Shown: positions 1-64,000 of the stretch, one piece after another
Layout of the letters: every line of letters begins with the position of its first letter
Position numbering within the stretch: position 1 is the stretch's first letter
DNA from: SAR202 cluster bacterium
GTDB taxonomy: Bacteria > Chloroflexota > Dehalococcoidia > Lucifugimonadales > VXLM01
Length of the DNA: 64,000 nucleotides
NCBI GenBank assembly: GCA_022448725.1
Contig: JAKUTR010000007.1
Span: 1-64,000, forward strand
Direction: 5' to 3'
Translations under genes and position numbers: made by a program
The notes under the pieces: model-generated
Database searches by the model: none
Seen by the model: only the letters and a program-made list of their open reading frames with translations
What the model was told of the DNA's origin: nothing

Positions 1-16
1 GCAGTTTGTCTGGCAT
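1..16 (-). CDS. Start of an unknown gene, cut by the window edge
   Basis: Only five codons (M-P-D-K-L) are visible. An AGGAGG Shine-Dalgarno site (plus-strand CCTCCT, 21-26) stands 4 nt before the ATG at 16-14. A second ATG at 19-17 is only 1 nt from that site and is less likely to be used. The spacing behind the preceding minus-strand gene (stop at 51) suggests the last visible member of the glycosidase-like operon. Nothing can be said about function. Confidence 0.45.
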
Positions 17-50
17 CATGCCTCCTCGGTACGCGGTTTAAAGCCTGATT

Positions 51-1601
51 CTAGTCGTAGCGTATAACCAATTCAACGTCGGTCAGGATTATGTCGCTGT
101 TATCGTCGATCTCTTCATTACGGTGTTTTAGAATAACTTTGACTTGATGACTACCCATCAATACTTCGTCAACGGTCATCTCCCTTGAGATCCAAATGAC
201 GTCACTGACCTCGGATACATGAGAGATAAACTGGTTTGAAAAGGGAACGAATACCTGATCATAGTGTCTCTCAAAATTATCGAGTTCCTCTCCGTCCCAC
301 AGAATTTTTAATTTGTCTCCTTTGGCCCAGTTCTCGAGACGGAAACGAAGCTCCAAGTGGCTGGGCTTATCAGATGTTAAGTCGTCAGCAACTTCGAGGA
401 TCATAGTTGGGCCATCGCCGGTGAGAGTGCGCTTTAGAGGAACGGGGACTGTGCCTCTGATGCGGTCCTTCCAAAAGGCTCCTCGCCATTCCCCTTCATC
501 GATGATCACACGCCGGGTGGCAGCATAGATCTTATCGGTCCGTCTCAGGGTTTCAGTGGACCCGATGGTGTTTAGTAGTTCTCTACGCGTCTCACCATTG
601 GCGTGCCAATTGAAGATGTAGATGCCGTCGGCTCCCAGCATGTGATGCCGGGCTGCAAGGGCACGGTTCATCATCTGATCTTTCGTGAAGCCATCTTCCG
701 GGCCTAGAGCCGTACCTGATATCGACGCGTCAAAGCCAGGGTAAACCAGGATATTTGTTCCTTCACAAAGTTTCTTGAACTCTGCGACCTCGTGCTCAGT
801 CTCGGTCGCAGCACCACCGGCAGGGATTAGTATGTCGACCAGATCTTCCTCTACCCATGTTTTGATGTCATATCCTATCCGGTCACACATCTCGAGATAA
901 CCGTTCACCCGAGCAGCCAAGTAAAAAGGTTTGCCGCGCCGTTCAGAGATCTCATTAGTGAGCGTGCGAACAGCCCTTTGTATATCAGTGAGGGTGTAAC
1001 GCATCCGATAGCCGTAATCCTCGTCAAAATGGAAGGCATGTCGCTGCCAGTCGAGTTCGACCCCGTCCCAATCACTGTTCTCGCACAGTTCTTTGATCGT
1101 GTTGAACCGTCTCTCCCGAACCTCACTGATTGCGAAATCAAATGAGAGGGCAAACCATTCTCCGACCCGATCACCAAGGAGGTATTCTGGATGATTGCGA
1201 CGGAACTGTGTTAGTGACGGGTGTTTGGACTGCTCCATCTCGCCAGGTTGCATGCCACCGAAGTGGTTATCGTTCATGCGAACAGAAGCATAGACATGCA
1301 TGCCTAGTTCGTGGCCACGCTGGATGAGCGCAGCGTGAGGATCTTCGCCACGATCGTACATGGACAGAATGTTGGCGCTTTGTGTGAAATGACGTGCATG
1401 TATGTAAGAATCGGGTTTGTTCAATCGACGGTCGCCATCCTCTGATCCTCCAGTGCTCCAGAAGTGTGCCCCGACCTGAGTGTCCTTCATCACGGAATAG
1501 GCTTTGTCTAGGAACTGCTCCATAGATTGAGGGTACTCTGAGTAACCATGCGGGGCGCCGTCCCAGTTGTAAATGATCCCGTAGTCTGGTGGTCGCTGCA
1601 T
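51..1601 (-). CDS. Glycosidase-like TIM-barrel protein, paralog 1
   Basis: 516 aa, function unknown. The first ~350 residues alternate strands and helices like a TIM barrel in the style of the GHL10/DUF187 glycosidase-like proteins. Conserved blocks are SVRMN (107-111), DGVELDW (179-185, with acidic E182 and D184 as candidate catalytic residues), a strand with AARVNGYL, and GADGIYIFNW near 330. The last ~130 residues are beta-rich and carry VADD and WDGEELD, a module shared with four other proteins in this window. No signal peptide is seen, so it is probably cytoplasmic. GGAGG lies 6 nt before the ATG. It sits 25 nt behind paralog 2 in one operon. By its blocks it is closer to paralog 4 than to its two operon neighbours. 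A role on a sugar or polyol is inferred from fold resemblance only. Confidence 0.6.
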   Translation of the reverse strand: MQRPPDYGIIYNWDGAPHGYSEYPQSMEQFLDKAYSVMKDTQVGAHFWSTGGSEDGDRRLNKPDSYIHARHFTQSANILSMYDRGEDPHAALIQRGHELGMHVYASVRMNDNHFGGMQPGEMEQSKHPSLTQFRRNHPEYLLGDRVGEWFALSFDFAISEVRERRFNTIKELCENSDWDGVELDWQRHAFHFDEDYGYRMRYTLTDIQRAVRTLTNEISERRGKPFYLAARVNGYLEMCDRIGYDIKTWVEEDLVDILIPAGGAATETEHEVAEFKKLCEGTNILVYPGFDASISGTALGPEDGFTKDQMMNRALAARHHMLGADGIYIFNWHANGETRRELLNTIGSTETLRRTDKIYAATRRVIIDEGEWRGAFWKDRIRGTVPVPLKRTLTGDGPTMILEVADDLTSDKPSHLELRFRLENWAKGDKLKILWDGEELDNFERHYDQVFVPFSNQFISHVSEVSDVIWISREMTVDEVLMGSHQVKVILKHRNEEIDDNSDIILTDVELVIRYD

Positions 1602-1626
1602 TGTGTATCCTCCGATTTCTGAACTT

Positions 1627-3102
1627 CTAAACCAATACTGTTGGAGTCTCGGTTTTTGGGTAGTCGATGTCGATCTCCAAGACTGAAAGGACTACGGTGC
1701 GGTCAAGATTCATTGGACGCGAGCCGACGCTAACGCTGACCTCGTTGCGGCCGTGAACCAGTGTGCCCTCCGGGAGAATGAACTCCAGCGTTGAGTAAGT
1801 GTAGCCAAAAGGCGTGTATTTCCGATGCTCCTGATCCAACTCCGTGCCATTAATTAATATGGTCATGTCATCAAGGGATGTTGATTGGTCGAGACGTAGA
1901 CAGAGTGTCGCCCGGGCTCTGTCAACGTCCTCTGCAAGGTGCATGGAGACTGTCTTTGCCTGTCCAACCTCCAGGTTTACAGGCAACATTGAAGTGTGTC
2001 CAAACTTCAGGTTCGATGTGTGTTGTGGAGCCATGAAGTACCGTTTCGGTAGTTCAGACAGTACGTCGGGATCACCCATCTCAGAGAATAGTTGTCTCTC
2101 TTCGGGCCCAATAGGCCATCGGAACCATGGCAGGTAGATTGCGTCAGCACCGCGGTCCCAATAAGCAGCAGCAGCAGCACGGTAGTGTTCTACCGATGCG
2201 TACCCCTCGCGGTTGCCGCCCGCGATAGAACCCATGGCAGGGTAGACTTCACAGTTAGTGCCAGATGCTAAATCCGTGACCCACTCGAAGGGGAAATCAG
2301 GGTCGATAGGGATGTGTCCGTATACGTTAGGGACTACAAAATCTAGTAACCCTTCAGATATCCACGTCTCCACATCGAACCCAGCTTCCAGGTTAGCTGA
2401 CAGTGTTGGCAGTATTCTCGCGCCGATAGCAGCAGGTCCCTTGCCTTTCCGATTTGACCTCTGGGCTACGGCTCTAAGATCACGAATAAACTCGGTGACA
2501 ACGTGGAGGTTGTTAGTAACCTCGTCAGCTTCAAAGTAGAAAGGGGAAAAGGAAAGGTCAAGCTCAATACCGTCTACGTCGTAGCGTACGATTGTTTCCT
2601 CTGCAATGGCGAACCTTTCAGCGCGGACCTCAGGATGGACCCAGTTGAAGCTGTTCTTTCTCTCGGGATCATCGGTTCCCTTAAGAACCCATTCAGGGTG
2701 CTCGATCTTGAATCGCCAGTTGTGGGCATTGTCTTTGTCATTGGGGTTGGAAGAGTGGGTTAGGCGTAGGCTACCAATAAAGTCCATGCCTACTTCGTGC
2801 GCTCGGTCAATCATCACAGTTAGGGCGTCCTCGCCGTCACGTATCAGGCTCATCGAATTTTCATAAGCTCGCCAACTCGCCACGTCGCCAATAACTTCGA
2901 GGTGAGACGCGAAAATATCCGCAACCTTTGAGTCATGGAAAACTGTTGGGCCTACCCCGAACCCCCAAACGAAAGTATCGACGCCGGTTCCAGCGGCAGC
3001 GTCGATTGGTGCAGTTACCTGCTCGTGCGTGATAGGAGGATCTGGTATATAGAAGTGGTAGTGTCTGGCGTCGTCGTAGTAGATCAGTTTGCGATTTGAC
3101 AT
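1627..3102 (-). CDS. Glycosidase-like TIM-barrel protein, paralog 2
   Basis: 491 aa, function unknown. The N-terminus has the family strand LIYYDDARHYH (6-16). It continues with AGTGVDTFVWGFG, SLRLTHSS (111-118), PEVRAERF, DGIELD (177-182; E180 and D182 are the invariant acidic pair), and GADAIYLPWFRWP near 320. The C-terminal module has LAEDVDRA and ILINGTELD. It is clearly closest to paralog 3, and both share GVGPT/GAGPT-FHD, SWRAYEN/GWRAYEN and EHPEW. No signal peptide or membrane segment is visible. AGGGGTG precedes the ATG. The 13-nt gap to the upstream paralog indicates co-transcription and a recent tandem duplication. Confidence 0.6.
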   Translation of the reverse strand: MSNRKLIYYDDARHYHFYIPDPPITHEQVTAPIDAAAGTGVDTFVWGFGVGPTVFHDSKVADIFASHLEVIGDVASWRAYENSMSLIRDGEDALTVMIDRAHEVGMDFIGSLRLTHSSNPNDKDNAHNWRFKIEHPEWVLKGTDDPERKNSFNWVHPEVRAERFAIAEETIVRYDVDGIELDLSFSPFYFEADEVTNNLHVVTEFIRDLRAVAQRSNRKGKGPAAIGARILPTLSANLEAGFDVETWISEGLLDFVVPNVYGHIPIDPDFPFEWVTDLASGTNCEVYPAMGSIAGGNREGYASVEHYRAAAAAYWDRGADAIYLPWFRWPIGPEERQLFSEMGDPDVLSELPKRYFMAPQHTSNLKFGHTSMLPVNLEVGQAKTVSMHLAEDVDRARATLCLRLDQSTSLDDMTILINGTELDQEHRKYTPFGYTYSTLEFILPEGTLVHGRNEVSVSVGSRPMNLDRTVVLSVLEIDIDYPKTETPTVLV

Positions 3103-3115
3103 TCTCTATTCACCC

Positions 3116-4576
3116 CTACGTTTGAGCCGTCGGCTTGGGATAGTCGATTATGACCTCAATGCCATTGAGCAACGGACTTTCGGTACCCAAGTTATGTGGG
3201 CGAGAAAGAATTTCAACACCTACCGTGTTAAGCCCTGTAATAAGTAGTCCTGGTTTCAATCTGTAGTCGAGTACCTCGCCTAAGTAGCCAATCGCTCTTC
3301 GCCATACAGTTTCTTGGTCGAGTGCCACATCGTTTATCGTCACTGTCATTTCATCTAGGTTTGTGGTGTCCGCTGTGATCAAGCGTAAAGTGCTGAGAGC
3401 TCCCTTAAAATCATCAGCTATAAATATGGTTGCGGTTTTTACTCCAGTGCCTACTGCCAGAGACATGGGTAGGGTTGCATCATACCCGTATGAGGCCGCA
3501 TATTTGCTGCTGGGTTTTGAGAAATAGTGCTTCGGTTGGTGGGCAAGAACGTTGGGATCTCGGATCTCTGATAGGATCGCTCGCTCCTCAGCTCCGTGTG
3601 GCCATTTGAACCAAGGTAGGTGGATACCATCGGCCCCTTTTGCCCAATAGGCTGCAGCTCCAGCCCGGTATTGTTTCAGGTTGGCATGTCCGCCCTGGTC
3701 TGGGAGGGCATGTGTCTGAAGTGAGGGATAGACGCGACAGTCGGTGCCGCGACCAAGCTCGACGAGCCATTCAAAGGGAAAGTCACTATCTAGTTGCATG
3801 TCTTCGTAGATGGTCGGTATGACGAAGTCTACTAGACCGGTTTTGATCCACGTCGTTACGTCAATTCCTGCGGCGGTGTTGCCTTTCAGGGTTGGCAGTA
3901 CCCGAGCTCCTATCAATATCTTCTTACCCTTGCTCTCCGATGCTAGATCTGCCGTCTTACGGGCCTCAACCATGAACCGGGTAAGGATCTGCGCTTTTTC
4001 TTGGACTGCATCATCCTCAAAGTAATGAGGCCAGAAGGTCCAGTCGACCTCGAAGCCGTCAATATCATATTTATTAACGGTTTCTTCGATGAGGGCGAAC
4101 CTCTCTGCCCGTACCTCGGGGTAAGTCCAGTCGAAGGCGAATTTCCCCGGGCCTTTCAAGCACCATTCGGGGTGTTCGTTTCGGAAGGTCCACGTGAACA
4201 TATCATCTGGTTCCGATGGGTCGGCCGGATGTGACATCCGTAGACTGACGAAGAACTCGATACCCTTGTCCTGAGCGCGGTTAATTAGGATATTGAGAGG
4301 GTCGAATCCTTGATTACGGAGGCTTTTAAGATTCTCGTACGCCCTCCATCCAGCTATCTCCTGGAATTTTCCTATATGCGTACCCCACCTCTCACCTACA
4401 TCAGTGTCATGGAACATCGTTGGGCCTGCACCCAGTCCATAGATTAGGGTGTCGACTCCCGTGCCGACGATTTCATCGATTGGCTTCCATGCTTCCTCAA
4501 GGCGCATCGGTGGATCGTAATAATAGATATAGGAGTGGCGGGCGTCGTTGTGGAAAAGTACTCGTCGTTCGCTCAT
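3116..4576 (-). CDS. Glycosidase-like TIM-barrel protein, paralog 3
   Basis: 486 aa, function unknown, and the first gene of the three-gene tandem. It has VLFHNDARHSY (6-16), GTGVDTLIYGLGAGPT, SLRMSHPAD (111-119), DGFEVDW (173-179, acidic E176/D178), RVLPTLKG and GADGIHLPWFKWP. The C-terminal beta-rich module has IADDFKGA and VTINDVALD. A GGGAGG Shine-Dalgarno site stands just before the ATG. The 154-nt gap to the upstream M16 peptidase gene, also on the minus strand, leaves room for a promoter, but I could not find a convincing one. The fold assignment rests on pattern resemblance to glycosidase-like barrels. Substrate and even enzymatic activity are unproven. Confidence 0.6.
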   Translation of the reverse strand: MSERRVLFHNDARHSYIYYYDPPMRLEEAWKPIDEIVGTGVDTLIYGLGAGPTMFHDTDVGERWGTHIGKFQEIAGWRAYENLKSLRNQGFDPLNILINRAQDKGIEFFVSLRMSHPADPSEPDDMFTWTFRNEHPEWCLKGPGKFAFDWTYPEVRAERFALIEETVNKYDIDGFEVDWTFWPHYFEDDAVQEKAQILTRFMVEARKTADLASESKGKKILIGARVLPTLKGNTAAGIDVTTWIKTGLVDFVIPTIYEDMQLDSDFPFEWLVELGRGTDCRVYPSLQTHALPDQGGHANLKQYRAGAAAYWAKGADGIHLPWFKWPHGAEERAILSEIRDPNVLAHQPKHYFSKPSSKYAASYGYDATLPMSLAVGTGVKTATIFIADDFKGALSTLRLITADTTNLDEMTVTINDVALDQETVWRRAIGYLGEVLDYRLKPGLLITGLNTVGVEILSRPHNLGTESPLLNGIEVIIDYPKPTAQT

Positions 4577-4730
4577 GTGCCTCCCTTGCTTTTAGTCAAC
4601 GGTGCTCAGGAATTATCTAATAATCAAGACGATGTAACCGTCTCTGACCAATGTATTGTACTTGTGGAATCTCCTTCGGCGAAATTTCCTCAAAATGCGA
4701 TGAATAAGTTGGAGACTAGAACAGCCACTT

Positions 4731-7397
4731 TTACGAACCGCTCAATTCCGCCCCGTGGTGGTCTACGTGGACAATCGGGTGGCCTAGTTCCTCCAAATCC
4801 GATCCAATGACATCACGGTCTCCAACAACCAGCAGCATTAACTGGTGGTTTTGTATGTGCGTCCCTGCGACGCGATTAATATCGTCAACGGTAAGGTTCT
4901 TATACTGTGCCTCGAGCGATGTATAGTAGTTGTCGGGGAGGCCAAACATCAAAATCCGGGCCATTTGGGAGACTGTTTGGCTTTGAGTTTCAAACTGACC
5001 TGCAAAACCCTTAAGTAGTCCGTCTTGTGCAGCGGCAAATTCTTGGTTATCCACTGGTCGCCCACCCTGAATGTCTTCGAACTCTTTCAATACCTCGATC
5101 ACAGCCTCTTTGGTCACAGAGGTCTGAACAGATCCCCATGCTACAAGAGTTGATGGTCCAGTTGCCCAGTCTATTGAAGAATGAAAACCGTAGCTGTAGC
5201 CCTTATCTTGGCGAAGATTTTGATTTAGACGAGCCATGAAATGGCCACCAAAAAGGTAGTTGAGAAGGTTGAGTGCGTAGAAATCACCATCGTGCCGGGA
5301 GATTGTTAGGTGGCCAGTGTGTATAACTGACTGAGCAGACCCGGGTTTGTCCACCAGATAAATGATTGTTGACGCTCGGACGGGGGCAGGAGGCCCCTCA
5401 AGTGTAGGAAGGTTGCTTGTTTTGTTGTCACTCCACCCACCTAGCGTTCTCTCTACGTGTTTCATTAGGCTCATAGAGGAAACGTCGCCAACTGCGATCA
5501 GTGTCGAACCAGAAGGGTACCGTGATGATGCGAAGTGAGTAGCGAGGTCATCTCGGCTAAACTCAGCTATCGTAGACTCTGTACCGATTGGTGGGTTTCC
5601 GTACGCAGTGTTTTGGCCATACAAAAGTGAGCGAGCTACTCTCTGTGCGACCATTGAGGCATCGTCAGAAATTCTTCGGAGGTCGATTAGTCGCTCCTTG
5701 CGTACACGGTCTAGCTCTTTATCTGGGAAGCTGGCTTCTTGGACTACTTCTCCAATTATTTCGATAGCGCGAGCCCAGTGTTGAGTTAGAGTCGAGCTTC
5801 CTACGAAACTTTGCTCGTTACCGACTGAACTATTAAGCCGAGCACCCATAAACTCCATCTCTTCAGCGATCTGCTGACTGGTTAGATTCACGGTGCCTTC
5901 AGACAGCATGCTTGCTGTTAGATGAGAAAGTCCCGGTGCGTCTAGGGGGTCAGAGGTAGACCCTGAGTTACCAACGATGCTTATTGAAACGACTGGGAGA
6001 CTACGTTCTTTGATATAGAGTACGTTTAGGCCGTTTGAGAGGACCTCGCGGGCTGGCACTGGTGGTGAGAATGACTTATCCGGCTTCCCGGGAGGGGTGA
6101 TAGTTCTATCTAGCTTCACATGAGACCCAACGGTCACTTCTTTTTCTGGAAGTACGGTCAGTCTCACCCGGTTGCCACCGAGGCGGTTTGCAACCTGTTT
6201 GATGTCATCTGGGGTAATGGCGCGGTAACGTTCGATATCTGAATTTATATTGCCCGGATCACTGGTGAAAATATTAAACAGGTTTAGTTGATCAGCCCGG
6301 CCTCCAAAACCACCAATGCGTTCGAGACTACGTACGTCGTCACTTTCGAAGTGATTGAGGGCCCGTCCCAATTCCCGTTCACTTGGAGGAGTGGCCCTAA
6401 GCAGATTTAGTTCGGAGTCGGCTATTTCCTGAAGTTCATCAAGGCTTTGGCCAGGGTTGCCAGTAATTTGAATTATGAATTCGCCGGCGATTTCCCGAGT
6501 GTAGTGAGCAACCATCACATCTCGCGCTATCTGCCGGGTGTAAACGAGTTCTCGGTACAGACGAGAGGTTTTCCCGTCTCCCAGTATTGATGCCATAAGG
6601 TCAAGCGCGGCCTCGTCTGGCCCAAACATGGGGCCAGTTGGCCATACAAGAGATAATCGCGGCAACTGGATCTTGTCTCGCATGTCGAGGCGCGACTCAC
6701 CTACTAGGGGAGAGTGCATTTGTTTGACACGATCAATGGTTGGGCCGGGAGGTAAGCTCCCGAAGTACCTCTCAATCTGCTCAATCGTATCCTCAACGTC
6801 TATGTCGCCTGCGATCGCCAGGCTTGCATTGTTAGGGGAATAGTATTTGTTAAAGAAATCCTTAACGTCATCGAGTTCGGCTGCTGTCAGGTCTTCTTGA
6901 GACCCAATAATTGGCCAACTGTAGGGGTGTGGGCTTGGGAAAACGGCCGATTCCAGCGCAAGGTGAGACTTGCCATATGGCCGATTCTCGTAGCTCTGGC
7001 GGCGCTCATTCTTTACGACATCTCGCTGCAAGTCTAGACGGTTCTGGTCGAGTGCTTCGAGTAAGAAACCCATTCGGTCTGACTCCAGCCAGAGCACCAT
7101 CTCTAGATGATTCGCTGGAACGGTGGTCCAGTAGTTCGTCCGATCATGGGTGGTTGATCCGTTGATACTCGCACCAACCTTTTCTAGAGGCTCGAAGAAA
7201 TCAGCATTGTGGTTCTTAGAGCCTTCAAACATTATGTGCTCAAAAAGGTGTGCAAACCCTGTGCGACCTTGGTCCTCATCTTTTGACCCGACGTGGTACC
7301 AGAGATTTACGGCTATGATTGGAAGGGTGTCGTCCTGGTGGAGGATGACTTGGAGCCCGTTGGTTAAGGTATATTTCTCAAAATCGATAGATAGCAT
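4731..7397 (-). CDS. M16 family zinc metallopeptidase (pitrilysin/MPP type), two fused units
   Basis: 888 aa with two M16 halves of ~430 residues on one chain. The first half has the inverted zinc motif HLFEH (residues 50-54) and the downstream VVKNERR, whose Glu is the usual third ligand. The second half begins near VPAREVLSNGLNVLYI and keeps the fold, but has LSHLTASM instead of HxxEH, so it should be the non-catalytic partner half. Members of this family degrade peptides inside a clam-shell chamber. No signal peptide is seen, so a cytoplasmic role is likely. A TTG lies one codon upstream (7400-7398), but the ATG at 7397 is better spaced (7 nt) from GGAG. A perfect TATAAT is found upstream. 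Confidence 0.9.
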   Translation of the reverse strand: MLSIDFEKYTLTNGLQVILHQDDTLPIIAVNLWYHVGSKDEDQGRTGFAHLFEHIMFEGSKNHNADFFEPLEKVGASINGSTTHDRTNYWTTVPANHLEMVLWLESDRMGFLLEALDQNRLDLQRDVVKNERRQSYENRPYGKSHLALESAVFPSPHPYSWPIIGSQEDLTAAELDDVKDFFNKYYSPNNASLAIAGDIDVEDTIEQIERYFGSLPPGPTIDRVKQMHSPLVGESRLDMRDKIQLPRLSLVWPTGPMFGPDEAALDLMASILGDGKTSRLYRELVYTRQIARDVMVAHYTREIAGEFIIQITGNPGQSLDELQEIADSELNLLRATPPSERELGRALNHFESDDVRSLERIGGFGGRADQLNLFNIFTSDPGNINSDIERYRAITPDDIKQVANRLGGNRVRLTVLPEKEVTVGSHVKLDRTITPPGKPDKSFSPPVPAREVLSNGLNVLYIKERSLPVVSISIVGNSGSTSDPLDAPGLSHLTASMLSEGTVNLTSQQIAEEMEFMGARLNSSVGNEQSFVGSSTLTQHWARAIEIIGEVVQEASFPDKELDRVRKERLIDLRRISDDASMVAQRVARSLLYGQNTAYGNPPIGTESTIAEFSRDDLATHFASSRYPSGSTLIAVGDVSSMSLMKHVERTLGGWSDNKTSNLPTLEGPPAPVRASTIIYLVDKPGSAQSVIHTGHLTISRHDGDFYALNLLNYLFGGHFMARLNQNLRQDKGYSYGFHSSIDWATGPSTLVAWGSVQTSVTKEAVIEVLKEFEDIQGGRPVDNQEFAAAQDGLLKGFAGQFETQSQTVSQMARILMFGLPDNYYTSLEAQYKNLTVDDINRVAGTHIQNHQLMLLVVGDRDVIGSDLEELGHPIVHVDHHGAELSGS

Positions 7398-7435
7398 CAA
7401 AAAACTCCGACTGCAAGACTTGTGTATGCTCAGCT

Positions 7436-7464
7436 ATTATAAGGTGCTAATGGACTCAACAAGA
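7436..7464 (-). promoter_or_regulatory. Putative promoter of the M16 peptidase gene
   Basis: On the minus strand there is an exact TATAAT (plus positions 7436-7441). A weak -35 candidate lies 17 nt upstream (TCTTGT, 7459-7464); TTGTTG fits with a 15-nt spacer. The predicted transcript would start about 30 nt before the ATG. It lies in the divergent gap shared with the lipoprotein gene. Confidence 0.45.
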
Positions 7465-7571
7465 GAAAGCCTGAGCTTTTACGGTAAGTTTACTATTGGG
7501 GAAGTAGGGAGGCGATGGCACATGCTATCGGTGATCCTTTGACTAAAGTGAAAGAAGCGATATTTTTACAG

Positions 7572-8873
7572 ATGAAAACATTTACATTGATAGCTTTTCT
7601 CGTCGGTATTGCTTTATCGAGCACGGCGTGCGGAGACTCCGATTCTCAAGAACCGACTGCAACACCTAGACCGACAAGAGTTGCCCGACCAACGCCTACC
7701 CTCGAGGCATTACCCACTGTTAGTTCTCAGGATTCTCTATCCAAGGCTGGTACTGCTACCACAGAGGGGATGCCGACTCCTATTCCAGCCGTTGGTCAGC
7801 CCGCCTTTGAAACCCTGGTAGGTCAGGCGGCACCGGAGTTGGTTGGCATTAGCAACTGGATTAACACTAGCCCATTCACTTTGAAAGATTTTCTTGGCAA
7901 AGTTGTACTAATTGATTTTTGGACATACACATGTGTCAACTGCATCCGCACATTACCTATTCTTAAGGAGTGGGATGATAAATATTCGACCAGTGGGTTA
8001 GTTGTCATTGGTCTTCATTCACCTGAGTTTGAATTCGAAAAAGATGCAGCAAATGTTGAAAAAGCGGTCGCCGATTTCGGAATAACATATCCAAACCTGC
8101 AGGATAATCAGATGGCTACTTGGAAGGCGTACCGGAATCAGGCTTGGCCAGCTAAATACCTGATTGATAAAGACGGGATCATTAGGTACTCCCACTTCGG
8201 TGAAGGGGCATACGATGAGACGGAGGATGAGATACGCCGATTGCTCAAGGAGGCGGGAGTCGATGTTGGTCTAATCGAAGATGGGGATATCATTGGAGGG
8301 ACCTACCACAAAGGAGCCTTTGTGGAAGACCCTGAGCTCCAGCTAACCCGGGAGTTATACACTGGTTTGGAAAGAAACTTCACGGGGCTACAGTTTGAAG
8401 GATTGCCCTATGTTTTACATCGGGAATATTTTGAGAATCCTGACAGTGACGTGCTCTATGTGGATGAGGCGAGTGAACACCTAAACCAGTTCATCTACCT
8501 GGAAGGCCTCTGGCACAACCATCTCGAGAGCCTGCAACATGCCCGGAAGACAGAGAATTATGAAGACTACATACTGGTTAACTTTCGAGCATCGGAAGTG
8601 AATGTAGTCCTCACTGTTCAGGAAAATGCCGAGCCCTACGAGGTGCGAGTTCTAGTTGATGATGCTCCCGTGGCGCGGCAGTTTGCTGGTGCTGATATTC
8701 GTTACGATGAACAGGAGAATAGTTTCATGCTGGTTGATCAGGACCGAATGTACGCGGTCTTGAGCTTTCCTGAATTCGAGGGTCATGAGCTTAAGTTAAG
8801 TTCTAACTCAGACAGTTTCTCAGTCTTTGCCTACACCTTTGGGGCCTATACTGAACTTCATGATATCCCGTGA
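7572..8873 (+). CDS. Thioredoxin-like (TlpA/DipZ-type) lipoprotein
   Basis: 433 aa from the ATG that opens a lipoprotein signal peptide: MKTF, a hydrophobic stretch, then lipobox SSTAC with C20 as the lipidated Cys. A Pro/Thr-rich linker (~25-75) leads to a thioredoxin-fold domain with active site WTYTCVNC (C121 and C124) and TLPILKEW. A beta-rich C-terminal region (~260-433) follows. The Trx domain plus C-terminal extension resemble the periplasmic part of DipZ proteins, here without the CcdA-like membrane part. The expected role is extracytoplasmic thiol-disulfide exchange. The frame is open upstream to an ATG at 7515, but the lipobox argues strongly for 7572. There is no clear Shine-Dalgarno site at 7572, so the start is moderately certain. 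Confidence 0.8.
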   Translation: MKTFTLIAFLVGIALSSTACGDSDSQEPTATPRPTRVARPTPTLEALPTVSSQDSLSKAGTATTEGMPTPIPAVGQPAFETLVGQAAPELVGISNWINTSPFTLKDFLGKVVLIDFWTYTCVNCIRTLPILKEWDDKYSTSGLVVIGLHSPEFEFEKDAANVEKAVADFGITYPNLQDNQMATWKAYRNQAWPAKYLIDKDGIIRYSHFGEGAYDETEDEIRRLLKEAGVDVGLIEDGDIIGGTYHKGAFVEDPELQLTRELYTGLERNFTGLQFEGLPYVLHREYFENPDSDVLYVDEASEHLNQFIYLEGLWHNHLESLQHARKTENYEDYILVNFRASEVNVVLTVQENAEPYEVRVLVDDAPVARQFAGADIRYDEQENSFMLVDQDRMYAVLSFPEFEGHELKLSSNSDSFSVFAYTFGAYTELHDIP

Positions 8874-8944
8874 CGGCAAATTTGATGATCCACCCTTAAT
8901 ACTCTCGCGGGGGTATGATGGGAAACTCTTTTTGGGGGGCTGAT

Positions 8945-9793
8945 ATGGTGCGCGAATCCCTGCGGTTTTTAGTGGTAATGGCACATCCCCACGATTTCAC
9001 TCACGTAGCTGGAACTTGCGGTATCCATACGCGCCTTGGTGATGCAGTCACTTGGGTTGGGATGACAGCTGGACGGATGACCCATAACGAAAGGCTTGCA
9101 GACGAGCTCATGAAGCCTCTTGAGGAACAGGACCCGGCCATCGTTAATCAGTCTGAGGATGACTACGCGGCAGAGAAGACAGTGGAACTAAGGAAGGTAG
9201 CTGCTCTATTTGGTGTGGAGGATGTTCGGGTTCTGAAATATACAGACAAGCCTTATGTAGTGGAGCGCCAACGCGAATCTGTCGACGAAATCAGGGACAT
9301 TATCCTTGAGATCAGGCCCCATATTATCTTCACGCAGAGCCCATTTATTCGAGGGCCCCATGATCTCAAGACAGTAGCAAATAATGATCATACCGAAACA
9401 GGAGTAGCAGTCATGGAAGCCAAGCTATTGGCTCAGTTGCCCCGCCAAGGACAAAGAGTTGCCCCGTATACAACACCCATGACCTATTTCCCTGGTGTTT
9501 ACTTCGATCAGGGTCAGTGGGACTTTACGGTTGATGTAACAGACTTCTTTGAGGCGCGAGTCGAGGCTGAGGCCTTATATAGATCTCAGGGCCATACGCC
9601 AGAGTACGCTCGGCGTAGGGTCGAACTAACTCTTGGAAACGCCGGAATGTTTGCGGGAGTACCATACGCGGAAGGGTTTGTACAAGAGTCCGCACAAGTA
9701 GTGTCCCAGATCACCCTCAGCGACTATACTCTCAAGAAGGGTACCCAAACCCGTGAAGATCAGATTAATCAAGTTGGTGGTCAAAGATCTTAA
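8945..9793 (+). CDS. PIG-L/LmbE family deacetylase
   Basis: 282 aa. The family removes N-acetyl groups from sugar-like substrates such as GlcNAc-phosphatidylinositol or mycothiol and bacillithiol precursors, using one zinc. The N-terminal strand LRFLVVMAHPHDF carries the metal motif AHPHDFTH (13-20), a variant of the usual AHPDDE. The later zinc-His region is seen as GPHDLKTVANNDH. The acidic residue after the second Asp position is changed (AHPHDF versus AHPDDE). A start at 8915 is possible, but the ATG at 8945 has GGGGGG six bases upstream and matches the family N-terminus. It follows the lipoprotein gene by 71 nt on the same strand. Confidence 0.8.
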   Translation: MVRESLRFLVVMAHPHDFTHVAGTCGIHTRLGDAVTWVGMTAGRMTHNERLADELMKPLEEQDPAIVNQSEDDYAAEKTVELRKVAALFGVEDVRVLKYTDKPYVVERQRESVDEIRDIILEIRPHIIFTQSPFIRGPHDLKTVANNDHTETGVAVMEAKLLAQLPRQGQRVAPYTTPMTYFPGVYFDQGQWDFTVDVTDFFEARVEAEALYRSQGHTPEYARRRVELTLGNAGMFAGVPYAEGFVQESAQVVSQITLSDYTLKKGTQTREDQINQVGGQRS

Positions 9794-9869
9794 CGTCTCC
9801 CTCCGTGGTCCTCGCGTGTTCCTGTACAATGTTTGTTAATAACGTCCTTTTGTTCCGTAAAAAAACCTC

Positions 9870-11528
9870 ATGAATGACACACCGCTACGCGTTATCCCTC
9901 TCGGAGGCCTCGGGGAGATTGGCCGAAACATGATGGCCCTGGAGTACGGCAATGATATTGTCGTTATTGACGCAGGGGTTATGTTCCCTGAAGAAGGTAT
10001 GCTAGGGATCGACTTTGTAATTCCTGACATCACCTATCTTGTGGAGAACGTTGATCGAGTCAAAGCGATCCTAATTACGCATGGCCATGAGGATCATATT
10101 GGTGCCCTTCCCTATGTTTTGCAGGAACTTGATGTACCTGTATATGCTTCGCGTCTGACACACGGCCTGATCACGGTAAAATTGCGTGAGCACAAGCTGC
10201 TTGCAGACTCGCGGCTTAACGTTATTGAGCCCCACGAGCCATTTAGTATAGGCAAACTCAAAGTTGAATTCTTCCGAGTCTGCCACTCTATACCCGATGC
10301 TATGGGTGTTGCCATTCGAACGCCGCTTGGTACGGTTATCCATACAGGGGATTTCAAGATTGACCATACTCCAGTAGATGGCAAGTCTACTGATTTCACA
10401 TCCCTTGCACGGATTGTCGATGAAGGAGCACTGTTACTGTGCTCTGACTCCACGTATGCCGAAGTTGAGGGGTATACACTCTCTGAGCAGTTGGTTGGGG
10501 AGACACTGGACAGGGTTATTGGCGATGCTGACGGTCGAGTGATGGTCGCGACCTTCGCGTCATTAATTTCAAGAATGCAACAAGTGATTGATGCAGCAGT
10601 GAAGTACGACAGGAAAGTCACGGTGGTTGGTCGTAGCATGGTTAATAATGTGAAGATGGCTCGAAACATGGGCTATCTGCAGGTGCCAGACGACGTCATT
10701 ATTCCGATGGTCGAAGCGCGCCGACTTGCTGACCACAACGTTCTAATTCTTGCAACCGGGGCTCAAGGTGAACCTACCTCAGCATTGGTACGAATAGCTA
10801 ACGGCGATCATCAAGACGTGGAAATTGTCGAAGGCGATACAGTGATAATCTCAGCCTCCCCTATTCCTGGTAATGAGACTCTTGTCTCCCGGACCATTGA
10901 CAATCTCCTGAGACAAGGCGCTAAAGTACTCTACAGTCGTATAGCCATGGTGCACGTTCACGGTCACGCAAGCCGAGAAGAGTTAAAATTGATGCTTGGC
11001 CTGGTGAAGCCGAAGTTTTTTGTTCCGATACACGGAGAGTTTCGCCATCTAATGGCACACGCCGCTATCGCAGAGTCTACGGGGGTAGAGAGGCAGAACA
11101 TTTTCGTGCTTGAGGATGGCGATGTGTTAGCCCTTGAGGAGGAGCGAGGAGAGGTTGTGGATGACGTACCCGCGGGGTACGTGTATGTTGATGGCAACCG
11201 GCGTTGGGGTACGGAGAGTACCGTATTAGACGAACGGCGAAGGCTTTCACGTGACGGAGTAGTGATACTGACGGTTACTATGGACCGCGCCTCTGGTGAA
11301 CTACTCAAGACGCCAGAACTGACATCACGCGGATTTGTGGACACACTGGAAACAGATGAGATTTTTGAGAAAGCTTCCGATGTAGTCCAAAAAGCACTGG
11401 AAAAGAAAGCCAGAAAAGATGCAGAATGGGGGCAAGTGGAAATTGAGGTGCGCCGGGAAGTTGCTCGGTACTTACATGATGAGACCGGTATTAGGCCATT
11501 AATCTTAACGCAGATTGAACTTATATAG
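9870..11528 (+). CDS. rnj: Ribonuclease J
   Basis: 552 aa, the usual length of RNase J. It is a metallo-beta-lactamase/beta-CASP nuclease with endo- and 5'-3' exonuclease activity in mRNA decay and rRNA maturation. It opens with RVIPLGGLGEIGRNM, has the zinc motif HGHEDH (71-76), HTGDFKID, then the beta-CASP motifs (SDST, VHVHGHAS) and a C-terminal domain. No strong Shine-Dalgarno site precedes the ATG. The reading frame is complete. The 3' end overlaps an alternative upstream start of the next gene, so the two are probably co-transcribed. Confidence 0.95.
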   Translation: MNDTPLRVIPLGGLGEIGRNMMALEYGNDIVVIDAGVMFPEEGMLGIDFVIPDITYLVENVDRVKAILITHGHEDHIGALPYVLQELDVPVYASRLTHGLITVKLREHKLLADSRLNVIEPHEPFSIGKLKVEFFRVCHSIPDAMGVAIRTPLGTVIHTGDFKIDHTPVDGKSTDFTSLARIVDEGALLLCSDSTYAEVEGYTLSEQLVGETLDRVIGDADGRVMVATFASLISRMQQVIDAAVKYDRKVTVVGRSMVNNVKMARNMGYLQVPDDVIIPMVEARRLADHNVLILATGAQGEPTSALVRIANGDHQDVEIVEGDTVIISASPIPGNETLVSRTIDNLLRQGAKVLYSRIAMVHVHGHASREELKLMLGLVKPKFFVPIHGEFRHLMAHAAIAESTGVERQNIFVLEDGDVLALEEERGEVVDDVPAGYVYVDGNRRWGTESTVLDERRRLSRDGVVILTVTMDRASGELLKTPELTSRGFVDTLETDEIFEKASDVVQKALEKKARKDAEWGQVEIEVRREVARYLHDETGIRPLILTQIELI

Positions 11529-11535
11529 GATCGTC

Positions 11536-12258
11536 ATGTCATCGATACGTAGTCGGTTCTCAAGTTGGCAACCCCAGTCCCAGGAAGGTTTCACCCTCAT
11601 TGAGTTGGTGGTGGTCATAGCGATTCTGGGAATATTGGTTGCCATTGCAGTGCCGGTTATCTCTGGTTATCTAAGTACCTCAAAGCAGCAAGCCTATATC
11701 GCCGATCAGAAAATGATTCAGGTGGCGGTGGATGGGTATTTTGCCAGCCCCGATAACCCTCGTTATCAAGGTAAGCGTCAATATCCTACCGTTGCCAATC
11801 TAAATGCAGGCATAGTTAATGCTTTGCACGACCTTGTAGTTTTTGGTAGTACGGAGCCTATTGAGATCACTGGTACCACCTCGACGAATCCAATGGGAGG
11901 AACTGGGGGAGGCTTTCCGATATGGCTTGATCGGGATGGGGATGGAACGCGACGGAATTCCGATGCCGAGCCGCTATATTTACCAGACGCGAATGTTGAG
12001 GCAGAGGATCAATGGAAGGCTGAATTCGTGACCCTTTCCAGTGGGAGAATCTACGTCATTGATACGAGGGACTACTTAATCGCTTTCGATGAACTTGTGA
12101 CAGCCGGATTATTAGAAGAAACCCCGAAATCAGCTTCTGCGGATCATGGGGGAACGGGTAGTTATTCATGGTTTGTGGATACTGAAGGTAAAGTCCGTAG
12201 TCTCTATTTCTTCTACCCAACGCTAGAAAACCAAGGCTACCAGAACGTATTCCCGTAG
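11536..12258 (+). CDS. Type IV prepilin-like / pseudopilin protein
   Basis: 240 aa. A short basic leader ends in the prepilin peptidase site G18|FTLIEL, with Glu at mature position 5 (E23). A hydrophobic helix follows (VVVIAILGILVAIAVPVIS). The remaining ~190 residues form a globular part with Gly-rich and Asp-rich loops (TGGGFPIWLDRDGDGTRR) that could bind calcium, as in major pseudopilins. The start at 11536 has AGGA six bases upstream; an in-frame ATG at 11515 overlaps rnj. No pilus or type II secretion assembly gene is present in the window, so it stands alone here. Confidence 0.8.
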   Translation: MSSIRSRFSSWQPQSQEGFTLIELVVVIAILGILVAIAVPVISGYLSTSKQQAYIADQKMIQVAVDGYFASPDNPRYQGKRQYPTVANLNAGIVNALHDLVVFGSTEPIEITGTTSTNPMGGTGGGFPIWLDRDGDGTRRNSDAEPLYLPDANVEAEDQWKAEFVTLSSGRIYVIDTRDYLIAFDELVTAGLLEETPKSASADHGGTGSYSWFVDTEGKVRSLYFFYPTLENQGYQNVFP

Positions 12259-12349
12259 TCGTAGCTCTGGTTCATCTCACCCGGGCGATGCTTGTACCCC
12301 CTTGATTGCAAGGGTATGATTCCGCTGATACTTCCCTGAAAGGGTGTGT

Positions 12350-13924
12350 ATGGATATCTCCCGTAAGAACCGTCTTATCATTAGCAACGATGACGGCTGG
12401 ATTATGTCTAACATGACCGGTCCTGTAACTCCGGAAACCATCGCAAGCATGATGGTGGAGACTTACCCTGGGTCCCCCATAGGTGGCGTCTCTTGGTGTG
12501 TTGGCAATAGCGAGACATTCGAGTTTGAGACTGAGGTTGGAGAGCGATCCGGGGACGGGTACGAGCATTTTGAGACGATTCGTGAGGCATGGATGTACAA
12601 GAACTTGCTGAGCCTTATCGAGTCGTCGGGCGGACCACTTACTGAGATTAATCGCCAGTTCAGCAACGTGGGAATCGACATCTTCCCGTCAATGCGAATG
12701 AATAGTCATTACGATGTTGGCTATGGGTCTCCCGGTCACGGTAAATTTCGAAGAGAACATAGTGACTGGCTGATTGGTAGGCCGTACGAAGAGATCCCGT
12801 TCCCTACTCTTGAGCACGCCATAGCTCGTGGAGTCGATTATAAGTATCCAGGGGTACGGGAACATATTTTGGGGGTTATATTCGAGCTAATTGATAAGTT
12901 CGATGTCGCTGGTATCGAACTAGATTACTTTCGGCACCCGGCTTTTTTTCGTGTTGAAGAAGCTTACTCAAATCGGTACTTAATGACTGACTTCATTCGT
13001 CTTGTCCGCAAGCGACTCGACGAGGTTGGTAACCAACGTGGTAAACACCTTGACCTACTCGTTAGAGTCCCATCATCACTGTATGACGCTCAGCGAATAG
13101 GATTGGACGTTGGCGAATGGATAAAAGAGGACCTCGTTGACATCGTTGCTGCTGGCGGTGGATTCATGCCGTTTGATCAGCCGATTCGAGAGTTTGTGGA
13201 GATTGCTGAAGGCACAAATTGTCTTATTTACGGGAGTCTTGAAGCGCTTCGGTGGACACTTGATGAGGAAGTACTTTACGCGGCTGCTTCCCGGTTTTGG
13301 GAGGCTGGTGTCGATGGGTTTTACCTATTTAACTATTTCAATACTCCTAGAGAATGGAAGACCAGAGTGTTGGGTAACATGGTTGACAGGGACAAGTTGA
13401 AACGCCTCAACAAACAGTACGAACTCGACCACAGTGATCGTATTGCAAGTAAGCATGCCCATGTGGGGGCATTTAGGTATGCGGAACCGTGGGCCTCGTT
13501 ACCAGTTTTTATTGAAGAGACTCAACCCGGTGGCGGCGTTGCCTTAACCCTTGACATCGGAGATGACGTTGAGGGAGCCAAAAAGGAAGGGAGCCTCGAG
13601 GGATGTAAGCTGAGTCTTGGATTCGTTGGTATTGCTGAGGATGACGAACTTGACGTGAAACTAAATGGGAAGGATGTGCCGCAGGAGCCCTCTGAAGTAT
13701 CGGAGAACGGGTGGCGGTACACGGCATTTGACGGACAGGTTTACCACACCACGATGTCAACACGGGCGGTTGAAGGGAAGTTGATCACCTTTGATGTGAC
13801 TGAGGTGCCCATTTTAAAGGGAAGGAATGAAATTCTTCTGCGGTTCACAAAGGGAGAGTCACCACACTTCAAACCTGTAACTCTAGCTGAAGCTCGACTA
13901 AACATCGCATATAAGCAGGATTGA
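12350..13924 (+). CDS. Glycosidase-like TIM-barrel protein, paralog 4
   Basis: 524 aa, function unknown. It has LIISNDDGW near the start, SMRMNSH near 116, AGIELDYFRHPAFF (acidic pair E190/D192), LLVRVPSS, WIKEDLVDIVAAGGG, GVDGFYLFNYF, and the C-terminal module with IGDDVEGAKKEG and VKLNGKDVP. It resembles paralog 1 most (RMN, RHPAF/RHAF, EDLVDI with a following Gly-rich loop, FNYF/FNWH). The ATG at 12350 has AGGG 5 nt upstream and is preferred to the in-frame GTG at 12344. No signal peptide is seen. It is followed on the same strand by the NHL propeller gene. Confidence 0.6.
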   Translation: MDISRKNRLIISNDDGWIMSNMTGPVTPETIASMMVETYPGSPIGGVSWCVGNSETFEFETEVGERSGDGYEHFETIREAWMYKNLLSLIESSGGPLTEINRQFSNVGIDIFPSMRMNSHYDVGYGSPGHGKFRREHSDWLIGRPYEEIPFPTLEHAIARGVDYKYPGVREHILGVIFELIDKFDVAGIELDYFRHPAFFRVEEAYSNRYLMTDFIRLVRKRLDEVGNQRGKHLDLLVRVPSSLYDAQRIGLDVGEWIKEDLVDIVAAGGGFMPFDQPIREFVEIAEGTNCLIYGSLEALRWTLDEEVLYAAASRFWEAGVDGFYLFNYFNTPREWKTRVLGNMVDRDKLKRLNKQYELDHSDRIASKHAHVGAFRYAEPWASLPVFIEETQPGGGVALTLDIGDDVEGAKKEGSLEGCKLSLGFVGIAEDDELDVKLNGKDVPQEPSEVSENGWRYTAFDGQVYHTTMSTRAVEGKLITFDVTEVPILKGRNEILLRFTKGESPHFKPVTLAEARLNIAYKQD

Positions 13925-14040
13925 CTAGATAACGCAGTGGACAAGCTATGTTGATCAAAGTTTGTGTTGGAGATACAGATAGGGTTGTGCGCGATCGTAT
14001 GATATAAGGGGCGCCAGAGCCCGATGCTTAGGAGGATGCC

Positions 14041-15081
14041 ATGCCGAAACCGTACGCGTTACTCAGGGCGGGATTCCCTTACTTAAAAACCGTTGGCGTG
14101 AAGGGTATGATTGATGATCCGCTTGACGTTGCTTTTGGAGAGGAAGGACGTGTCTATGTACTTGGCAACGGTCCTATCCAAATCACCAATATAGATCATG
14201 AAAACCTTGGAACTATTGGAGGTCGGGCGAAAGCAGTCGACTTTCAGGCTAATGGTGATGTTGTCACCGTCGACGAGGGAGATCTTTTCATGCCGGCACA
14301 GATCATCATAGATGCCCAGGAGAGACTGTATGTGTCCGACGAAGCCTGCCACACCATTAGCGTTTTTGATAAGGACGGAACCTTCGCAAGCCGCTGGGGT
14401 GATTTTGGTAGCGGAGATGGACAGTTGCGGCGACCCTCGGGCTTAGCGTTCGACCCTAATGAGAATATCTATGTGGTCGACACGATGAACCATCGAGTTC
14501 AGAAATTCACAAAGGATGGCACCTTTCTTACTAATTGGGGACGGCAGGGGGTTGGCGAAGGTGAGTTTGACATGCCTTGGGGAGTAGCAGTCGATGGTGA
14601 CGGCGATGTGTACGTAAGTGATTGGAGAAATGACCGGGTGCAGAAATTCTCTGCTGACGGCGATTTTTTATTCGCATTTGGCGAGACAGGGACTGAGAAA
14701 GGCCAGTTTGTGCGACCTGCTGGTATTGATGTTGACGTTGACTTTGACATCTATGTCTGCGATTGGGGAAATAACCGGATTCAGTTGTTCTCCCCAGAGG
14801 GTAAATACGTTCAACAATTTACAGGAGATGCAACACTATCAAAACCTGCTCTAGAAGCGATGCGCACGCGTTTACGTACCGTCCGGCTTCGGACGATGGC
14901 CGATCTTGAGATAGAGAAGATGTTTCGCGGTCCGAGGTCAGTGCGAGTTAACGGAGAAGGACTGATGTATGTTCCGGACTATGAGTCCTACCGGTTGCAG
15001 GTATATCAGAAAGAAGCTTATCAGTTAGAGCCACATCAACTTGCACCAGAGTTAAAAGCCCCTTCGTTACAGCCAAACTAA
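14041..15081 (+). CDS. NHL-repeat beta-propeller protein
   Basis: 346 aa made almost wholly of NHL repeats of ~45 residues. Clear ones are LRRPSGLAFDPNENIYVVD, FDMPWGVAVDGDGDVYVSD and FVRPAGIDVDVDFDIYVCD, each followed by an HRVQKF or NRIQLF strand. This should give a six-bladed propeller. Such propellers bind ligands or proteins, and some are lyases; no catalytic signature can be assigned. There is no signal peptide, unlike many secreted NHL proteins. A strong AGGAGG (14030-14035) precedes the ATG. It is probably transcribed with paralog 4. Confidence 0.8.
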   Translation: MPKPYALLRAGFPYLKTVGVKGMIDDPLDVAFGEEGRVYVLGNGPIQITNIDHENLGTIGGRAKAVDFQANGDVVTVDEGDLFMPAQIIIDAQERLYVSDEACHTISVFDKDGTFASRWGDFGSGDGQLRRPSGLAFDPNENIYVVDTMNHRVQKFTKDGTFLTNWGRQGVGEGEFDMPWGVAVDGDGDVYVSDWRNDRVQKFSADGDFLFAFGETGTEKGQFVRPAGIDVDVDFDIYVCDWGNNRIQLFSPEGKYVQQFTGDATLSKPALEAMRTRLRTVRLRTMADLEIEKMFRGPRSVRVNGEGLMYVPDYESYRLQVYQKEAYQLEPHQLAPELKAPSLQPN

Positions 15082-15119
15082 CTTTGAATACTATTTGAGG
15101 TTAATTTGTCCAGCATCGG

Positions 15120-15482
15120 TTAGTCGACCAATACCAGGCTATGGTCGAGCAAGATCAGGTACGGTTCTCCGAACTGATCCTCGTTTTCTAGGTCCCACCC
15201 GCTACTGCCTTCAGGCTTTAGACGAATCCCCCAGTCGTCACCGTAGATTAGGTGGGCTCTTGCTTGGCCAGAATCAGATACGGGGGCGTAAGTGGCGGGG
15301 ACAGGGGTTCCTTCACCTGTGCTGCTCCAGCCAGTTACCTCATACACGCCGTGTGGGTGGTCGGGTTCCTCAAGTCGAACCCTCTTGATCGTGATCGGCT
15401 CAGCCTGTGGTTCGTACACCTGCATCGGCATGTAGTCGCAATTTTCGTTACCTTCGACTTCGATATAGATGTAATCAGGCAT
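15120..15482 (-). CDS. Small protein of unknown function (120 aa)
   Basis: I do not recognise the family. The protein is acidic and strand-rich: DYIYIEVEGN at the start, ITIKRVRLEE in the middle, and hydrophobic YLILLDHSLVLV at the C-terminus. That suggests a small beta fold and not a membrane protein. It is convergent with the NHL gene (38-nt gap) and lies 60 nt behind fabI on the same strand. The start is weakly supported (GGAAT before the ATG). Confidence 0.5.
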   Translation of the reverse strand: MPDYIYIEVEGNENCDYMPMQVYEPQAEPITIKRVRLEEPDHPHGVYEVTGWSSTGEGTPVPATYAPVSDSGQARAHLIYGDDWGIRLKPEGSSGWDLENEDQFGEPYLILLDHSLVLVD

Positions 15483-15542
15483 TTACGATTCCCGTTATAC
15501 AGTGGATGTTATCCCATCCTCAGAGTAGTCAAGGGGAGGTTG

Positions 15543-16319
15543 TTAGATGCCCATGATGTTATAACCGGCATCGACATGTACGATCTCGCCTGTGATTCCA
15601 CTAGCTAGATCACTGGAGAGAAACAAGGCTGCTTTGGCTACTTCATCTGTGGTTATATTGCGTTTCATTGCCGAGCGCTCAGCGGCAACTTTTTTCATAT
15701 CACGATATTGACTTATGGCGCGGGAAGATAAGGTGTCGAGCGGTCCTGCAGAAATGGCGTTAACACGTATGCCTTGTGGCCCCACATCAGATGCAAGTTG
15801 TCGCACGGCATTCTCAAGGGCCGCCTTTGCTGTTCCCATAACGTTGTAGCCAGGGAATACGCGTTCAGACGCCTGGAAGGTCATGGCAATAACGCTGCCG
15901 CCATCGGTCATCAATGGGGCTGCGTATCTAACTACTGGGATGAGAGAGTATGCACTGATGTCTAGCGCAAGTGTAAACCCCTCGCGGTCAGTTTTCATGT
16001 ACTCGCCGCCGAGATCTTCTCGGTTGGCGAATGCGATACTGTGGACGATAGTGTCAAGCTTGCCAAACGACGTCTCCAATTGCTGGTACGTCGCCTCAAC
16101 GTTCTTATCATCACTAACATCGCACTCAATCAATACTGTGTCATCATCCCAATCAGAAACGAGTTTCTCAACAACGCCTCGAACCCGTTCATTCTGGTAA
16201 GCGATCGCTAGCTTAACCCCTGCGTCATGCAAAATATTGGCGATAGCCCACGCGATACTTCTATGATTAGCGACGCCAAAAACAATCCCCGTCTTGCCAC
16301 TTAACTCAACTGGATACAT
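15543..16319 (-). CDS. fabI: Enoyl-[acyl-carrier-protein] reductase FabI
   Basis: 258 aa. It reduces the enoyl-ACP double bond in the last step of each fatty-acid elongation cycle with NAD(P)H. It is an atypical SDR with VFGVANHRSIAWAIA at the nucleotide site and the catalytic Y158-x6-K165 (YNVMGTAK). The second active-site Tyr of most FabI proteins, the Tyr146 position of the E. coli enzyme, is Phe here (F148 in MTFQASERVFPGY). The ATG at 16319 lies 5 nt after GGAGG; an in-frame GTG at 16331 overlaps that site and is rejected. Confidence 0.93.
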   Translation of the reverse strand: MYPVELSGKTGIVFGVANHRSIAWAIANILHDAGVKLAIAYQNERVRGVVEKLVSDWDDDTVLIECDVSDDKNVEATYQQLETSFGKLDTIVHSIAFANREDLGGEYMKTDREGFTLALDISAYSLIPVVRYAAPLMTDGGSVIAMTFQASERVFPGYNVMGTAKAALENAVRQLASDVGPQGIRVNAISAGPLDTLSSRAISQYRDMKKVAAERSAMKRNITTDEVAKAALFLSSDLASGITGEIVHVDAGYNIMGI

Positions 16320-16521
16320 TTCAGCCTCCACGATGGGACTACCCGCATTGTAGGGCTGCTTGTGTTGTAGGTAAAGGAAGGGATTTGAAAGATAGAATTC
16401 ATCTATAGATCTGGCAGCCGCCTATTTCATGGAAACAGCCTAGGAAAGTGGCTGGAACGACATGAAGGTACTTTTGGGCTTGATGGAACCCCTATTACCC
16501 TTGCAAGGTCGCTCTCGTAAG

Positions 16522-16548
16522 TTGATAGTGGTCACCCTTGCATATAAC
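16522..16548 (+). promoter_or_regulatory. Possible promoter of the small CxCxxC protein
   Basis: TTGATA (16522-16527) and TATAAC (16543-16548) are separated by 15 nt, shorter than ideal. They lie 40 nt before the likely start codon at 16588. Confidence 0.3.
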
Positions 16549-16587
16549 TCGCAGATAGATGCGAAGTCGAATCAGGAAGGAAGAACG

Positions 16588-16881
16588 ATGAAGTCGAAGA
16601 GCACGGCAACGAAATCGAAAAAACGTATGGTAGAGCATCTCGAAGTTCTTAGGGACTACGCGACCCTGGCCATAGGAAACAACCAGATACTGAATTCTAA
16701 AGATCAGTCTGATAAAGATGAGCGGATGGCCGAATTTCTTACTATAGGCAAAAGCTTAAAGATGGACTACAAGGACCTGGTAGCTCAGGTCTTAGACGGA
16801 ACGCTAAGTAGCAAGAGACCTGAGTGTGGTTGCCCGACTTGCCAGAGTCGCGTGGATAAGGATCAACGGTCTATTAAGTGA
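16588..16881 (+). CDS. Small basic protein with C-terminal CxCxxC motif, unknown function
   Basis: 97 aa from the ATG at 16588, preceded by GGAAGGAAG. The frame is open to 16462, but that upstream part looks non-coding. The N-terminus is Lys/Ser/Thr-rich (MKSKSTATKSKKR) and the middle looks helical (VEHLEVLRDYATLAIGNNQIL). The end has ECGCPTCQSR, three Cys suited to a metal site or to pairing with another chain. I do not recognise a family. The basic head could bind nucleic acid; this is inference only. Confidence 0.55.
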   Translation: MKSKSTATKSKKRMVEHLEVLRDYATLAIGNNQILNSKDQSDKDERMAEFLTIGKSLKMDYKDLVAQVLDGTLSSKRPECGCPTCQSRVDKDQRSIK

Positions 16882-16932
16882 CCCTTCGGGTGTACCGTTT
16901 ACCTCTATTTGAGGAACGGTTATGACAGTCCA

Positions 16933-17316
16933 CTACGTGCTAGCCTGCCACCTGCCCTCGCTAGCTTCAGCTTCTTGCTCACCTGGCCATGGTGGCATGG
17001 TGACAATGAGGACTGTTAGAGGTGAATCGCCTGTGTTACGGAACTGAAAGCTTGTGCTGGTTGGGATTGTAAGTGAGGAACCTGCTGTCATTTTCGATAT
17101 ATCTTCTACGAGCCCGATCTTTCGCCATATCTCACCTCTCCCTTCTAGTACATACCATATCTCCTCAACAGTCCGATGCTTGACCGGAGAGGAAACTTTT
17201 CCGCTTTGCAGCGTTGCGTGCACCATACTTCCACGCAAAGTTTGGGAAAGGAGGCGGATCTCAGAGCCATCTGGTGCAAGGAGATCATAGTCCTGACTAA
17301 GGTTCCGGATTTGCAT
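16933..17316 (-). CDS. Cupin-domain protein
   Basis: 127 aa, a single small cupin barrel. The first cupin motif is represented by KHRTVEEIWYVLEGRGE, with H and E as likely metal ligands. The second is SLTIPTSTSFQFRNTGD, in which the usual His is replaced, so metal binding may be partial. The role is unknown; small cupins may be sugar epimerases, dioxygenases or sensors. The ATG at 17316 follows a near-perfect anti-16S complement (AAGGAGGTGATT), implying strong translation; the GTG at 17322 lies inside that site. It is divergent from the oxidoreductase gene, with a 111-nt shared control region. Confidence 0.75.
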   Translation of the reverse strand: MQIRNLSQDYDLLAPDGSEIRLLSQTLRGSMVHATLQSGKVSSPVKHRTVEEIWYVLEGRGEIWRKIGLVEDISKMTAGSSLTIPTSTSFQFRNTGDSPLTVLIVTMPPWPGEQEAEASEGRWQAST

Positions 17317-17427
17317 AATCACCTCCTTTTCGTAGGTTCGCGCACGTCCTACTTTTCGTCAACCTGTACCCTCCCTTGTCGCAGGGGATATGTTCATAGG
17401 AAAATTAAGGCCCTTTGAGGAGGCAAG

Positions 17428-18552
17428 ATGTACCGGGTTGGAATTATCGGGCTAGGCCCAGTTGCAATTAGGAAGAGTCAAAGTGAAGGGCTACCCGCCT
17501 TTCAAGGAAAGCCTGCATCGGACGATATCATTCAAGCAGGCATTGATCCATCGTCGCCAGCTACGGTTCTTGGCGATCCTGTTTTAGTTTCTCACGCGGC
17601 TTCCCTCGCGAAAATCTCTGAGATCCAAGTCGTAGCAGTCTGCGACGTTAGTGCTGCACGAATCAAGCGCTTTTTTCACAATTGGAGTGACATTTGGCCA
17701 GGCACACGTTCATACACAGATTACTCTGAGATGATGAGAAGAGAGGAGCTGGATTTAATTGCTGTCTGCACCCCCGAGCACTTGCATGTAGAACCGGTTG
17801 TAGCTGCAGCTGAAAGTGGTGTTAAGGGAATTTTATGCGAGAAGCCCATAGCGACGAGTCTTGAGGATGCTGATCGTATGATTAAAGCATGTGACAACAA
17901 TAATGTTGTGCTGAATATTGAGTACACCCGTCGGTGGAGCCCACTTTTCCTGACGGTGCGACAAGTTTTGAGATCTGGGGCAATCGGGAATGTCACATCG
18001 ATATCTGGAGCATTTGGAGGCGCTCAAGCTTGGATGTTCCGTAGCGGGTCACACCTCTTGGATGCTATGTGTTTCTTCTCGGAATCAGATCCCGAGATAG
18101 CGTCTGCACACCTAGAACATGGTTACGATGACTGGGATAGATACCGTGGTTCTGGGGGAGGGAATCTAACTGAGCGCGATCCCGGAGCGACTGGGTACGT
18201 CGTATTTAAAAACGGTGTGCGATGCTTCTACACGTGTATCAATAGCTCTCCAGATTTTTACCGCGAGTTCCTTATCGTTGGGAACGAGGGCTACATTTCC
18301 TTCCCTTTCAACGGAGAGATAGGAACTTTGCATACTAGGTCGACTGTTGACCCGTCAATGGCTAGTAGTAGTGTCATTCAGCCAGAATCTTACCGAACAC
18401 GAGCGATTGAGGCAGCCTATCGCGAGTTGATCGAAAACATCTCGTCCGGTACAAAAAGCGTTTCACCGGCTCAAGAATCTAGGAAGTCAGTTGCGATCAT
18501 GATGGCTTTCCTCAAGTCGCATAAAGAACAAGGCAGGCTAGTGAAGGTATGA
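17428..18552 (+). CDS. Gfo/Idh/MocA family NAD(P)-dependent oxidoreductase
   Basis: 374 aa. It has an N-terminal Rossmann fold (YRVGIIGLGPVA), AVCDVSAARIKRF, AVCTPEHLHVEP, then the family CEKPIATS with the active-site Lys. The C-terminal alpha/beta domain begins at IEYTRRWSP and has GSHLLDAMCFF, where the His is a typical catalytic or ligand residue. Family members oxidise or reduce sugar and cyclitol hydroxyls. A ~45-residue insertion (about 20-65) separates the dinucleotide loop from the second strand, which is unusual. GAGGAGG precedes the ATG. The substrate is unknown. Confidence 0.85.
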   Translation: MYRVGIIGLGPVAIRKSQSEGLPAFQGKPASDDIIQAGIDPSSPATVLGDPVLVSHAASLAKISEIQVVAVCDVSAARIKRFFHNWSDIWPGTRSYTDYSEMMRREELDLIAVCTPEHLHVEPVVAAAESGVKGILCEKPIATSLEDADRMIKACDNNNVVLNIEYTRRWSPLFLTVRQVLRSGAIGNVTSISGAFGGAQAWMFRSGSHLLDAMCFFSESDPEIASAHLEHGYDDWDRYRGSGGGNLTERDPGATGYVVFKNGVRCFYTCINSSPDFYREFLIVGNEGYISFPFNGEIGTLHTRSTVDPSMASSSVIQPESYRTRAIEAAYRELIENISSGTKSVSPAQESRKSVAIMMAFLKSHKEQGRLVKV

Positions 18553-18577
18553 ATGAGGCGTAGTTACTCGTAAGAAC

Positions 18578-18600
18578 CGACTCAACGAGAAGAGTCGTTT
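18578..18600 (+). terminator. Weak hairpin between convergent genes
   Basis: CGACTC (18578-18583) and GAGTCG (18592-18597) form a 6-bp stem with an 8-nt loop, followed by only three T. It lies between the oxidoreductase and polyprenyl synthase ends. It is weak as an intrinsic terminator. Confidence 0.3.
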
Positions 18601-18644
18601 GCCGATTAGATTGGGCGTTTTTCTGACTTACTTCCTTTCGAAAC

Positions 18645-19670
18645 CTAGTACTCCCTTATTAACAGGAACTCTACAATCTGTGAGATTTCGTGTTTGGTAG
18701 TGGGAGCGATATCGGCGTTATCAATAGCTTCCATAGCCATTGAGCCGTGTTCTTGTAATAGGTTCTCCGCGTACTCTTGACTACCAGCAGTGGCCATAAT
18801 GTCTAGTACATCCACCACATCCTGTCCGGAAATCTCGTTTTTGGCGTAGATGGATTTCAATTGGTGCTGTTGAGTTCCCTTTGATTGGGCCATTGCATGA
18901 ACAATTGGGAGGGAATTCTTCTTTCTCCGGATATCTGATCCTACTGGCTTGCCCGTTTTTTTCTCTTCTCCCCAAGTACCTAACATATCGTCTCGTATCT
19001 GGAAAACATACCCAAGAGAGCGACCGAAATTTTGGAAAGCCTTGATACGCACAGTATCTTTCGTGCCAATAACCGCACCGATGTTCACTGAACATCTAAT
19101 TAAGGCTCCTGTTTTTCGAGAGATCATGTCGAGGTACTCAGCCAGCTCGGTATCGCTGTGGCCTTCATACGCAACGTCAAGGTACTGTCCTTCGATCATC
19201 GATAGGTATGATTCGGTCAATAGATGAACCACTTTAGTTGCAACGGTGTAATCTAGGCCTTGCTTATCCAGGTTCCACAAAGCTTGGTCGGCCACTGCAC
19301 GAAGAAGATTGCCTGCAACGAGTGCTTTTGGTTTGCCCCAAATAGACCATACTGTCGGCCGACCCCATCGCACCTCGTCTTGGTCCTGAATATCATCATG
19401 GACTAAGGAAAAGTTGTGGATGAACTCTACAGAGACTGCCCCCGGGATTGCGAGGGCGGGATCTCCGCCTACTGCTTCGCACGTCAGAAGACAGAGAGTG
19501 GGTCGTAACGCCTTCCCGGTCCTCGAAGCAATAGGTTTTGCATCTACGTCTACCCAACCCATGTTGTAGCGTAGGACGTCGTAGGCTATACCTTCGCGGT
19601 GGTATAGGTGTGAGCGCATTGCAGCGTTCAGGCTTTCTCTATACTTTTCGAATGCTGTTGGGAGGCTTAT
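18645..19670 (-). CDS. Polyprenyl (geranylgeranyl/farnesyl-type) diphosphate synthase
   Basis: This enzyme joins isopentenyl diphosphate to allylic diphosphates for quinone or lipid precursors. Counting from the ATG at 19619 (324 aa), the first aspartate motif is DDIQD (75-79), with GKALRP upstream. The second region is QIRDDMLGTWG near 210, then GKPVGSDIRRKKNSLP. The frame stays open 17 codons above that ATG and encodes LPTAFEKYRESLNAA, which looks like the normal start of this family. Those codons begin at ATA (19670-19668), and no ATG/GTG/TTG occurs before the in-frame stop further up. The true start is therefore uncertain: ATA at 19670, the ATG at 19619, or a frameshifted start at 19714. 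Confidence 0.85.
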   Translation of the reverse strand: MSLPTAFEKYRESLNAAMRSHLYHREGIAYDVLRYNMGWVDVDAKPIASRTGKALRPTLCLLTCEAVGGDPALAIPGAVSVEFIHNFSLVHDDIQDQDEVRWGRPTVWSIWGKPKALVAGNLLRAVADQALWNLDKQGLDYTVATKVVHLLTESYLSMIEGQYLDVAYEGHSDTELAEYLDMISRKTGALIRCSVNIGAVIGTKDTVRIKAFQNFGRSLGYVFQIRDDMLGTWGEEKKTGKPVGSDIRRKKNSLPIVHAMAQSKGTQQHQLKSIYAKNEISGQDVVDVLDIMATAGSQEYAENLLQEHGSMAMEAIDNADIAPTTKHEISQIVEFLLIREY

Positions 19671-19827
19671 GGTAGTAGTCGTACGTATTTGAGAACCGCC
19701 CTTTCTGTCCTCATTGAGCTATCAATTTCACCCGTGTCCGATCCTCCATTAGCCCCTTTATACAGGCACGAAACGTATCTGTGGAAGATGCTAGCAATAC
19801 GATCTGTGTTGTGTCAATATGGGCAAC

Positions 19828-19851
19828 CGCAAGTGAAATTTTTCACTTGCG
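19828..19851. promoter_or_regulatory. Perfect palindrome, probable operator of the nuo promoter
   Basis: Two 11-nt arms (CGCAAGTGAAA and TTTCACTTGCG) are separated by TT and match perfectly. The right arm overlaps the -35 hexamer of the nuoA promoter. The AT-rich centre and the absence of a T-run outside the structure favour a dimeric-repressor site over a terminator. The binding protein is unknown. Confidence 0.65.
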
Positions 19852-19875
19852 TAGGTATACCCCCTATGCTATATT
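19847..19875 (+). promoter_or_regulatory. Promoter of the nuo operon
   Basis: -35 TTGCGT (19847-19852), a 17-nt spacer and -10 TATATT (19870-19875). The predicted transcription start falls at or next to the nuoA ATG at 19882, and no Shine-Dalgarno site is present, so the mRNA may be leaderless. Confidence 0.65.
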
Positions 19876-19881
19876 CCGGCC

Positions 19882-20334
19882 ATGGGTGGAGAAGCGGCTG
19901 TTCTCGATGACTATTTTCGACACTATGGTCTCGTGGCGATCTTTACGGCCGTGGCCGTGGCCGTCCCGGTGGGGATGTTACTGGTGTCTTGGGCGGCTTC
20001 ATTGAATGTTGATAAACTCACCTTAGGCGGGTTCGGGTCTTTCGTTCGCGTCCGTCCCTCAAAGCCAGATGATGTGAAAATGAGTATCTACGAGTGTGGT
20101 TTCGAGACGCTCTCAGGTACGTGGCATCGGTTTAACTTTCGATTTTACTCATTCGCCTTGATATTTGTCGTATTTGATGTCGAGGTTGTGTTCCTCTTTC
20201 CATGGGCTGCTAGTTTCGGAATACTGTCGACCCAATTTGGAATATTTGTGCTGGCGGAGATGGGGCTTTTCATCGCGATATTGGTTGTAGGGTGGTTGTA
20301 TGCATGGCGCAAAGGTGCCTTGGAGTGGGCTTAA
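19882..20334 (+). CDS. nuoA: NADH-quinone oxidoreductase subunit A
   Basis: 150 aa, a membrane subunit of complex I with three predicted helices (~15-40, ~88-110, ~115-140). The conserved loop YECGFE, with the redox-sensitive Cys of the ND3-type loop, is followed by FVVFDVEVVFLFPWA. The start at 19882 has no Shine-Dalgarno site and lies right behind a good -10 box. The next possible Met would remove part of helix 1. Its stop codon directly abuts the nuoB start. Confidence 0.95.
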   Translation: MGGEAAVLDDYFRHYGLVAIFTAVAVAVPVGMLLVSWAASLNVDKLTLGGFGSFVRVRPSKPDDVKMSIYECGFETLSGTWHRFNFRFYSFALIFVVFDVEVVFLFPWAASFGILSTQFGIFVLAEMGLFIAILVVGWLYAWRKGALEWA

Positions 20335-20970
20335 ATGACGTTTGACGATCTGGATTTGCCGGGAAGTTCGATACCCCTATTCAGTAAGACTGGAGATCTT
20401 GACCGTCAAGAAGGCGACTATGTCAATTTCCTTAAGTCTAATAACACTGAACCCATCGCTGAGCCGCTGATAGAGGTTCCTGATGATCTCAAGAGAAATC
20501 TCGCAGTGACTTCTCTTGACGCCTTGGTCAACTGGGGTCGAAAGTCGGCCGTTTGGCCTTTGTCGTTTGGGCTAGCGTGCTGCGCTTTTGAAATGATGGC
20601 GAGTGCGATGTCTCGGTTTGACATATCTCGTTTCGGTATGGAGGTGTTTAGGGCGTCACCCCGCCAGGCTGATTTGATGATTGTTGCAGGTACCGTCACT
20701 TGGAAGATGGCACCTGCCATAGAGCGAGTCTACAAACAGATGGCTGAACCTAGGTGGGTAATCTCGATGGGTGTTTGCGCGACGAGCGGTGGGCCCTACT
20801 ATGAGTCTTACAGCGTTGTACCGGGTGTGAACCACATAGTGCCAGTTGATGTATACGTCCCAGGCTGTCCACCCCGTCCGGACGCACTACTGTATGGGAT
20901 CATGCAACTCCACGAGAAGATTAAACGATACTCTGTTCTGGGGGATGAGATCAGGAACCCAGCGGGATGA
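20335..20970 (+). CDS. nuoB: NADH-quinone oxidoreductase subunit B
   Basis: 211 aa, a peripheral-arm subunit that binds cluster N2 [4Fe-4S]. The ligands are all visible: tandem C82-C83 (GLACCAFEM), C148 ([10 protein letters not shown]) and C178 (VPGCPPRP). The N-terminal ~55 residues before the conserved core are acidic and variable. The ATG immediately follows the nuoA TAA. The end overlaps nuoC by 4 nt (ATGA), so the two are translationally coupled. Confidence 0.96.
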
Positions 20971-21410
20971 CGAAGCTATTTGTTGGTACTGAGCTAGCCA
21001 AGGTTATTGAGCTCAACCATCCAGACTCGATCGCTGATCACAGTGATGCTGCTGCTATTATCCACCCTGGGCAAATTCACGAAGTTCTGGCTTTTCTCAA
21101 ACAAGCTGAAGATCTGGACTTTCAGGTCCTAAGCGCCCTGACGGCAGTCGACTACATTGAATACTTCGAAGTCATTTACCATCTACTTTCGATGCGCCGA
21201 AACACTCGTTGTGTGATTAAGGCCCGCCTGCCAGGCAGGGAGGAATTGACGATCCCTTCCGTTACTGATCTGTGGAGAGGCGCTGAACTGCAGGAGCGTG
21301 AGATTTGGGATCTAATGGGCATAAAGTTTGAGGACCATCCAAATATGAAAAGGATACTTTTGTGGGAAGGTTTTCCAGGACACCCACTCCGTAAGGATTT
21401 CATAAGGTAG
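20967..21410 (+). CDS. nuoC: NADH-quinone oxidoreductase subunit C
   Basis: 147 aa, the 30-kDa-type peripheral-arm subunit. The conserved end is seen as [19 protein letters not shown] and HPLRKDF. It is separate from nuoD, not fused as in E. coli. It is shorter than many homologs, with a brief N-terminal domain. It begins inside the nuoB stop. Confidence 0.94.
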
Positions 21411-21431
21411 GAAGACGCACCAATCACTAAA

Positions 21432-22535
21432 ATGGCAATCAAGACTGAACCAATCACTATAAACATGGGCCCACAACACCCGAGCACGCACGGTGTGTTC
21501 CGGCTTCGAGTTACCTTCGATGGGGAGGTGGTGGTGGATGTTGAACCAGTTTTTGGATACCTCCATCGGGGTACTGAGAAGCTTGCTGAGGAGCGGACTT
21601 ATGTCCAGATCGTCACGTTAACCGATCGATTGGATTATACGGCGAGTATGTCGAACAATTTGGCTTATGTCCGGTCTGTTGAAAAGCTAGGAGGTATCGA
21701 GGTTCCGGAACGAGCCCAGTACTTGCGTGTTATATGCGCAGAATTGCAGAGAATTGCGAGTCACTTTGTTTCTATAGGGTTCATGTTGCAAGAGTTAGGT
21801 GCGTTTGGTACCCCGCTGATGTACTGTTTTCGTGAACGTGAGCGGATTCTCGATCTTTTTGAAATGTTATGCGGTGCGCGGATTACCTTGAGTTATATGC
21901 GTCCAGGAGGCTTGATTCAGGACGCACCTGAAGATTTTTGGCCAGCCCTAGGCATCCTCATGGAAAGCATGCCTGAATACATTGACGATCTTGAAGGACT
22001 GGTCACATCGAATGAAATCGTGTTAGCACGCACCCGCGATGTGGGGATTATTTCACCGGAACTTGCAGTCAATGGTTCCGTCACGGGTCCCATGCTACGT
22101 GCTAGTGGTGTGCAATGGGATCTTCGAAAAGCAAACCCGTACGAAGTTTACGACCGGTTGGAGTTCGATGTTCCAATCGGCTACCAAGGTGATACTTACG
22201 ATCGGTATTTGGTACGTGTTCAAGAAATGCGTGAAAGCGTACGGATCATTGAACAATGTATTAAGCAAATTCCTGGAGGGGCGATTCAGTCAGAGGCACC
22301 GTTCTTTGTACGCCCGCCTGTTGGGGACGTATACGATGCGATTGAGGCGCCCAAGGGGGAACTGGGGTTCTACCTGGTTAGCGATGGGGGTATATCGCCG
22401 TACAGGTGCAAGATCCGCGCTCCGTCCTTTATCAACTTAACCGTGTTGAGGGATATGCTGGTTGGTTGGAAGCTAGCAGATCTGGTTGTTATATTCGGTA
22501 GTACAGACGTAGTTTTAGGAGAGGTCGACAGGTAG
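21432..22535 (+). CDS. nuoD: NADH-quinone oxidoreductase subunit D
   Basis: 367 aa, the 49-kDa subunit at the quinone site, homologous to the large subunit of NiFe hydrogenases. It has MGPQHPSTHGVFRL, GYLHRGTEKLAE, TDRLDYTASMSNN and ERAQYLRVICAELQRIASH. The end lacks the hydrogenase nickel Cys pairs, as expected. The His of GPQHPSTHG and a later Tyr bind quinone in the family. Confidence 0.96.
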   Translation: MAIKTEPITINMGPQHPSTHGVFRLRVTFDGEVVVDVEPVFGYLHRGTEKLAEERTYVQIVTLTDRLDYTASMSNNLAYVRSVEKLGGIEVPERAQYLRVICAELQRIASHFVSIGFMLQELGAFGTPLMYCFRERERILDLFEMLCGARITLSYMRPGGLIQDAPEDFWPALGILMESMPEYIDDLEGLVTSNEIVLARTRDVGIISPELAVNGSVTGPMLRASGVQWDLRKANPYEVYDRLEFDVPIGYQGDTYDRYLVRVQEMRESVRIIEQCIKQIPGGAIQSEAPFFVRPPVGDVYDAIEAPKGELGFYLVSDGGISPYRCKIRAPSFINLTVLRDMLVGWKLADLVVIFGSTDVVLGEVDR

Positions 22536-22550
22536 GCCCTAATAACTATT

Positions 22551-23738
22551 ATGAGTTTTGATCAATTATACGATCTTCTTGACAGATTCGTGCCAGAATC
22601 AATCGACTGGATGGTCTTCACTGTCACCGCATTGATTCTTTCGCTAGCTGTGATAAACGCGATGGTGCTTTGCACAGCGCTATATACTTGGTTCGAGCGT
22701 CGTATGTTGGGACGATTCCAGTCACGTATCGGCCCTAACCGCTGGGGGCCATTCGGTTTGCTTCAACCGATTGCCGATGTAATCAAGCTACTAGTCAAAG
22801 AAGATGTAATACCTGTTGTCGCTGACAGGGCCGTTTTCACTTTAGCGCCAGTTGTTCTCTTGGTCCCGGCTCTAATGGTGTTTATTGTGATTCCCTTCGG
22901 AGAGCAGAGCTTTTTGGGGAAACTCAATGTTGGTGTCCTATTTATTCTGGGCGTCACAGGAGTTAACACGCTTGCAATCATTATGGGCGGCTGGGCGTCC
23001 CGAAATAAGTACGCTCTGTTTGGGGCTATGCGTGGTGCTGCTATGCTCATCAGCTATGAAGTACCAATGGCACTCAGCTTGATAGGGGTCATCATACTTG
23101 CCGGTTCGATTTCACTGGTTGATATAGTCAGCAGTCAGGGCATTTTCTATATTCTTGTTCAACCGCTAGCGTTCCTTGTTTTCATGGCTGCAGCCTCGGC
23201 TGAAATGAGCAGGGCACCCTTTGACATGATTGAGTCCGAGTCTGAGCTTGGAGCTGGCTACCATACTGAGTACAGTGGTATAAAGTATGCGATTTTTCAA
23301 CTAGCTGAGTTTATGGCACCACTCGTCACTGCCGCTGTCGCAACGGTCGTTTTCCTTGGTGGAACCAAAGGGATCGACCCGATTCCCGGGCAGGTGTGGT
23401 TTTTGTTGAAAGCGTTTTCGGTAGTTTTCGTGTTGCTTTGGGTTCGAGCAACGTGGCCACGTCTGCGAGTCGACCAGATAATGGGATTTGCGTGGAAAGG
23501 GCTGTTCCCATTATCGGTCATTAATTTCTTTGTGGTCGCGGTTGAGTTGTTTGTTCTCCAGGAGCCTGACGGAACGATAACCAACCAGTCGATGATGATT
23601 ATGACTGGGATAAACTGGGTTGTGATGGTGGTTTCAATTGTTTTAATCGCAACAGTGCTGGGGCAGGGCAAACTGCAACACAAGTTGCCTCCACAGCCCT
23701 CGTCGCTTGCCAATATGGCCGCATCGGAAGGAGATTAG
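22551..23738 (+). CDS. nuoH: NADH-quinone oxidoreductase subunit H
   Basis: 395 aa, the membrane subunit linking the quinone cavity to the proton pumps, with about eight to nine helices. It has WFERRMLGRFQSRIGPNRWGPFGLLQPIADVIKL split over helix 1 and loop 1, and the acidic quinone loop SRAPFDMIESESELGAGYHTEYSG. The C-terminal tail after the last helix (~30 residues) is polar. It follows nuoD by 15 nt. Confidence 0.95.
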   Translation: MSFDQLYDLLDRFVPESIDWMVFTVTALILSLAVINAMVLCTALYTWFERRMLGRFQSRIGPNRWGPFGLLQPIADVIKLLVKEDVIPVVADRAVFTLAPVVLLVPALMVFIVIPFGEQSFLGKLNVGVLFILGVTGVNTLAIIMGGWASRNKYALFGAMRGAAMLISYEVPMALSLIGVIILAGSISLVDIVSSQGIFYILVQPLAFLVFMAAASAEMSRAPFDMIESESELGAGYHTEYSGIKYAIFQLAEFMAPLVTAAVATVVFLGGTKGIDPIPGQVWFLLKAFSVVFVLLWVRATWPRLRVDQIMGFAWKGLFPLSVINFFVVAVELFVLQEPDGTITNQSMMIMTGINWVVMVVSIVLIATVLGQGKLQHKLPPQPSSLANMAASEGD

Positions 23739-23741
23739 AAA

Positions 23742-24410
23742 GTGTATGGACTAGGGATGGTTAGAGGTATGGGGGTGACCTTCAAAAATCTAGTATTGCC
23801 TAGTCGTCAGTTCGCCGTACAATACCCCAACCGTAAGATCAGTTTGTTTGAGCTCGCTAAAGAAAACGATACTGACGTCGTAAGTTTTGCTATCAACAAC
23901 CCTGTACAGGCTATAAAAGCCCTCGCAGGTTTTGTGGAAGTACCGGTAAGACTTCCTCAACACTCAAGATTCCGAGGCGAAGAATTCACATGGTATGAGC
24001 AACGGTGCACGGGCTGTGCTAGCTGTGCCAAGTTCTGCCCACTTGGAATTATTAAGATAGTTACTGACACGAGCGGTAAGTACGAACAAGATGGAGGCAA
24101 ATACGATATCGAGGTTTTCGATATCGACATAGGTCGCTGCATGTTCTGTGGACTCTGTGTTCAGGCATGTCCGTATGATGCACTCCACATGGGCAGTGGT
24201 TTTGAGGAAGGCGTTTACAGACGTGATGATCTCGTAATCGACGTGGAACGTCTCAAGGCTGCTCCTAAGAAGCCCAGTACCTGGTATCGGCCACAGATTG
24301 AATCACAAAACTTTGATCCCCAAAGTGACGATATGCGAGAGTATCTCGATGTGGGTCGCCACGAGCGCCCAAGCCAGGATCAACAGGTTGACAGGTGGGC
24401 GAAGCGTTGA
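23742..24410 (+). CDS. nuoI: NADH-quinone oxidoreductase subunit I
   Basis: 222 aa, the ferredoxin-like subunit carrying N6a and N6b. Two 4Fe-4S sets are seen: C89-x2-C92-x2-C95-x3-C99 and C133-x2-C136-x2-C139-x3-C143. The GTG at 23742 fits the typical MYGLGMVRGMGVT start, with AAGGAG upstream. About 30 extra residues lie between the N-terminal helix and the first cluster (KISLFELAKEN to PVRLPQHSRF) compared with the compact NuoI I know. The tail overlaps nuoJ by 16 nt. Confidence 0.94.
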   Translation: MYGLGMVRGMGVTFKNLVLPSRQFAVQYPNRKISLFELAKENDTDVVSFAINNPVQAIKALAGFVEVPVRLPQHSRFRGEEFTWYEQRCTGCASCAKFCPLGIIKIVTDTSGKYEQDGGKYDIEVFDIDIGRCMFCGLCVQACPYDALHMGSGFEEGVYRRDDLVIDVERLKAAPKKPSTWYRPQIESQNFDPQSDDMREYLDVGRHERPSQDQQVDRWAKR

Positions 24411-24982
24411 ATCTAGGAAGTGGCACAGAATCAACGATCGTATTGGATATCGCCTTTTGGGTGATTTCAGTATCTACTATCATAGCTGGGCTAGCGGTGG
24501 TGTTTATGAAGGACGTGTTCCGCGCAGCCCTATTCCTCGTAGTGGCTTTCCTTGGCACAGCAGGTTTGTTTGTGCTCTTACGTGCAGAGTTTCTAGCCGT
24601 GGTACAGGTGATTATCTACGTTGGGGCTATCTCAGTATTAATTCTGTTCGCCATTTTGATGACACGGGATACTGAACAGGGTAGCCCTTCCAACCGCCTT
24701 CGGTACCCGGCCGGAGGAGTCGCATTACTGTTCATGGGGGCTGCCATATTTGTCTCTTTCAATAGTGACTGGGTGTTACTCACGGAATTTCTTCAAGGTG
24801 GAGTCGGAGAAACACCGGGTTTATCTGAAGCAACAGTTGCAAAGGTTAACGAGGTTTATGCTGATACTGTTCCGGTAATTGCGAGTCTACTTCTAAGAGA
24901 CTACGTGCTTGCCTTTGAGGTCGTATCAGTATTGCTGCTGGCGGCTGTTATAGGCGCACTGGCTTTGGTTAGGGAGCGCTAG
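24395..24982 (+). CDS. nuoJ: NADH-quinone oxidoreductase subunit J
   Basis: 195 aa, a membrane subunit with five helices. It has FMKDVFRAALFLVVAFLGTAGLF and VVQVIIYVGAISVLILFAIL, the helix known in the family for a pi-bulge. A GTG start inside the end of nuoI gives a 16-nt overlap. A TTG at 24407 is an alternative start that would still keep all helices. It abuts nuoK. Confidence 0.92.
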   Translation: MGEALNLGSGTESTIVLDIAFWVISVSTIIAGLAVVFMKDVFRAALFLVVAFLGTAGLFVLLRAEFLAVVQVIIYVGAISVLILFAILMTRDTEQGSPSNRLRYPAGGVALLFMGAAIFVSFNSDWVLLTEFLQGGVGETPGLSEATVAKVNEVYADTVPVIASLLLRDYVLAFEVVSVLLLAAVIGALALVRER

Positions 24983-24983
24983 T

Positions 24984-25337
24984 ATGAGTCTCGAGAATTT
25001 TCTGTTAGTTGGGGCAATTCTTTTCTCCATTGGGATGTATGGAGCTATTTCTAGAAGAAGTGCCGTGGTCGTTCTCATGAGCCTTGAATTGATGTTCACG
25101 GCAGTCAATATCACAGCTGTTGCTTTGTCGCGCTACGTTTTGCCTGCAGGGCTGATATTCGATCCATCGACAACCAGCGATTTAGTCACTCGTTCACTGC
25201 TAACAGGCCACGTATTCGCGATCTTCATAATCACTGTTGGGGCGGCTGAGGTGGCCCTTGGAGTAGCGATTGTCATTATGCTCTATAGGAACCGCGAGAC
25301 AGTATTTGTCACAGATGCCAACCAGATGAGGCACTAA
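24984..25337 (+). CDS. nuoK: NADH-quinone oxidoreductase subunit K
   Basis: 117 aa with three helices and the family Glu residues in SLELMFTAVNI and TVGAAEVALGVAIV, which line the proton path. It starts 1 nt after the nuoJ stop. The polar tail after helix 3 is slightly longer than usual. There is a short insert (DPSTTSDLVTRSLLTG) between helices 2 and 3. Confidence 0.94.
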   Translation: MSLENFLLVGAILFSIGMYGAISRRSAVVVLMSLELMFTAVNITAVALSRYVLPAGLIFDPSTTSDLVTRSLLTGHVFAIFIITVGAAEVALGVAIVIMLYRNRETVFVTDANQMRH

Positions 25338-25341
25338 AGAT

Positions 25342-25536
25342 ATGTACACTGATTATCGAGAGGCTCCCAACCTAGTCATCGCTGAGATGTGGAAGAATGT
25401 TTTGGAAGGCGAAGGTCTACCTACGAAAATTCTCCCGAAAGGAGACATCCGCTCTTGGGGGGAGCGCGTTCCTTTCCGGGTAATGGTCCCTCGGGGACGT
25501 GAACATGTTGCAGACGAGATTTTGAGGAAGCTGTAG
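25342..25536 (+). CDS. Small DUF2007-like protein inside the nuo operon
   Basis: 64 aa between nuoK and nuoL. The stop (TAG) shares its last G with the nuoL GTG, so translation is coupled. The fold signature is a small ferredoxin-like alpha/beta unit: EAPNLVIAEMWKNVLEGEGLPTKIL, a GERVPFRVMVP strand, then REHVADEILRKL. This resembles small DUF2007-type proteins that act as signal or assembly modules. The assignment is from memory and unchecked. There is no Cys and no membrane segment. Its placement suggests assembly or regulation of complex I; that is inference. Confidence 0.7.
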   Translation: MYTDYREAPNLVIAEMWKNVLEGEGLPTKILPKGDIRSWGERVPFRVMVPRGREHVADEILRKL

Positions 25537-27530
25537 TGACCGACTTCATACCGAACTTTTGGCAACAGATTGAAGAACCACAGGCGTGGCTCATATTCCT
25601 ATTTCCGCTTGGGGCGTTCCTCGTAAACAGTCTCATCATCAGGCCGTTCTTCAATCAGTATTCGAAGTTATCAGGTTGGATAACCGTTGTATCCCTTACA
25701 GCATCGTTCGTTCTTTCGGTCTACGCAGTTGGTAGCGTGGCAGCAAACGATGGCAGGTCAATCGGTTGGGCAAGTCATGAATGGGTTGAAGTCGCGAATT
25801 TTAAAATGACCGTCGGTATCATGATGAACTCTCTGACCGCGTTGATGCTTCTCGTGGTAACGGGGGTGAGCCTGTTAGTTCAGATCTACTCCATGGGATA
25901 CATGAAGGGGGATTCTGGATACTCTCGATACTTCGCTTACATGTCCCTGTTCACTGCTTCGATGGTTGGTCTTGTAATGTCTTCAAATATCGTCCAATTG
26001 TTCGTTTTCTGGGAACTGGTAGGGCTATGTTCCTTTCTGCTGATTGGTTTCTGGTTCCATAAGCCCTCTGCTGCTGCGGCGGCAAAGAAAGCATTCCTTG
26101 TTACACGTGTGGGGGACTTTGGGTTTTTACTTGGGATTCTGTACCTCTTTTCACAGGGCGATTCATTCACGGCCAATAATCTCAACCCGCTTGAGATTCG
26201 GGATATCGAGAAGGCTATCGGTTTAGGTACCGTTATCTCATCCAGCGTGGCTGGCTGGATCGCGCTCGGATTTTTCCTAGGTGCGATGGGGAAATCAGGG
26301 CAATTCCCCCTCCACACCTGGCTTCCCGACGCAATGGAAGGACCGACACCAGTTAGTTCGTTAATCCACGCAGCTACCATGGTAGCTGCTGGAGTTTTCC
26401 TGGTGGCACGCTTCTTCCCTCTTTTCGAGGCCTCTCCGGTGGCTCTGGACACGGTAGCAATCATTGGGGGAGTTACAGTGGTCTTTGCCGCTAGCATGGG
26501 CCTTGTTATGAATGACATAAAGCGTGTGCTCGCCTATTCCACGGTCAGCCAGCTCGGATATATGATGCTTGCTATTGGCGTAGGTGCGCCAGGTGTGGCC
26601 ATTTTCCATCTATTTACGCATGCATTTTTCAAGTGTCTATTGTTCCAGGGGGCGGGTAGTGTAAGTCATGCAGTAGGTGGAACATTCGACATGAGGTACA
26701 TGGGTGGACTCAGAAGAGTCATGCCTTGGACATATGCAACATTCCTAATAGGTAGCCTAAGCTTGGCAGGGATATTCCCGCTTGCCGGTTTTTGGAGCAA
26801 GGACGAGATTCTTGCGTCAGCGCAAGGTCAAGCCGGCTTTATTCCGCAGGCTGTGTTCGGACTTGCCCTAATTGCAGTTACCATGACGGCGTTTTACATG
26901 TTCCGTGTGCTATTCATGACATTTGAAGGGGACTACAAGGGGGGAGCTGATGCAGACCCTGATGTAGAGTCTCATGCTCCTTCTAATACCCCTCACGAGT
27001 CAGCTTGGTCCATGCTCGGGCCTATGGTAATTTTGGCGTTGTTGGCTATCTTCGCTGGGTTCGTGGCAAATCCAATCGTCAACTTAGGAGCTATTCCAGA
27101 GCACTGGTTGGTACACGACTTCCTGCACGAGAGTGCTGCTAAGTTTAATCTTGGTATCGCTGCCATCTCTACGTTTGCAGCGATACTGGGAATTTTACTC
27201 GCCTACCTTATGTATGTGAGCAAGACTATCTCAGCCCAAACGGTTGTGTCTTCCGTCCGGCCGATACATACCGTGCTGTCACGGAAATACTATTTCGATG
27301 AATTATACGAAGACTTACTGACTACTAGAGTCTTCTATCGTGGTCTGGCTGGAGCTCTTGACTGGTTTGATCGATGTGTCGTTGATGGTCTAGTACGAGT
27401 AATCGACAACTTTGGACGGAACATCGGACGGTTGATCGGGCAGGCTCAAACGGGCCAAGTACAGAGTTACGGTGCCGTTTTATCCGGTGGAGTTTTAGTG
27501 ATTCTCGGCGTTTTGTTGTTCCTTAAGTAA
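25536..27530 (+). CDS. nuoL: NADH-quinone oxidoreductase subunit L
   Basis: 664 aa, the distal antiporter-like proton-pumping subunit. It has the core FVFWELVGLCSFLLIGFW, LPDAMEGPTPVSSLIHAATMVAAGVFL, and MNDIKRVLAYSTVSQLGYMM with the conserved Lys residues. A long C-terminal lateral region with a final membrane anchor (GGVLVILGVLLFLK) matches NuoL. The GTG start overlaps the previous stop by 1 nt. Confidence 0.96.
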   Translation: MTDFIPNFWQQIEEPQAWLIFLFPLGAFLVNSLIIRPFFNQYSKLSGWITVVSLTASFVLSVYAVGSVAANDGRSIGWASHEWVEVANFKMTVGIMMNSLTALMLLVVTGVSLLVQIYSMGYMKGDSGYSRYFAYMSLFTASMVGLVMSSNIVQLFVFWELVGLCSFLLIGFWFHKPSAAAAAKKAFLVTRVGDFGFLLGILYLFSQGDSFTANNLNPLEIRDIEKAIGLGTVISSSVAGWIALGFFLGAMGKSGQFPLHTWLPDAMEGPTPVSSLIHAATMVAAGVFLVARFFPLFEASPVALDTVAIIGGVTVVFAASMGLVMNDIKRVLAYSTVSQLGYMMLAIGVGAPGVAIFHLFTHAFFKCLLFQGAGSVSHAVGGTFDMRYMGGLRRVMPWTYATFLIGSLSLAGIFPLAGFWSKDEILASAQGQAGFIPQAVFGLALIAVTMTAFYMFRVLFMTFEGDYKGGADADPDVESHAPSNTPHESAWSMLGPMVILALLAIFAGFVANPIVNLGAIPEHWLVHDFLHESAAKFNLGIAAISTFAAILGILLAYLMYVSKTISAQTVVSSVRPIHTVLSRKYYFDELYEDLLTTRVFYRGLAGALDWFDRCVVDGLVRVIDNFGRNIGRLIGQAQTGQVQSYGAVLSGGVLVILGVLLFLK

Positions 27531-27547
27531 CGCTCGAAGGGAGGACT

Positions 27548-29077
27548 GTGGAGTTCGAAGGTAATGGCTTACTAACGTTGGTAGTGTTCCTGCCGTTGGC
27601 AGGGGCATTGGGAATCGCGCTGTTTATAAAGCGTGACAAGCAAGTACGTTACATCGCGGGGGCTGTAGCGTTAGCTGAGTTGATTCTTAGCGTGATGGTC
27701 TTTACCACGTATGATCTCAGCAAAGGTGGGCTGCAACTCGTTGACCGTACATCTCAATGGATTCCTATAGAGTCATTCAAAGTAGAGTACTACCTTGGTG
27801 TTGATGGTCTCAGTACTCCTCTTGTCTTGTTGACAGGATTACTCGGATTTGCTGCTGTATACGCGTCTTGGAGTATCAAGACCCGAGTTCGTGAGTACTT
27901 CGTATGGCTTCTCGTTCTTCAGACAGCTGTTATGGGAGTGTTTACATCTCTTGACTTCATTCTCTTTTTCCTGATGTGGGAACTAGAGATGATACCGATG
28001 TTCTTCCTAATATCGATTTGGGGGAGTGGAAGACGCGAATATTCTGCAATGAAGTTTTTGATATTTACCTTCCTGGGCAGCGCTTTCATGCTTGTTGGGA
28101 TACTGGCTCTCTTCTATTCCACGGGCACCTTCGATATGATCCTCCTCCCCGATGCGATCGCGCAGACGGAATTAATTGCTCCCGCAGGGATCATCTTTGG
28201 CCTGATATTCACAGCCTTTGCTGTGAAACTCCCTGTTTGGCCCGTACACACCTGGTTACCAGATGCCCACACTGATGCACCCACAGCTGTAAGCATCATG
28301 CTTGCTGGGGTACTTTTAAAGATGGGTGGGTACGGAATGATCCGTGTCTCGGCAGGTATGTTTCCAGAAGTCATTGTTGATGCAGCTATCGTTCTGGCTG
28401 CTCTCGGTGTGGTTAATGTTATCTACGGAGCGATAATTACCATTCGCCAAACCGATCTAAAGCGTCTTGTCGCCTACAGCAGCATCAGCCACATGGGCTA
28501 TGTGCTCATTGGAATCTCTTCTGTGGCGGGTGTCGGTGGGCTTGTATCGCCAACTGGACTGACTGGCGCAGCAATGCAGATGTTTACGCACGGTACCATT
28601 ACAGGGTTGATGTTTTTGGTGGTCGGTCTGACCTATGAAAAAGTTCATACAAGAAGCATACCCGAGCTTGGAGGGCTCTCGGCTCGGATGCCAGTGATAG
28701 CAGTAGCGTTTCTAATCGCAGGGCTTGCATCTCTTGGTTTACCTGGTACAAGTGGGTTTGTTTCAGAGATTCTGATCTTCTTGGGTGCTTTCCCGGTCTA
28801 TGGTTGGTTTACTGGGGTCGCGGTTTTCGGAGTGGTGCTTACGGCCGGGTACATTCTTTGGATGGCGCAGCGGACGATGTTTGGTCCCACGATTGACAGG
28901 TTTAGCAATGTGCGAGATGCCTCTCGTATGGAGATGGTACCTCTTGCGGTATTGATTGGTTCCATAATTCTGGTTGGTATCTACCCATCGTTTGTCAGTG
29001 ATATGTTCAGGGACGGTGTTGCGGGGATCGTGGCGGATATCCAGCGCTCAGGCGCATTAGCAATGGTGCTGCCATGA
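27548..29077 (+). CDS. nuoM: NADH-quinone oxidoreductase subunit M
   Basis: 509 aa, the second antiporter-like subunit. It has FFLMWELEMIPMFFLISIWG with the proton-channel Glu, and LPVWPVHTWLPDAHTDAP. LKRLVAYSSISHMGYVLIG carries the central Lys. The GTG start is preceded by AGGGAGG. It overlaps nuoN by 4 nt (ATGA). Confidence 0.96.
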   Translation: MEFEGNGLLTLVVFLPLAGALGIALFIKRDKQVRYIAGAVALAELILSVMVFTTYDLSKGGLQLVDRTSQWIPIESFKVEYYLGVDGLSTPLVLLTGLLGFAAVYASWSIKTRVREYFVWLLVLQTAVMGVFTSLDFILFFLMWELEMIPMFFLISIWGSGRREYSAMKFLIFTFLGSAFMLVGILALFYSTGTFDMILLPDAIAQTELIAPAGIIFGLIFTAFAVKLPVWPVHTWLPDAHTDAPTAVSIMLAGVLLKMGGYGMIRVSAGMFPEVIVDAAIVLAALGVVNVIYGAIITIRQTDLKRLVAYSSISHMGYVLIGISSVAGVGGLVSPTGLTGAAMQMFTHGTITGLMFLVVGLTYEKVHTRSIPELGGLSARMPVIAVAFLIAGLASLGLPGTSGFVSEILIFLGAFPVYGWFTGVAVFGVVLTAGYILWMAQRTMFGPTIDRFSNVRDASRMEMVPLAVLIGSIILVGIYPSFVSDMFRDGVAGIVADIQRSGALAMVLP

Positions 29078-30579
29078 CGATGCACGACATCTATCTACTT
29101 TCTCCCGAACTGAGCTTAGCTGGACTCGCTACCCTTGTCTTGCTAGTTGACTTAATTGTCAAAAGAAAGAGTTACCTGTTTGTTCTCACAATCGTTGGTT
29201 TAGCTGTCCCGCTTGGCTTCACTTTAGCCTTGCTGGGTAGTCTTGATGGTGCATCTATGATGGAGAACGAAGGCGTACTAAGAGATACGTTGGTCGTAGA
29301 TAAATTCGGGTTATTTTTTAAGCTCTTACTTATTAGTGCTGTCGCGATTGTAAGTTTACTATCCATAGATTACGTAAAACGGTTTGAGCAATTCCAGTCC
29401 GAGTTCTTAGTTCTCCTCATGTACTCCGCTACTGGGATGATGCTCATGGCTTCAACCAAGGAGTTGATTACCATTTACATTGCCCTTGAGTTATCTGCTC
29501 TTCCCGTGGCAGCGTTAGCTGCTTTCATGCGGGACGGGCGCTCAGCGGAAAGTGGGCTGAAGTTCCTCATCCTTAGTGGAATCAGCTCAGCGCTTCTCCT
29601 TTATGGGATGGTCTTGGTTTTTGGTCTTACTGGGTCAACCCAACTTGATGACATAGCGGAACGTATAGCAACCCTTGCTATATACACTGACCAGCCGTTT
29701 GGCAGTTACGCCCTTCTAATGGGTGTCGTGCTGATGGTAGCGGGATTTGGTTTTAAGATTACCGCCTTCCCTTTCCAAATGTGGGCACCTGATGTTTACG
29801 AAGGAGCGCCAACACCTGTAACAGCATTCCTGTCCGTTGCTAGTAAGGCAGCGGGGTTTGCTGTGATTCTCCGAGTGTTTTATAGCGCGTTCGGGATTGA
29901 GGAACTAAGTATTGAATGGAGTGCTATTTTTGCAGTTCTTGCTGCTCTTTCGATGACAATTGGCAACTTGGTTGCAATTGCCCAGCGGAGTATGAAGCGG
30001 CTACTTGCGTACAGTACCATTGCTCACGCCGGGTACATAATGGTTGGATTAGCTGCTGTTTCTACACGAGCTGGTAGCGGAGACTCAAGTCTCGGGATCT
30101 CAGCGGTGCTGTTCTATCTTAGTGGTTATGCAGCGATGAATCTCGCGGTGTTTTCAGCTGTTATAGCTATCTCAAATCGTATTAACAGTGACGCGATTAG
30201 TGATTTTGCAGGAATGGCCCGGCGGGCCCCCTACCTGTCTGCGGTTTTAGCTTTCGGCATTGTCTCCCTAACTGGGATTCCGCCCACGGTTGGTTTTATC
30301 GCGAAAGTCTACGTATTCGGAGCGGCTGTAGACGCTGGATTAGAATGGCTCGTCATAATAGGTGTTCTGAATAGTGTAATCGCTGCGTACTACTACTTGC
30401 GCGTAATCAAGTTGATGTATCTTTCCGAGCCACCCTCAACAGATTCCATAGAGTCTGGGATCCCTTTGCGCTTGGCGATGCTAGTTACTAGCGCAGGCGT
30501 ACTATTATTCGGGTTATACCCGACGGGCCTCCTGAATTTTGTTAAATCGGCAGCCCAGGCGCTTTTATCTACGTCCTAA
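29074..30579 (+). CDS. nuoN: NADH-quinone oxidoreductase subunit N
   Basis: 501 aa, the third antiporter-like subunit. It has ITIYIALELSALPVAALAAF, FPFQMWAPDVYEGAPTPVTAF, and MKRLLAYSTIAHAGYIMVGL. It is the last gene of the 11-subunit operon. No nuoE, nuoF or nuoG occurs here, so electrons may enter from ferredoxin or from another donor module encoded elsewhere. Confidence 0.96.
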   Translation: MTMHDIYLLSPELSLAGLATLVLLVDLIVKRKSYLFVLTIVGLAVPLGFTLALLGSLDGASMMENEGVLRDTLVVDKFGLFFKLLLISAVAIVSLLSIDYVKRFEQFQSEFLVLLMYSATGMMLMASTKELITIYIALELSALPVAALAAFMRDGRSAESGLKFLILSGISSALLLYGMVLVFGLTGSTQLDDIAERIATLAIYTDQPFGSYALLMGVVLMVAGFGFKITAFPFQMWAPDVYEGAPTPVTAFLSVASKAAGFAVILRVFYSAFGIEELSIEWSAIFAVLAALSMTIGNLVAIAQRSMKRLLAYSTIAHAGYIMVGLAAVSTRAGSGDSSLGISAVLFYLSGYAAMNLAVFSAVIAISNRINSDAISDFAGMARRAPYLSAVLAFGIVSLTGIPPTVGFIAKVYVFGAAVDAGLEWLVIIGVLNSVIAAYYYLRVIKLMYLSEPPSTDSIESGIPLRLAMLVTSAGVLLFGLYPTGLLNFVKSAAQALLSTS

Positions 30580-30601
30580 TATTGGGATCGACGTGAGCCC
30601 A

Positions 30602-30616
30602 AGCCGAATCTCGGCT
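30602..30616 (+). other. Short GC-rich hairpin between nuoN and nadK
   Basis: AGCCGA and TCGGCT form a perfect 6-bp stem around ATC in the 48-nt gap. No T-run follows, so termination is unlikely; it may mark an mRNA processing point. nadK has AGAAGG right after it. Confidence 0.3.
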
Positions 30617-30627
30617 ACACTAGAAGG

Positions 30628-31494
30628 ATGGGCAATAATTCTCTAATAGGATTCATCCATAACCCGTTGGTGCCGAAAGCTGCGAGTTTGGTCAAATCGC
30701 TTATTCAGGAACTGGGTATCGCGGATCGCAGTTGGGTTAGCCAGCCGATGAAAATGCAAGTCGATGATGAGACGCTTGATTCGACTTCATTGATAGTCAC
30801 TGCAGGAGGCGATGGAACCATTATCCGTGTAGTCGATAAAGTTGCCCCTCACGGAGTACCGATTTTAGGTATTAACATGGGCCGCGTTGGGTTTATGTCG
30901 GAGCTTAGCATAGAGCGTGCGGCTGAACGGCTACCCTGGTATATAGACGGCAATGCACGAGTGGAAGAGCGGTTGATGTTAGAGGCGAATGCCAAGCTGG
31001 GCACTAGCAGTGATACGCATGTTGTTGCCCACGGGTTGAACGAGATCATAGTTCGCGGTGCGCTGCCTCATCTTCTTGATATCGATGTAACTATTGACGG
31101 CGCTCGGTTGGGCACTTACAGGGCAGATGGGGTTATCGTGTCTACACCAACGGGAAGTACTGGATATGCGCTTTCGGCTGGTGGCCCTGTGCTGCAACCG
31201 GAAGCAAAGGTTATGTTAATTCAGCCTTTGGCGGCTCACATTAGTATGCAGACAGCTGTTGTCGTTCCTGATGATTCAACTATTGAACTGGAGGTAGTAA
31301 ACGACGATGAAGCTGTAATCAGTGTTGATAACCTCACCAATGCAACCTTACGCCGAGGTGATAAAGTCATGCTTAAGAGAAGTCCCTACGTTGGCAGGTT
31401 TCTTAGGTCTAACCCACCATCAACTTTTTATTCGGATTTGACATCACGATTAGGCATTCAGCAACGGACAACCCATCATGGTCACGATGATTAA
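30628..31494 (+). CDS. nadK: NAD kinase
   Basis: 288 aa. It makes NADP from NAD with ATP or polyphosphate. It has the GGDGT motif (G60-T64), GINMGRVGFMSE, NEIIVRG, and DGVIVSTPTGSTGYALSAGGP, which forms the NAD site. The size is normal. Its stop codon is directly followed by the start of the NUDIX gene, so the two are translationally coupled. It probably lies at the end of the nuo transcript, which would link NAD supply with its use. Confidence 0.95.
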   Translation: MGNNSLIGFIHNPLVPKAASLVKSLIQELGIADRSWVSQPMKMQVDDETLDSTSLIVTAGGDGTIIRVVDKVAPHGVPILGINMGRVGFMSELSIERAAERLPWYIDGNARVEERLMLEANAKLGTSSDTHVVAHGLNEIIVRGALPHLLDIDVTIDGARLGTYRADGVIVSTPTGSTGYALSAGGPVLQPEAKVMLIQPLAAHISMQTAVVVPDDSTIELEVVNDDEAVISVDNLTNATLRRGDKVMLKRSPYVGRFLRSNPPSTFYSDLTSRLGIQQRTTHHGHDD

Positions 31495-32019
31495 ATGAAC
31501 GTCGAGAGGCAGATCAGTACTCAGAGGGTCTTTAGTGGAAATATCGTTGGCCTAAGGTTAGACACAATCGAGTTACCCAACGGTAGGCAGGCTACTCGTG
31601 AGGTAGTGGAACACCATGGTGCTGTTGTTGTTCTACCAATAGATATGGACGGGAATGTGCTCCTCGTAAGGCAGTATAGATACCCTGTAAAAGAGATGGT
31701 TCTCGAAGCTCCTGCTGGAGGTATTGAACCAGGTGAGTTACCGGAGCATGCGGCTGTTCGGGAGTTGGGTGAGGAAGTTGGAGTATACCCAAAGACGATT
31801 GAGCAAGTTGGCCATTTCTGGTCAGCCCCTGGTTACTGTACAGAGGTCCTGTACGCTTTCGTAGCTCGGGATTTGGTGCCGAGTCCGCTGGAGCCTGATG
31901 AAGATGAGGACATTGAGATCGAGAAACACCCAGTTAGCAACCTCCGGGCAATGATCCGATCGGGTGACATTCAAGATGCGAAAACAATCTCCGTAATCCA
32001 GATGGCTGAGATTGCTTGA
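31495..32019 (+). CDS. NUDIX hydrolase, ADP-ribose pyrophosphatase type
   Basis: 174 aa. The complete Nudix box begins GGIEPGELPEHAAVREL and ends GEEVGV, matching Gx5Ex7REUxEExGU. The N-terminal strand set (VVEHHGAVVVLPID, LLVRQYRYPVKE) and the downstream SAPGYCTEVLYAF are typical of ADP-ribose pyrophosphatases. It splits ADP-ribose to AMP and ribose-5-phosphate. It follows nadK with no gap, which fits NAD turnover. Confidence 0.9.
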   Translation: MNVERQISTQRVFSGNIVGLRLDTIELPNGRQATREVVEHHGAVVVLPIDMDGNVLLVRQYRYPVKEMVLEAPAGGIEPGELPEHAAVRELGEEVGVYPKTIEQVGHFWSAPGYCTEVLYAFVARDLVPSPLEPDEDEDIEIEKHPVSNLRAMIRSGDIQDAKTISVIQMAEIA

Positions 32020-32084
32020 ATCTTCCCAAGTCCATACCAGGTAATCGCAGCGTCCATGTTTACTGACAAAGGATAGTAGTGGGC

Positions 32085-32189
32085 ATGAGATACGTTGCCC
32101 AGTACAAGGATCTCGTTGCTTTAGTTTTTCAGATTTCAGCTATTGGTTATGGCTTATGTACTTTTTGGAAATCTATTTTTGGCGGGTAG
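32085..32189 (+). CDS. Candidate 34-aa membrane microprotein
   Basis: An ATG-to-TAG frame lies in the otherwise empty gap between convergent genes. It has a polar head (MRYVAQYKD), one hydrophobic segment (LVALVFQISAIGYGL), and then CTFWKSIFGG. GTGGGC precedes the start, a poor Shine-Dalgarno site. The composition is like a small membrane protein, but chance is a fair alternative. The rest of the gap (32190-32227) shows nothing. Confidence 0.22.
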   Translation: MRYVAQYKDLVALVFQISAIGYGLCTFWKSIFGG

Positions 32190-32227
32190 ATATACTTAGG
32201 TTTACCTGTACAGGCACTTGGCGGTCC

Positions 32228-33787
32228 TCAAATAGAATCAAAGAAGGTTAAATTAGCTCCATGGTTTTCCATTGCGTCTACAGTGTCACCCCGGAATCGG
32301 ACTTGGATGTCACGTGTTAGGTGACCCATCGTAAGTTCCTCCAATGGCATCTCAAAGGCAAGCGTAATCGGCTGGTTTACAGGAGGCGTTGCGAAGAACA
32401 GGTAACCGTTGCTCCTTATAGGGTATTCTTCGGTTCCTTTGATAACCAAGCTGTCAAGGTTGACCCAAGGGGGAATACGAACGAAAAGGGGACCCGGCTG
32501 TTTTAGTACGATGGTGAGCGCGGGGTTCGTGTAGGGGGATTTCACCACTAGGTTCTCAGTCTCGTGGTCGAATAGGAGATTCACCCAGTGGCCAGCAGTA
32601 TCGGTTCGCACGCCCTCTCGCAGCACTTCACATAAAGAGCCTACAGTTCCACCCACGACGTCGGTGTTGAAACGCATCCACTTTTGTTCGAGTGGTTCGT
32701 GGCCGAATGGAGCGGGAAAGCCCCAGGACCCTTGCACTCGCCTGGCTACGTTGTGGAGAGTATCAAGTTCCTCAGGATTGTTAGGTGTTTCAATCCAGGA
32801 GATGTCGCGTAGCTGTGATGGCAGAAGATGACAACGGAGCATTCTTTCAGCGTCATGAAAGTACTCGGTGTACCCCCAGCGGCCTAGGATCAGAGCCGTT
32901 TCGATTATATCGCCAGTGTTGTTCATCTCACCTTCGTCTGGCTTGTTGCTGTCGAGTGCTGACGACTCTCTAGACCACCCAACCTCGTCACGCATATCCC
33001 ATAGCCCGTTGTCATAAAATGCCTTTACTCGATCCATTAGCGATGAGTCCGAGGTTAGATCGGCAAGTTGGGCGAGAGAAGACATAGTGCAAGTAATCGA
33101 GTGTGCGTGGGTGCCGAAGCGATCTTGGTCATTCCCGCCGTGCTGGGTGTAGTAATCGCCTATAGCTTCTTCTTTTAATATGAGTGCCAGTGCTAGAGCA
33201 GGACCATATCCCGTTACGCGGTAGTACTTAACCAGCGGGCCTATAGTTCGAGCGACGCCGGAGATATATGAACTTTCCTTTGTGCTCACAACACCGGTTT
33301 TGTCTATGGCCTTATAGTCCCAGTCCCGTTGAGGAACCCAGTATTTAAAGATGGTGTCAATACTCGCCTCGGCGATCTCTTGGGCTCGGGAGGAGCCACG
33401 GTATTTCACCAGAGCCGTGAGTGCGTGGAAGCCCTCCCGGATATGATGTGGCACGAAGATAGTGGGTGTGTCATATTCGCCGTCGTTCCCACGTTCGAGT
33501 GGTAGAGCAAGCGGCCCACTGTACGAGAGATAGGTTGCTGTCTCGTGTTTAGAGACGCTTTCTTCATCGATCTTGATACCAGCGACATCTTCCGCATTGA
33601 GTAGAGCATTCAGATGCCGGCCTGGGACGTGGCTTTCAAGTGGCATGCCAAGATATGCATCCGGTTTTACCGCCACGCGAAAATAGGGAGTGCCATCAGT
33701 TGGGTCGAACATACTACACATCGCGTTCGAGGCGAGTTCTATCGCGTCCAATATATTAGTAGTATTGACGTCAGACAGACGTGTCAC
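32228..33787 (-). CDS. Six-hairpin glycosidase-like protein (GH127/DUF1680-like)
   Basis: 519 aa. The first ~390 residues are helical and read like an (alpha/alpha)6 barrel (REGFHALTALVKYRG, HAHSITCTMSSLAQLADLT, NNTGDIIETALILGRWG). A beta-sandwich tail follows with PLFVRIPPWVNLDSLVIKG and GYLFFATPPVNQPITLAFEMP. This layout resembles beta-L-arabinofuranosidases of GH127/GH146. The Cys-rich zinc site of GH127 is not evident, so the catalytic mechanism is unclear. No signal peptide is seen. The start is GTG, 9 nt behind the acetamidase gene, so they form an operon. Confidence 0.6.
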   Translation of the reverse strand: MTRLSDVNTTNILDAIELASNAMCSMFDPTDGTPYFRVAVKPDAYLGMPLESHVPGRHLNALLNAEDVAGIKIDEESVSKHETATYLSYSGPLALPLERGNDGEYDTPTIFVPHHIREGFHALTALVKYRGSSRAQEIAEASIDTIFKYWVPQRDWDYKAIDKTGVVSTKESSYISGVARTIGPLVKYYRVTGYGPALALALILKEEAIGDYYTQHGGNDQDRFGTHAHSITCTMSSLAQLADLTSDSSLMDRVKAFYDNGLWDMRDEVGWSRESSALDSNKPDEGEMNNTGDIIETALILGRWGYTEYFHDAERMLRCHLLPSQLRDISWIETPNNPEELDTLHNVARRVQGSWGFPAPFGHEPLEQKWMRFNTDVVGGTVGSLCEVLREGVRTDTAGHWVNLLFDHETENLVVKSPYTNPALTIVLKQPGPLFVRIPPWVNLDSLVIKGTEEYPIRSNGYLFFATPPVNQPITLAFEMPLEELTMGHLTRDIQVRFRGDTVDAMENHGANLTFFDSI

Positions 33788-33796
33788 ACGCGCCCC

Positions 33797-34711
33797 CTAT
33801 TCCGATTTACTTTCCGTTGTCCCTGCTGCTTCGACGTATTCTAGTTTCACTTTTGCAGCTACAGTGCCGATGAAATGGTAGCCCACCGATACTTCACCAA
33901 CCATCGTTAGTAAGCTGAGGCCATCCCAGCGTGGTACGCCAAAATCTGCCTCCATCCAGAGAATCAAGTCAGAATACGCTTGCCGCAGCGATCGTTCCAT
34001 GGGTAATCCGGTGGCGACACACATGATCTCGCTGGCGGAACGTATACGAGGTCGTTCAATGGTTTTACCTTTCATTACATCTATGGTCATCACCACAGTC
34101 GCGGGCATCTCCATAGCGGTACCGCAGAGTTCGCCGTCACCCTGGATGGCGTGGGCATCACCTAGATGTAGTAGCGCTCCCTCGATGTAGACAGGGAGGT
34201 ACACTGTGTTGCCTTCGGTCACTTCCTTTATGTCCATGTTCCCGCCGTAGTCTCCAGCAGGACTTGTTGTGGGAGAACCAAGTGCTTGAGCGCAGCCAAT
34301 TGTGCCAATCATAGGGCGGTATGGGAGTGACACTTTCGGGCTCCACCACACCTTACCGTCCCGTACGGGGGCGATGCGTGTATTGACAGGGATATCAAGG
34401 CCCAGAAATTCTCCCATGCCACGACGGCCCCAAGTCATGTCGTTGGCTGCTTGGCCAATGCTCGCCTCGATCTTTTCAATGTGCACGGCCAGAGTGTCTC
34501 CTGGCTCAGCACCGTCAACCCGTATGGGCCCTGACTGAGGGTTGCCCTGTGGTTTTCGCACCAAGTCACGTTTGTCGCCGTCAGTGCGGACTAGTCCATT
34601 GAAGGTGTCCTCAGTATCGACCCGAATGCGATCACCTGAGGATATAGTAGTAGCAGGCGGGTTGAATCTACTTATCTCGTAGTATAAGTCGCCTAAAGGA
34701 AGTTTTTTCAT
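33797..34711 (-). CDS. Acetamidase/formamidase family protein
   Basis: 304 aa. The family hydrolyses small amides to ammonia and an acid. The diagnostic stretch GALLHLGDAHAIQGDGELCGTAMEMP is present, along with GDTLAVHI and GNMDIKE. N-terminal strands with SGDRIRVDTEDTF fit the beta-rich fold. The substrate is not predictable. It is the first gene of a pair with the glycosidase-like gene. The 124-nt upstream gap has only a poor promoter match (TTGAAA, 17 nt, ATTAAA). Confidence 0.88.
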   Translation of the reverse strand: MKKLPLGDLYYEISRFNPPATTISSGDRIRVDTEDTFNGLVRTDGDKRDLVRKPQGNPQSGPIRVDGAEPGDTLAVHIEKIEASIGQAANDMTWGRRGMGEFLGLDIPVNTRIAPVRDGKVWWSPKVSLPYRPMIGTIGCAQALGSPTTSPAGDYGGNMDIKEVTEGNTVYLPVYIEGALLHLGDAHAIQGDGELCGTAMEMPATVVMTIDVMKGKTIERPRIRSASEIMCVATGLPMERSLRQAYSDLILWMEADFGVPRWDGLSLLTMVGEVSVGYHFIGTVAAKVKLEYVEAAGTTESKSE

Positions 34712-34835
34712 TTTAGCCTCGAGAGGTGTATCAACGTATCTAGATCAGCAACTATCTCTAAACCTTGCCGAACCTATGCAAGTTTAATGAACAATATTGC
34801 AAATATTTCAAGATGTCTCTCTTTCCAGACCGGAT

Positions 34836-35948
34836 TCACAATTGATCTGGTTTAACCGTTGCGGATCGTAGCGTCTGCCGAGCTAACCGATCAGGGTCTG
34901 GCTCCGGGAGCATACACTCTAGCGGCTCGAACATAAGCCTGTCGTTTAGTTCCAGGGGAGGGTCGCTTAGGTCTTGGGTATAGAACCTTGACGAAGGAAA
35001 GAGATCACCGGGATAGGTGAAGTTTGGCAGAGTCGCTACCTCCACGCAGATAGCACCCCCCAGGGCGCTTTCTAGCATTCCTCCTACCCAAACTGGTACG
35101 CCAGCATCGCGGCACATGTCGTGCACTCGGACCACATTCGTCAGCCCACCGATTCTTCCAGGCTTTATGTTGATGTACTTGCAGGCACCAACCTTGAGCG
35201 CAGTCTCAGCTGCTTTAACGCTCACGATCGTTTCGTCAAGGCAGATAGGAGTTTGAATCTGCTTTGCTAATTCAGCATGGTCAAGTACGTCAGCGTAGTG
35301 CAGGGGTTGCTCGATGAAAGCAAGACCCATGTCATCAATAGCCTTGAAGAAGCTCAAATCATCGAGGGTATATCCAGAGTTGCAATCGATATGGAAAGTC
35401 ATTTTGGGGAATGTGGAGGTCACTGCTTGCAGCATATCAAGGTCCCAGCCAGGAGCAGTCTTCAGCTTCACTCGGGGGAATCCTGTATCAACAGCCTTCT
35501 GGATGTTTCCAAGGAGCATGTCGATCGAATCCTGAATCCCAAAATCAGCACCGGCAGCGACCTCACGCGTCTCACCGCCTAGCAATTGATGTAATGGTGT
35601 CCCAGTGATGCTGCTTTGAAGGGTCCACCAGCATATTTCTACTGCAGCCTTTGCGAAACTGTTTCCCTTGAAAACGTTTAGTTGGTCATTCAAATCTTGG
35701 GCGGTTTCGTATTCGCGCCCGACAATATGTGGGCCGAATACTTCTGTAACATGGTAGAAAACGGTGCCCGCACTCTCGGGAAGGTAGGTAGGTGCGAAGA
35801 ATGGCGTCGACTCTGACCAAGCGGTGTATTCCCCGCTCGTGGCCCTTACTAAAACACTATGTATATCGTAGTCTTCTCCGTATGCAGTACGCCACGGGTA
35901 GATTAGAGGCATCTTCACGTAGTAAACGTCGAGTTTTTCGATTCTCAC
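34836..35948 (-). CDS. Enolase-superfamily enzyme, MenC / N-acylamino-acid racemase type
   Basis: 370 aa. It has a capping domain (~1-125) and a barrel with the full catalytic set: K161-x-K163 (VKLKTAPG), metal ligands D188 (HIDCNSGY), E213 (FIEQPLHY) and D238 (CLDET), and K262 (NIKPGRIGG). The KxK plus Lys arrangement is that of o-succinylbenzoate synthases and N-acylamino-acid racemases. No menaquinone genes are adjacent, so a racemase or a new dehydratase-like activity is more likely than MenC proper. Enolase-superfamily expansion is known in SAR202-type genomes. Confidence 0.87.
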   Translation of the reverse strand: MRIEKLDVYYVKMPLIYPWRTAYGEDYDIHSVLVRATSGEYTAWSESTPFFAPTYLPESAGTVFYHVTEVFGPHIVGREYETAQDLNDQLNVFKGNSFAKAAVEICWWTLQSSITGTPLHQLLGGETREVAAGADFGIQDSIDMLLGNIQKAVDTGFPRVKLKTAPGWDLDMLQAVTSTFPKMTFHIDCNSGYTLDDLSFFKAIDDMGLAFIEQPLHYADVLDHAELAKQIQTPICLDETIVSVKAAETALKVGACKYINIKPGRIGGLTNVVRVHDMCRDAGVPVWVGGMLESALGGAICVEVATLPNFTYPGDLFPSSRFYTQDLSDPPLELNDRLMFEPLECMLPEPDPDRLARQTLRSATVKPDQL

Positions 35949-35969
35949 AACATCCCCCGATCCAAGTTC

Positions 35970-36809
35970 TTAGTGTTTAATGCCGTCCGGAATGCCGTAC
36001 TGACGCTCCAGATTGTTACCTGGCACTGGCCAACCTTGCCCGCCAATAGTTCCGAACTTATCGTGTTTACCGCTTAACCACATGAACTGCTCTGCGGCAT
36101 CGTAACTGTCTCGGAATTGCTGCCTGAAGGTTGGTACTTCCCAGTCCTCATCGCGCCATTCGATCTTCTCTGGGTCGAAGTCGGGATGACTCGTCCAGGT
36201 TTTCTCCGGGGCTGTTCGTCTCCAATAGTTATATTTGAGGTTATTCCGAACAGCTGCAGCCGTGGACTTTCCGCGCCGGTGCCAAATGTTATAGGCAGTA
36301 ATCAAGATTGAACCGGCTGGAGACTCTGCTAATTGAGCTCCTCTTATGCTTCCGTAGTGCCCCATGAACGTCGAGAGGGAGAAGAGGTGGTGTGAGCCCG
36401 GCAGCAGTTCAGTTGGTCCCATCTCTGCGGGAGTGTCCTGCGGGTAGTAAAAGACCTGTAGATAGTTGACAGGAGGTCCCCATTTTGATCCGCCATCGCG
36501 GTGCCATTCTTGCGCCGGTTGTGGGCAGTGGACTTTGTGACTGCTCATGAGGATGGGAAGACCAAAGTCTCTGCCTAGTAAACATCGCACTGCACCAGCC
36601 ACCTCGGGATGGCAGATCACGTTCTCAACAAACCAGTCCTCGTGAAGGATATGGCTGGGTTCCGCCCCTTCCCAGTCTTCCATGAACTTCAGGGCCCGCT
36701 GGTTAATTTCGTCGGGTACAACTCCTGGGAATGAAAGGAAGCCATTTTGGCAGAATTTCAGTACCCCGAAATCGTCTAGTGTTGGTTCGCAGTCGTAAGT
36801 TGGTTGCAT
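35970..36809 (-). CDS. Phytanoyl-CoA dioxygenase (PhyH) family oxygenase, copy 1
   Basis: 279 aa, an Fe(II)/2-oxoglutarate-dependent oxygenase. The facial triad is H103-x-D105 (WHRDGGS) and a distal His in NIWHRRGKS (about 177), with nearby Arg for 2-oxoglutarate. It has TELLPGSHHLFS and AGSILITAYNIWH, as in the family. It hydroxylates an organic substrate of unknown identity. It lies 22 nt before the enolase-superfamily gene and 4 nt behind a small unknown gene, so the three are probably one operon. Confidence 0.87.
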   Translation of the reverse strand: MQPTYDCEPTLDDFGVLKFCQNGFLSFPGVVPDEINQRALKFMEDWEGAEPSHILHEDWFVENVICHPEVAGAVRCLLGRDFGLPILMSSHKVHCPQPAQEWHRDGGSKWGPPVNYLQVFYYPQDTPAEMGPTELLPGSHHLFSLSTFMGHYGSIRGAQLAESPAGSILITAYNIWHRRGKSTAAAVRNNLKYNYWRRTAPEKTWTSHPDFDPEKIEWRDEDWEVPTFRQQFRDSYDAAEQFMWLSGKHDKFGTIGGQGWPVPGNNLERQYGIPDGIKH

Positions 36810-36813
36810 CTGC

Positions 36814-37170
36814 TTACCTTATGCGTTCTAGTATGAACTCGCACGCTAACCCATATGAGCGAGACTCGTCCATAATTAGGGTTTGGTCAGGGAACCGGAT
36901 GATGCGCCAGCCATCGTTGATGGCCTCCAATACGGTCTGGTAGGGCCACTCATCAGGGTTTCGCGATCCGTCAGATATCACACCATCCTCTACTATTTTA
37001 AATCCGTGTATCTCGTAGTCTAGGGCGGTTGATCGTGACTGTACGTACAAAAGATCCTGCTTAAGCAGCCGGGACTTAGAAATCCCTCGGAGTCTACTTT
37101 CCGTAAGTGTGCCAGCACGCAATTCCTCAATGCATTGCGCCAGATTGGATTCTAAGCTGTTAGCATCCAC
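36814..37170 (-). CDS. Small protein of unknown function paired with PhyH
   Basis: 118 aa, not recognised. It is mixed alpha/beta: a helical head with LESNLAQCIEELRAGTLTESRLRGISK, then strands YEIHGFKIVED and DGWRIIRFPDQTLIMDE, then a terminal helix SYGLACEFILERIR. No metal motif is seen. It ends 4 nt before the PhyH start, which suggests translational coupling and a shared task. Confidence 0.6.
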   Translation of the reverse strand: MDANSLESNLAQCIEELRAGTLTESRLRGISKSRLLKQDLLYVQSRSTALDYEIHGFKIVEDGVISDGSRNPDEWPYQTVLEAINDGWRIIRFPDQTLIMDESRSYGLACEFILERIR

Positions 37171-37368
37171 TCATCTGCCCCCTTATTCACAGTACTGGTT
37201 ATATACCCAAGCTGCTGCGATTCTACCTTACAAACCAAAGGGCTGGCGAGAGAAATAAACAACTTTCGGGTTTGACTTTAATCCTGCGAACTGATAAGTA
37301 TCACAGGTCGTAGAATAATTGTGGTGTGGAATCTAGTTTCCGTGCTTCATAATCAATAGGAGAAGCTA

Positions 37369-39831
37369 ATGACTAAAAAGTTAGCATCAACAGGGATACT
37401 TTCCGTAATATTAGTGTCAGCAGCCGTTATGGCGGCAGTGGCGTGCGGCGCAGCCGAGGAGCCTGCAGCTCCATTACCTGCAGCGGCGGCAGCACCAGCT
37501 GCAGCTGCTCCGGCGATTGATTACACTACAGAAGTAACTACAGCAGCCCCTCAAGCCCAGCAGGCACCTGCTGCAGCTGCTCCGGCACGGGCGGCGGCAC
37601 AGCCAGCAGCCCCTCAGGCACCAGCCGGCACAGGCGCACGATCTACTGTGGGGGGTGGCGCTACAGGTGTTGACCCGACCGCAGCTACAGCGGCGTTTAA
37701 GTACGTCGCACCGGTGGTAGCACCGGGCGATTACCCCGATCATAACTGGGATGGTCCTGTCCCAACCAAGTTTAACGAGTCCCCGATGTCAGCGGCACTC
37801 GTAAAGGCTGGAACGCTTCCTCCAGTGGAAGAACGACTCCCCATCCCTGAGGACGTCTGGGTACTCGCTCCGTACGACGAAATTGGTCAATACGGCGGGA
37901 CTATGCGAATTACTAGTTCCCAGCTAAAGACACTAGATCACTTGGCTACAACCAGCCTGGTTAATGGCGACCCTAGAGGCAATAGTGAGCCTCGTATTAT
38001 CAAGGCCTATGAGGTCAGTGACGACGGACGTAAGTATACTTTTACGAACCGACGAGGCGCTCACTGGTCTGACGGATACCCTTGGACGATGGAGGATGTC
38101 AGGTTCGCAATGGAAGACCTGATGTTCAACGCAGGGGATGTCAACCCAGCCTCACGCATACCTGGTGAACTCAAGTCTCAAATCACTGGTAACGTGGCTA
38201 AGTTCAACGTAGTTGACGATGTGACGTGGACGGTTACTTTTGATGACCCTTACTATGACCTCGCGAGTTCGCGGCATATGTGGGGATCCTCGAAGACTCG
38301 TGGTTGCCCGAAATGCTACTATGCGCCAGCGCATATTTATAAGAGGTACCACGTTGATTACAACCCGGAAGAAAACGCCGCTCTCATGGAGAAGTATGGC
38401 GTCGATAGTCCCAAGAACCTTTTTAACAAGATCAAAAATGTTCGTTCCGGTCCTGGCCTTGACTGGAGGCAGACAGGCCCTCAGCCGAGCGTAGCTGACC
38501 CGAACTACATCTACAAGGGTGAGCCGTATGCGGCAGCAATGTCTGAGTTGCTCCAGACGCACTGTTGTGAAGGTGGCCGTGGGGCAACCCGAAACCATTT
38601 CTTCATTGGTGTGGATCCGGAAGGCAACCAGCTCCCCTACATGGACGGCCAAGAGTTAATTAGGGTGGAGAACCGTGACGTCGGTGTCTTCCGTGCAATG
38701 AACGGCGAAAATGACTACTTCGGTGGTGACATGGTATTGAGTGAGATGCCGCTGTATATCTCTAACATGGACAAGGGTGACTACAGCGTAATGATCTTCC
38801 GATCCCCTGCAGGAACCGACTCAGCGACCGTCATTAACCAGGAATATATCGAAGATCCTGAGATCGGCGCTCTGATGCGAACGAAAGACTTCCGCAAGGC
38901 TCTTTCTCTTGGTATCGACCGTGATATTTTGAATGAGGTCGTAGCTAGTGGTATTGGAACCCCTCAGCAGTGGGTCCCGCACCCGAGTACTCCGTACTAC
39001 CCAGGAGCTGACTACGCTAACCTTGACACCACACAGGACATACCTGCTGCCAAGGCCTTGCTTGCAAAGATGGGATACTCGGATGCTGATGGCGATGGAT
39101 GGCTCGATCGTAAGGATGGCACTGGGCCTCTGAAGATTAAGTTCTACACCAACAACCGGCTTACCTGGCCTCACGTCCAAATAATGGCATCACATTGGGA
39201 GAAGTTGGGTATCAAATGGGATCTGGATTATTCCAGTACGAGTAAGAAGATGAACATTGCGAATCCTACGCTCTACCTAGATCAGCACTATTCGCTCTAC
39301 TCCATGAACCAATGGACGGTTACTTGGACCAGGGCGTTTGCAGGCACCGGTGGTGCTCCAGTGGGTGCTGCTATGGGTGGGTACTTCCAGTCCTTTGGTG
39401 AGGGTGGAATGGCCCCAACCGGAGGGGACGCTGCATACACAGATGCGTATGGGACACAGGCTAGTGCTAACAACTACCCGGCTGACATATCCGGTAATGT
39501 TAAGGAAATGCAGGATATCTGGCGTACTGGTATTCAAACTGGCGCAACCTATGATCCCAAGCGTGTTGAGATGGGCAAGAAGTGGTGGAGGATAGGCGCC
39601 GAGGAGAAGTACAATATCGGTGCTCTTGCTTACATGGGGATCTTCCGGGGCATGACAAAGAAGCGAAATAATGTACGGAACGTCCCGAAGAACCACGTAG
39701 CGCTAGAGGGTAAAGGAGTATTAGGGCTCTACTATTTTGAGGATGGTCTGGACAATATGACTAATCCGGGCAACCGTTCGAAGAAATATAAGAGTGTCCA
39801 CTTCCTAGACCCTGAGTACTGGACCAACTAG
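37369..39831 (+). CDS. ABC transporter substrate-binding lipoprotein, family 5 (peptide/nickel type)
   Basis: 820 aa, longer than the usual 500-650. It has a lipoprotein signal peptide with AVAC and C26 as the anchor. An Ala/Pro/Gln-rich linker follows (~30-100), then a two-lobed family 5 domain. Typical blocks are YGGTMRITSSQ, YTFTNRRGAHWSDGYPWTMEDVRFAMED, and LMRTKDFRKALSLGIDRDILNEVV. It carries Cys pairs unusual for an exported protein (GCPKC and HCC). It captures an oligopeptide or other solute at the membrane surface. AGGAG precedes the ATG. No permease or ATPase gene is adjacent, and a strong terminator closes the unit. Confidence 0.9.
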   Translation: MTKKLASTGILSVILVSAAVMAAVACGAAEEPAAPLPAAAAAPAAAAPAIDYTTEVTTAAPQAQQAPAAAAPARAAAQPAAPQAPAGTGARSTVGGGATGVDPTAATAAFKYVAPVVAPGDYPDHNWDGPVPTKFNESPMSAALVKAGTLPPVEERLPIPEDVWVLAPYDEIGQYGGTMRITSSQLKTLDHLATTSLVNGDPRGNSEPRIIKAYEVSDDGRKYTFTNRRGAHWSDGYPWTMEDVRFAMEDLMFNAGDVNPASRIPGELKSQITGNVAKFNVVDDVTWTVTFDDPYYDLASSRHMWGSSKTRGCPKCYYAPAHIYKRYHVDYNPEENAALMEKYGVDSPKNLFNKIKNVRSGPGLDWRQTGPQPSVADPNYIYKGEPYAAAMSELLQTHCCEGGRGATRNHFFIGVDPEGNQLPYMDGQELIRVENRDVGVFRAMNGENDYFGGDMVLSEMPLYISNMDKGDYSVMIFRSPAGTDSATVINQEYIEDPEIGALMRTKDFRKALSLGIDRDILNEVVASGIGTPQQWVPHPSTPYYPGADYANLDTTQDIPAAKALLAKMGYSDADGDGWLDRKDGTGPLKIKFYTNNRLTWPHVQIMASHWEKLGIKWDLDYSSTSKKMNIANPTLYLDQHYSLYSMNQWTVTWTRAFAGTGGAPVGAAMGGYFQSFGEGGMAPTGGDAAYTDAYGTQASANNYPADISGNVKEMQDIWRTGIQTGATYDPKRVEMGKKWWRIGAEEKYNIGALAYMGIFRGMTKKRNNVRNVPKNHVALEGKGVLGLYYFEDGLDNMTNPGNRSKKYKSVHFLDPEYWTN
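37498..37616 (+). repeat. Direct repeats encoding the Ala/Pro linker
   Basis: GCTGCAGCTGCTCCGGC occurs at 37498-37514 and again at 37570-37586, 72 nt apart. CAGCAGCCCCTCA occurs at 37541-37553 and 37604-37616, 63 nt apart. Both offsets are multiples of three, so the linker grew by in-frame duplication. Confidence 0.7.
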
Positions 39832-39855
39832 TAGCAAGAAAGAAGCTATTCTAGA

Positions 39856-39895
39856 AAGGGGCCCGGTAGAAACTTCTACCGGGCCCCTTCTCTTT
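39856..39895 (+). terminator. Strong intrinsic terminator after the substrate-binding protein gene
   Basis: A perfect 16-bp GC-rich stem (arms 39856-39871 and 39874-39889) with a 2-nt nominal loop is followed by a T-rich tail (TCTCTTTT). It lies between convergent genes. Confidence 0.92.
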
Positions 39896-39904
39896 TGCAA
39901 CGGC

Positions 39905-40630
39905 CTAATTGGCGCTCAGTTTAGCGGCACTAAAAGCTTCTTCAGCTGCATCAAGAATTAGGTCATCGATACGGATGTTTATAGTGGCGTCCTCCGCCAT
40001 CTGTTTTCCCGCTCGATTAACAGCGTCGCGGACGGTTTTTTGAAATTCTTGGACCTTTGGATGTGTTGGTTGACCAGGAAGGCCAAACGACTGCGCAATA
40101 TCCTGCGCACCGGAGTTAAAGAGGTCAATTCCATCAACTGAGAGGATACCATCGATCTCATCCAGGACAGCCACGTCTTCTAGCTGCGCTATCACGAGGA
40201 TCTGCGAATTAGTGTGAGCCATGTACTCCGTCGTGGACTCATTCCTACCATAATATGAGCCTCGGCCCGAGCCCAGGCTACGGTGCCCCTCAGGGACGTA
40301 TCTACACGCATCAGCAAGTTGTTTTGCTTTGGCCTGGCTGGAGATATGTGGTCCCATGATCCCCATGATGCCACGATCGAGGAACCGAAGAATCGTAGGT
40401 GCTTGGATGTCAGGTACTCGTGCAAGCGGGGTCAGGCCTACGGAGTCAGCAACCATGCAAAGGTCATCAATCAAATCAACGGTGAAAGGTCCATGTTCAG
40501 CATCAAATAGTACGAAGTCAAACCCAACTGTTCCCAGCATCTCGACCAGAGAGGTCGAGGGGACCTTCATGGTTATGCCGATGGGTGTGTTCCCAGAATT
40601 GAGTTTACTTACCACCTTGTTTATTCGCAT
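39905..40630 (-). CDS. HpcH/HpaI family class II aldolase
   Basis: 241 aa. It cleaves or condenses 2-oxo-3-deoxy-type acids with a divalent metal. It has FVLFDAEHGPF (substrate/metal strand), LARVPDIQAP, FLDRGIMGIMGPHI and VIAQLEDVAVLDEID, where the Glu is the expected metal ligand. The following block is NSGAQDIAQSFGLPGQP, the counterpart of the usual GPNDL(A/S) region, here altered. The ATG at 40630 follows AAGGAGG; the longer frame to 40678 lacks such support. Confidence 0.85.
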   Translation of the reverse strand: MRINKVVSKLNSGNTPIGITMKVPSTSLVEMLGTVGFDFVLFDAEHGPFTVDLIDDLCMVADSVGLTPLARVPDIQAPTILRFLDRGIMGIMGPHISSQAKAKQLADACRYVPEGHRSLGSGRGSYYGRNESTTEYMAHTNSQILVIAQLEDVAVLDEIDGILSVDGIDLFNSGAQDIAQSFGLPGQPTHPKVQEFQKTVRDAVNRAGKQMAEDATINIRIDDLILDAAEEAFSAAKLSAN

Positions 40631-40742
40631 ATAGCCTCCTTTATCAGAGGGCATTGTATGCGAGTGATCTAGTGGCACTCAACAGGCTGATGCGGTAGCG
40701 TCAGAGCGTTGGGAAGAAGTTTGGCGCTGTTCTCCGAAGATT

Positions 40743-41042
40743 TTAGTTCTTTCGGAGCCCGTTCAAGATGATCAGGACGATAACGATGAAGAGCGCCCCC
40801 AGGATTGGAAGAGTCTGCCTTGTGTCCAATGTCCCTGTGTCACTCAGGGACGTGGAGCCGGGGGGAGTTTCAGGGGCTGTTTCTCTATTCTTGCTGCTTT
40901 GACCCACACCGCCCATACGAAAGACGCGTGTCTCACATATCGAACAGATCCCGACCGATGCTGGACGCCCCGTCTTCGTAGTCGTCGGTGTGACGTCAAG
41001 CAACTCCCGTCGCTCGTTGCACTTTACGCAGTACGCCTCCAT
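40743..41042 (-). CDS. Zinc-ribbon protein with C-terminal membrane anchor (DUF5679-like)
   Basis: 99 aa. The head has YCVKCNERREL and GICSICETRVFRMGG, two CxxC knuckles of a zinc ribbon like DUF5679 (family named from memory). A Ser/Thr/Pro-rich spacer leads to one C-terminal hydrophobic helix (TLPILGALFIVIVLIIL) with a short basic end, so it should be tail-anchored with the ribbon in the cytoplasm. Its function is unknown. It lies 54 nt downstream of the MeTr-like gene. Confidence 0.75.
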   Translation of the reverse strand: MEAYCVKCNERRELLDVTPTTTKTGRPASVGICSICETRVFRMGGVGQSSKNRETAPETPPGSTSLSDTGTLDTRQTLPILGALFIVIVLIILNGLRKN

Positions 41043-41096
41043 GGGCTGATCTCCAAACCTGCTTTCACTAACAGATAGCTAAGGTGTAACGGCCTT

Positions 41097-42137
41097 TCAG
41101 TTTAGCTTCCCCTCACGGTGGGCGGTAATGTAGTTCATCGAGAAATCATCTCGTCCTTCAAGCACATCCATCGCAAATTTTACAGGCTCAGACTCTTTGT
41201 CTAGTGCAAAAACTCTACTGAGTTTTGTTGCAATTGGGTCAAGGATGCCTGCGTCGATGCCTGCGTCAATTGCTAGATGTATGAATGTATCGTTTAACAG
41301 GCGTCGATTGGGCATTCCGAATGAAACGTTACTAAGCCCCATACCAATATGGATGTCGTTACCGTACTGCTCGCGAATCATGCGAACGGCGTCAAAGTAA
41401 TGGTTACCGTACTGAGGGTCGACCGATATCGGGAAGATAATACCATCTACATAGATGTCGTCGTCTGGGATATCTCGTGATCGTACAGTCTCCATAATTG
41501 TGCCAAGATTCTCTAGACGTTCATCGGCATCTTGTGGCATTCCGTCTGCGCTTGTACACATCAAAATCATCTTAGCATTGTGCTCCACGACCATATCAAG
41601 CGCATCCATTCGTTCGGCGGCTACGGAGTTGATCATTGGTCGACCGGCACGTCCGTCATACGCTTCTAAGCCCGCTACGACTATGTCTGAGTTTGAGGAG
41701 TCGATGCTCGGAGGTATCGGAGAAACCTCCTGTACGGTATCAACAGCAAAACGTATACAGGCCTTTTGGATTTCGAGGTTGTAGTGTACTTCGTCAGCAT
41801 TGATATCAAGGTACTTCGATCCTGCCTTAACTTGGCGTCTTACCTCATGGCGTATATACGCTTTGGCCTCCTCACGTTCGTCAGGATCGTCACTAATGCC
41901 TTTTCGCATAGCTATCAAGAAGTGTTTGATTTGGTTTTGTTGGTACGGTTGTGTCTCCTTGTACCAATCGGGCACTGTAAGTAAGCGGTCTTCGCCATCA
42001 TCGCCCTTGAAAGGAACAACCTCAGTGCCATCATCCAATGTGGTTGCACGCCGGCCGTTACGTAGGAGAACCCGGGTGGCATGAATGTTTTCACCCACGA
42101 TTGTGAACTGTTCCGGTGACGTGATAGCTCTGGGCAT
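41097..42137 (-). CDS. Pterin-binding (MeTr/MtgA-like) methyltetrahydrofolate methyltransferase
   Basis: 346 aa. A DHPS-like barrel of the kind that carries methyl groups between tetrahydrofolate and a corrinoid protein. It has GENIHATR at the start, KYLDINADEV, SIDSSN, MINSVAAERMD, and GMGLSNVSFGMPNRRLLNDTFIHLAIDAGIDAGILDP, which is very typical of MeTr/MetH pterin domains. It is not folP: the MGLSNVSFG and NDTF blocks are methyltransferase-type. It is the last of the methyl-transfer genes, 45 nt after the first UroD-like gene. No corrinoid-binding protein is encoded nearby. Confidence 0.87.
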   Translation of the reverse strand: MPRAITSPEQFTIVGENIHATRVLLRNGRRATTLDDGTEVVPFKGDDGEDRLLTVPDWYKETQPYQQNQIKHFLIAMRKGISDDPDEREEAKAYIRHEVRRQVKAGSKYLDINADEVHYNLEIQKACIRFAVDTVQEVSPIPPSIDSSNSDIVVAGLEAYDGRAGRPMINSVAAERMDALDMVVEHNAKMILMCTSADGMPQDADERLENLGTIMETVRSRDIPDDDIYVDGIIFPISVDPQYGNHYFDAVRMIREQYGNDIHIGMGLSNVSFGMPNRRLLNDTFIHLAIDAGIDAGILDPIATKLSRVFALDKESEPVKFAMDVLEGRDDFSMNYITAHREGKLN

Positions 42138-42182
42138 CTGGTTTTATCCTCAGGGGGTATTTAGTGTCTATTAATTATTGGA

Positions 42183-43223
42183 TTAGTTGACGCTGTGCAT
42201 TGCGTGCCAATCCTTAACAGATTTTGGTATTTCCAGTAGGTTCTCAAGCTTGGTGGCAAGCGGGATTGCGCACTCTGGCGCAATCATATCTACACCAGCG
42301 TCCATTGCACGAAAGACCTCTTCCCGTACCTCCTCTGGCCCCTTTGAATAAAGGGTTACGGGGTTATTAATATTCCCGACCAATGCGATGCGGCCGTCGA
42401 CTATATCCATCGACTCTTGAGGATCGTTTTTGGAGTCGAAGTGGAAGGCTGCCATATTGCTACGGGCGATTCCATCCATTCTGTCGGTGGTCTTCCCGCA
42501 GATGTGTAGAATCAACGGAACGGGCAGCCGTTCGACCATCTCTTGGTGTATTTCCAGTAGGAACTTATCGTAGTAGGCCCCGCTAACTAGATCACCTGTA
42601 GCATGATCCGGGAAGGTCAGGACGTCCGCGCCTGCGTCAATCTGCGCCTCTCCAAACAGGACCGATATTTCTTTGAGTTTATGCAGTGTGCGAAGCGTCT
42701 CGTCCGGATCATCAATAGACATTAGTAAGAAACGCTCTACGCCAAACACGTGATAAGCGAGGGTCCACGGGCCCATAGTTTTTCCTATTAGTGCTACTTC
42801 ATCGCCGAATTCTGCTTTTAGCATCTGGATAGACCGGGTAATCGCCACATTGTCTTGGTGTTCGAGGAAGCCTGGAGGGATATGAACGTCATCTGGACCG
42901 TTCCATATCGGATTGGTCATTCTAACCGTTGGCCAATTGTCCTTTTCCTCCCATTGCATTTCACAACCGAGGGCCGAAGATTCTTGAATAATAGAGAAGT
43001 AGGGCATGATCGAATCAAAACCAAGCTCGGTATATCCTGTTGCAGCAAGCCTAGCGTTTAACTCTGGATCGCGGTTTGCCGCAGGGAAGGGAGAGTCAAC
43101 CATATCCATCAGTTCTACTGTTGCCACATTTGTGGGATTCGCGATGGGTGTTCTATCCACGGGTTTGAGCGCAAGCGCATTTAAAACCCGCTCTTTTGGT
43201 GTCATGCTCTCGACGATTGCCAA
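42183..43223 (-). CDS. Uroporphyrinogen-decarboxylase-family methyltransferase (MtaA/MtbA-like), copy 1
   Basis: 346 aa. It has the UroD fold with the zinc set of MtaA/MtbA-type corrinoid methyltransferases: H240-x-C242 (LILHICGKT) and C318 (APECAIP). True HemE lacks these. MTPKERVLNALALKPVDRTP is the usual family start. It should move methyl from a methylated corrinoid to an acceptor thiol or the reverse; the partner is not visible. A strong AAGGAGGAG site precedes the ATG. It lies 12 nt behind a close paralog. Confidence 0.87.
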   Translation of the reverse strand: MAIVESMTPKERVLNALALKPVDRTPIANPTNVATVELMDMVDSPFPAANRDPELNARLAATGYTELGFDSIMPYFSIIQESSALGCEMQWEEKDNWPTVRMTNPIWNGPDDVHIPPGFLEHQDNVAITRSIQMLKAEFGDEVALIGKTMGPWTLAYHVFGVERFLLMSIDDPDETLRTLHKLKEISVLFGEAQIDAGADVLTFPDHATGDLVSGAYYDKFLLEIHQEMVERLPVPLILHICGKTTDRMDGIARSNMAAFHFDSKNDPQESMDIVDGRIALVGNINNPVTLYSKGPEEVREEVFRAMDAGVDMIAPECAIPLATKLENLLEIPKSVKDWHAMHSVN

Positions 43224-43235
43224 AATCTCCTCCTT

Positions 43236-44273
43236 CTAAACAGTACTTCGGTCCTCGGTGTACCAATCGTGTACCGCACGTGGAATCTCAAGGACATTGT
43301 CGAGTTTCGCGGATAATGGTACCGCACATTCAGGCGCAATCATATTGACTCCGGCATCCATACAGGCGAAAACCTCACGGCGGACGTCTGCAGGTGTTCC
43401 CGCGAAGATAGTGTTCGGATTGTTGATATTCCCTACCAGTGCAATACGGCCATCGACAATTTGCATCGCCTCTGCAGGGTCGTTCTTGGAGTCGAAGTGG
43501 AAGGCGGCCATATCATTCTGTGCAATATAGCCGAGCCTGTCGATTGTTCTACCACAGATGTGCAGAATCAAAGGTACCTTTAGTCGGTCGGCCATCTCTT
43601 GGTGTATCTCTAAAAGGAACTTACGATAGTATTCACCACCTACGAGGTCGCCGGTGGCATGGTCAGGGAAAGTCAATGCATCAGCGCCGGCGTCGATTTG
43701 CGCGTTCCCGTGGAGCACCGATACCTCCTTGAGTTTGTGTAGACAACGGAGAGTTAAATCTGGGTCATCGATACTCATTAGCAGCCAGTTCTCGACCCCG
43801 AAGGTGTGATATCCAAGAGTCCACGGGCCCATGGTTTTTCCAATCACGGCACATTCCTTACCCAAATCGCGTTTCAATATGAGTGTTGAGTCAATGATGC
43901 ACTTGACGTCCGGGTGCTCTAAAAAGTTGTTTGGTATTCGAATGTCTTTGAGTGATTTCCATATGGGGTTTCCCATCCGAACCGTGGGCCAGTTGTCCTT
44001 TTGCTCCCACTGTATTTCGCAACCGAGTGCAGATGACTCCTGAATGATCGTTGCGTGGTGGTAGGTTGAATCAAAGCCTAGTTCAAGGTAACCAGTTGCA
44101 GCCAGCCGGGCATTCAGGTCCGCGTCTCTGCATGCGTCCGGGAAAGGTGAGTTCATCAAATCCATCATATCCACTGTGAAAACACTGGTAGGGTTGCAGA
44201 GTGGAGTTCGGTCGACTGGTCTCCCGTTAAGGGCATTAAGCACTCGCTCGCGTGAGGTCATTGTCTCAATCAT
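43236..44273 (-). CDS. Uroporphyrinogen-decarboxylase-family methyltransferase (MtaA/MtbA-like), copy 2
   Basis: 345 aa from the ATG at 44273. An in-frame TTG at 44285 is possible but would place GGA inside the gene. It shares long blocks with copy 1 (ALGCE-QWE-KDNWPTVRM, IGKTMGPWTL, DALTFPDHATGDLV, FHFDSKNDP, LVGNINNP). It keeps the zinc residues in LILHICGRT and APECAVP. The two copies are clearly a tandem duplication that has diverged. It is likely the first gene of the UroD-UroD-MeTr unit. Confidence 0.87.
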   Translation of the reverse strand: MIETMTSRERVLNALNGRPVDRTPLCNPTSVFTVDMMDLMNSPFPDACRDADLNARLAATGYLELGFDSTYHHATIIQESSALGCEIQWEQKDNWPTVRMGNPIWKSLKDIRIPNNFLEHPDVKCIIDSTLILKRDLGKECAVIGKTMGPWTLGYHTFGVENWLLMSIDDPDLTLRCLHKLKEVSVLHGNAQIDAGADALTFPDHATGDLVGGEYYRKFLLEIHQEMADRLKVPLILHICGRTIDRLGYIAQNDMAAFHFDSKNDPAEAMQIVDGRIALVGNINNPNTIFAGTPADVRREVFACMDAGVNMIAPECAVPLSAKLDNVLEIPRAVHDWYTEDRSTV

Positions 44274-44385
44274 AGGAGATTCCAATTAATGTATAGAACG
44301 TAAGATATTTTAAGGTCGCTCAATCGATACTTGATGGATTTAAGTAGGTTTGCTCTGAGGCGTAGCTACATAATCCACTCTAGGT

Positions 44386-45069
44386 CTATGTTTGTGAGAA
44401 GCCCAGAGTTCCGGTCGTCATCTGTCCACGCATGTCCTCGGCGTCGAGCATCTCCGCTGTGCCAGTTACATTGCGGGCATACGGAAGGGTGAGTCTGACT
44501 AGGCCATCACGGCGTCCTCCGTGTGTGAACGCAACGTGGCTGTCACTTACGCGTTCCATATCCCCATATCGAACAAAGCCTTGTAAACAAGCTCGGATTC
44601 TTACAGCAGGATTTTTGTAGTCACCCTCAGCGGTGACTCGGTACGCCCAGCGGTCATTGTCATTCTCTGGTTCTACGATGAGTTGTAGTGGGGAACGTAA
44701 GTCCTTGATCTCGATGCGGCCAGAGGGATGTTTTGTACCGTACGGTTTCTCAACAGCCTGGCGCAGAAGAAAGCGTAGAGGCCGACCGTACGTCTCATTA
44801 TCAGGAAAACGGGCCTGATTTTTCGTATCTAGCATGGGAACCATGTCACCTAGTTCGACAAGTTGATCACGAATCTGCTCTAGGCGTTTCTCGGTGCCCG
44901 GCTTTTGGCTGAAACTCCATACGGTGAATACCTCATTCTTCAAGTAGAGCCCTACGGTGATCTCTTCAAAGTTAGGATCCATCGAAATAAGTTCCATGCA
45001 AGTACCGTATTTTTCTAGTGCTTCTTGTACCTGCCCACCTTTGCCCAGTCCTTGATTTGCTGTGTTCAT
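44386..45069 (-). CDS. Protein of unknown function in the methyl-transfer cluster (227 aa)
   Basis: I do not recognise it. From the ATG at 45069 (AAGGAG 9 nt upstream), the N-terminal half has ELISMDPNFEEITVGLYLKNEVFTVWSFS and a helical LEQIRDQLVELGDMVPML. The C-terminal half is strand-rich, with IEIKDLRSPLQLIVEP, WAYRVTAEGDYKNPAVRIRA and a Gly/Arg stretch (FTHGGRRDGLVRL). The frame runs above 45069 into the homocysteine methyltransferase gene and is not used there. It sits between the homocysteine methyltransferase-like gene and the UroD pair, so a part in the same pathway is inferred. Confidence 0.6.
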   Translation of the reverse strand: MNTANQGLGKGGQVQEALEKYGTCMELISMDPNFEEITVGLYLKNEVFTVWSFSQKPGTEKRLEQIRDQLVELGDMVPMLDTKNQARFPDNETYGRPLRFLLRQAVEKPYGTKHPSGRIEIKDLRSPLQLIVEPENDNDRWAYRVTAEGDYKNPAVRIRACLQGFVRYGDMERVSDSHVAFTHGGRRDGLVRLTLPYARNVTGTAEMLDAEDMRGQMTTGTLGFSQT

Positions 45070-45091
45070 AGTATGTTTCTCCTTGTCCGCC

Positions 45092-45988
45092 TCACCCTTT
45101 TTTTCTAATAAGTTCAGAGAGTGCATTGATGTGTGTAGGAGTAGTGCCACAGCAGCCTCCTACGATGTTGATCCCAATGTCAATTAATTTCTGGAATCCC
45201 TGGGCCATGAATTTGGGGCTTTCTGGATATACGATCTGTCCTTTTCGAATTTCTGGAATCCCTGCATTTGAGTGTATGAGCAGATATCCAGGGTCAACAT
45301 CCCGTAGCTCCCTTGCCAAGATCACCATGTCGTCTATACCGCTTCCACAGTTGGCACCCACAACATCTGCGCCAGCTGCCCGGAGCTTCTTAGTAGCGTC
45401 TTCAGGAGAGTTTCCCATCATAGTGAACCACCCACGGGGTCCTCTCGTAAACATCATCGTACTTATCACGACGAGGTTTGTGTACTCTTTCGCAGCCTTG
45501 ATGGCAAGAGATGCTTCCTCAACCGATATCATAGTCTCGATATCAATGGAGTCTACCCCGCCTGCTTCAAGGGCTGTGACTTGTTCGACAAAAGCTTCAT
45601 ACACTTCACTGTCTGGGGTGGTGCCCGAATTACTCTCCAAGAGCTCGCCTGTTGGGCCGATTGAGCCTGCTACGAATTGCCCGCTACTAGACTGGCTACG
45701 TGCGTGCTGGGCTCCAAGTATGTTCAATTCGGCAACGCGATCCCCATACCCGTACTTTTTTAGCATAAAGCTAGTGCCGCCAAAGGTATTAGTCAACACC
45801 ATGTCAGCACCTGCAAAGAAGTACTCCCTAGCCATGGCTTGGATGACTTCAGGATTAGCTGAGTTCATCTCCTCCGGGCAGCCGCCCGGTTCTAGCCCGT
45901 GAGACTGTAAGTAGGTCCCTGTGGCTCCATCCGATATAAGGACATCTCCGGCAGCGAGTTGCTGACGGAGGTTATTTGCAAGGGTCAT
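45092..45988 (-). CDS. Homocysteine S-methyltransferase family protein (MetH N-domain / BHMT-like)
   Basis: 298 aa. Stand-alone Hcy-binding barrel with the three zinc cysteines C214 (GANCGSG), C279 and C280 (GGCCGTTPTHI). It has ISDGATGTYLQSHGLEPGGCPEE and NTFGGTSF as in MetH domain 1. It transfers methyl to homocysteine, with the donor either a corrinoid protein or an onium compound. The 5' end overlaps the preceding gene by 17 nt. No cobalamin domain is attached. Confidence 0.87.
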   Translation of the reverse strand: MTLANNLRQQLAAGDVLISDGATGTYLQSHGLEPGGCPEEMNSANPEVIQAMAREYFFAGADMVLTNTFGGTSFMLKKYGYGDRVAELNILGAQHARSQSSSGQFVAGSIGPTGELLESNSGTTPDSEVYEAFVEQVTALEAGGVDSIDIETMISVEEASLAIKAAKEYTNLVVISTMMFTRGPRGWFTMMGNSPEDATKKLRAAGADVVGANCGSGIDDMVILARELRDVDPGYLLIHSNAGIPEIRKGQIVYPESPKFMAQGFQKLIDIGINIVGGCCGTTPTHINALSELIRKKG

Positions 45989-46328
45989 TCGTTGTTAACC
46001 AGTTATCAATCGCTCCGGGGTTTGGGTCGCGTAGTCCTGTCTTATGAAGATCTCGGATGCGATTCACAAAATCTTGGGGCATGCCATTGTTGTAACGTGT
46101 AGTCACTGCACTTGCCGCTTCCTCGGACGTACACTCCATTTCGATAAAGTCCCCCCAATTCCATGCCATAAGGTAATCATCCGAGTGCGCACTCCCGTCA
46201 AACATAGAGACTGCGTCGACGCCTTGCTGGAATCGCTCGTCTAGCTGTTTGGAAATTTGCCCTGATTCATCTTCAGCTTGAACCTGCACAGGAATTTCCT
46301 TCCAGTACATAACTCGTACCCTTGCCAT
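45972..46328 (-). CDS. Small 'virulence factor'-domain-like protein
   Basis: 118 aa. It has ARVRVMYWKEIPVQVQAED, a helix with SKQLDERFQQGVDAVSM, then DDYLMAWNWGDF and EAASAVTTRYNN. This resembles the small conserved family catalogued as 'Virulence factor' (recalled as PF13769; not searched), which I recall occurring next to folate/corrinoid methyl-transfer genes in other bacteria. The biochemical role is unknown. The ATG at 46328 is chosen over the TTG at 46337. It is the first gene of the operon and overlaps the homocysteine methyltransferase-like gene by 17 nt. Confidence 0.7.
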   Translation of the reverse strand: MARVRVMYWKEIPVQVQAEDESGQISKQLDERFQQGVDAVSMFDGSAHSDDYLMAWNWGDFIEMECTSEEAASAVTTRYNNGMPQDFVNRIRDLHKTGLRDPNPGAIDNWLTTNDPCK

Positions 46329-46356
46329 CTGTTCCAACCCCCCAAGTTCGGTGATT

Positions 46357-46385
46357 ATTATATCGGTGTGACAGGCATAGAGCGA
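46357..46385 (-). promoter_or_regulatory. Putative promoter of the methyl-transfer operon
   Basis: On the minus strand there is an exact TATAAT (plus positions 46357-46362). A weak -35 lies 17-18 nt upstream (TTCGCT with the 18-nt spacer). The predicted start is about 20 nt before the ATG of the first gene. Confidence 0.45.
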
Positions 46386-46424
46386 ACGTTAATTCATAGA
46401 TTCTCAAGTTCAGGGTGAGCGTCT

Positions 46425-48359
46425 TTAGACGTATTTGTCCAACCAAGAGAGTACCCTTGTAAAGTAAGCGATACGCATTTGGGGGGGACCAGACTTTCGG
46501 AAGGTATGGGATGAGTTAGGGAAGCGGACAAACTCTACTTCCTTCCCCAGCCGCTTGAGCGCCACGAAATATTGCTCGCTTTGCTCAATAGGACATCGGA
46601 AGTCATCCTCGCCGTGAAGTAGAAGTACGGGGGTATCAACATTCGGGGCGTAGGTGATCGGGGAATGGTATAGGAACTTATCACGCGCCTCAGTATAAAT
46701 CCCGCCCCAGTTGAGTTCGCCGAAACTGGTACCGATGTCGGAAGTCCCATACATGCTATGTAGATTTGCGCACATAGCGCCAACTAGAGCAGCCTTAAAC
46801 CTGGTGTCGTGTCCGATAATCCAACTGCTCATGAATCCCCCGTAGCTAAAACCATGCACGGCTAGCCTATCCGGGTTCACGTAAGGTTGTTCACTTAGTT
46901 TGTCTACTGCGGCAATTATGTCGAGAAAATCTTCACCACCCCAGTCTCCTAATACCGACTTTGTAAACTCTGGACCATAAGTGGATGAACCACGGGGATT
47001 CACTGCAAGGACGATGTAACCTGCTGAAGTGATAACTTGTTGAATGGGATCAAAATTATCTGCAAATCGCCCGTTTGGTCCTCCGTGTATGTCAAGAACC
47101 ATGGGGTACCGCTTTGAAGAGTCGAACTCTGGCGGGAACAGGACCCGCGATTCGATCTCCAGTCCGCTGCGCTTGAGCACAAACTTTTCCAACTTGGCCG
47201 GCCTATGGGCTGCAAGGTATTCACTGTTATCGGAGGCAATAACTGTGCGATTGCCGGATTCGAGTTCGATGTGGCATATGTCTGCATAGGCCGTGGGGGA
47301 CTGCTCGATCACTATGGCACTTTGCGCAGTTGCTTCGATAGTAAGCGAATCATACTGGACGCTGCCCCCGATGATGGTTTTGTCGACCTCAGTTTCGGGA
47401 TTGAGTTTTCTGACGTAGTACTGGCCCCATCGTGCACCAATGTAAAAGAGACTGTCGGTTCTCCAGTTTAGGCCACCCTCACGAACTGGGGTATATTCTC
47501 CATTTGTTACCTGGCGAGCTTGCGATCCTGGCTCTAGGATGTACATCCACGCTGAACGAGGATCCCACATCTCGGGATCGTGGCAACCCATACTTGCTAA
47601 TTTAGTTGAGTCTGGGGACCAGGCAATCGACCAGACGTACGGGAGTCCCCCTGACCAGTCCTCCGGTTCTCCACCCAATGGGTTCACTACAAAGGCCGCT
47701 TCATGATTCGTATAGTCACGTTCAGCCAAGGCATCAGAAATATAGGCGATACGGGTCCCGTCTGGAGCCCAGCGGGGGGAAATAGCGTCTCCTTCACCGG
47801 TGGTAATTTGTCGGATCTCCCCAGTAGACACATCAATTGTAAACAACTGTCTGAAGGCATTACCGATCCAACCTCGGAAGTCGTGACGATAACGTATGCG
47901 GTTTACGACCCGCACATCCGTGCTGTCATCTTCATCAACCTCAGCTATGAATGCGAGCTTGTCCGAGTCTGGTGACCAGTCAAATTGCGGGCCACTCTCT
48001 AGGTTATCGACGAGTCCATTTTCAAGCTGGGTCAGTTGCTTGGCTGGGCCACCTGACACCGAAACAATCCACAGTTGTTTGTGACCGTTTTCAGCCTTGC
48101 GCGCGAAGGCAATAGTTCGCCCATCAGGGGAGAAGACAGCAGTCGAGTCGCTGGGGCCGCTGGTGAGCTCTGTAAATTCTGTGAACTGACCAGTGGCAGA
48201 CCTTTGTGAAATCATGAGCATGGATATCGTTTCCATGGTTCCACGCCTGATGGTTTGTTTCGTTATGATGAGTGTGTTGCCGTCAGGCGCAAGCGAAGCC
48301 GCAGACGACCCCGTCATCTCAAAGATGTGATCAGAGGTAATTGGTTTCGTTGTTGCCAT
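46425..48359 (-). CDS. S9 family serine peptidase (acylaminoacyl-peptidase-like)
   Basis: 644 aa. The N-terminal ~380 residues form a WD40/TolB-like propeller (repeated blades such as SPRWAPDGTRIAYISD, SIAWSPDSTKLASMG). The C-terminal alpha/beta hydrolase has the triad S505 (GFSYGGF), an Asp near 585 (HGEDDFRCP) and H618 (NSSHTF). It cleaves short peptides or blocked N-termini. No signal peptide is seen. The start lies 3 nt behind the stop of the upstream isomerase-like gene, so they are translationally linked. Confidence 0.92.
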   Translation of the reverse strand: MATTKPITSDHIFEMTGSSAASLAPDGNTLIITKQTIRRGTMETISMLMISQRSATGQFTEFTELTSGPSDSTAVFSPDGRTIAFARKAENGHKQLWIVSVSGGPAKQLTQLENGLVDNLESGPQFDWSPDSDKLAFIAEVDEDDSTDVRVVNRIRYRHDFRGWIGNAFRQLFTIDVSTGEIRQITTGEGDAISPRWAPDGTRIAYISDALAERDYTNHEAAFVVNPLGGEPEDWSGGLPYVWSIAWSPDSTKLASMGCHDPEMWDPRSAWMYILEPGSQARQVTNGEYTPVREGGLNWRTDSLFYIGARWGQYYVRKLNPETEVDKTIIGGSVQYDSLTIEATAQSAIVIEQSPTAYADICHIELESGNRTVIASDNSEYLAAHRPAKLEKFVLKRSGLEIESRVLFPPEFDSSKRYPMVLDIHGGPNGRFADNFDPIQQVITSAGYIVLAVNPRGSSTYGPEFTKSVLGDWGGEDFLDIIAAVDKLSEQPYVNPDRLAVHGFSYGGFMSSWIIGHDTRFKAALVGAMCANLHSMYGTSDIGTSFGELNWGGIYTEARDKFLYHSPITYAPNVDTPVLLLHGEDDFRCPIEQSEQYFVALKRLGKEVEFVRFPNSSHTFRKSGPPQMRIAYFTRVLSWLDKYV

Positions 48360-48362
48360 CGG

Positions 48363-49277
48363 TTACAAACTCGCGATCATCTGTTGCAAGTTATCCATGT
48401 TCTTTTGCATTGCTGCAACCCTACCCTGTGGGTGCTCGAAGTGAGTTGCCAGAGACAGCACCACATCACTATTCGCTTCTCCCAGATTATGCAGGATGTC
48501 TTGCCAGGGTACATCTCCTTCGCCAAAGGGTACGTAATCGAAGTCGATAATCGCTCCGTCGTTAACCCGCAGGTCTTTTATGTGAATCGAGTCGACGTAA
48601 GGCTGAACGTTGCTAAAGCCTGCTGTCGCTACATCGGGCTCGCCACAGTTGTAATTGTCGGCGGGTCCCCACATAACCTTTAGACGATCGGAACCTACTC
48701 GATCGGCTAGTTCACGGAAGTGTAGGGTCGTGTTCGTGTAGTTCCAGGGCATCATGGCCAGCGAGACATTAACGTCGTATCGATCTGCTTGTTCGACAAC
48801 GAGCTTGAAAGCTTGGACTAACTTCCCCATTTCAACTTCCGAGATAATCCCTCCTTGGGTTGCCCAACGCATTGGCCATGTCGGCTTATCTGCAGTGTAT
48901 TCTCCAGGCCATGCGAACGTATAGGCTGCCACAGTATCTGTCCCCATTCGCTTGGCCAACTCCATCGATCGAATCAGATGACTGAACTCCTCCTTGAAGG
49001 TTGGATGTTCCCCAATCGAGCCAGCGGACACTTCGACCAGGTCGATAAATTTGAATGGAGAGCCAGCGCTGAGTTGCATCATTTTCACGTCATACTTTGC
49101 GTACAACTCGGCAATCTTGTCAGCCTCAGCGTCACTCATCTGCCCCACATGCCCGCCCTCATCGAGGTTCGTGAACCAAGGGTAGTCTGCCCCCAATTCC
49201 TTGGCTGTTGCAAGTGCATCGTCTAGCGGTAGACGTAATTCGTTAACGTACATCCCAATCTTGAATTCGTATGGCAT
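48363..49277 (-). CDS. Sugar phosphate isomerase/epimerase-like TIM barrel
   Basis: 304 aa, of the AP-endonuclease-2/xylose-isomerase-like barrel family. Strands and helices alternate (FKIGMYVNELRLPLDDALATAKELGADYPWF, MMQLSAGSP, DTVAAYTFAWPGEY, VNVSLAMMPWNY, YVDSIHIKDLRV, VPFGEGDVPW). SIHIKDL and GEGDVPW are hallmark metal-site regions. It probably isomerises or epimerises a sugar or keto-acid. It is the lead gene of a pair with the S9 peptidase. Confidence 0.82.
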   Translation of the reverse strand: MPYEFKIGMYVNELRLPLDDALATAKELGADYPWFTNLDEGGHVGQMSDAEADKIAELYAKYDVKMMQLSAGSPFKFIDLVEVSAGSIGEHPTFKEEFSHLIRSMELAKRMGTDTVAAYTFAWPGEYTADKPTWPMRWATQGGIISEVEMGKLVQAFKLVVEQADRYDVNVSLAMMPWNYTNTTLHFRELADRVGSDRLKVMWGPADNYNCGEPDVATAGFSNVQPYVDSIHIKDLRVNDGAIIDFDYVPFGEGDVPWQDILHNLGEANSDVVLSLATHFEHPQGRVAAMQKNMDNLQQMIASL

Positions 49278-49421
49278 GGGAACCTTTCTATATAGGCTTT
49301 CAGCATTGATCCGAACACTAAGGGGCAGTCTAGCTTAGACGACATATAGCCGCAATCCGATTCGACCAAGAGACTTGGTACATATAGAATGGGCGTCCGA
49401 ATCTGGGGTAGGAGAGACACA

Positions 49422-50198
49422 ATGACTTGGCAAGAGAACCCGTTACAACTCAAGAAAGATTGGGATGAGAATGGATATGCCGTGGTAAGAAACTTCATGA
49501 GCGTTGAAGAGGTTGGGGAGCTTCGCGCCGAAATCGAGAGGTACATAGCTGAAATAGTACCGGAGGTACCCGAATACGAAGTTATGTACGAAGATAAGGC
49601 GAAACCTGAGACCCTCAAGCGCCTTGGGCACATGTCTAAGTATGACGACTACTTTGCTAACCTGGTTCAAACCGGAAGGTTCGTAGAATTAGCAGGAACC
49701 TTACTTGGTGGCGAAGCCATCCCACAGTACTGCCAGCTTTTCAACAAGCCCGCACGTGTTGGAATTCAAACGCCGCCTCATCAGGATGCTTACTATATTC
49801 CGCTAGAGCCTAATGAGGCATTGACAATGTGGCTAGCTCTAAATGATGTGGATGAGGAGAACGGCTGCCTACGCTACGTACCTGGCGCGCATAGGAAAGG
49901 CATCCGGCCACATCAAGCTAGCAATGTCTTTGGATTCTCACAGGGTATTAGTGATTTTGGAGAAGCAGAGCGTGCGGCTGAAGTAGCTTGCCCCGCAGCA
50001 GTTGGTGACGTGGTAATCCATCACTGGTCGATGGTGCATCGGGCCGATCCTAACACTAGCGACCGCGAGCGGTGGGGTCTCGGTTCGGTGTTCTACCGTG
50101 CCGATGCTAAGACTGATGAGGAACGCCAAGAAGCTCGCGCTCGTGAACTCGAAAAAACGCGGGAGAGATGGGAAGCGCAGGGTAAGTCTGGACGCTGA
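49422..50198 (+). CDS. Phytanoyl-CoA dioxygenase (PhyH) family oxygenase, copy 2
   Basis: 258 aa. The Fe(II) triad is H120-x-D122 (PPHQDAYY) and H206 (WSMVHRADPN), with R215 nearby for 2-oxoglutarate. It has LRYVPGAHRKG and VGDVVIHHWSMVHRA, as in the family. The C-terminus is a charged helix (DEERQEARARELEKTRERWEAQG). It is only distantly similar to copy 1. AGGAGAG lies 7 nt before the ATG at 49422; an upstream in-frame ATG at 49389 lacks a ribosome site. It is divergent from the isomerase-like gene. Confidence 0.88.
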   Translation: MTWQENPLQLKKDWDENGYAVVRNFMSVEEVGELRAEIERYIAEIVPEVPEYEVMYEDKAKPETLKRLGHMSKYDDYFANLVQTGRFVELAGTLLGGEAIPQYCQLFNKPARVGIQTPPHQDAYYIPLEPNEALTMWLALNDVDEENGCLRYVPGAHRKGIRPHQASNVFGFSQGISDFGEAERAAEVACPAAVGDVVIHHWSMVHRADPNTSDRERWGLGSVFYRADAKTDEERQEARARELEKTRERWEAQGKSGR

Positions 50199-50238
50199 CC
50201 CTCTGAGGATAGCTATACTTCGTGTGTGGCAGCCACGC

Positions 50239-51618
50239 TTATTGGTCTGATCCTAAAAGAGTAGGGCTGGTTGAGTCCGGGCTTCGATACCTACACATTT
50301 GCGGCAGTAGAATCCACATGCCTGCAGCAAATAGCAGCAGTCCCCCAGCCGAGATAGCACTCGCGATCTGAACCCCCAGTATTTGGGCAATTGTACCTAC
50401 AGTAAGTGCTCCTATCGGCATGGCAACATGAGTGGCTGTTGCTAGTGAGGTTACCCGTCCCCTTAGTTCGTCGGGGACGATAGTCTGAACGGCAACCGTC
50501 ACGATAGTCCAATAAACAACCATAACGGAGCTGTACGGGAGAAGTATTGCGATTGCGATAACAAGACTATCGGTTCTTGAGAAAGCGAAAAGGCCAATGG
50601 CCATCCCAATCATTGTAATTAGGGTGATAGGTCCTTTGGCACGTAGATCCCCGATCGATGCAAGGACCAGAGTGCCTAGAGTCATTCCTGCGCCGAGAGT
50701 AGATATCAGCAACCCAAGAACCTGTGGCCCTCCGCTAAACACATCGGATGCATATACGGGCATTAGCCCCATGTTGGTTGGAGTAATAAAGAGGAGCGGC
50801 GCCACGGGCATGATTGTGAACCCGAAGAGGGGTTTATTAGCCCATAGGTATCGACCCGCTTGGACTATATCAGAGTACGCTGATTTGGGGTCAACGGCTC
50901 GGCGCTGCCGGGGAGGGGTTTTTACGGCGAACCCGGCAAGAGTGCCCAGCAGAATACATACCCCAGCTATTGCAGTGGACCAGCCGGGCCCAATCACTGC
51001 AATGAGTACCCCAGTTGTTATCGGAATGAACAATCTTGTGGAGCTGTCTGCAAAGCTCAACAAGGCGAAAGCGTTAACCAATTTTTGGCGAGGAACTACA
51101 GTCGAGGCGACTGAACTAAGTGCTGGCCCGTACATAGTTCCGACTGCACCGTTTACGAGTGAGAAGGTGAAAATCACCCAAGTGTGAACCAAATCTAGGA
51201 TGACAAACAAGCTAAAAGTTATAGCAATTACTCCCTGCATGCCCAGAGAAAAAATCATAAGCTTCCGTCGGTCCCACGCATCTGTGAGCACACCTGCGAT
51301 GGGTCCCAAAATTACAGGGGGAGCTGCTTGTAGACCGATTGCCATTGCTGTCAGGAAGGGCGAGTTCGTCACCTCGAAAGTGAGCCAGCCTAGGATGACT
51401 TGGAGCGCCCACATCCCAATTACATGTGAGCAAATAACGATCCACACGAACCGAAAACTACGGAACTGAAGAGACTCGAGGGTTCTCACTCGGAAGAAGA
51501 GTGATGTTTGGGTTCCCCGAGATTCTTGCCCTTGCTGCGGTACGGCGTCACCGCCTAGGAGGGACCCGACTTCCTGGGCGCGGCTATGGGAACTTGAGCC
51601 TGATCTAGCTTCACTCAT
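50239..51618 (-). CDS. MFS transporter, MFS_3/EntS-like exporter type
   Basis: 459 aa with about 12 hydrophobic segments. The first (FVWIVICSHVIGMWALQVILGWL) follows a ~55-residue polar N-tail. It has GPIAGVLTDAWDRRKLMIFS, the motif-A loop of the major facilitator family, and DELRGRVTSLATATHVAMPIGAL. The layout is like that of enterobactin exporter EntS and macrolide-type pumps. The substrate is unknown. The ATG at 51618 is preferred (AGGA 9 nt upstream) over that at 51627. Confidence 0.88.
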   Translation of the reverse strand: MSEARSGSSSHSRAQEVGSLLGGDAVPQQGQESRGTQTSLFFRVRTLESLQFRSFRFVWIVICSHVIGMWALQVILGWLTFEVTNSPFLTAMAIGLQAAPPVILGPIAGVLTDAWDRRKLMIFSLGMQGVIAITFSLFVILDLVHTWVIFTFSLVNGAVGTMYGPALSSVASTVVPRQKLVNAFALLSFADSSTRLFIPITTGVLIAVIGPGWSTAIAGVCILLGTLAGFAVKTPPRQRRAVDPKSAYSDIVQAGRYLWANKPLFGFTIMPVAPLLFITPTNMGLMPVYASDVFSGGPQVLGLLISTLGAGMTLGTLVLASIGDLRAKGPITLITMIGMAIGLFAFSRTDSLVIAIAILLPYSSVMVVYWTIVTVAVQTIVPDELRGRVTSLATATHVAMPIGALTVGTIAQILGVQIASAISAGGLLLFAAGMWILLPQMCRYRSPDSTSPTLLGSDQ

Positions 51619-51728
51619 ATGATGCATCCTATTATGCTAACTACCGACGTTGCGGTGAGCCTGGTCCTTGCATCAATAAGTGATAGCGAGAGGAGCGCGG
51701 CACACTCATTTTACATGATAAATAATTC

Positions 51729-51866
51729 ATGAAACAAGATACTTTGAGAGTATTTTCTTTTGCTGAACCTGAGCAAGCGGTTAGAGTTAGCGTCCCAGTT
51801 TGCGTCTTAGGCTCTCACATGCGAAAGTTAAAGGATGTACTAAGCCAGAGTAGCTTCACATCATAA
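51729..51866 (+). CDS. Candidate small ORF (45 aa) before paralog 5
   Basis: An ATG-to-TAA frame sits directly after an in-frame stop and ends 12 nt before the next start. The translation starts MKQDTLRVFSFAEPEQAVRV and ends MRKLKDVLSQSSFTS, with protein-like composition. There is no Shine-Dalgarno site. The rest of the 51619-51878 gap is AT-rich (TTTACATGATAAATAATT near 51711) and likely holds the divergent promoters. Confidence 0.25.
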   Translation: MKQDTLRVFSFAEPEQAVRVSVPVCVLGSHMRKLKDVLSQSSFTS

Positions 51867-51878
51867 AGGGAGGGAACG

Positions 51879-53450
51879 ATGAACCGCCCACGACTGATTT
51901 ACTACAACGATGCCCATCACTTCCATGCTAAGCGCCTAGAGCCGCCAGCAAGTATTCATATGCTGGAGTGGCCGGTAAATGAGATTGCGGGAACGGGGGT
52001 TGACCTTCTTGCACTTGGCCTTGGCTACGGAGATGTTTACTTCCATCAGAGCAAAGTAGGACGAGTTGTAGGGCAACAGAAAGAGGTGTGGGATAACTAC
52101 ATTGACTGGCGCATAATGCGAATGGTCCAAGAAGCTGCTGCCAAGGGAACAGACCAACTTCGCGAGGTTATACGGAGGGGGCACGAGACAGGCATAAAGG
52201 TGTTTCCGAGTATTAAGCTACAAGATGGTTCGGTTCCCTATGGTGAACGTTGCGGTAAGCTCAAGTGGGAGCGAGGCCAGGAAGTCTGTATCGGTGAGGA
52301 AGGCCGGGCTGAGTGGTCCTACGATTACGCTAACGCAGAAGTGCGTGATTACAAGCTCGCTTTGATTCGTGAAGTGCTTGAGGACTATCGAGCTGATGGT
52401 ATAGAGCTTGACTACTTGTTCGGGAACGTTTACTTCAAGGAGGCAGAGGTCCAACAAGGGATGAAGATCATGGCTGATTTCGTCTCTGAGGTCAGGGAAC
52501 TCGCAACACAGATCGGCCAGAAGCAAGATCGGGAAGTTGGTGTAATGGCGCGAGTTGGACTGCTTCGCGATGAGAATATGGAACAAGGCTTAGATGTACA
52601 GCAGTGGCTCAAGGATGGGGCGCTTGACCACGTTGTTGGACAGGATCCGTACGTGCTGAGTGAGACTAGCGTCCAGCAATCTTGGATGCCAGAGGCGGCT
52701 AACGCAGTTGGAGTAGGAGCTTACTACCGCCCACCACGACGTGTTTATGATGAGCGGGTAGGTCTCCCAAGTATCGAGATGTACCGTGCTTTGAACCAGA
52801 TGCTGATCTCTGATGGATGGGCGGGCCAGTACCACGGGTATCTCCTGTGGCCATTTGACAATCGGGAATACCAGATCCTCCGTGAACTCGCTCATCCTGA
52901 AGTACATGTTCGTAGCCGAAAGCGTTATATAACTCAGCCCAAGGAGGGAGTGGAAGGCCAACCTACAACGACCCCTCACCGCCAATGCCCAGTTCAACTT
53001 GTGGAGGGCGAGACCGCTAAGGTTAACCTTCTGATAGCTGACGATGTTGATGCTGCGAAGTCTGATGGGGAGATGCGAAAGCCAGTTTTAACTCTAAGGT
53101 TCTCATATTTCTGTATTGAGGATGAGTACGAAATACGCTTCAATGGCCAAGTGTTACCGATTGAGGAGTTCGAAATCACAGATGAACGTGGTTTGGAGAT
53201 GCGTCTTCGTCTAGCAGGTAGTATGAGTGTTCAGGCACCGCTTGGTATGTCAGCCCACTGGTTCCGATGTAAGCTCCCAATAGACTTGGTTAGGCAGGGC
53301 GACAACCTGATTGAGGTCGCAATGGGTAAACTCGATCCTAAGGCGGGGTTCACCCGCAGCATAAATGGGGCTGAGGTCCTTATGCGATATAGGGATATGG
53401 AGCGACCTGAGGGCTTTGATGTAGATCGGATTGCCCCCTTGTCTGCCTAG
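51879..53450 (+). CDS. Glycosidase-like TIM-barrel protein, paralog 5
   Basis: 523 aa, function unknown. It has LIYYNDAHHFH (6-16), GTGVDLLALGLGYGDVYFHQSKVG, SIKLQDGS, DGIELDYLFGNVYF (E176/D178), VMARVGLL, and a late-barrel YHGYLLWPFDN in place of the GADG block. The C-terminal module has IADDVDAAKSDG and IRFNGQVLP. Its start matches paralogs 2 and 3 and its length matches paralogs 1 and 4. GGGAGGG precedes the ATG. It stands alone, 218 nt before the Mo-hydroxylase operon. Confidence 0.6.
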   Translation: MNRPRLIYYNDAHHFHAKRLEPPASIHMLEWPVNEIAGTGVDLLALGLGYGDVYFHQSKVGRVVGQQKEVWDNYIDWRIMRMVQEAAAKGTDQLREVIRRGHETGIKVFPSIKLQDGSVPYGERCGKLKWERGQEVCIGEEGRAEWSYDYANAEVRDYKLALIREVLEDYRADGIELDYLFGNVYFKEAEVQQGMKIMADFVSEVRELATQIGQKQDREVGVMARVGLLRDENMEQGLDVQQWLKDGALDHVVGQDPYVLSETSVQQSWMPEAANAVGVGAYYRPPRRVYDERVGLPSIEMYRALNQMLISDGWAGQYHGYLLWPFDNREYQILRELAHPEVHVRSRKRYITQPKEGVEGQPTTTPHRQCPVQLVEGETAKVNLLIADDVDAAKSDGEMRKPVLTLRFSYFCIEDEYEIRFNGQVLPIEEFEITDERGLEMRLRLAGSMSVQAPLGMSAHWFRCKLPIDLVRQGDNLIEVAMGKLDPKAGFTRSINGAEVLMRYRDMERPEGFDVDRIAPLSA

Positions 53451-53520
53451 GAGGCTTTGAATACAGATTAGGTTAAACTTTTTGCAGTGGTTAACAGCTT
53501 CCCCCCAGTGGGGTGTGGCG

Positions 53521-53549
53521 TTGTTGACCTGCAGCAGGTTTGCTATACT
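53521..53549 (+). promoter_or_regulatory. Promoter of the Mo-hydroxylase operon with an inner palindrome
   Basis: TTGTTG (53521-53526), a 17-nt spacer and an extended -10 TGCTATACT (TATACT, 53544-53549). The spacer holds ACCTGC-A-GCAGGT (53527-53539), a possible operator. A leader of ~110 nt follows before the first start. Confidence 0.55.
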
Positions 53550-53668
53550 GACCCGCACTTGTTTAGCTACGTAATTCAGTACTTGGACTTTGTGACAATT
53601 AACTTGGATGCCAAGTGGCTTACGACATACAGTACCGGTGACAATACTGGTAGGGAAAGGAGTCGAAA

Positions 53669-54550
53669 TTGAAGTGGATTGATTATGCACGTCCACAGAC
53701 GGTTGCAGAGGCCGTCCAGCTTCTCACTGAAAGAGGGGATGGTGCACGCGCTATGGCGGGTGGTACCGACCTGATAGTTCAGCTGAGAGTTGGGCGACGT
53801 CAGCCTGACCACGTTGTGGACGTTAAACATATCCCGGATCTCAACGAGGTAAACACAAGTGGTGGCGGTGTCACGTTAGGAGCTGCTGTTCCTTGCCACA
53901 TCATCTATAACAACGATGCGATTAAAGATGCCTTCCCGGCGCTTGTGGACTCCGCATCAATTATAGGAGGGACGCAGATTCAGGGTAGGGCTTCAATTGG
54001 AGGCAATCTTTGCAATGCTGCCCCAAGTGCGGATGCTATTCCTACACTAATTGCTCTTGGTGCCACTGCTAATGTGTCTGGCTCGACTGGCGAAAGATCG
54101 GTCGCCATAGAAGATTTTTGTACTGGACCGGGGCAGAATGTTCTCGGTGCCGATGAGCTTCTAACGTCAATTAGTATCCCTGCACAGGGCGCGAACTCGG
54201 GAGCTCGATACCAACGGTTTATTCCGCGCAATGAAATGGACATAGCTGTGGTTGGTGTAGGTGCCAGCGTTACCCTTAATAACGGTAGTTTCGAGTCCGT
54301 TCGTGTCTCGCTTGCTTCTGTAGCACCGACCCCGCTTTTTGTTACCGAGATAAATGATGAACTAGCAGGGAAAGACGTTACCGACGAAAATATTGCGAAG
54401 GCAGGTGAGATTGCAAAGGACGCCGCAAAGCCAATCAGCGACATGCGTGGCACGGCTGACTACCGTAGACATCTATGTGATGTCATGACCCGGCGCGTTC
54501 TTAGTGACGCTATTACCCGAGCACGAGGAGGTAACGTAGATGCCCACTAA
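53669..54550 (+). CDS. Molybdenum hydroxylase FAD-binding subunit (CoxM/XdhB-like)
   Basis: 293 aa, the medium subunit of an aldehyde oxidase/xanthine dehydrogenase family enzyme. It passes electrons from FeS clusters through FAD. FAD motifs are AMAGGTDLIVQLR and SIGGNLCNAAPSAD. A TTG start is required, since no ATG fits, and AAGGAG lies 6 nt upstream. It overlaps the small subunit gene by 11 nt. The gene order M-S-L is that of cox-type operons. Confidence 0.9.
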   Translation: MKWIDYARPQTVAEAVQLLTERGDGARAMAGGTDLIVQLRVGRRQPDHVVDVKHIPDLNEVNTSGGGVTLGAAVPCHIIYNNDAIKDAFPALVDSASIIGGTQIQGRASIGGNLCNAAPSADAIPTLIALGATANVSGSTGERSVAIEDFCTGPGQNVLGADELLTSISIPAQGANSGARYQRFIPRNEMDIAVVGVGASVTLNNGSFESVRVSLASVAPTPLFVTEINDELAGKDVTDENIAKAGEIAKDAAKPISDMRGTADYRRHLCDVMTRRVLSDAITRARGGNVDAH

Positions 54551-55016
54551 ATCATACGTTCAAACAAACATTAACGGCGAGAGCGTTGAGTTCCTAGCTG
54601 AGCCCCGCCAAAGTCTTCTTGAGGTTCTTCGTGACACCCTGCAACTCACCGGTGCTAAGGAAGGTTGCAACGATGGTAACTGTGGAGCCTGTACGGTCAA
54701 GATGGATGGGAGGATTGTCTGCTCCTGTCTGGTCTTCGGCGTGGAGGCTGAAGGAGCTGACATTGAGACCATAGAAGGGATGGCTAGTCCAGAGGGATTG
54801 CATCCTCTTCAGACGGCGTTTTTGGAAAATGCTGCGCTTCAGTGTGGCATTTGTACTCCGGGTTTTCTTATGGCATCCAAGGCGTTGCTTGATCACAACC
54901 CGAATCCAACTGAAGGACAGATTCGTTGGTGGTTGGCAAATAACCTTTGCCGCTGTACCGGTTACGACAAGATCGTACGAGCGGTAATGGATGCGGCACA
55001 GAAGATGCAGGCCTAA
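54540..55016 (+). CDS. Molybdenum hydroxylase [2Fe-2S] subunit (CoxS/XdhC-like)
   Basis: 158 aa. It has a plant-ferredoxin-like cluster at C43, C48, C51 and C61 (GCNDGNCGACTVKMDGRIVC) and a helical second cluster at C102, C105, C137 and C139 (QCGICTPGF, CRCTGY). All eight ligands are present. AGGAGGT stands before the ATG inside the end of the FAD subunit gene. Confidence 0.95.
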   Translation: MPTKSYVQTNINGESVEFLAEPRQSLLEVLRDTLQLTGAKEGCNDGNCGACTVKMDGRIVCSCLVFGVEAEGADIETIEGMASPEGLHPLQTAFLENAALQCGICTPGFLMASKALLDHNPNPTEGQIRWWLANNLCRCTGYDKIVRAVMDAAQKMQA

Positions 55017-55040
55017 GCAGCATACATAGGAGGTACCCCT

Positions 55041-57359
55041 ATGACGACGACACGCGAACCAAACAAGGTTTTGTCTCAGATTGAATACGATGTCATCGGC
55101 ACGCGGCCGATCCGGCCTGATGGGGCGGACAAGGTTACTGGTAGGGCCAAATATAGTGCAGACTTCACTATCTCAGGTGCGATATATGGCAAACTGGTTC
55201 GTTCACCACATGCGCACGCGAGGATCATCTCAATCGATACCAGCAAGGCCGAAGCACACCCTTCAGTTAAAGCTGTAGTGACGGGGGAAGATCTGCCCAA
55301 GACTGTAATAGGAGCAGACGGTGATCGTCCCAAAACTAGTGGCGAGATTGCTGCTGATCTGAAATATCTCAGGCACCAAATCATGGCTACTGAGAAGGTT
55401 GTATTTGGAAACCAGCCAGTGGCAGCTGTGGCCGCAGCCACAGCTCACGATGCCGAAGAGGCAGCCAAATTGGTTGAAGTCAAATATGAGATTTTGCCGT
55501 CAGTGACGGAAGTTCGAGCAGCAATGGAAGACGATGCGCCTGTGCTTCACGATGATATTGAAATGACAGAGTTTGGTGAGAAAACAGGACGAAAAGGTAA
55601 CATCGCTGACCACTTTCAAAACAAGATTGGTGATCCTCAAAAAGGTTTTGAGCAGGCGGATGTCATAGTCGAGCGTGAATTTAATACAGCGACGGTTCAT
55701 CAGGGATATATAGAGCCTCATAGCTGCACTGTTCACTGGCGTGACGACGATAGAATTTTCATTTGGAATAGCTGCCAGGGTCCATTCAATATCAGAGATG
55801 CCACCGCTGAAGTCCTTGGAGTTCCTCTGACAAACGTTAAGTTGACACCCCAAGAAATTGGAGGCGGTTTTGGCGGTAAGTTTGAGCCCTACGGGGAACC
55901 AGTGCTTGCACTACTTTCTAAGAAGGCTGGTGCTCCAGTTAAGATGTGGATGACACGTACAGAGGATCTTGAGGCAACCGGTCCATCCCCGGGTTCGTAT
56001 GTGCGAGTCAAGATGGGAGCCACTAAAGACGGTAAGATCGTAGCTGGAGAGGCCGAGTTGGCCTTTGAGGCTGGGGCTTATCCAGGATCTGTGGTTGAGG
56101 CTGGTGGAGAGTGTGTATTTGCTCCTTACGATATTCCAAACGCTGTAGTTGATGGATATGACGTAGTCGTCAATAAATCGAAGATGGCAGCCTACCGAGC
56201 ACCGGGAGCAACCAATGCTGAATTTGCTTCTGAGACTGTGGTAGATGAGCTTGCGCAGAAACTTGATATCGACCCGATAGAGTTCCGGCTGATGAACGCA
56301 GCCAAGGAAGGAACACGAAAAGTAGACGGTACCTCTTTCCCGCGGATAGGCCTTGTCGAAGTGCTTGAGGCTCTCAAGGACCATGATCACTGGAAGAGTC
56401 CGATTGAAGGCGATAATGTGGCTCGAGGGTTCGCCTGTGCTTATTGGATGAACGCTGGCTTACAGTCAGCGGTGAACTTAGCTGTTAATTCAGATGGCAG
56501 AGTGAGTCTGACCGAAGGTTCTCCAGACATTGGGGGGTCTCGTGCATCTATCTCCATGCAGGCGGCAGAGATCCTGGGCATTCCATCCGAGGATATTCTC
56601 CCATCTGTGGTGGATACTGACTCAATTGGGTTTACCTTTGGCACCGGTGGTAGCCGCACGACGTTCGCGACCGGGTATGCAGCAATTGAGGCCGCCAAAG
56701 ATGTAAAGCAGCAGATGATTGAACGAGCCGCACTGATATGGGGGGTTGCCCCTGAATCAGTGCAGATGGACAAGGGCAATATTCATGCTGGTAACGGCGC
56801 TGAGTTAAAGATGACGTTTAAAGAATTAGCCGCGGAAATGAACGATACTGGTGGTGCAATAACAGGCCGTGGTTCTGTTAACCCTTCAGGTGTTGGGGCT
56901 GCCTTTGCTGGACTCATCGTTGATATCCATGCTGATCCTGAAACCGGTAAGGTTCAGATTCTTCGGGCGACTATTGCACAGGATGCAGGTAAAGCTATCC
57001 ATCCAAGTTATGTTGAAGGACAGTTGCAGGGTGGTACAGCTCAAGGTATTGGATGGGGTCTGAATGAGGAATACTTCATGAGTGACGAAGGCCGCATGGC
57101 CAATAGTAGCTTCCTCGATTATAGGATGCCAACCGCACTTGACTTGCCGATGATCGATACAGTGATTGTAGAGGTAGCAAACCCAGGTCACCCGTTTGGT
57201 GTGCGTGGTGTGGGTGAGGTTAACATCGCACCGCCCCCTGCTGCTATTGCGAACGCTCTGAGTAGGAGTTTGGGAGTACGGATGGAGCGGCTGCCGATGA
57301 ATCCTAATACCGTGATGGAGACCATGTGGGCAAACAATGGGAGTAGCAACGGATCGTAG
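55041..57359 (+). CDS. Molybdenum hydroxylase large subunit (xanthine dehydrogenase/aldehyde oxidase type)
   Basis: 772 aa, carrying the Mo-pterin cofactor. It has EIGGGFGGKFEPYGEP, MAAYRAPGATNAEF, QDAGKAIHPSYVEGQLQGGTAQGIGWG and the active-site Glu in RGVGEVNIAPPPAAIANAL. It lacks the AYxCSFR loop of form I CO dehydrogenase, so it should hydroxylate an aldehyde, purine or N-heterocycle and not CO. AGGAGGT precedes the ATG. It is the last gene of the operon, ending before a strong two-way terminator. Confidence 0.92.
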   Translation: MTTTREPNKVLSQIEYDVIGTRPIRPDGADKVTGRAKYSADFTISGAIYGKLVRSPHAHARIISIDTSKAEAHPSVKAVVTGEDLPKTVIGADGDRPKTSGEIAADLKYLRHQIMATEKVVFGNQPVAAVAAATAHDAEEAAKLVEVKYEILPSVTEVRAAMEDDAPVLHDDIEMTEFGEKTGRKGNIADHFQNKIGDPQKGFEQADVIVEREFNTATVHQGYIEPHSCTVHWRDDDRIFIWNSCQGPFNIRDATAEVLGVPLTNVKLTPQEIGGGFGGKFEPYGEPVLALLSKKAGAPVKMWMTRTEDLEATGPSPGSYVRVKMGATKDGKIVAGEAELAFEAGAYPGSVVEAGGECVFAPYDIPNAVVDGYDVVVNKSKMAAYRAPGATNAEFASETVVDELAQKLDIDPIEFRLMNAAKEGTRKVDGTSFPRIGLVEVLEALKDHDHWKSPIEGDNVARGFACAYWMNAGLQSAVNLAVNSDGRVSLTEGSPDIGGSRASISMQAAEILGIPSEDILPSVVDTDSIGFTFGTGGSRTTFATGYAAIEAAKDVKQQMIERAALIWGVAPESVQMDKGNIHAGNGAELKMTFKELAAEMNDTGGAITGRGSVNPSGVGAAFAGLIVDIHADPETGKVQILRATIAQDAGKAIHPSYVEGQLQGGTAQGIGWGLNEEYFMSDEGRMANSSFLDYRMPTALDLPMIDTVIVEVANPGHPFGVRGVGEVNIAPPPAAIANALSRSLGVRMERLPMNPNTVMETMWANNGSSNGS

Positions 57360-57383
57360 GTCTGCACAATAGCTTAATATGCT

Positions 57384-57435
57384 AGAAATAAAACAGCCAC
57401 CCTCTTGTTATTGAAAGGGTGGCTGTTTTATTTCT
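57384..57435. terminator. Bidirectional terminator between coxL-like gene and hisS
   Basis: Two perfect 20-nt arms (57384-57403 and 57416-57435) around a 12-nt loop. A GC-rich core (ACAGCCACCCT) is flanked by A-rich and T-rich outer parts, so each strand has a U-run after the stem. Confidence 0.93.
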
Positions 57436-57505
57436 GTAGCCTTATTCTGGAAGATTGAAAACCAACTTGGTCTATTGACACTATTCTTTGTCTCACTGGC
57501 CAGGG

Positions 57506-58759
57506 TCAGTTCAAAACACTCAGCACGTTCTCAAACGGGGTTTCTAATTGCTCGCTCTTTCCTAGATCCCGTACGACAGCCTTTCCTTTTGCAACTTCCT
57601 CTTCACCGATAATAACGGCATGAGTAGCCCGGATGGAAGCAGCGTACCGCAACTGACTTTTTAGCCCCCTGGACGGGCCAAGGATAGCGGGAATGCCAGC
57701 TCGTCTCAGATCGGAGGTTAGTTTCAACGCTGTTTCCTTGCCTACGCCCAAGTGGGCAATAAGAACCTTCTTAGGCTGAGGTGGTCCCTCAATTCCTCCG
57801 CGATTTACACTTTCTTCAATTAGGCGCTCAATACCCATAGCAAACCCGATGCCAGCAGTAGACTTACCACCGAGTTCTTCGATTAGGCCATTGTATCGAC
57901 CGCCGGCCAGGATGGTACTTTGACGCCGATTGGACGAAGGCACAAACTCAAAGACTGTGTGCGTGTAGTAGTCAAAGCCTCGTACTAGAGTGTGGGTAAC
58001 TTCGTACGAGATCCCTAGGTTATCAAGATGGGCCAGTAGACTCTCCCAGTGAGTTTTTGATTCGTTCGATAGGTAGTCAATGCTCTTAGGGGCATCGGCC
58101 AACAGCGGTTGGATCGCGTCATCTTTAGAGTCCAGAATACGTAAAGTATTTGTTTCCAACCGGCGCTGGTCGTCTGGAGAGAGCATTTTAAGGTGGGGCG
58201 TAAAGTAGCCTCGTAGTGCCTCAAGGTAATTAGGGCGAGACTCTTTATCACCAATCGAGTTAAGTAAGAGAGACACGTCTGTTACTCCGAACTCCCTAAG
58301 CGTACTCCAGGCGAGATCGATCACTTCAGCGTCTATTGCGGAATCCGCATCCCCAAACGCTTCAACCCCAAATTGCCAGAATTCTCGGAAACGACCAGCC
58401 TGTGGTCGTTCGTACCGATACATAGGCATGTAATAGTAGAGGCGGACGGGTTGAGGAAGGTTGTGCATGCCATGTTCCAAATATGCTCGACATACCCCAG
58501 CCGTACCTTCAGGACGTAGGGTTATTAGATCCCCACCCCGATCCTTGAAGGTGTATGTTTCTTTTTCAACAATGTCGGTTATCTCGCCTACCCCGCGTAT
58601 GAAGAGGTTAGCGTGTTCGAAAGTAGGGATTTCAATGCGATCGTAGCCGAAGCGCATGGCAAGTTCCTCGCATCTTTGTTGTGCCAGCCTGCGAAGCGGC
58701 TGTGCGTCAGGCAGAATATCGCTCGTACCTCGAGGCGCTTGGAATTGCTGTGGGCTCAT
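57506..58759 (-). CDS. hisS: Histidyl-tRNA synthetase
   Basis: 417 aa, a class II synthetase charging tRNA-His. It has FQAPRGTSDILP at the start, TLRPEGTAGVCRAYLEHG, YYYMPMYRYERPQAGRFREFWQFGVEAFG (motif 2), LVRGFDYYTHTVFEF, and GGRYNGLIEELGGKSTAGIGFAMGIERL (motif 3). The C-terminal anticodon domain has VLIAHLG. The length is normal. It lies 120 nt after the TPP enzyme gene on the same strand. Confidence 0.96.
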   Translation of the reverse strand: MSPQQFQAPRGTSDILPDAQPLRRLAQQRCEELAMRFGYDRIEIPTFEHANLFIRGVGEITDIVEKETYTFKDRGGDLITLRPEGTAGVCRAYLEHGMHNLPQPVRLYYYMPMYRYERPQAGRFREFWQFGVEAFGDADSAIDAEVIDLAWSTLREFGVTDVSLLLNSIGDKESRPNYLEALRGYFTPHLKMLSPDDQRRLETNTLRILDSKDDAIQPLLADAPKSIDYLSNESKTHWESLLAHLDNLGISYEVTHTLVRGFDYYTHTVFEFVPSSNRRQSTILAGGRYNGLIEELGGKSTAGIGFAMGIERLIEESVNRGGIEGPPQPKKVLIAHLGVGKETALKLTSDLRRAGIPAILGPSRGLKSQLRYAASIRATHAVIIGEEEVAKGKAVVRDLGKSEQLETPFENVLSVLN

Positions 58760-58879
58760 GGAATTCAGTCTACCGTTTTTACGTCAGCTGAAGAATGGTT
58801 TCATTTCGAAGAGTATCAGAGAAAACTATGCGAGTAATTGTTGCAGATCCTCTCTACTAAAAGGGACATGGAATTGAAA

Positions 58880-60529
58880 CTAGTAACCAGTACCCTGATA
58901 TTTTGAGAAATCGAACCCAGCTTTCACCTTACAATCTAGAAGCGCAGGTTGGCCAGTCTTGGTCTTTTTGACAGCACGTTCAAGTGCACCTACGAACTCG
59001 TCAGGCATGGTAACAACTTCACTATGCGCCCCCAAGCCCTCCGCAACCTTAGCGTAGTCACCAGTGTGAGCAAGGCTATCCATTTTCTCAGCGGTATAGG
59101 GCTGATGTGTCTTCTCGATAGCCATAATCTGGTTGTTGAAAACGATGGTGAGTATCCCGATTTTGTTACGGGCCGCGGTTTCGATGTCCATACCGACCAT
59201 GCCGATTGCGGCATCGCCCATAATGTTGATACACAACTTGTCAGGTTCAGCCAGCTTCGCCCCCATGATAGCACCGAGTCCAAATCCTAGTTGAGTAGAT
59301 TTTCCCCAGCCGAGGTAGGTTCGTGGAGCCACGCATTTCCACATTGGGACGACCTGGTCACGGGGACTGCCTGCGTCGTGAGTAACAATGGTGTTAGCAG
59401 GGTCAACGTTATCGTACAGATCATGGATGATGCGGTACTGGTTTATGGGCACTTCGTCTGACTCAAGCTGCGGCATCCAGTCAGCCAGCCACTCTTGTCG
59501 TAGCCGCAGCACTTCTGGAGCAACATCGCGAGTAGCCTTATGGCCGATACCTTCTGTCTGATGTTTAATTTCTTCGATAAGTGATTGGAGCACTAACTTT
59601 GCATCTCCTACAAGAGAGAGATCACTTTGGTAGTCCTTATTGATATCAGATGAATCGTTAGTGGAATGGATGATAGTCGGAGAGTCTGGTACAGCTATCC
59701 CATAGGTAGTGCGGGTTAAGCTTGTGCCAATAGCAAAGATGACGTCGGCTACAGACATGAAATATGCGTTTTGTTTGGTATGTGATACGGCAGAGGCCCC
59801 AAGGGCCAGGGGGTGATCCTCGGGGAAGGCACTCTTACCCGGCAGCGTAGTGGATACAGGAGCTTGCAGTAATTCCGCTATTTCCTGTAGTTCATCCCAT
59901 GCTTCAGCGTATAGGCATCCTTGACCGGCGTGGATCATTGGTCGTTCAGCTGCCAGAAGCACCTTTGCGATCCTAGTTACTTCCACAGAATCTGGGGCAG
60001 TTTTATTGCCTGTAGCGGGTGTGTATTCAAGCTCGCCTGGGTACTCAGTCGTCCAAATGTTACGAGGCGTTTCTAACAGTACTGGGCCCCCTTTTCCGGT
60101 GCGCAAGTGATAGAAACCTCGTCTCATCAACTCAGGAATACGCTCAACCATGTTGAACTTAGCACGCCACTTAGTGACGTGAGCGTAGTTGTCGTATGGG
60201 CTGAAATTAGGGCTGATGAACTCCTTTTCCTGGGGTTCACCACCTGGCAATAGCATGATCGGAGTATTGTCAGAGAATGCCTGAGCAGCTCCTGGGAAGG
60301 AGTTTTCACTGCCTGGTCCCTGCTGCATAGCGAAAACGCCAATGCGCTTGCCGTTAGTTATACGGCTAAAGCCATCTGCTATCGCCATCCCAACGCGTTC
60401 TTGACGACAAATGATCGGCCGGATACCCGCTTTTGCAGCGGCGTCCACCATCGGTTGCGCAGGGTACACAGCTAGGAACTCGGTACCTTCCTTCTTCAAA
60501 ATCGTTGCGATAAGATCAGCGCCTTGCAT
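58880..60529 (-). CDS. Thiamine-diphosphate-dependent enzyme, acetolactate-synthase-like
   Basis: 549 aa with the three-domain layout of the 2-oxoacid decarboxylase/ALS family. The cofactor-activating Glu is in CRQERVGMAIADGFSR (~44). The diphosphate motif reads MGDAAIGM with NN 24-26 residues later, so GDG is GDA here. It is unlikely to be the housekeeping IlvB, because no regulatory subunit or ilv gene is adjacent. AGGAGA precedes the ATG. It is 48 nt behind an RraA-like gene and probably co-transcribed, so the substrate may be a 2-oxo acid from that step. Confidence 0.85.
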   Translation of the reverse strand: MQGADLIATILKKEGTEFLAVYPAQPMVDAAAKAGIRPIICRQERVGMAIADGFSRITNGKRIGVFAMQQGPGSENSFPGAAQAFSDNTPIMLLPGGEPQEKEFISPNFSPYDNYAHVTKWRAKFNMVERIPELMRRGFYHLRTGKGGPVLLETPRNIWTTEYPGELEYTPATGNKTAPDSVEVTRIAKVLLAAERPMIHAGQGCLYAEAWDELQEIAELLQAPVSTTLPGKSAFPEDHPLALGASAVSHTKQNAYFMSVADVIFAIGTSLTRTTYGIAVPDSPTIIHSTNDSSDINKDYQSDLSLVGDAKLVLQSLIEEIKHQTEGIGHKATRDVAPEVLRLRQEWLADWMPQLESDEVPINQYRIIHDLYDNVDPANTIVTHDAGSPRDQVVPMWKCVAPRTYLGWGKSTQLGFGLGAIMGAKLAEPDKLCINIMGDAAIGMVGMDIETAARNKIGILTIVFNNQIMAIEKTHQPYTAEKMDSLAHTGDYAKVAEGLGAHSEVVTMPDEFVGALERAVKKTKTGQPALLDCKVKAGFDFSKYQGTGY

Positions 60530-60577
60530 ACAAAATCTCCTGATGAGTAGTACTAAAGGGAAGAGATGCCTAGTAAG

Positions 60578-61315
60578 CTACCGCTTTTTAGCTTGCTCTC
60601 TTGTCCATTCTTCTCGATATACCTTCACGTCTGCCCAGGTAAGGTTTGCGCGTTTGAAGACCTTAACGTAGTCCTGTTCCTTTTCCCTGATCTCACGCGC
60701 CTTATTAAGGACGACAGAGGGGTCCATCTCTCGTGGAATCTTAGTGATTCCATCCCGGTCGCAGGCCAAAAGGTCACCCGGATTAATAAGCAATTCTCCA
60801 ACGACGATCGGCTCTCCCTCCCGAATTAGGTTGAAGACTCCGTGACCAGGCACGAGTCCTCGACCCCAGGCTGGAATACCAACAGCTTCTATGCCGGCAA
60901 TGTCGCGCACAGAACCGTCAACTACTATCCCTGTGCAGCCAAGAAACTTGTGAGTTGCTGCCATCCCATCCCCAAGGCTTGCGCCTCGACCAGATCGAGT
61001 GTCAACGTCCTTTATGACGCCTACCAGAGGACCTTCGGCTTTGTCCATTGCATCGTAGTATTCGTCCCAGGGAATTTTTGGAGAATCTGGATCGATAGCC
61101 GTCACCTCAGCCGTCACAGCATAGCCGATCGCCATGCCAAGGCTGGGGAGTAGACTTTTAATAGATGAATCGGTGTAGTTGACGGGGATGCCCCCCTTAC
61201 CTTCTAGCTCGGTGCCGCCTTGGGACGCACCCATACTCTCAATTACAGCGTTGAAAAGAGTAGCCGAGTCAAACTCTTGTAAACTTCTGAGTGTATCTAG
61301 GCAGGCATTCGGCAT
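60578..61315 (-). CDS. RraA-like / 4-hydroxy-4-methyl-2-oxoglutarate aldolase family protein
   Basis: 245 aa. It has the family core CTGIVVDGSVRDIAGIEAVGIPAWGRGLVPG, with the Arg-Asp substrate/metal pair, and INPGDLLACDRDGITKIP. The catalytic members cleave 4-hydroxy-2-oxo acids or decarboxylate oxaloacetate; RraA itself inhibits RNase E. Adjacency to a TPP enzyme favours a catabolic enzyme. AGAGGAG precedes the ATG, and a good promoter lies 45 nt upstream. Confidence 0.83.
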   Translation of the reverse strand: MPNACLDTLRSLQEFDSATLFNAVIESMGASQGGTELEGKGGIPVNYTDSSIKSLLPSLGMAIGYAVTAEVTAIDPDSPKIPWDEYYDAMDKAEGPLVGVIKDVDTRSGRGASLGDGMAATHKFLGCTGIVVDGSVRDIAGIEAVGIPAWGRGLVPGHGVFNLIREGEPIVVGELLINPGDLLACDRDGITKIPREMDPSVVLNKAREIREKEQDYVKVFKRANLTWADVKVYREEWTREQAKKR

Positions 61316-61359
61316 TAGAAACTCCTCTTTGTATGTCAGGCCTTATCGGACCAGCGCGC

Positions 61360-61389
61360 ATTATACCGGTTTCCCGTGCCCTATCCCAA
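61360..61389 (-). promoter_or_regulatory. Promoter of the RraA-TPP enzyme operon
   Basis: On the minus strand there is TTGGGA (61384-61389), an 18-nt spacer and a perfect TATAAT (61360-61365), about 45 nt before the RraA-like ATG. Confidence 0.65.
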
Positions 61390-61458
61390 TCCTGCAACAG
61401 GGGCGTCAATTTATAAAACACCCGTCAACGGAGGTGGGTACAATTATTGATGTCAGTA

Positions 61459-61902
61459 CTAGATAACGGCATTAGGTAGTGCATCTTCCAAGGCGGACCA
61501 AGAGAGGAGTGCACACTTGATACGAACAGGGTACTCTCGGACCCCCTTAAGTTGAGGCAGATCTTCCATAGTCTTGAGAGCCTCATCGTCTGGGTCTGCA
61601 CCTCGCATCATCGATTCAAAGCTTTTGGCTAATCTTCGAATCTCAAGAGTACTCTTCCCAACAATTGCTTCGGAAAGCATGGAAGTTGTTGCTTGGTTGA
61701 TGGAACAGCCGATGGCTTGTGCACCTACTTGGTCCAAGCGATCTTTTGTAAAGATGAGTTGTAGGTTTACCTCGTCTCCACAAAATGGGTTGATGGCGTG
61801 AGCCGCAGATCCTGGATTATCAATGACTTCTCGGTTGCGGGGAGTCCGACGATGGTCAAGGATCGCATCTCGATAAAGATCGTCGAGGCTATTAAGATCC
61901 AT
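61459..61902 (-). CDS. sufU: FeS assembly scaffold SufU, copy 1
   Basis: 147 aa. A zinc-dependent sulfur acceptor/scaffold working with SufS. It has C41 and D43 (NPFCGDEV), C66 (IGCSINQAT) and C130 (RIKCALLSW), the full ligand set. It has the SufU-type insertion between the second and third Cys (about 85-120). Its 5' end overlaps sufS by 11 nt, so the two are coupled. Confidence 0.92.
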   Translation of the reverse strand: MDLNSLDDLYRDAILDHRRTPRNREVIDNPGSAAHAINPFCGDEVNLQLIFTKDRLDQVGAQAIGCSINQATTSMLSEAIVGKSTLEIRRLAKSFESMMRGADPDDEALKTMEDLPQLKGVREYPVRIKCALLSWSALEDALPNAVI

Positions 61903-63154
61903 TCCTAAAATACCTTAACGCGCCGTTTATAGCCTCAATGAGACAGTCGATCTCAGCCTCAGTATTGTAGACATAGAGGGAGGCTCGCGCTGTCGCAGGA
62001 ACTCCCAATTTACCCATCAGCGGCATGGTGCAATGATGACCAGTTCGGATTGCGATGCCTTGGCGGTCAAGATAGGTTCCGAGATCATGGGGGTGCAGAT
62101 TCTCGTTATGGAAGGAGATTATGCCTCCCCGGAGCTCTACAGAACGCGGCCCAAAGACTGTAAATTCTTTGATCTGGCTGAATCGCTCTAGCGCGTATTC
62201 GGTGAGAGATTCCTCATGTTTACGTACGTTGTCCATGCCAAGATTGTTAAGGTAGTCAGTTGCGACCCCAAATGCGATAGCGTCAGCGATGTTAGGCGTG
62301 CCCGCTTCAAAGCGCATTGGTAAATCAGCCCATGAAGCTTTCTCATAGGTGACTTGAAGTACCATCTCACCACCGGTTAGTAAGGGTTCCATCTCATCAA
62401 GAATTTCACGCTTTGTGTACAGCGCTCCGATACCAGTTGGGCCCATCATCTTGTGACCCGAAAAGGCGAAGAAGTCAGCCCCTAGGTCTTGAACGTTGAC
62501 GGGCATGTGTGGGGCACTCTGTGCTCCGTCCACAAGTATCTTGGCTCCGTGGGCGTGAGCAGCCTGAGCCAACTCTTCTACAGGGTTGATCGTTCCGAGC
62601 GAATTGGAAGCTTGGGTGACGGCTACTAATTTTGTGCGCTTACTGATCACTGAGTCGACAGCAGTGAGATCAAGAGTCCCTTCATCCGTCATCGGGAGAA
62701 ATCGAAGTTTTGCACCCTTGGCTATGGCTAGCTCTTGCCACGGCACAAGGTTACTGTGGTGTTCCATGGGAGTTGTTACGATCTCGTCACCTTCATGGAC
62801 ATGAGCCCTGGCCCATGTGTGGGCCACTAGGTTAAGGGATTCTGTGGCGTTGCGTGTCCAGATGATGCATTCGTCAGTCTCTGCCCCAACGAATTTGGCA
62901 ACCTTGGTGCGTGCAGCTTCCATCGCATCAGTTGCTTCCATGCTGAGACTGTGAACGCCGCGATGGACATTTGCGTTATAGTTTTCGTAGTAGTCTACGA
63001 GAGATTCGATGACGCTACGCGGTTTCTGGGAGGTTGCTGCGTTGTCGAGGTATACCAAGGGTTTCCCGTACACCATGCGATTCAGTATGGGGAAGTCTTC
63101 CCGGATGCGTGCTACGTCCAGGGACGGTTGTGCTGATGCTGCTTGTGTTGCCAT
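61892..63154 (-). CDS. sufS: Cysteine desulfurase SufS
   Basis: 420 aa, a PLP enzyme that takes sulfur from cysteine. It has YLDNAATSQKP, the PLP Lys in FFAFSGHKMMGPTGIG, and the persulfide Cys in IAIRTGHHCTMPLM. The ATG at 63154 starts 1 nt after the rrf2 stop; an ATG at 63181 inside rrf2 is possible, though GGGAGG lies just inside it and could serve the lower start at long spacing. It forms the core of a suf unit with sufU. Confidence 0.95.
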   Translation of the reverse strand: MATQAASAQPSLDVARIREDFPILNRMVYGKPLVYLDNAATSQKPRSVIESLVDYYENYNANVHRGVHSLSMEATDAMEAARTKVAKFVGAETDECIIWTRNATESLNLVAHTWARAHVHEGDEIVTTPMEHHSNLVPWQELAIAKGAKLRFLPMTDEGTLDLTAVDSVISKRTKLVAVTQASNSLGTINPVEELAQAAHAHGAKILVDGAQSAPHMPVNVQDLGADFFAFSGHKMMGPTGIGALYTKREILDEMEPLLTGGEMVLQVTYEKASWADLPMRFEAGTPNIADAIAFGVATDYLNNLGMDNVRKHEESLTEYALERFSQIKEFTVFGPRSVELRGGIISFHNENLHPHDLGTYLDRQGIAIRTGHHCTMPLMGKLGVPATARASLYVYNTEAEIDCLIEAINGALRYFRNGS

Positions 63155-63155
63155 T

Positions 63156-63590
63156 CTAAACTGCGATAGCCTCCCGCTCATTTACCTTCGCGCGTTCGAC
63201 TAGGTCAGCTATAGTGGTGGAGTTTAGAACCCCCCACATCGCCTGCTCCACCTCTTGCCAGACCCCACGCTGGCCACATTTAGGTGAACACACACAGTTG
63301 CTAGCATTGTCTAAACAACTCACTAGGGAGATCGGGGTCCCGAGTGTGCTCATCACAGCACCCATAGTAATTTCATCTGGACTCTTGGCGAGTTCGTGCC
63401 CTCCGGTCGGGCCGCGCTGTGCCCTCGTTATGCCGTTACGCTGCAGCGTGTGTAGAACTCGAGCGAGATACTGCTCGGGGATACTCTGGCGACCTGCGAT
63501 CTCAGATGCCCGTACAGCACCTTTATTCGAGTGCTCTGCGAGGTCGACAAGAGCTCTAACACCGTAATCTACTTGTACCGGGACGTGCAT
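63156..63590 (-). CDS. Rrf2 family FeS-sensing transcription regulator
   Basis: 144 aa. The winged-helix N-domain (DYGVRALVDLAEHSNKGAVRASEIAGRQSIPEQYLARVLHTLQRNGI) is followed by RGPTGGHELAKSPDEITMGAV. Four Cys (C92, C99, C101, C105) stand where IscR-like proteins bind FeS. It likely senses FeS status and controls the suf genes it sits among. Confidence 0.92.
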   Translation of the reverse strand: MHVPVQVDYGVRALVDLAEHSNKGAVRASEIAGRQSIPEQYLARVLHTLQRNGITRAQRGPTGGHELAKSPDEITMGAVMSTLGTPISLVSCLDNASNCVCSPKCGQRGVWQEVEQAMWGVLNSTTIADLVERAKVNEREAIAV

Positions 63591-63620
63591 TTAGAACCTC
63601 CCAACTCTAGCTATCAATTT

Positions 63621-63632
63621 GGACCTTGGTCC
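63621..63632. promoter_or_regulatory. Short palindrome upstream of rrf2
   Basis: GGACCTTGGTCC is a perfect 12-nt palindrome, 31 nt before the rrf2 start codon and 27 nt after the second sufU stop. It could be an autoregulatory site; the size makes chance possible. Confidence 0.35.
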
Positions 63633-63658
63633 TCATCGAGATAATCTGTGGTCCTGTT

Positions 63659-64000
63659 TCATTCAGTGGAGACTGTGTCTTCATCCTCCAGTGCACCCTT
63701 GAGTGCGTGCCAAGACAGAGTTGCGCATTTGATCCGTGTTGGGAAAGCTCTCACTCCCGCAAGCACCACAAGGTCACCGAGTGATGCATCATCCTCATAC
63801 GCATTTCCAGTCTGTGTCACAAGTTCATGAAATTTGGAAAAAACAGTCTTTGCGTCAGTGATTGTCAATCCTTTTACCGCCTCTGTCATCATTGACGCGG
63901 ATGCCTTTGAGATACTGCAGCCCGCTGCTTCGAATGACACGTCCGTGATAATTTCTTCTGCGATACTTGCGTACACAGTGATCGTGTCACCGCAGAATGG
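63659..64000 (-). CDS. FeS assembly scaffold SufU, copy 2 (N-terminus beyond window)
   Basis: 114 codons to the window end plus a stop. The frame continues past 64000: the last visible codons read P-F-C-G-D-T-I-T before V-Y-A-S-I, so a GTG at 63976 is not the start. The Cys of PFCGD, of AAGCSISKAS and of RIKCATLSW are kept, together with the SufU insertion. It differs clearly from copy 1 and lies upstream of rrf2 in the same direction. Confidence 0.88.
   Translation of the reverse strand, partial: PFCGDTITVYASIAEEIITDVSFEAAGCSISKASASMMTEAVKGLTITDAKTVFSKFHELVTQTGNAYEDDASLGDLVVLAGVRAFPTRIKCATLSWHALKGALEDEDTVSTE

Follow-up and report, generated by a model that had tools for sequence, protein, structure and literature searches.

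The question raised by this locus is what five related, glycosidase-like proteins encoded close together in a SAR202 cluster bacterium act on, and whether their family, which the original prediction could not name, belongs to a known one. The window, by which is meant the whole analysed stretch of 64,000 nucleotides of contig JAKUTR010000007.1, encodes all five of the predicted homologous proteins, each found as an open reading frame of approximately 490–525 residues. They are listed below, where class A denotes the proteins with the acid histidine and carboxylate clamp described further on and residue 129 is numbered as in EnvSia156:

51..1601, minus strand: P0003, 516 aa, class A GH156-type protein, best match 6rzd with E = 7.1e-29
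1627..3102, minus strand: P0004, 491 aa, GH156 fold, AlphaFold pLDDT 92, TM 0.84 to 6s00
3116..4576, minus strand: P0005, 486 aa, of the same class as P0004 and 45% identical to it
12350..13924, plus strand: P0001, 524 aa, class A
51879..53450, plus strand: P0002, 523 aa, Lys129 class

A whole-genome search with P0001 recovers P0003 (2e-37), P0004 (4e-29), P0005 (2e-28) and P0002 (1e-19). An upstream GTG at 12344 is an alternative start for P0001 and would give a protein of 526 aa. The first three genes lie on the minus strand, on which the original prediction was silent, so the order of transcription is P0005, P0004 and P0003, with intergenic gaps of 13 bases between P0005 and P0004 and 25 bases between P0004 and P0003. 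NCBIfam gave no match for P0001–P0005, and the Rfam scan of the window gave none either; in Pfam the family matches GHL10 alone, weakly or over part of the model.

The family can be named. When the family profile was compared with the PDB, the top match was EnvSia156 (6rzd), with E = 1.7e-65 over 388 positions, and 6rzd was also the best match of each of the five proteins alone (E from 1.9e-14 to 7.1e-29), the identity of the family proteins to EnvSia156 being 21–27%. EnvSia156 is the founder of CAZy family GH156 and is an inverting exosialidase. The fold was modelled for P0004, with P0001, P0002, P0003 and P0005 assigned by alignment only. The AlphaFold (AF2) model of P0004, built from an alignment of 30 paralogs (pLDDT 92, pTM 0.91), bears out the TIM barrel that had been proposed and adds eight C-terminal strands beyond residue 374; a single-sequence model of P0003 (pLDDT 34) was discarded. 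In a Foldseek search with the P0004 model the best matches were 6s00, 6s04 and 6rzd, with TM scores of 0.84/0.83 across both the barrel and the C-terminal domain, and the runner-up was Cwp19, with a TM score of 0.5–0.7. The architecture of EnvSia156 is a (β/α)8 barrel followed by an eight-stranded β-sandwich (PMC6811678). That the five proteins belong to GH156 by both sequence and fold is firmly established.

The structures and variants of EnvSia156 identify Asp14 as the base, His134 as the acid and Arg129, Arg202 and Asn346 as the grip on the substrate carboxylate, while residues 15–16 line the glycerol tail of the ligand (PMC6811678). Every one of the 88 full alignment rows, across phyla, has the equivalents of Asp14 and Glu197, and the invariant Asp is located about 10–20 residues from the start of the protein. 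The E-x-D motif had been put forward as an invariant pair expected in the active cleft; by homology to EnvSia156 the base is instead the Asp that ends strand 1, and Glu197 aligns with the E of the motif, which is also invariant. The motif itself occurs in all five proteins (ELD in four, EVD in one), but its D varies across the family: the E is found in 88 of 88 members, whereas the last position is D in 59 and N, Q, E, C or H in the others. The late GADG/GVDG strand, reported for four of the five proteins, is exact in three (P0001, P0003 and P0005) and reads GADA in P0004 and GWAG in P0002.

P0003 retains the equivalents of Asp14, Arg129, Asn131, His134, Glu197, Asp199, Arg202, Arg246 and Asn346. 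P0001 retains the clamp of Arg129, Arg202 and Asn346, with its His one column earlier than His134 (MNSHYD versus MNDVHY); the same shift is seen in its nearest relatives (MNSHY or MNEHY versus MNDVHY) and would most simply be explained by a one-residue deletion. At positions 129/202/346, P0004 and P0005 carry Arg/Phe/Trp, and in P0002 Arg129 is replaced by Lys, Arg202 by Phe and Asn346 by Tyr; His134 is lost from P0002, P0004 and P0005, where its column holds Ser, Ser and Ala, respectively. Among the 32 full-length paralogs of this genome the clamp is intact in 12, including P0001 and P0003, and one (C34:66032-67648) is intermediate, keeping Arg129, His134 and Asn346 with Asp at 202. The other 19 lack Arg202 and Asn346, and His134 is also gone from them save in one small class. 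The sets found at 129/202/346 outside class A are Lys/Phe/Tyr, Arg/Phe/Trp, Arg/Ala/Phe, Leu/Tyr/His, Leu/(Asp or Thr)/(Thr or Arg) and Arg/Tyr/Asp. Conservation does not extend to the glycerol-tail binders of EnvSia156 (Asn15, Ser16 and Cys53), not even within class A.

These classes follow the tree of the family. The full clamp is present in all 26 members of one clade, the class A clade, and the clamp classes require three changes on the tree, which is the minimum, against 46.5 in shuffles. Arg202 and Asn346 rank first and second among the 468 well-filled columns in separating this clade from the rest. The tree was built on all of the roughly 548 columns and the clade was taken from that tree, so this control is not wholly independent, the two columns being part of the tree as well; as they are two of about 548, the circularity is minor and carries little weight. 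EnvSia156 groups with class A with a support of 94, although its exact place is unsure because of its long branch and a warning of the tool about the joining of long branches.

The location, substrate and mechanism proposed here for P0001–P0005 are inferred. The preferred reading, to which a probability of about two in three is given, is that they are cytoplasmic inverting exo-hydrolases of the GH156 fold, of which class A acts on ulosonic ketosides and the others act on different sugars. Signal peptides had been predicted to be absent, and a check by hydropathy only agrees, as a strongly hydrophobic N-terminal segment is missing from all 32 full-length paralogs; small glycosides or oligosaccharides would enter the cell and then be hydrolysed in the cytoplasm, with the water activated by the invariant Asp (Asp14 of EnvSia156, Asp11 of P0004). 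In P0001 and P0003, His134 would be the proton donor and Arg129, Arg202 and Asn346 would hold the C1 carboxylate. Since class A combines the acid His with the carboxylate clamp, it should cleave ketosides of an ulosonic acid that resembles sialic acid, which could be Neu5Ac, KDN, KDO or some other nonulosonic acid. As Asn15, Ser16 and Cys53 are not conserved, the acid may be one other than Neu5Ac. Class A is thus likely to consist of ulosonic-acid hydrolases. In the classes of P0002, P0004 and P0005 the clamp would have been taken apart and each class would have reshaped the −1 subsite in its own way, which suggests that the substrate is another kind of sugar, with no carboxylate there, and the invariant Glu197 is the candidate proton donor. 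A change of specificity in these classes is the best interpretation of the residue pattern, and P0002, P0004 and P0005 are accordingly termed GH156-fold homologs here and not sialidases. More tentatively, at slightly less than even odds, the branch outside class A may comprise undescribed intracellular glycosidase families that use the Asp14/Glu197 pair and have new specificities set at the former clamp positions, and with which marine Chloroflexota and several other phyla would hydrolyse diverse glycosides.

Two other explanations concern the meaning of the lost clamp. All of the classes might be sialidases or ulosonic acid hydrolases in which the clamp has been replaced, for example by Arg16/His17 of a D-x-R-H loop or by Lys129. 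Most members outside class A do have D-x-[RH]-H after the catalytic Asp, which would bring extra positive charge near the −1 subsite, P0004 and P0005 retain Arg129, and His134 variants of EnvSia156 are still active on an activated substrate (PMC6811678). This explanation is nevertheless unlikely: two of the three clamp residues have been exchanged for hydrophobic or aromatic ones (Phe, Ala, Tyr or Trp) and Arg129 is replaced by Leu or Ile in 23 members, substitutions with which no carboxylate could be held, and residues 15–16 of EnvSia156 face the glycerol tail and not the carboxylate (PMC6811678). The loss of both the general acid His134 and the clamp would also suit catalytically dead or sugar-binding proteins on a GH156 scaffold. 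We regard this as rather less probable still, as the invariance of Asp14 and Glu197 throughout the alignment would not be expected of dead copies and every class retains a clear residue set of its own.

A further alternative is a peptidoglycan-type activity, as for other GHL10 proteins such as Cwp19. The resemblance to GHL10-like proteins that had been noted is real, in that 21 of 30 paralogs of this genome match GHL10 (PF02638) at E ≤ 0.001; against the curated cut-off of 27.9 bits, P0004 (56.6) and P0005 (46.8), for which Cwp19 is the second match, score above and P0001, P0002 and P0003 below. The similarity to GH156 is, however, stronger in sequence and spans both domains, the active centres of EnvSia156 and Cwp19 share no residues (PMC6811678), SAR202 bacteria are reported to lack peptidoglycan (PMC11994032) and, by the hydropathy check, the family proteins have no signal peptides. 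A peptidoglycan-type activity is therefore very improbable, and the preferred reading remains that of cytoplasmic GH156-fold hydrolases with class-specific substrates.

The paralog density that was thought unusual is real, but five is an undercount. The assembly has 75 contigs that total 2.09 Mb and is 95% complete. With the family profile as the query it gave 34 places, comprising 32 full-length genes, one gene cut by a contig end and one distant GHL10 gene (on C10); the 33 family genes total about 50.5 kb, or 2.4% of the assembly. The median pairwise identity of the paralogs is 24% and only a single pair exceeds 55% (87%), so the radiation is old. This 87% pair, C1:82589-84031 and C7:53297-54739, lies on separate contigs and is the sole recent family duplicate in the genome. 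The three tandem copies are indeed adjacent, but they are old paralogs (24% identity between P0003 and P0004, 45% between P0004 and P0005), and a recent tandem duplication of the triplet was rejected on the low identities and the tree.

Nor is the family a novelty of one lineage, as a lineage-specific adaptation would imply, because its classes recur in MAGs of Latescibacterota, Gemmatimonadota and Planctomycetota; this recurrence across phyla again indicates an old radiation and not a recent tandem duplication. With P0003 as the query, relatives of 49–54% identity were found in MAGs labelled Latescibacterota, Gemmatimonadetes/Gemmatimonadota, Planctomycetaceae and Chloroflexota, and in the tree paralogs of this genome pair with Latescibacterota ones; gene exchange between phyla sharing a habitat is likely. 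Of these genomes, those outside Chloroflexota have 3–18 copies, and three Chloroflexota MAGs (G001–G003), all of the same genus as the window and one of them Dehalococcoidia bacterium SB0661_bin_13, have 35–37. Its occurrence in the order is scattered, with members in 21 of 250 genomes; matches in that survey were capped per genome, and the copy numbers given above come from other searches. In a sample of the phylum beyond the order the matches were mostly partial and weak. The P0005–P0004 pair recurs, with gene order and strand unchanged and with 54–64% identity, in G001 (on C84; same genus) and in G018 (on C59; another family of the order), so the two proteins may cooperate or have related substrates.

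The surroundings of the genes are mixed catabolic genes, with 134 Pfam families in 100 neighbours and no operon repeated around the family genes, so the substrate cannot be read from the context. The genome has one NeuB and six BNR_2 (GH33-like) genes above the cut-off, one of which (C34:65111-65830) adjoins the divergent family gene C34:66032-67648. NanE is absent from the genome, and two NAL/DapA-type (NanA-like) aldolases, beside a family gene or on the contig of the window, fall below the NanA cut-offs; no classical sialate pathway was thus found.

Two further regions of the window were noted. A possible corrinoid methyl-transfer cluster at 41097-46337 on the minus strand, unusual for an apparently aerobic heterotroph, includes a pterin-binding methyltransferase-like protein, two neighbouring MtaA/CmuA-like proteins, one of which (42183-43223) is above the PRK06252 cut-off and just under the MtaA/CmuA cut-off, a protein that by eye is homocysteine S-methyltransferase-like (45092-45988) and a 254 aa protein without a Pfam match (44386-45150, minus strand). 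At 32228-33787, also on the minus strand, a 519 aa protein with no Pfam or NCBIfam match adjoins acetamidase/formamidase-family, enolase-superfamily and PhyH-like proteins, the enolase-superfamily neighbour exceeding an o-succinylbenzoate synthase (MenC) cut-off.

In earlier descriptions GH156 is a small family of sialidases. In the present case a single genome of 2 Mb has 33 genes of the GH156 fold, and the two deep branches of the family differ most sharply in the residues of the sialic-acid grip, so that it seems to serve as a scaffold for a range of specificities. The loss of this grip from most copies suggests that the fold has been reused for cutting many different sugars. No description of such an expansion of GH156, or of the diversification of its clamp, was found in a limited search outside which most subscription papers and CAZy lay. 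Earlier work portrays SAR202-type Chloroflexota as having few glycoside hydrolases (PMC10444878; for sponge SAR202, PMC6306507). Should these proteins prove to hydrolyse glycosides, this account would be incomplete, and the family would be a candidate source of the sugar acids that feed the enolase pathways of these bacteria.

In comparison with known systems, the family shares with EnvSia156 (PDB entries 6rzd and 6s00) the two-domain fold, sequence homology and Asp14 throughout, to which P0001 and P0003 add the catalytic acid His and the carboxylate-binding clamp, whereas the N-terminal loop after Asp14 is changed and P0002, P0004 and P0005 lack His134, Arg202 and Asn346. EnvSia156 came from a hot-spring metagenome and many of its GH156 homologs have signal peptides (PMC6254351); unlike these, the present family shows none by hydropathy, and it reaches 33 copies in one genome. 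GH156 genes of SAR202 strain MD153 have been named among its CAZymes, without more (PMC11994032). With GHL10 and Cwp19 (PDB entry 5oq2) the family shares a related barrel, but the GHL10 match spans about one third of the barrel model, the C-terminal β-sandwich is of the GH156 kind and the active centre is not conserved between EnvSia156 and Cwp19. Like the paralog expansions known from SAR202, those of COG4948 enolases and FMNOs (PMC6946804, PMC10444878), the present one consists of many divergent copies of one catabolic family, but the family is a different one, and in this genome about 19 MR_MLE_C genes stand against 33 GH156-fold genes.
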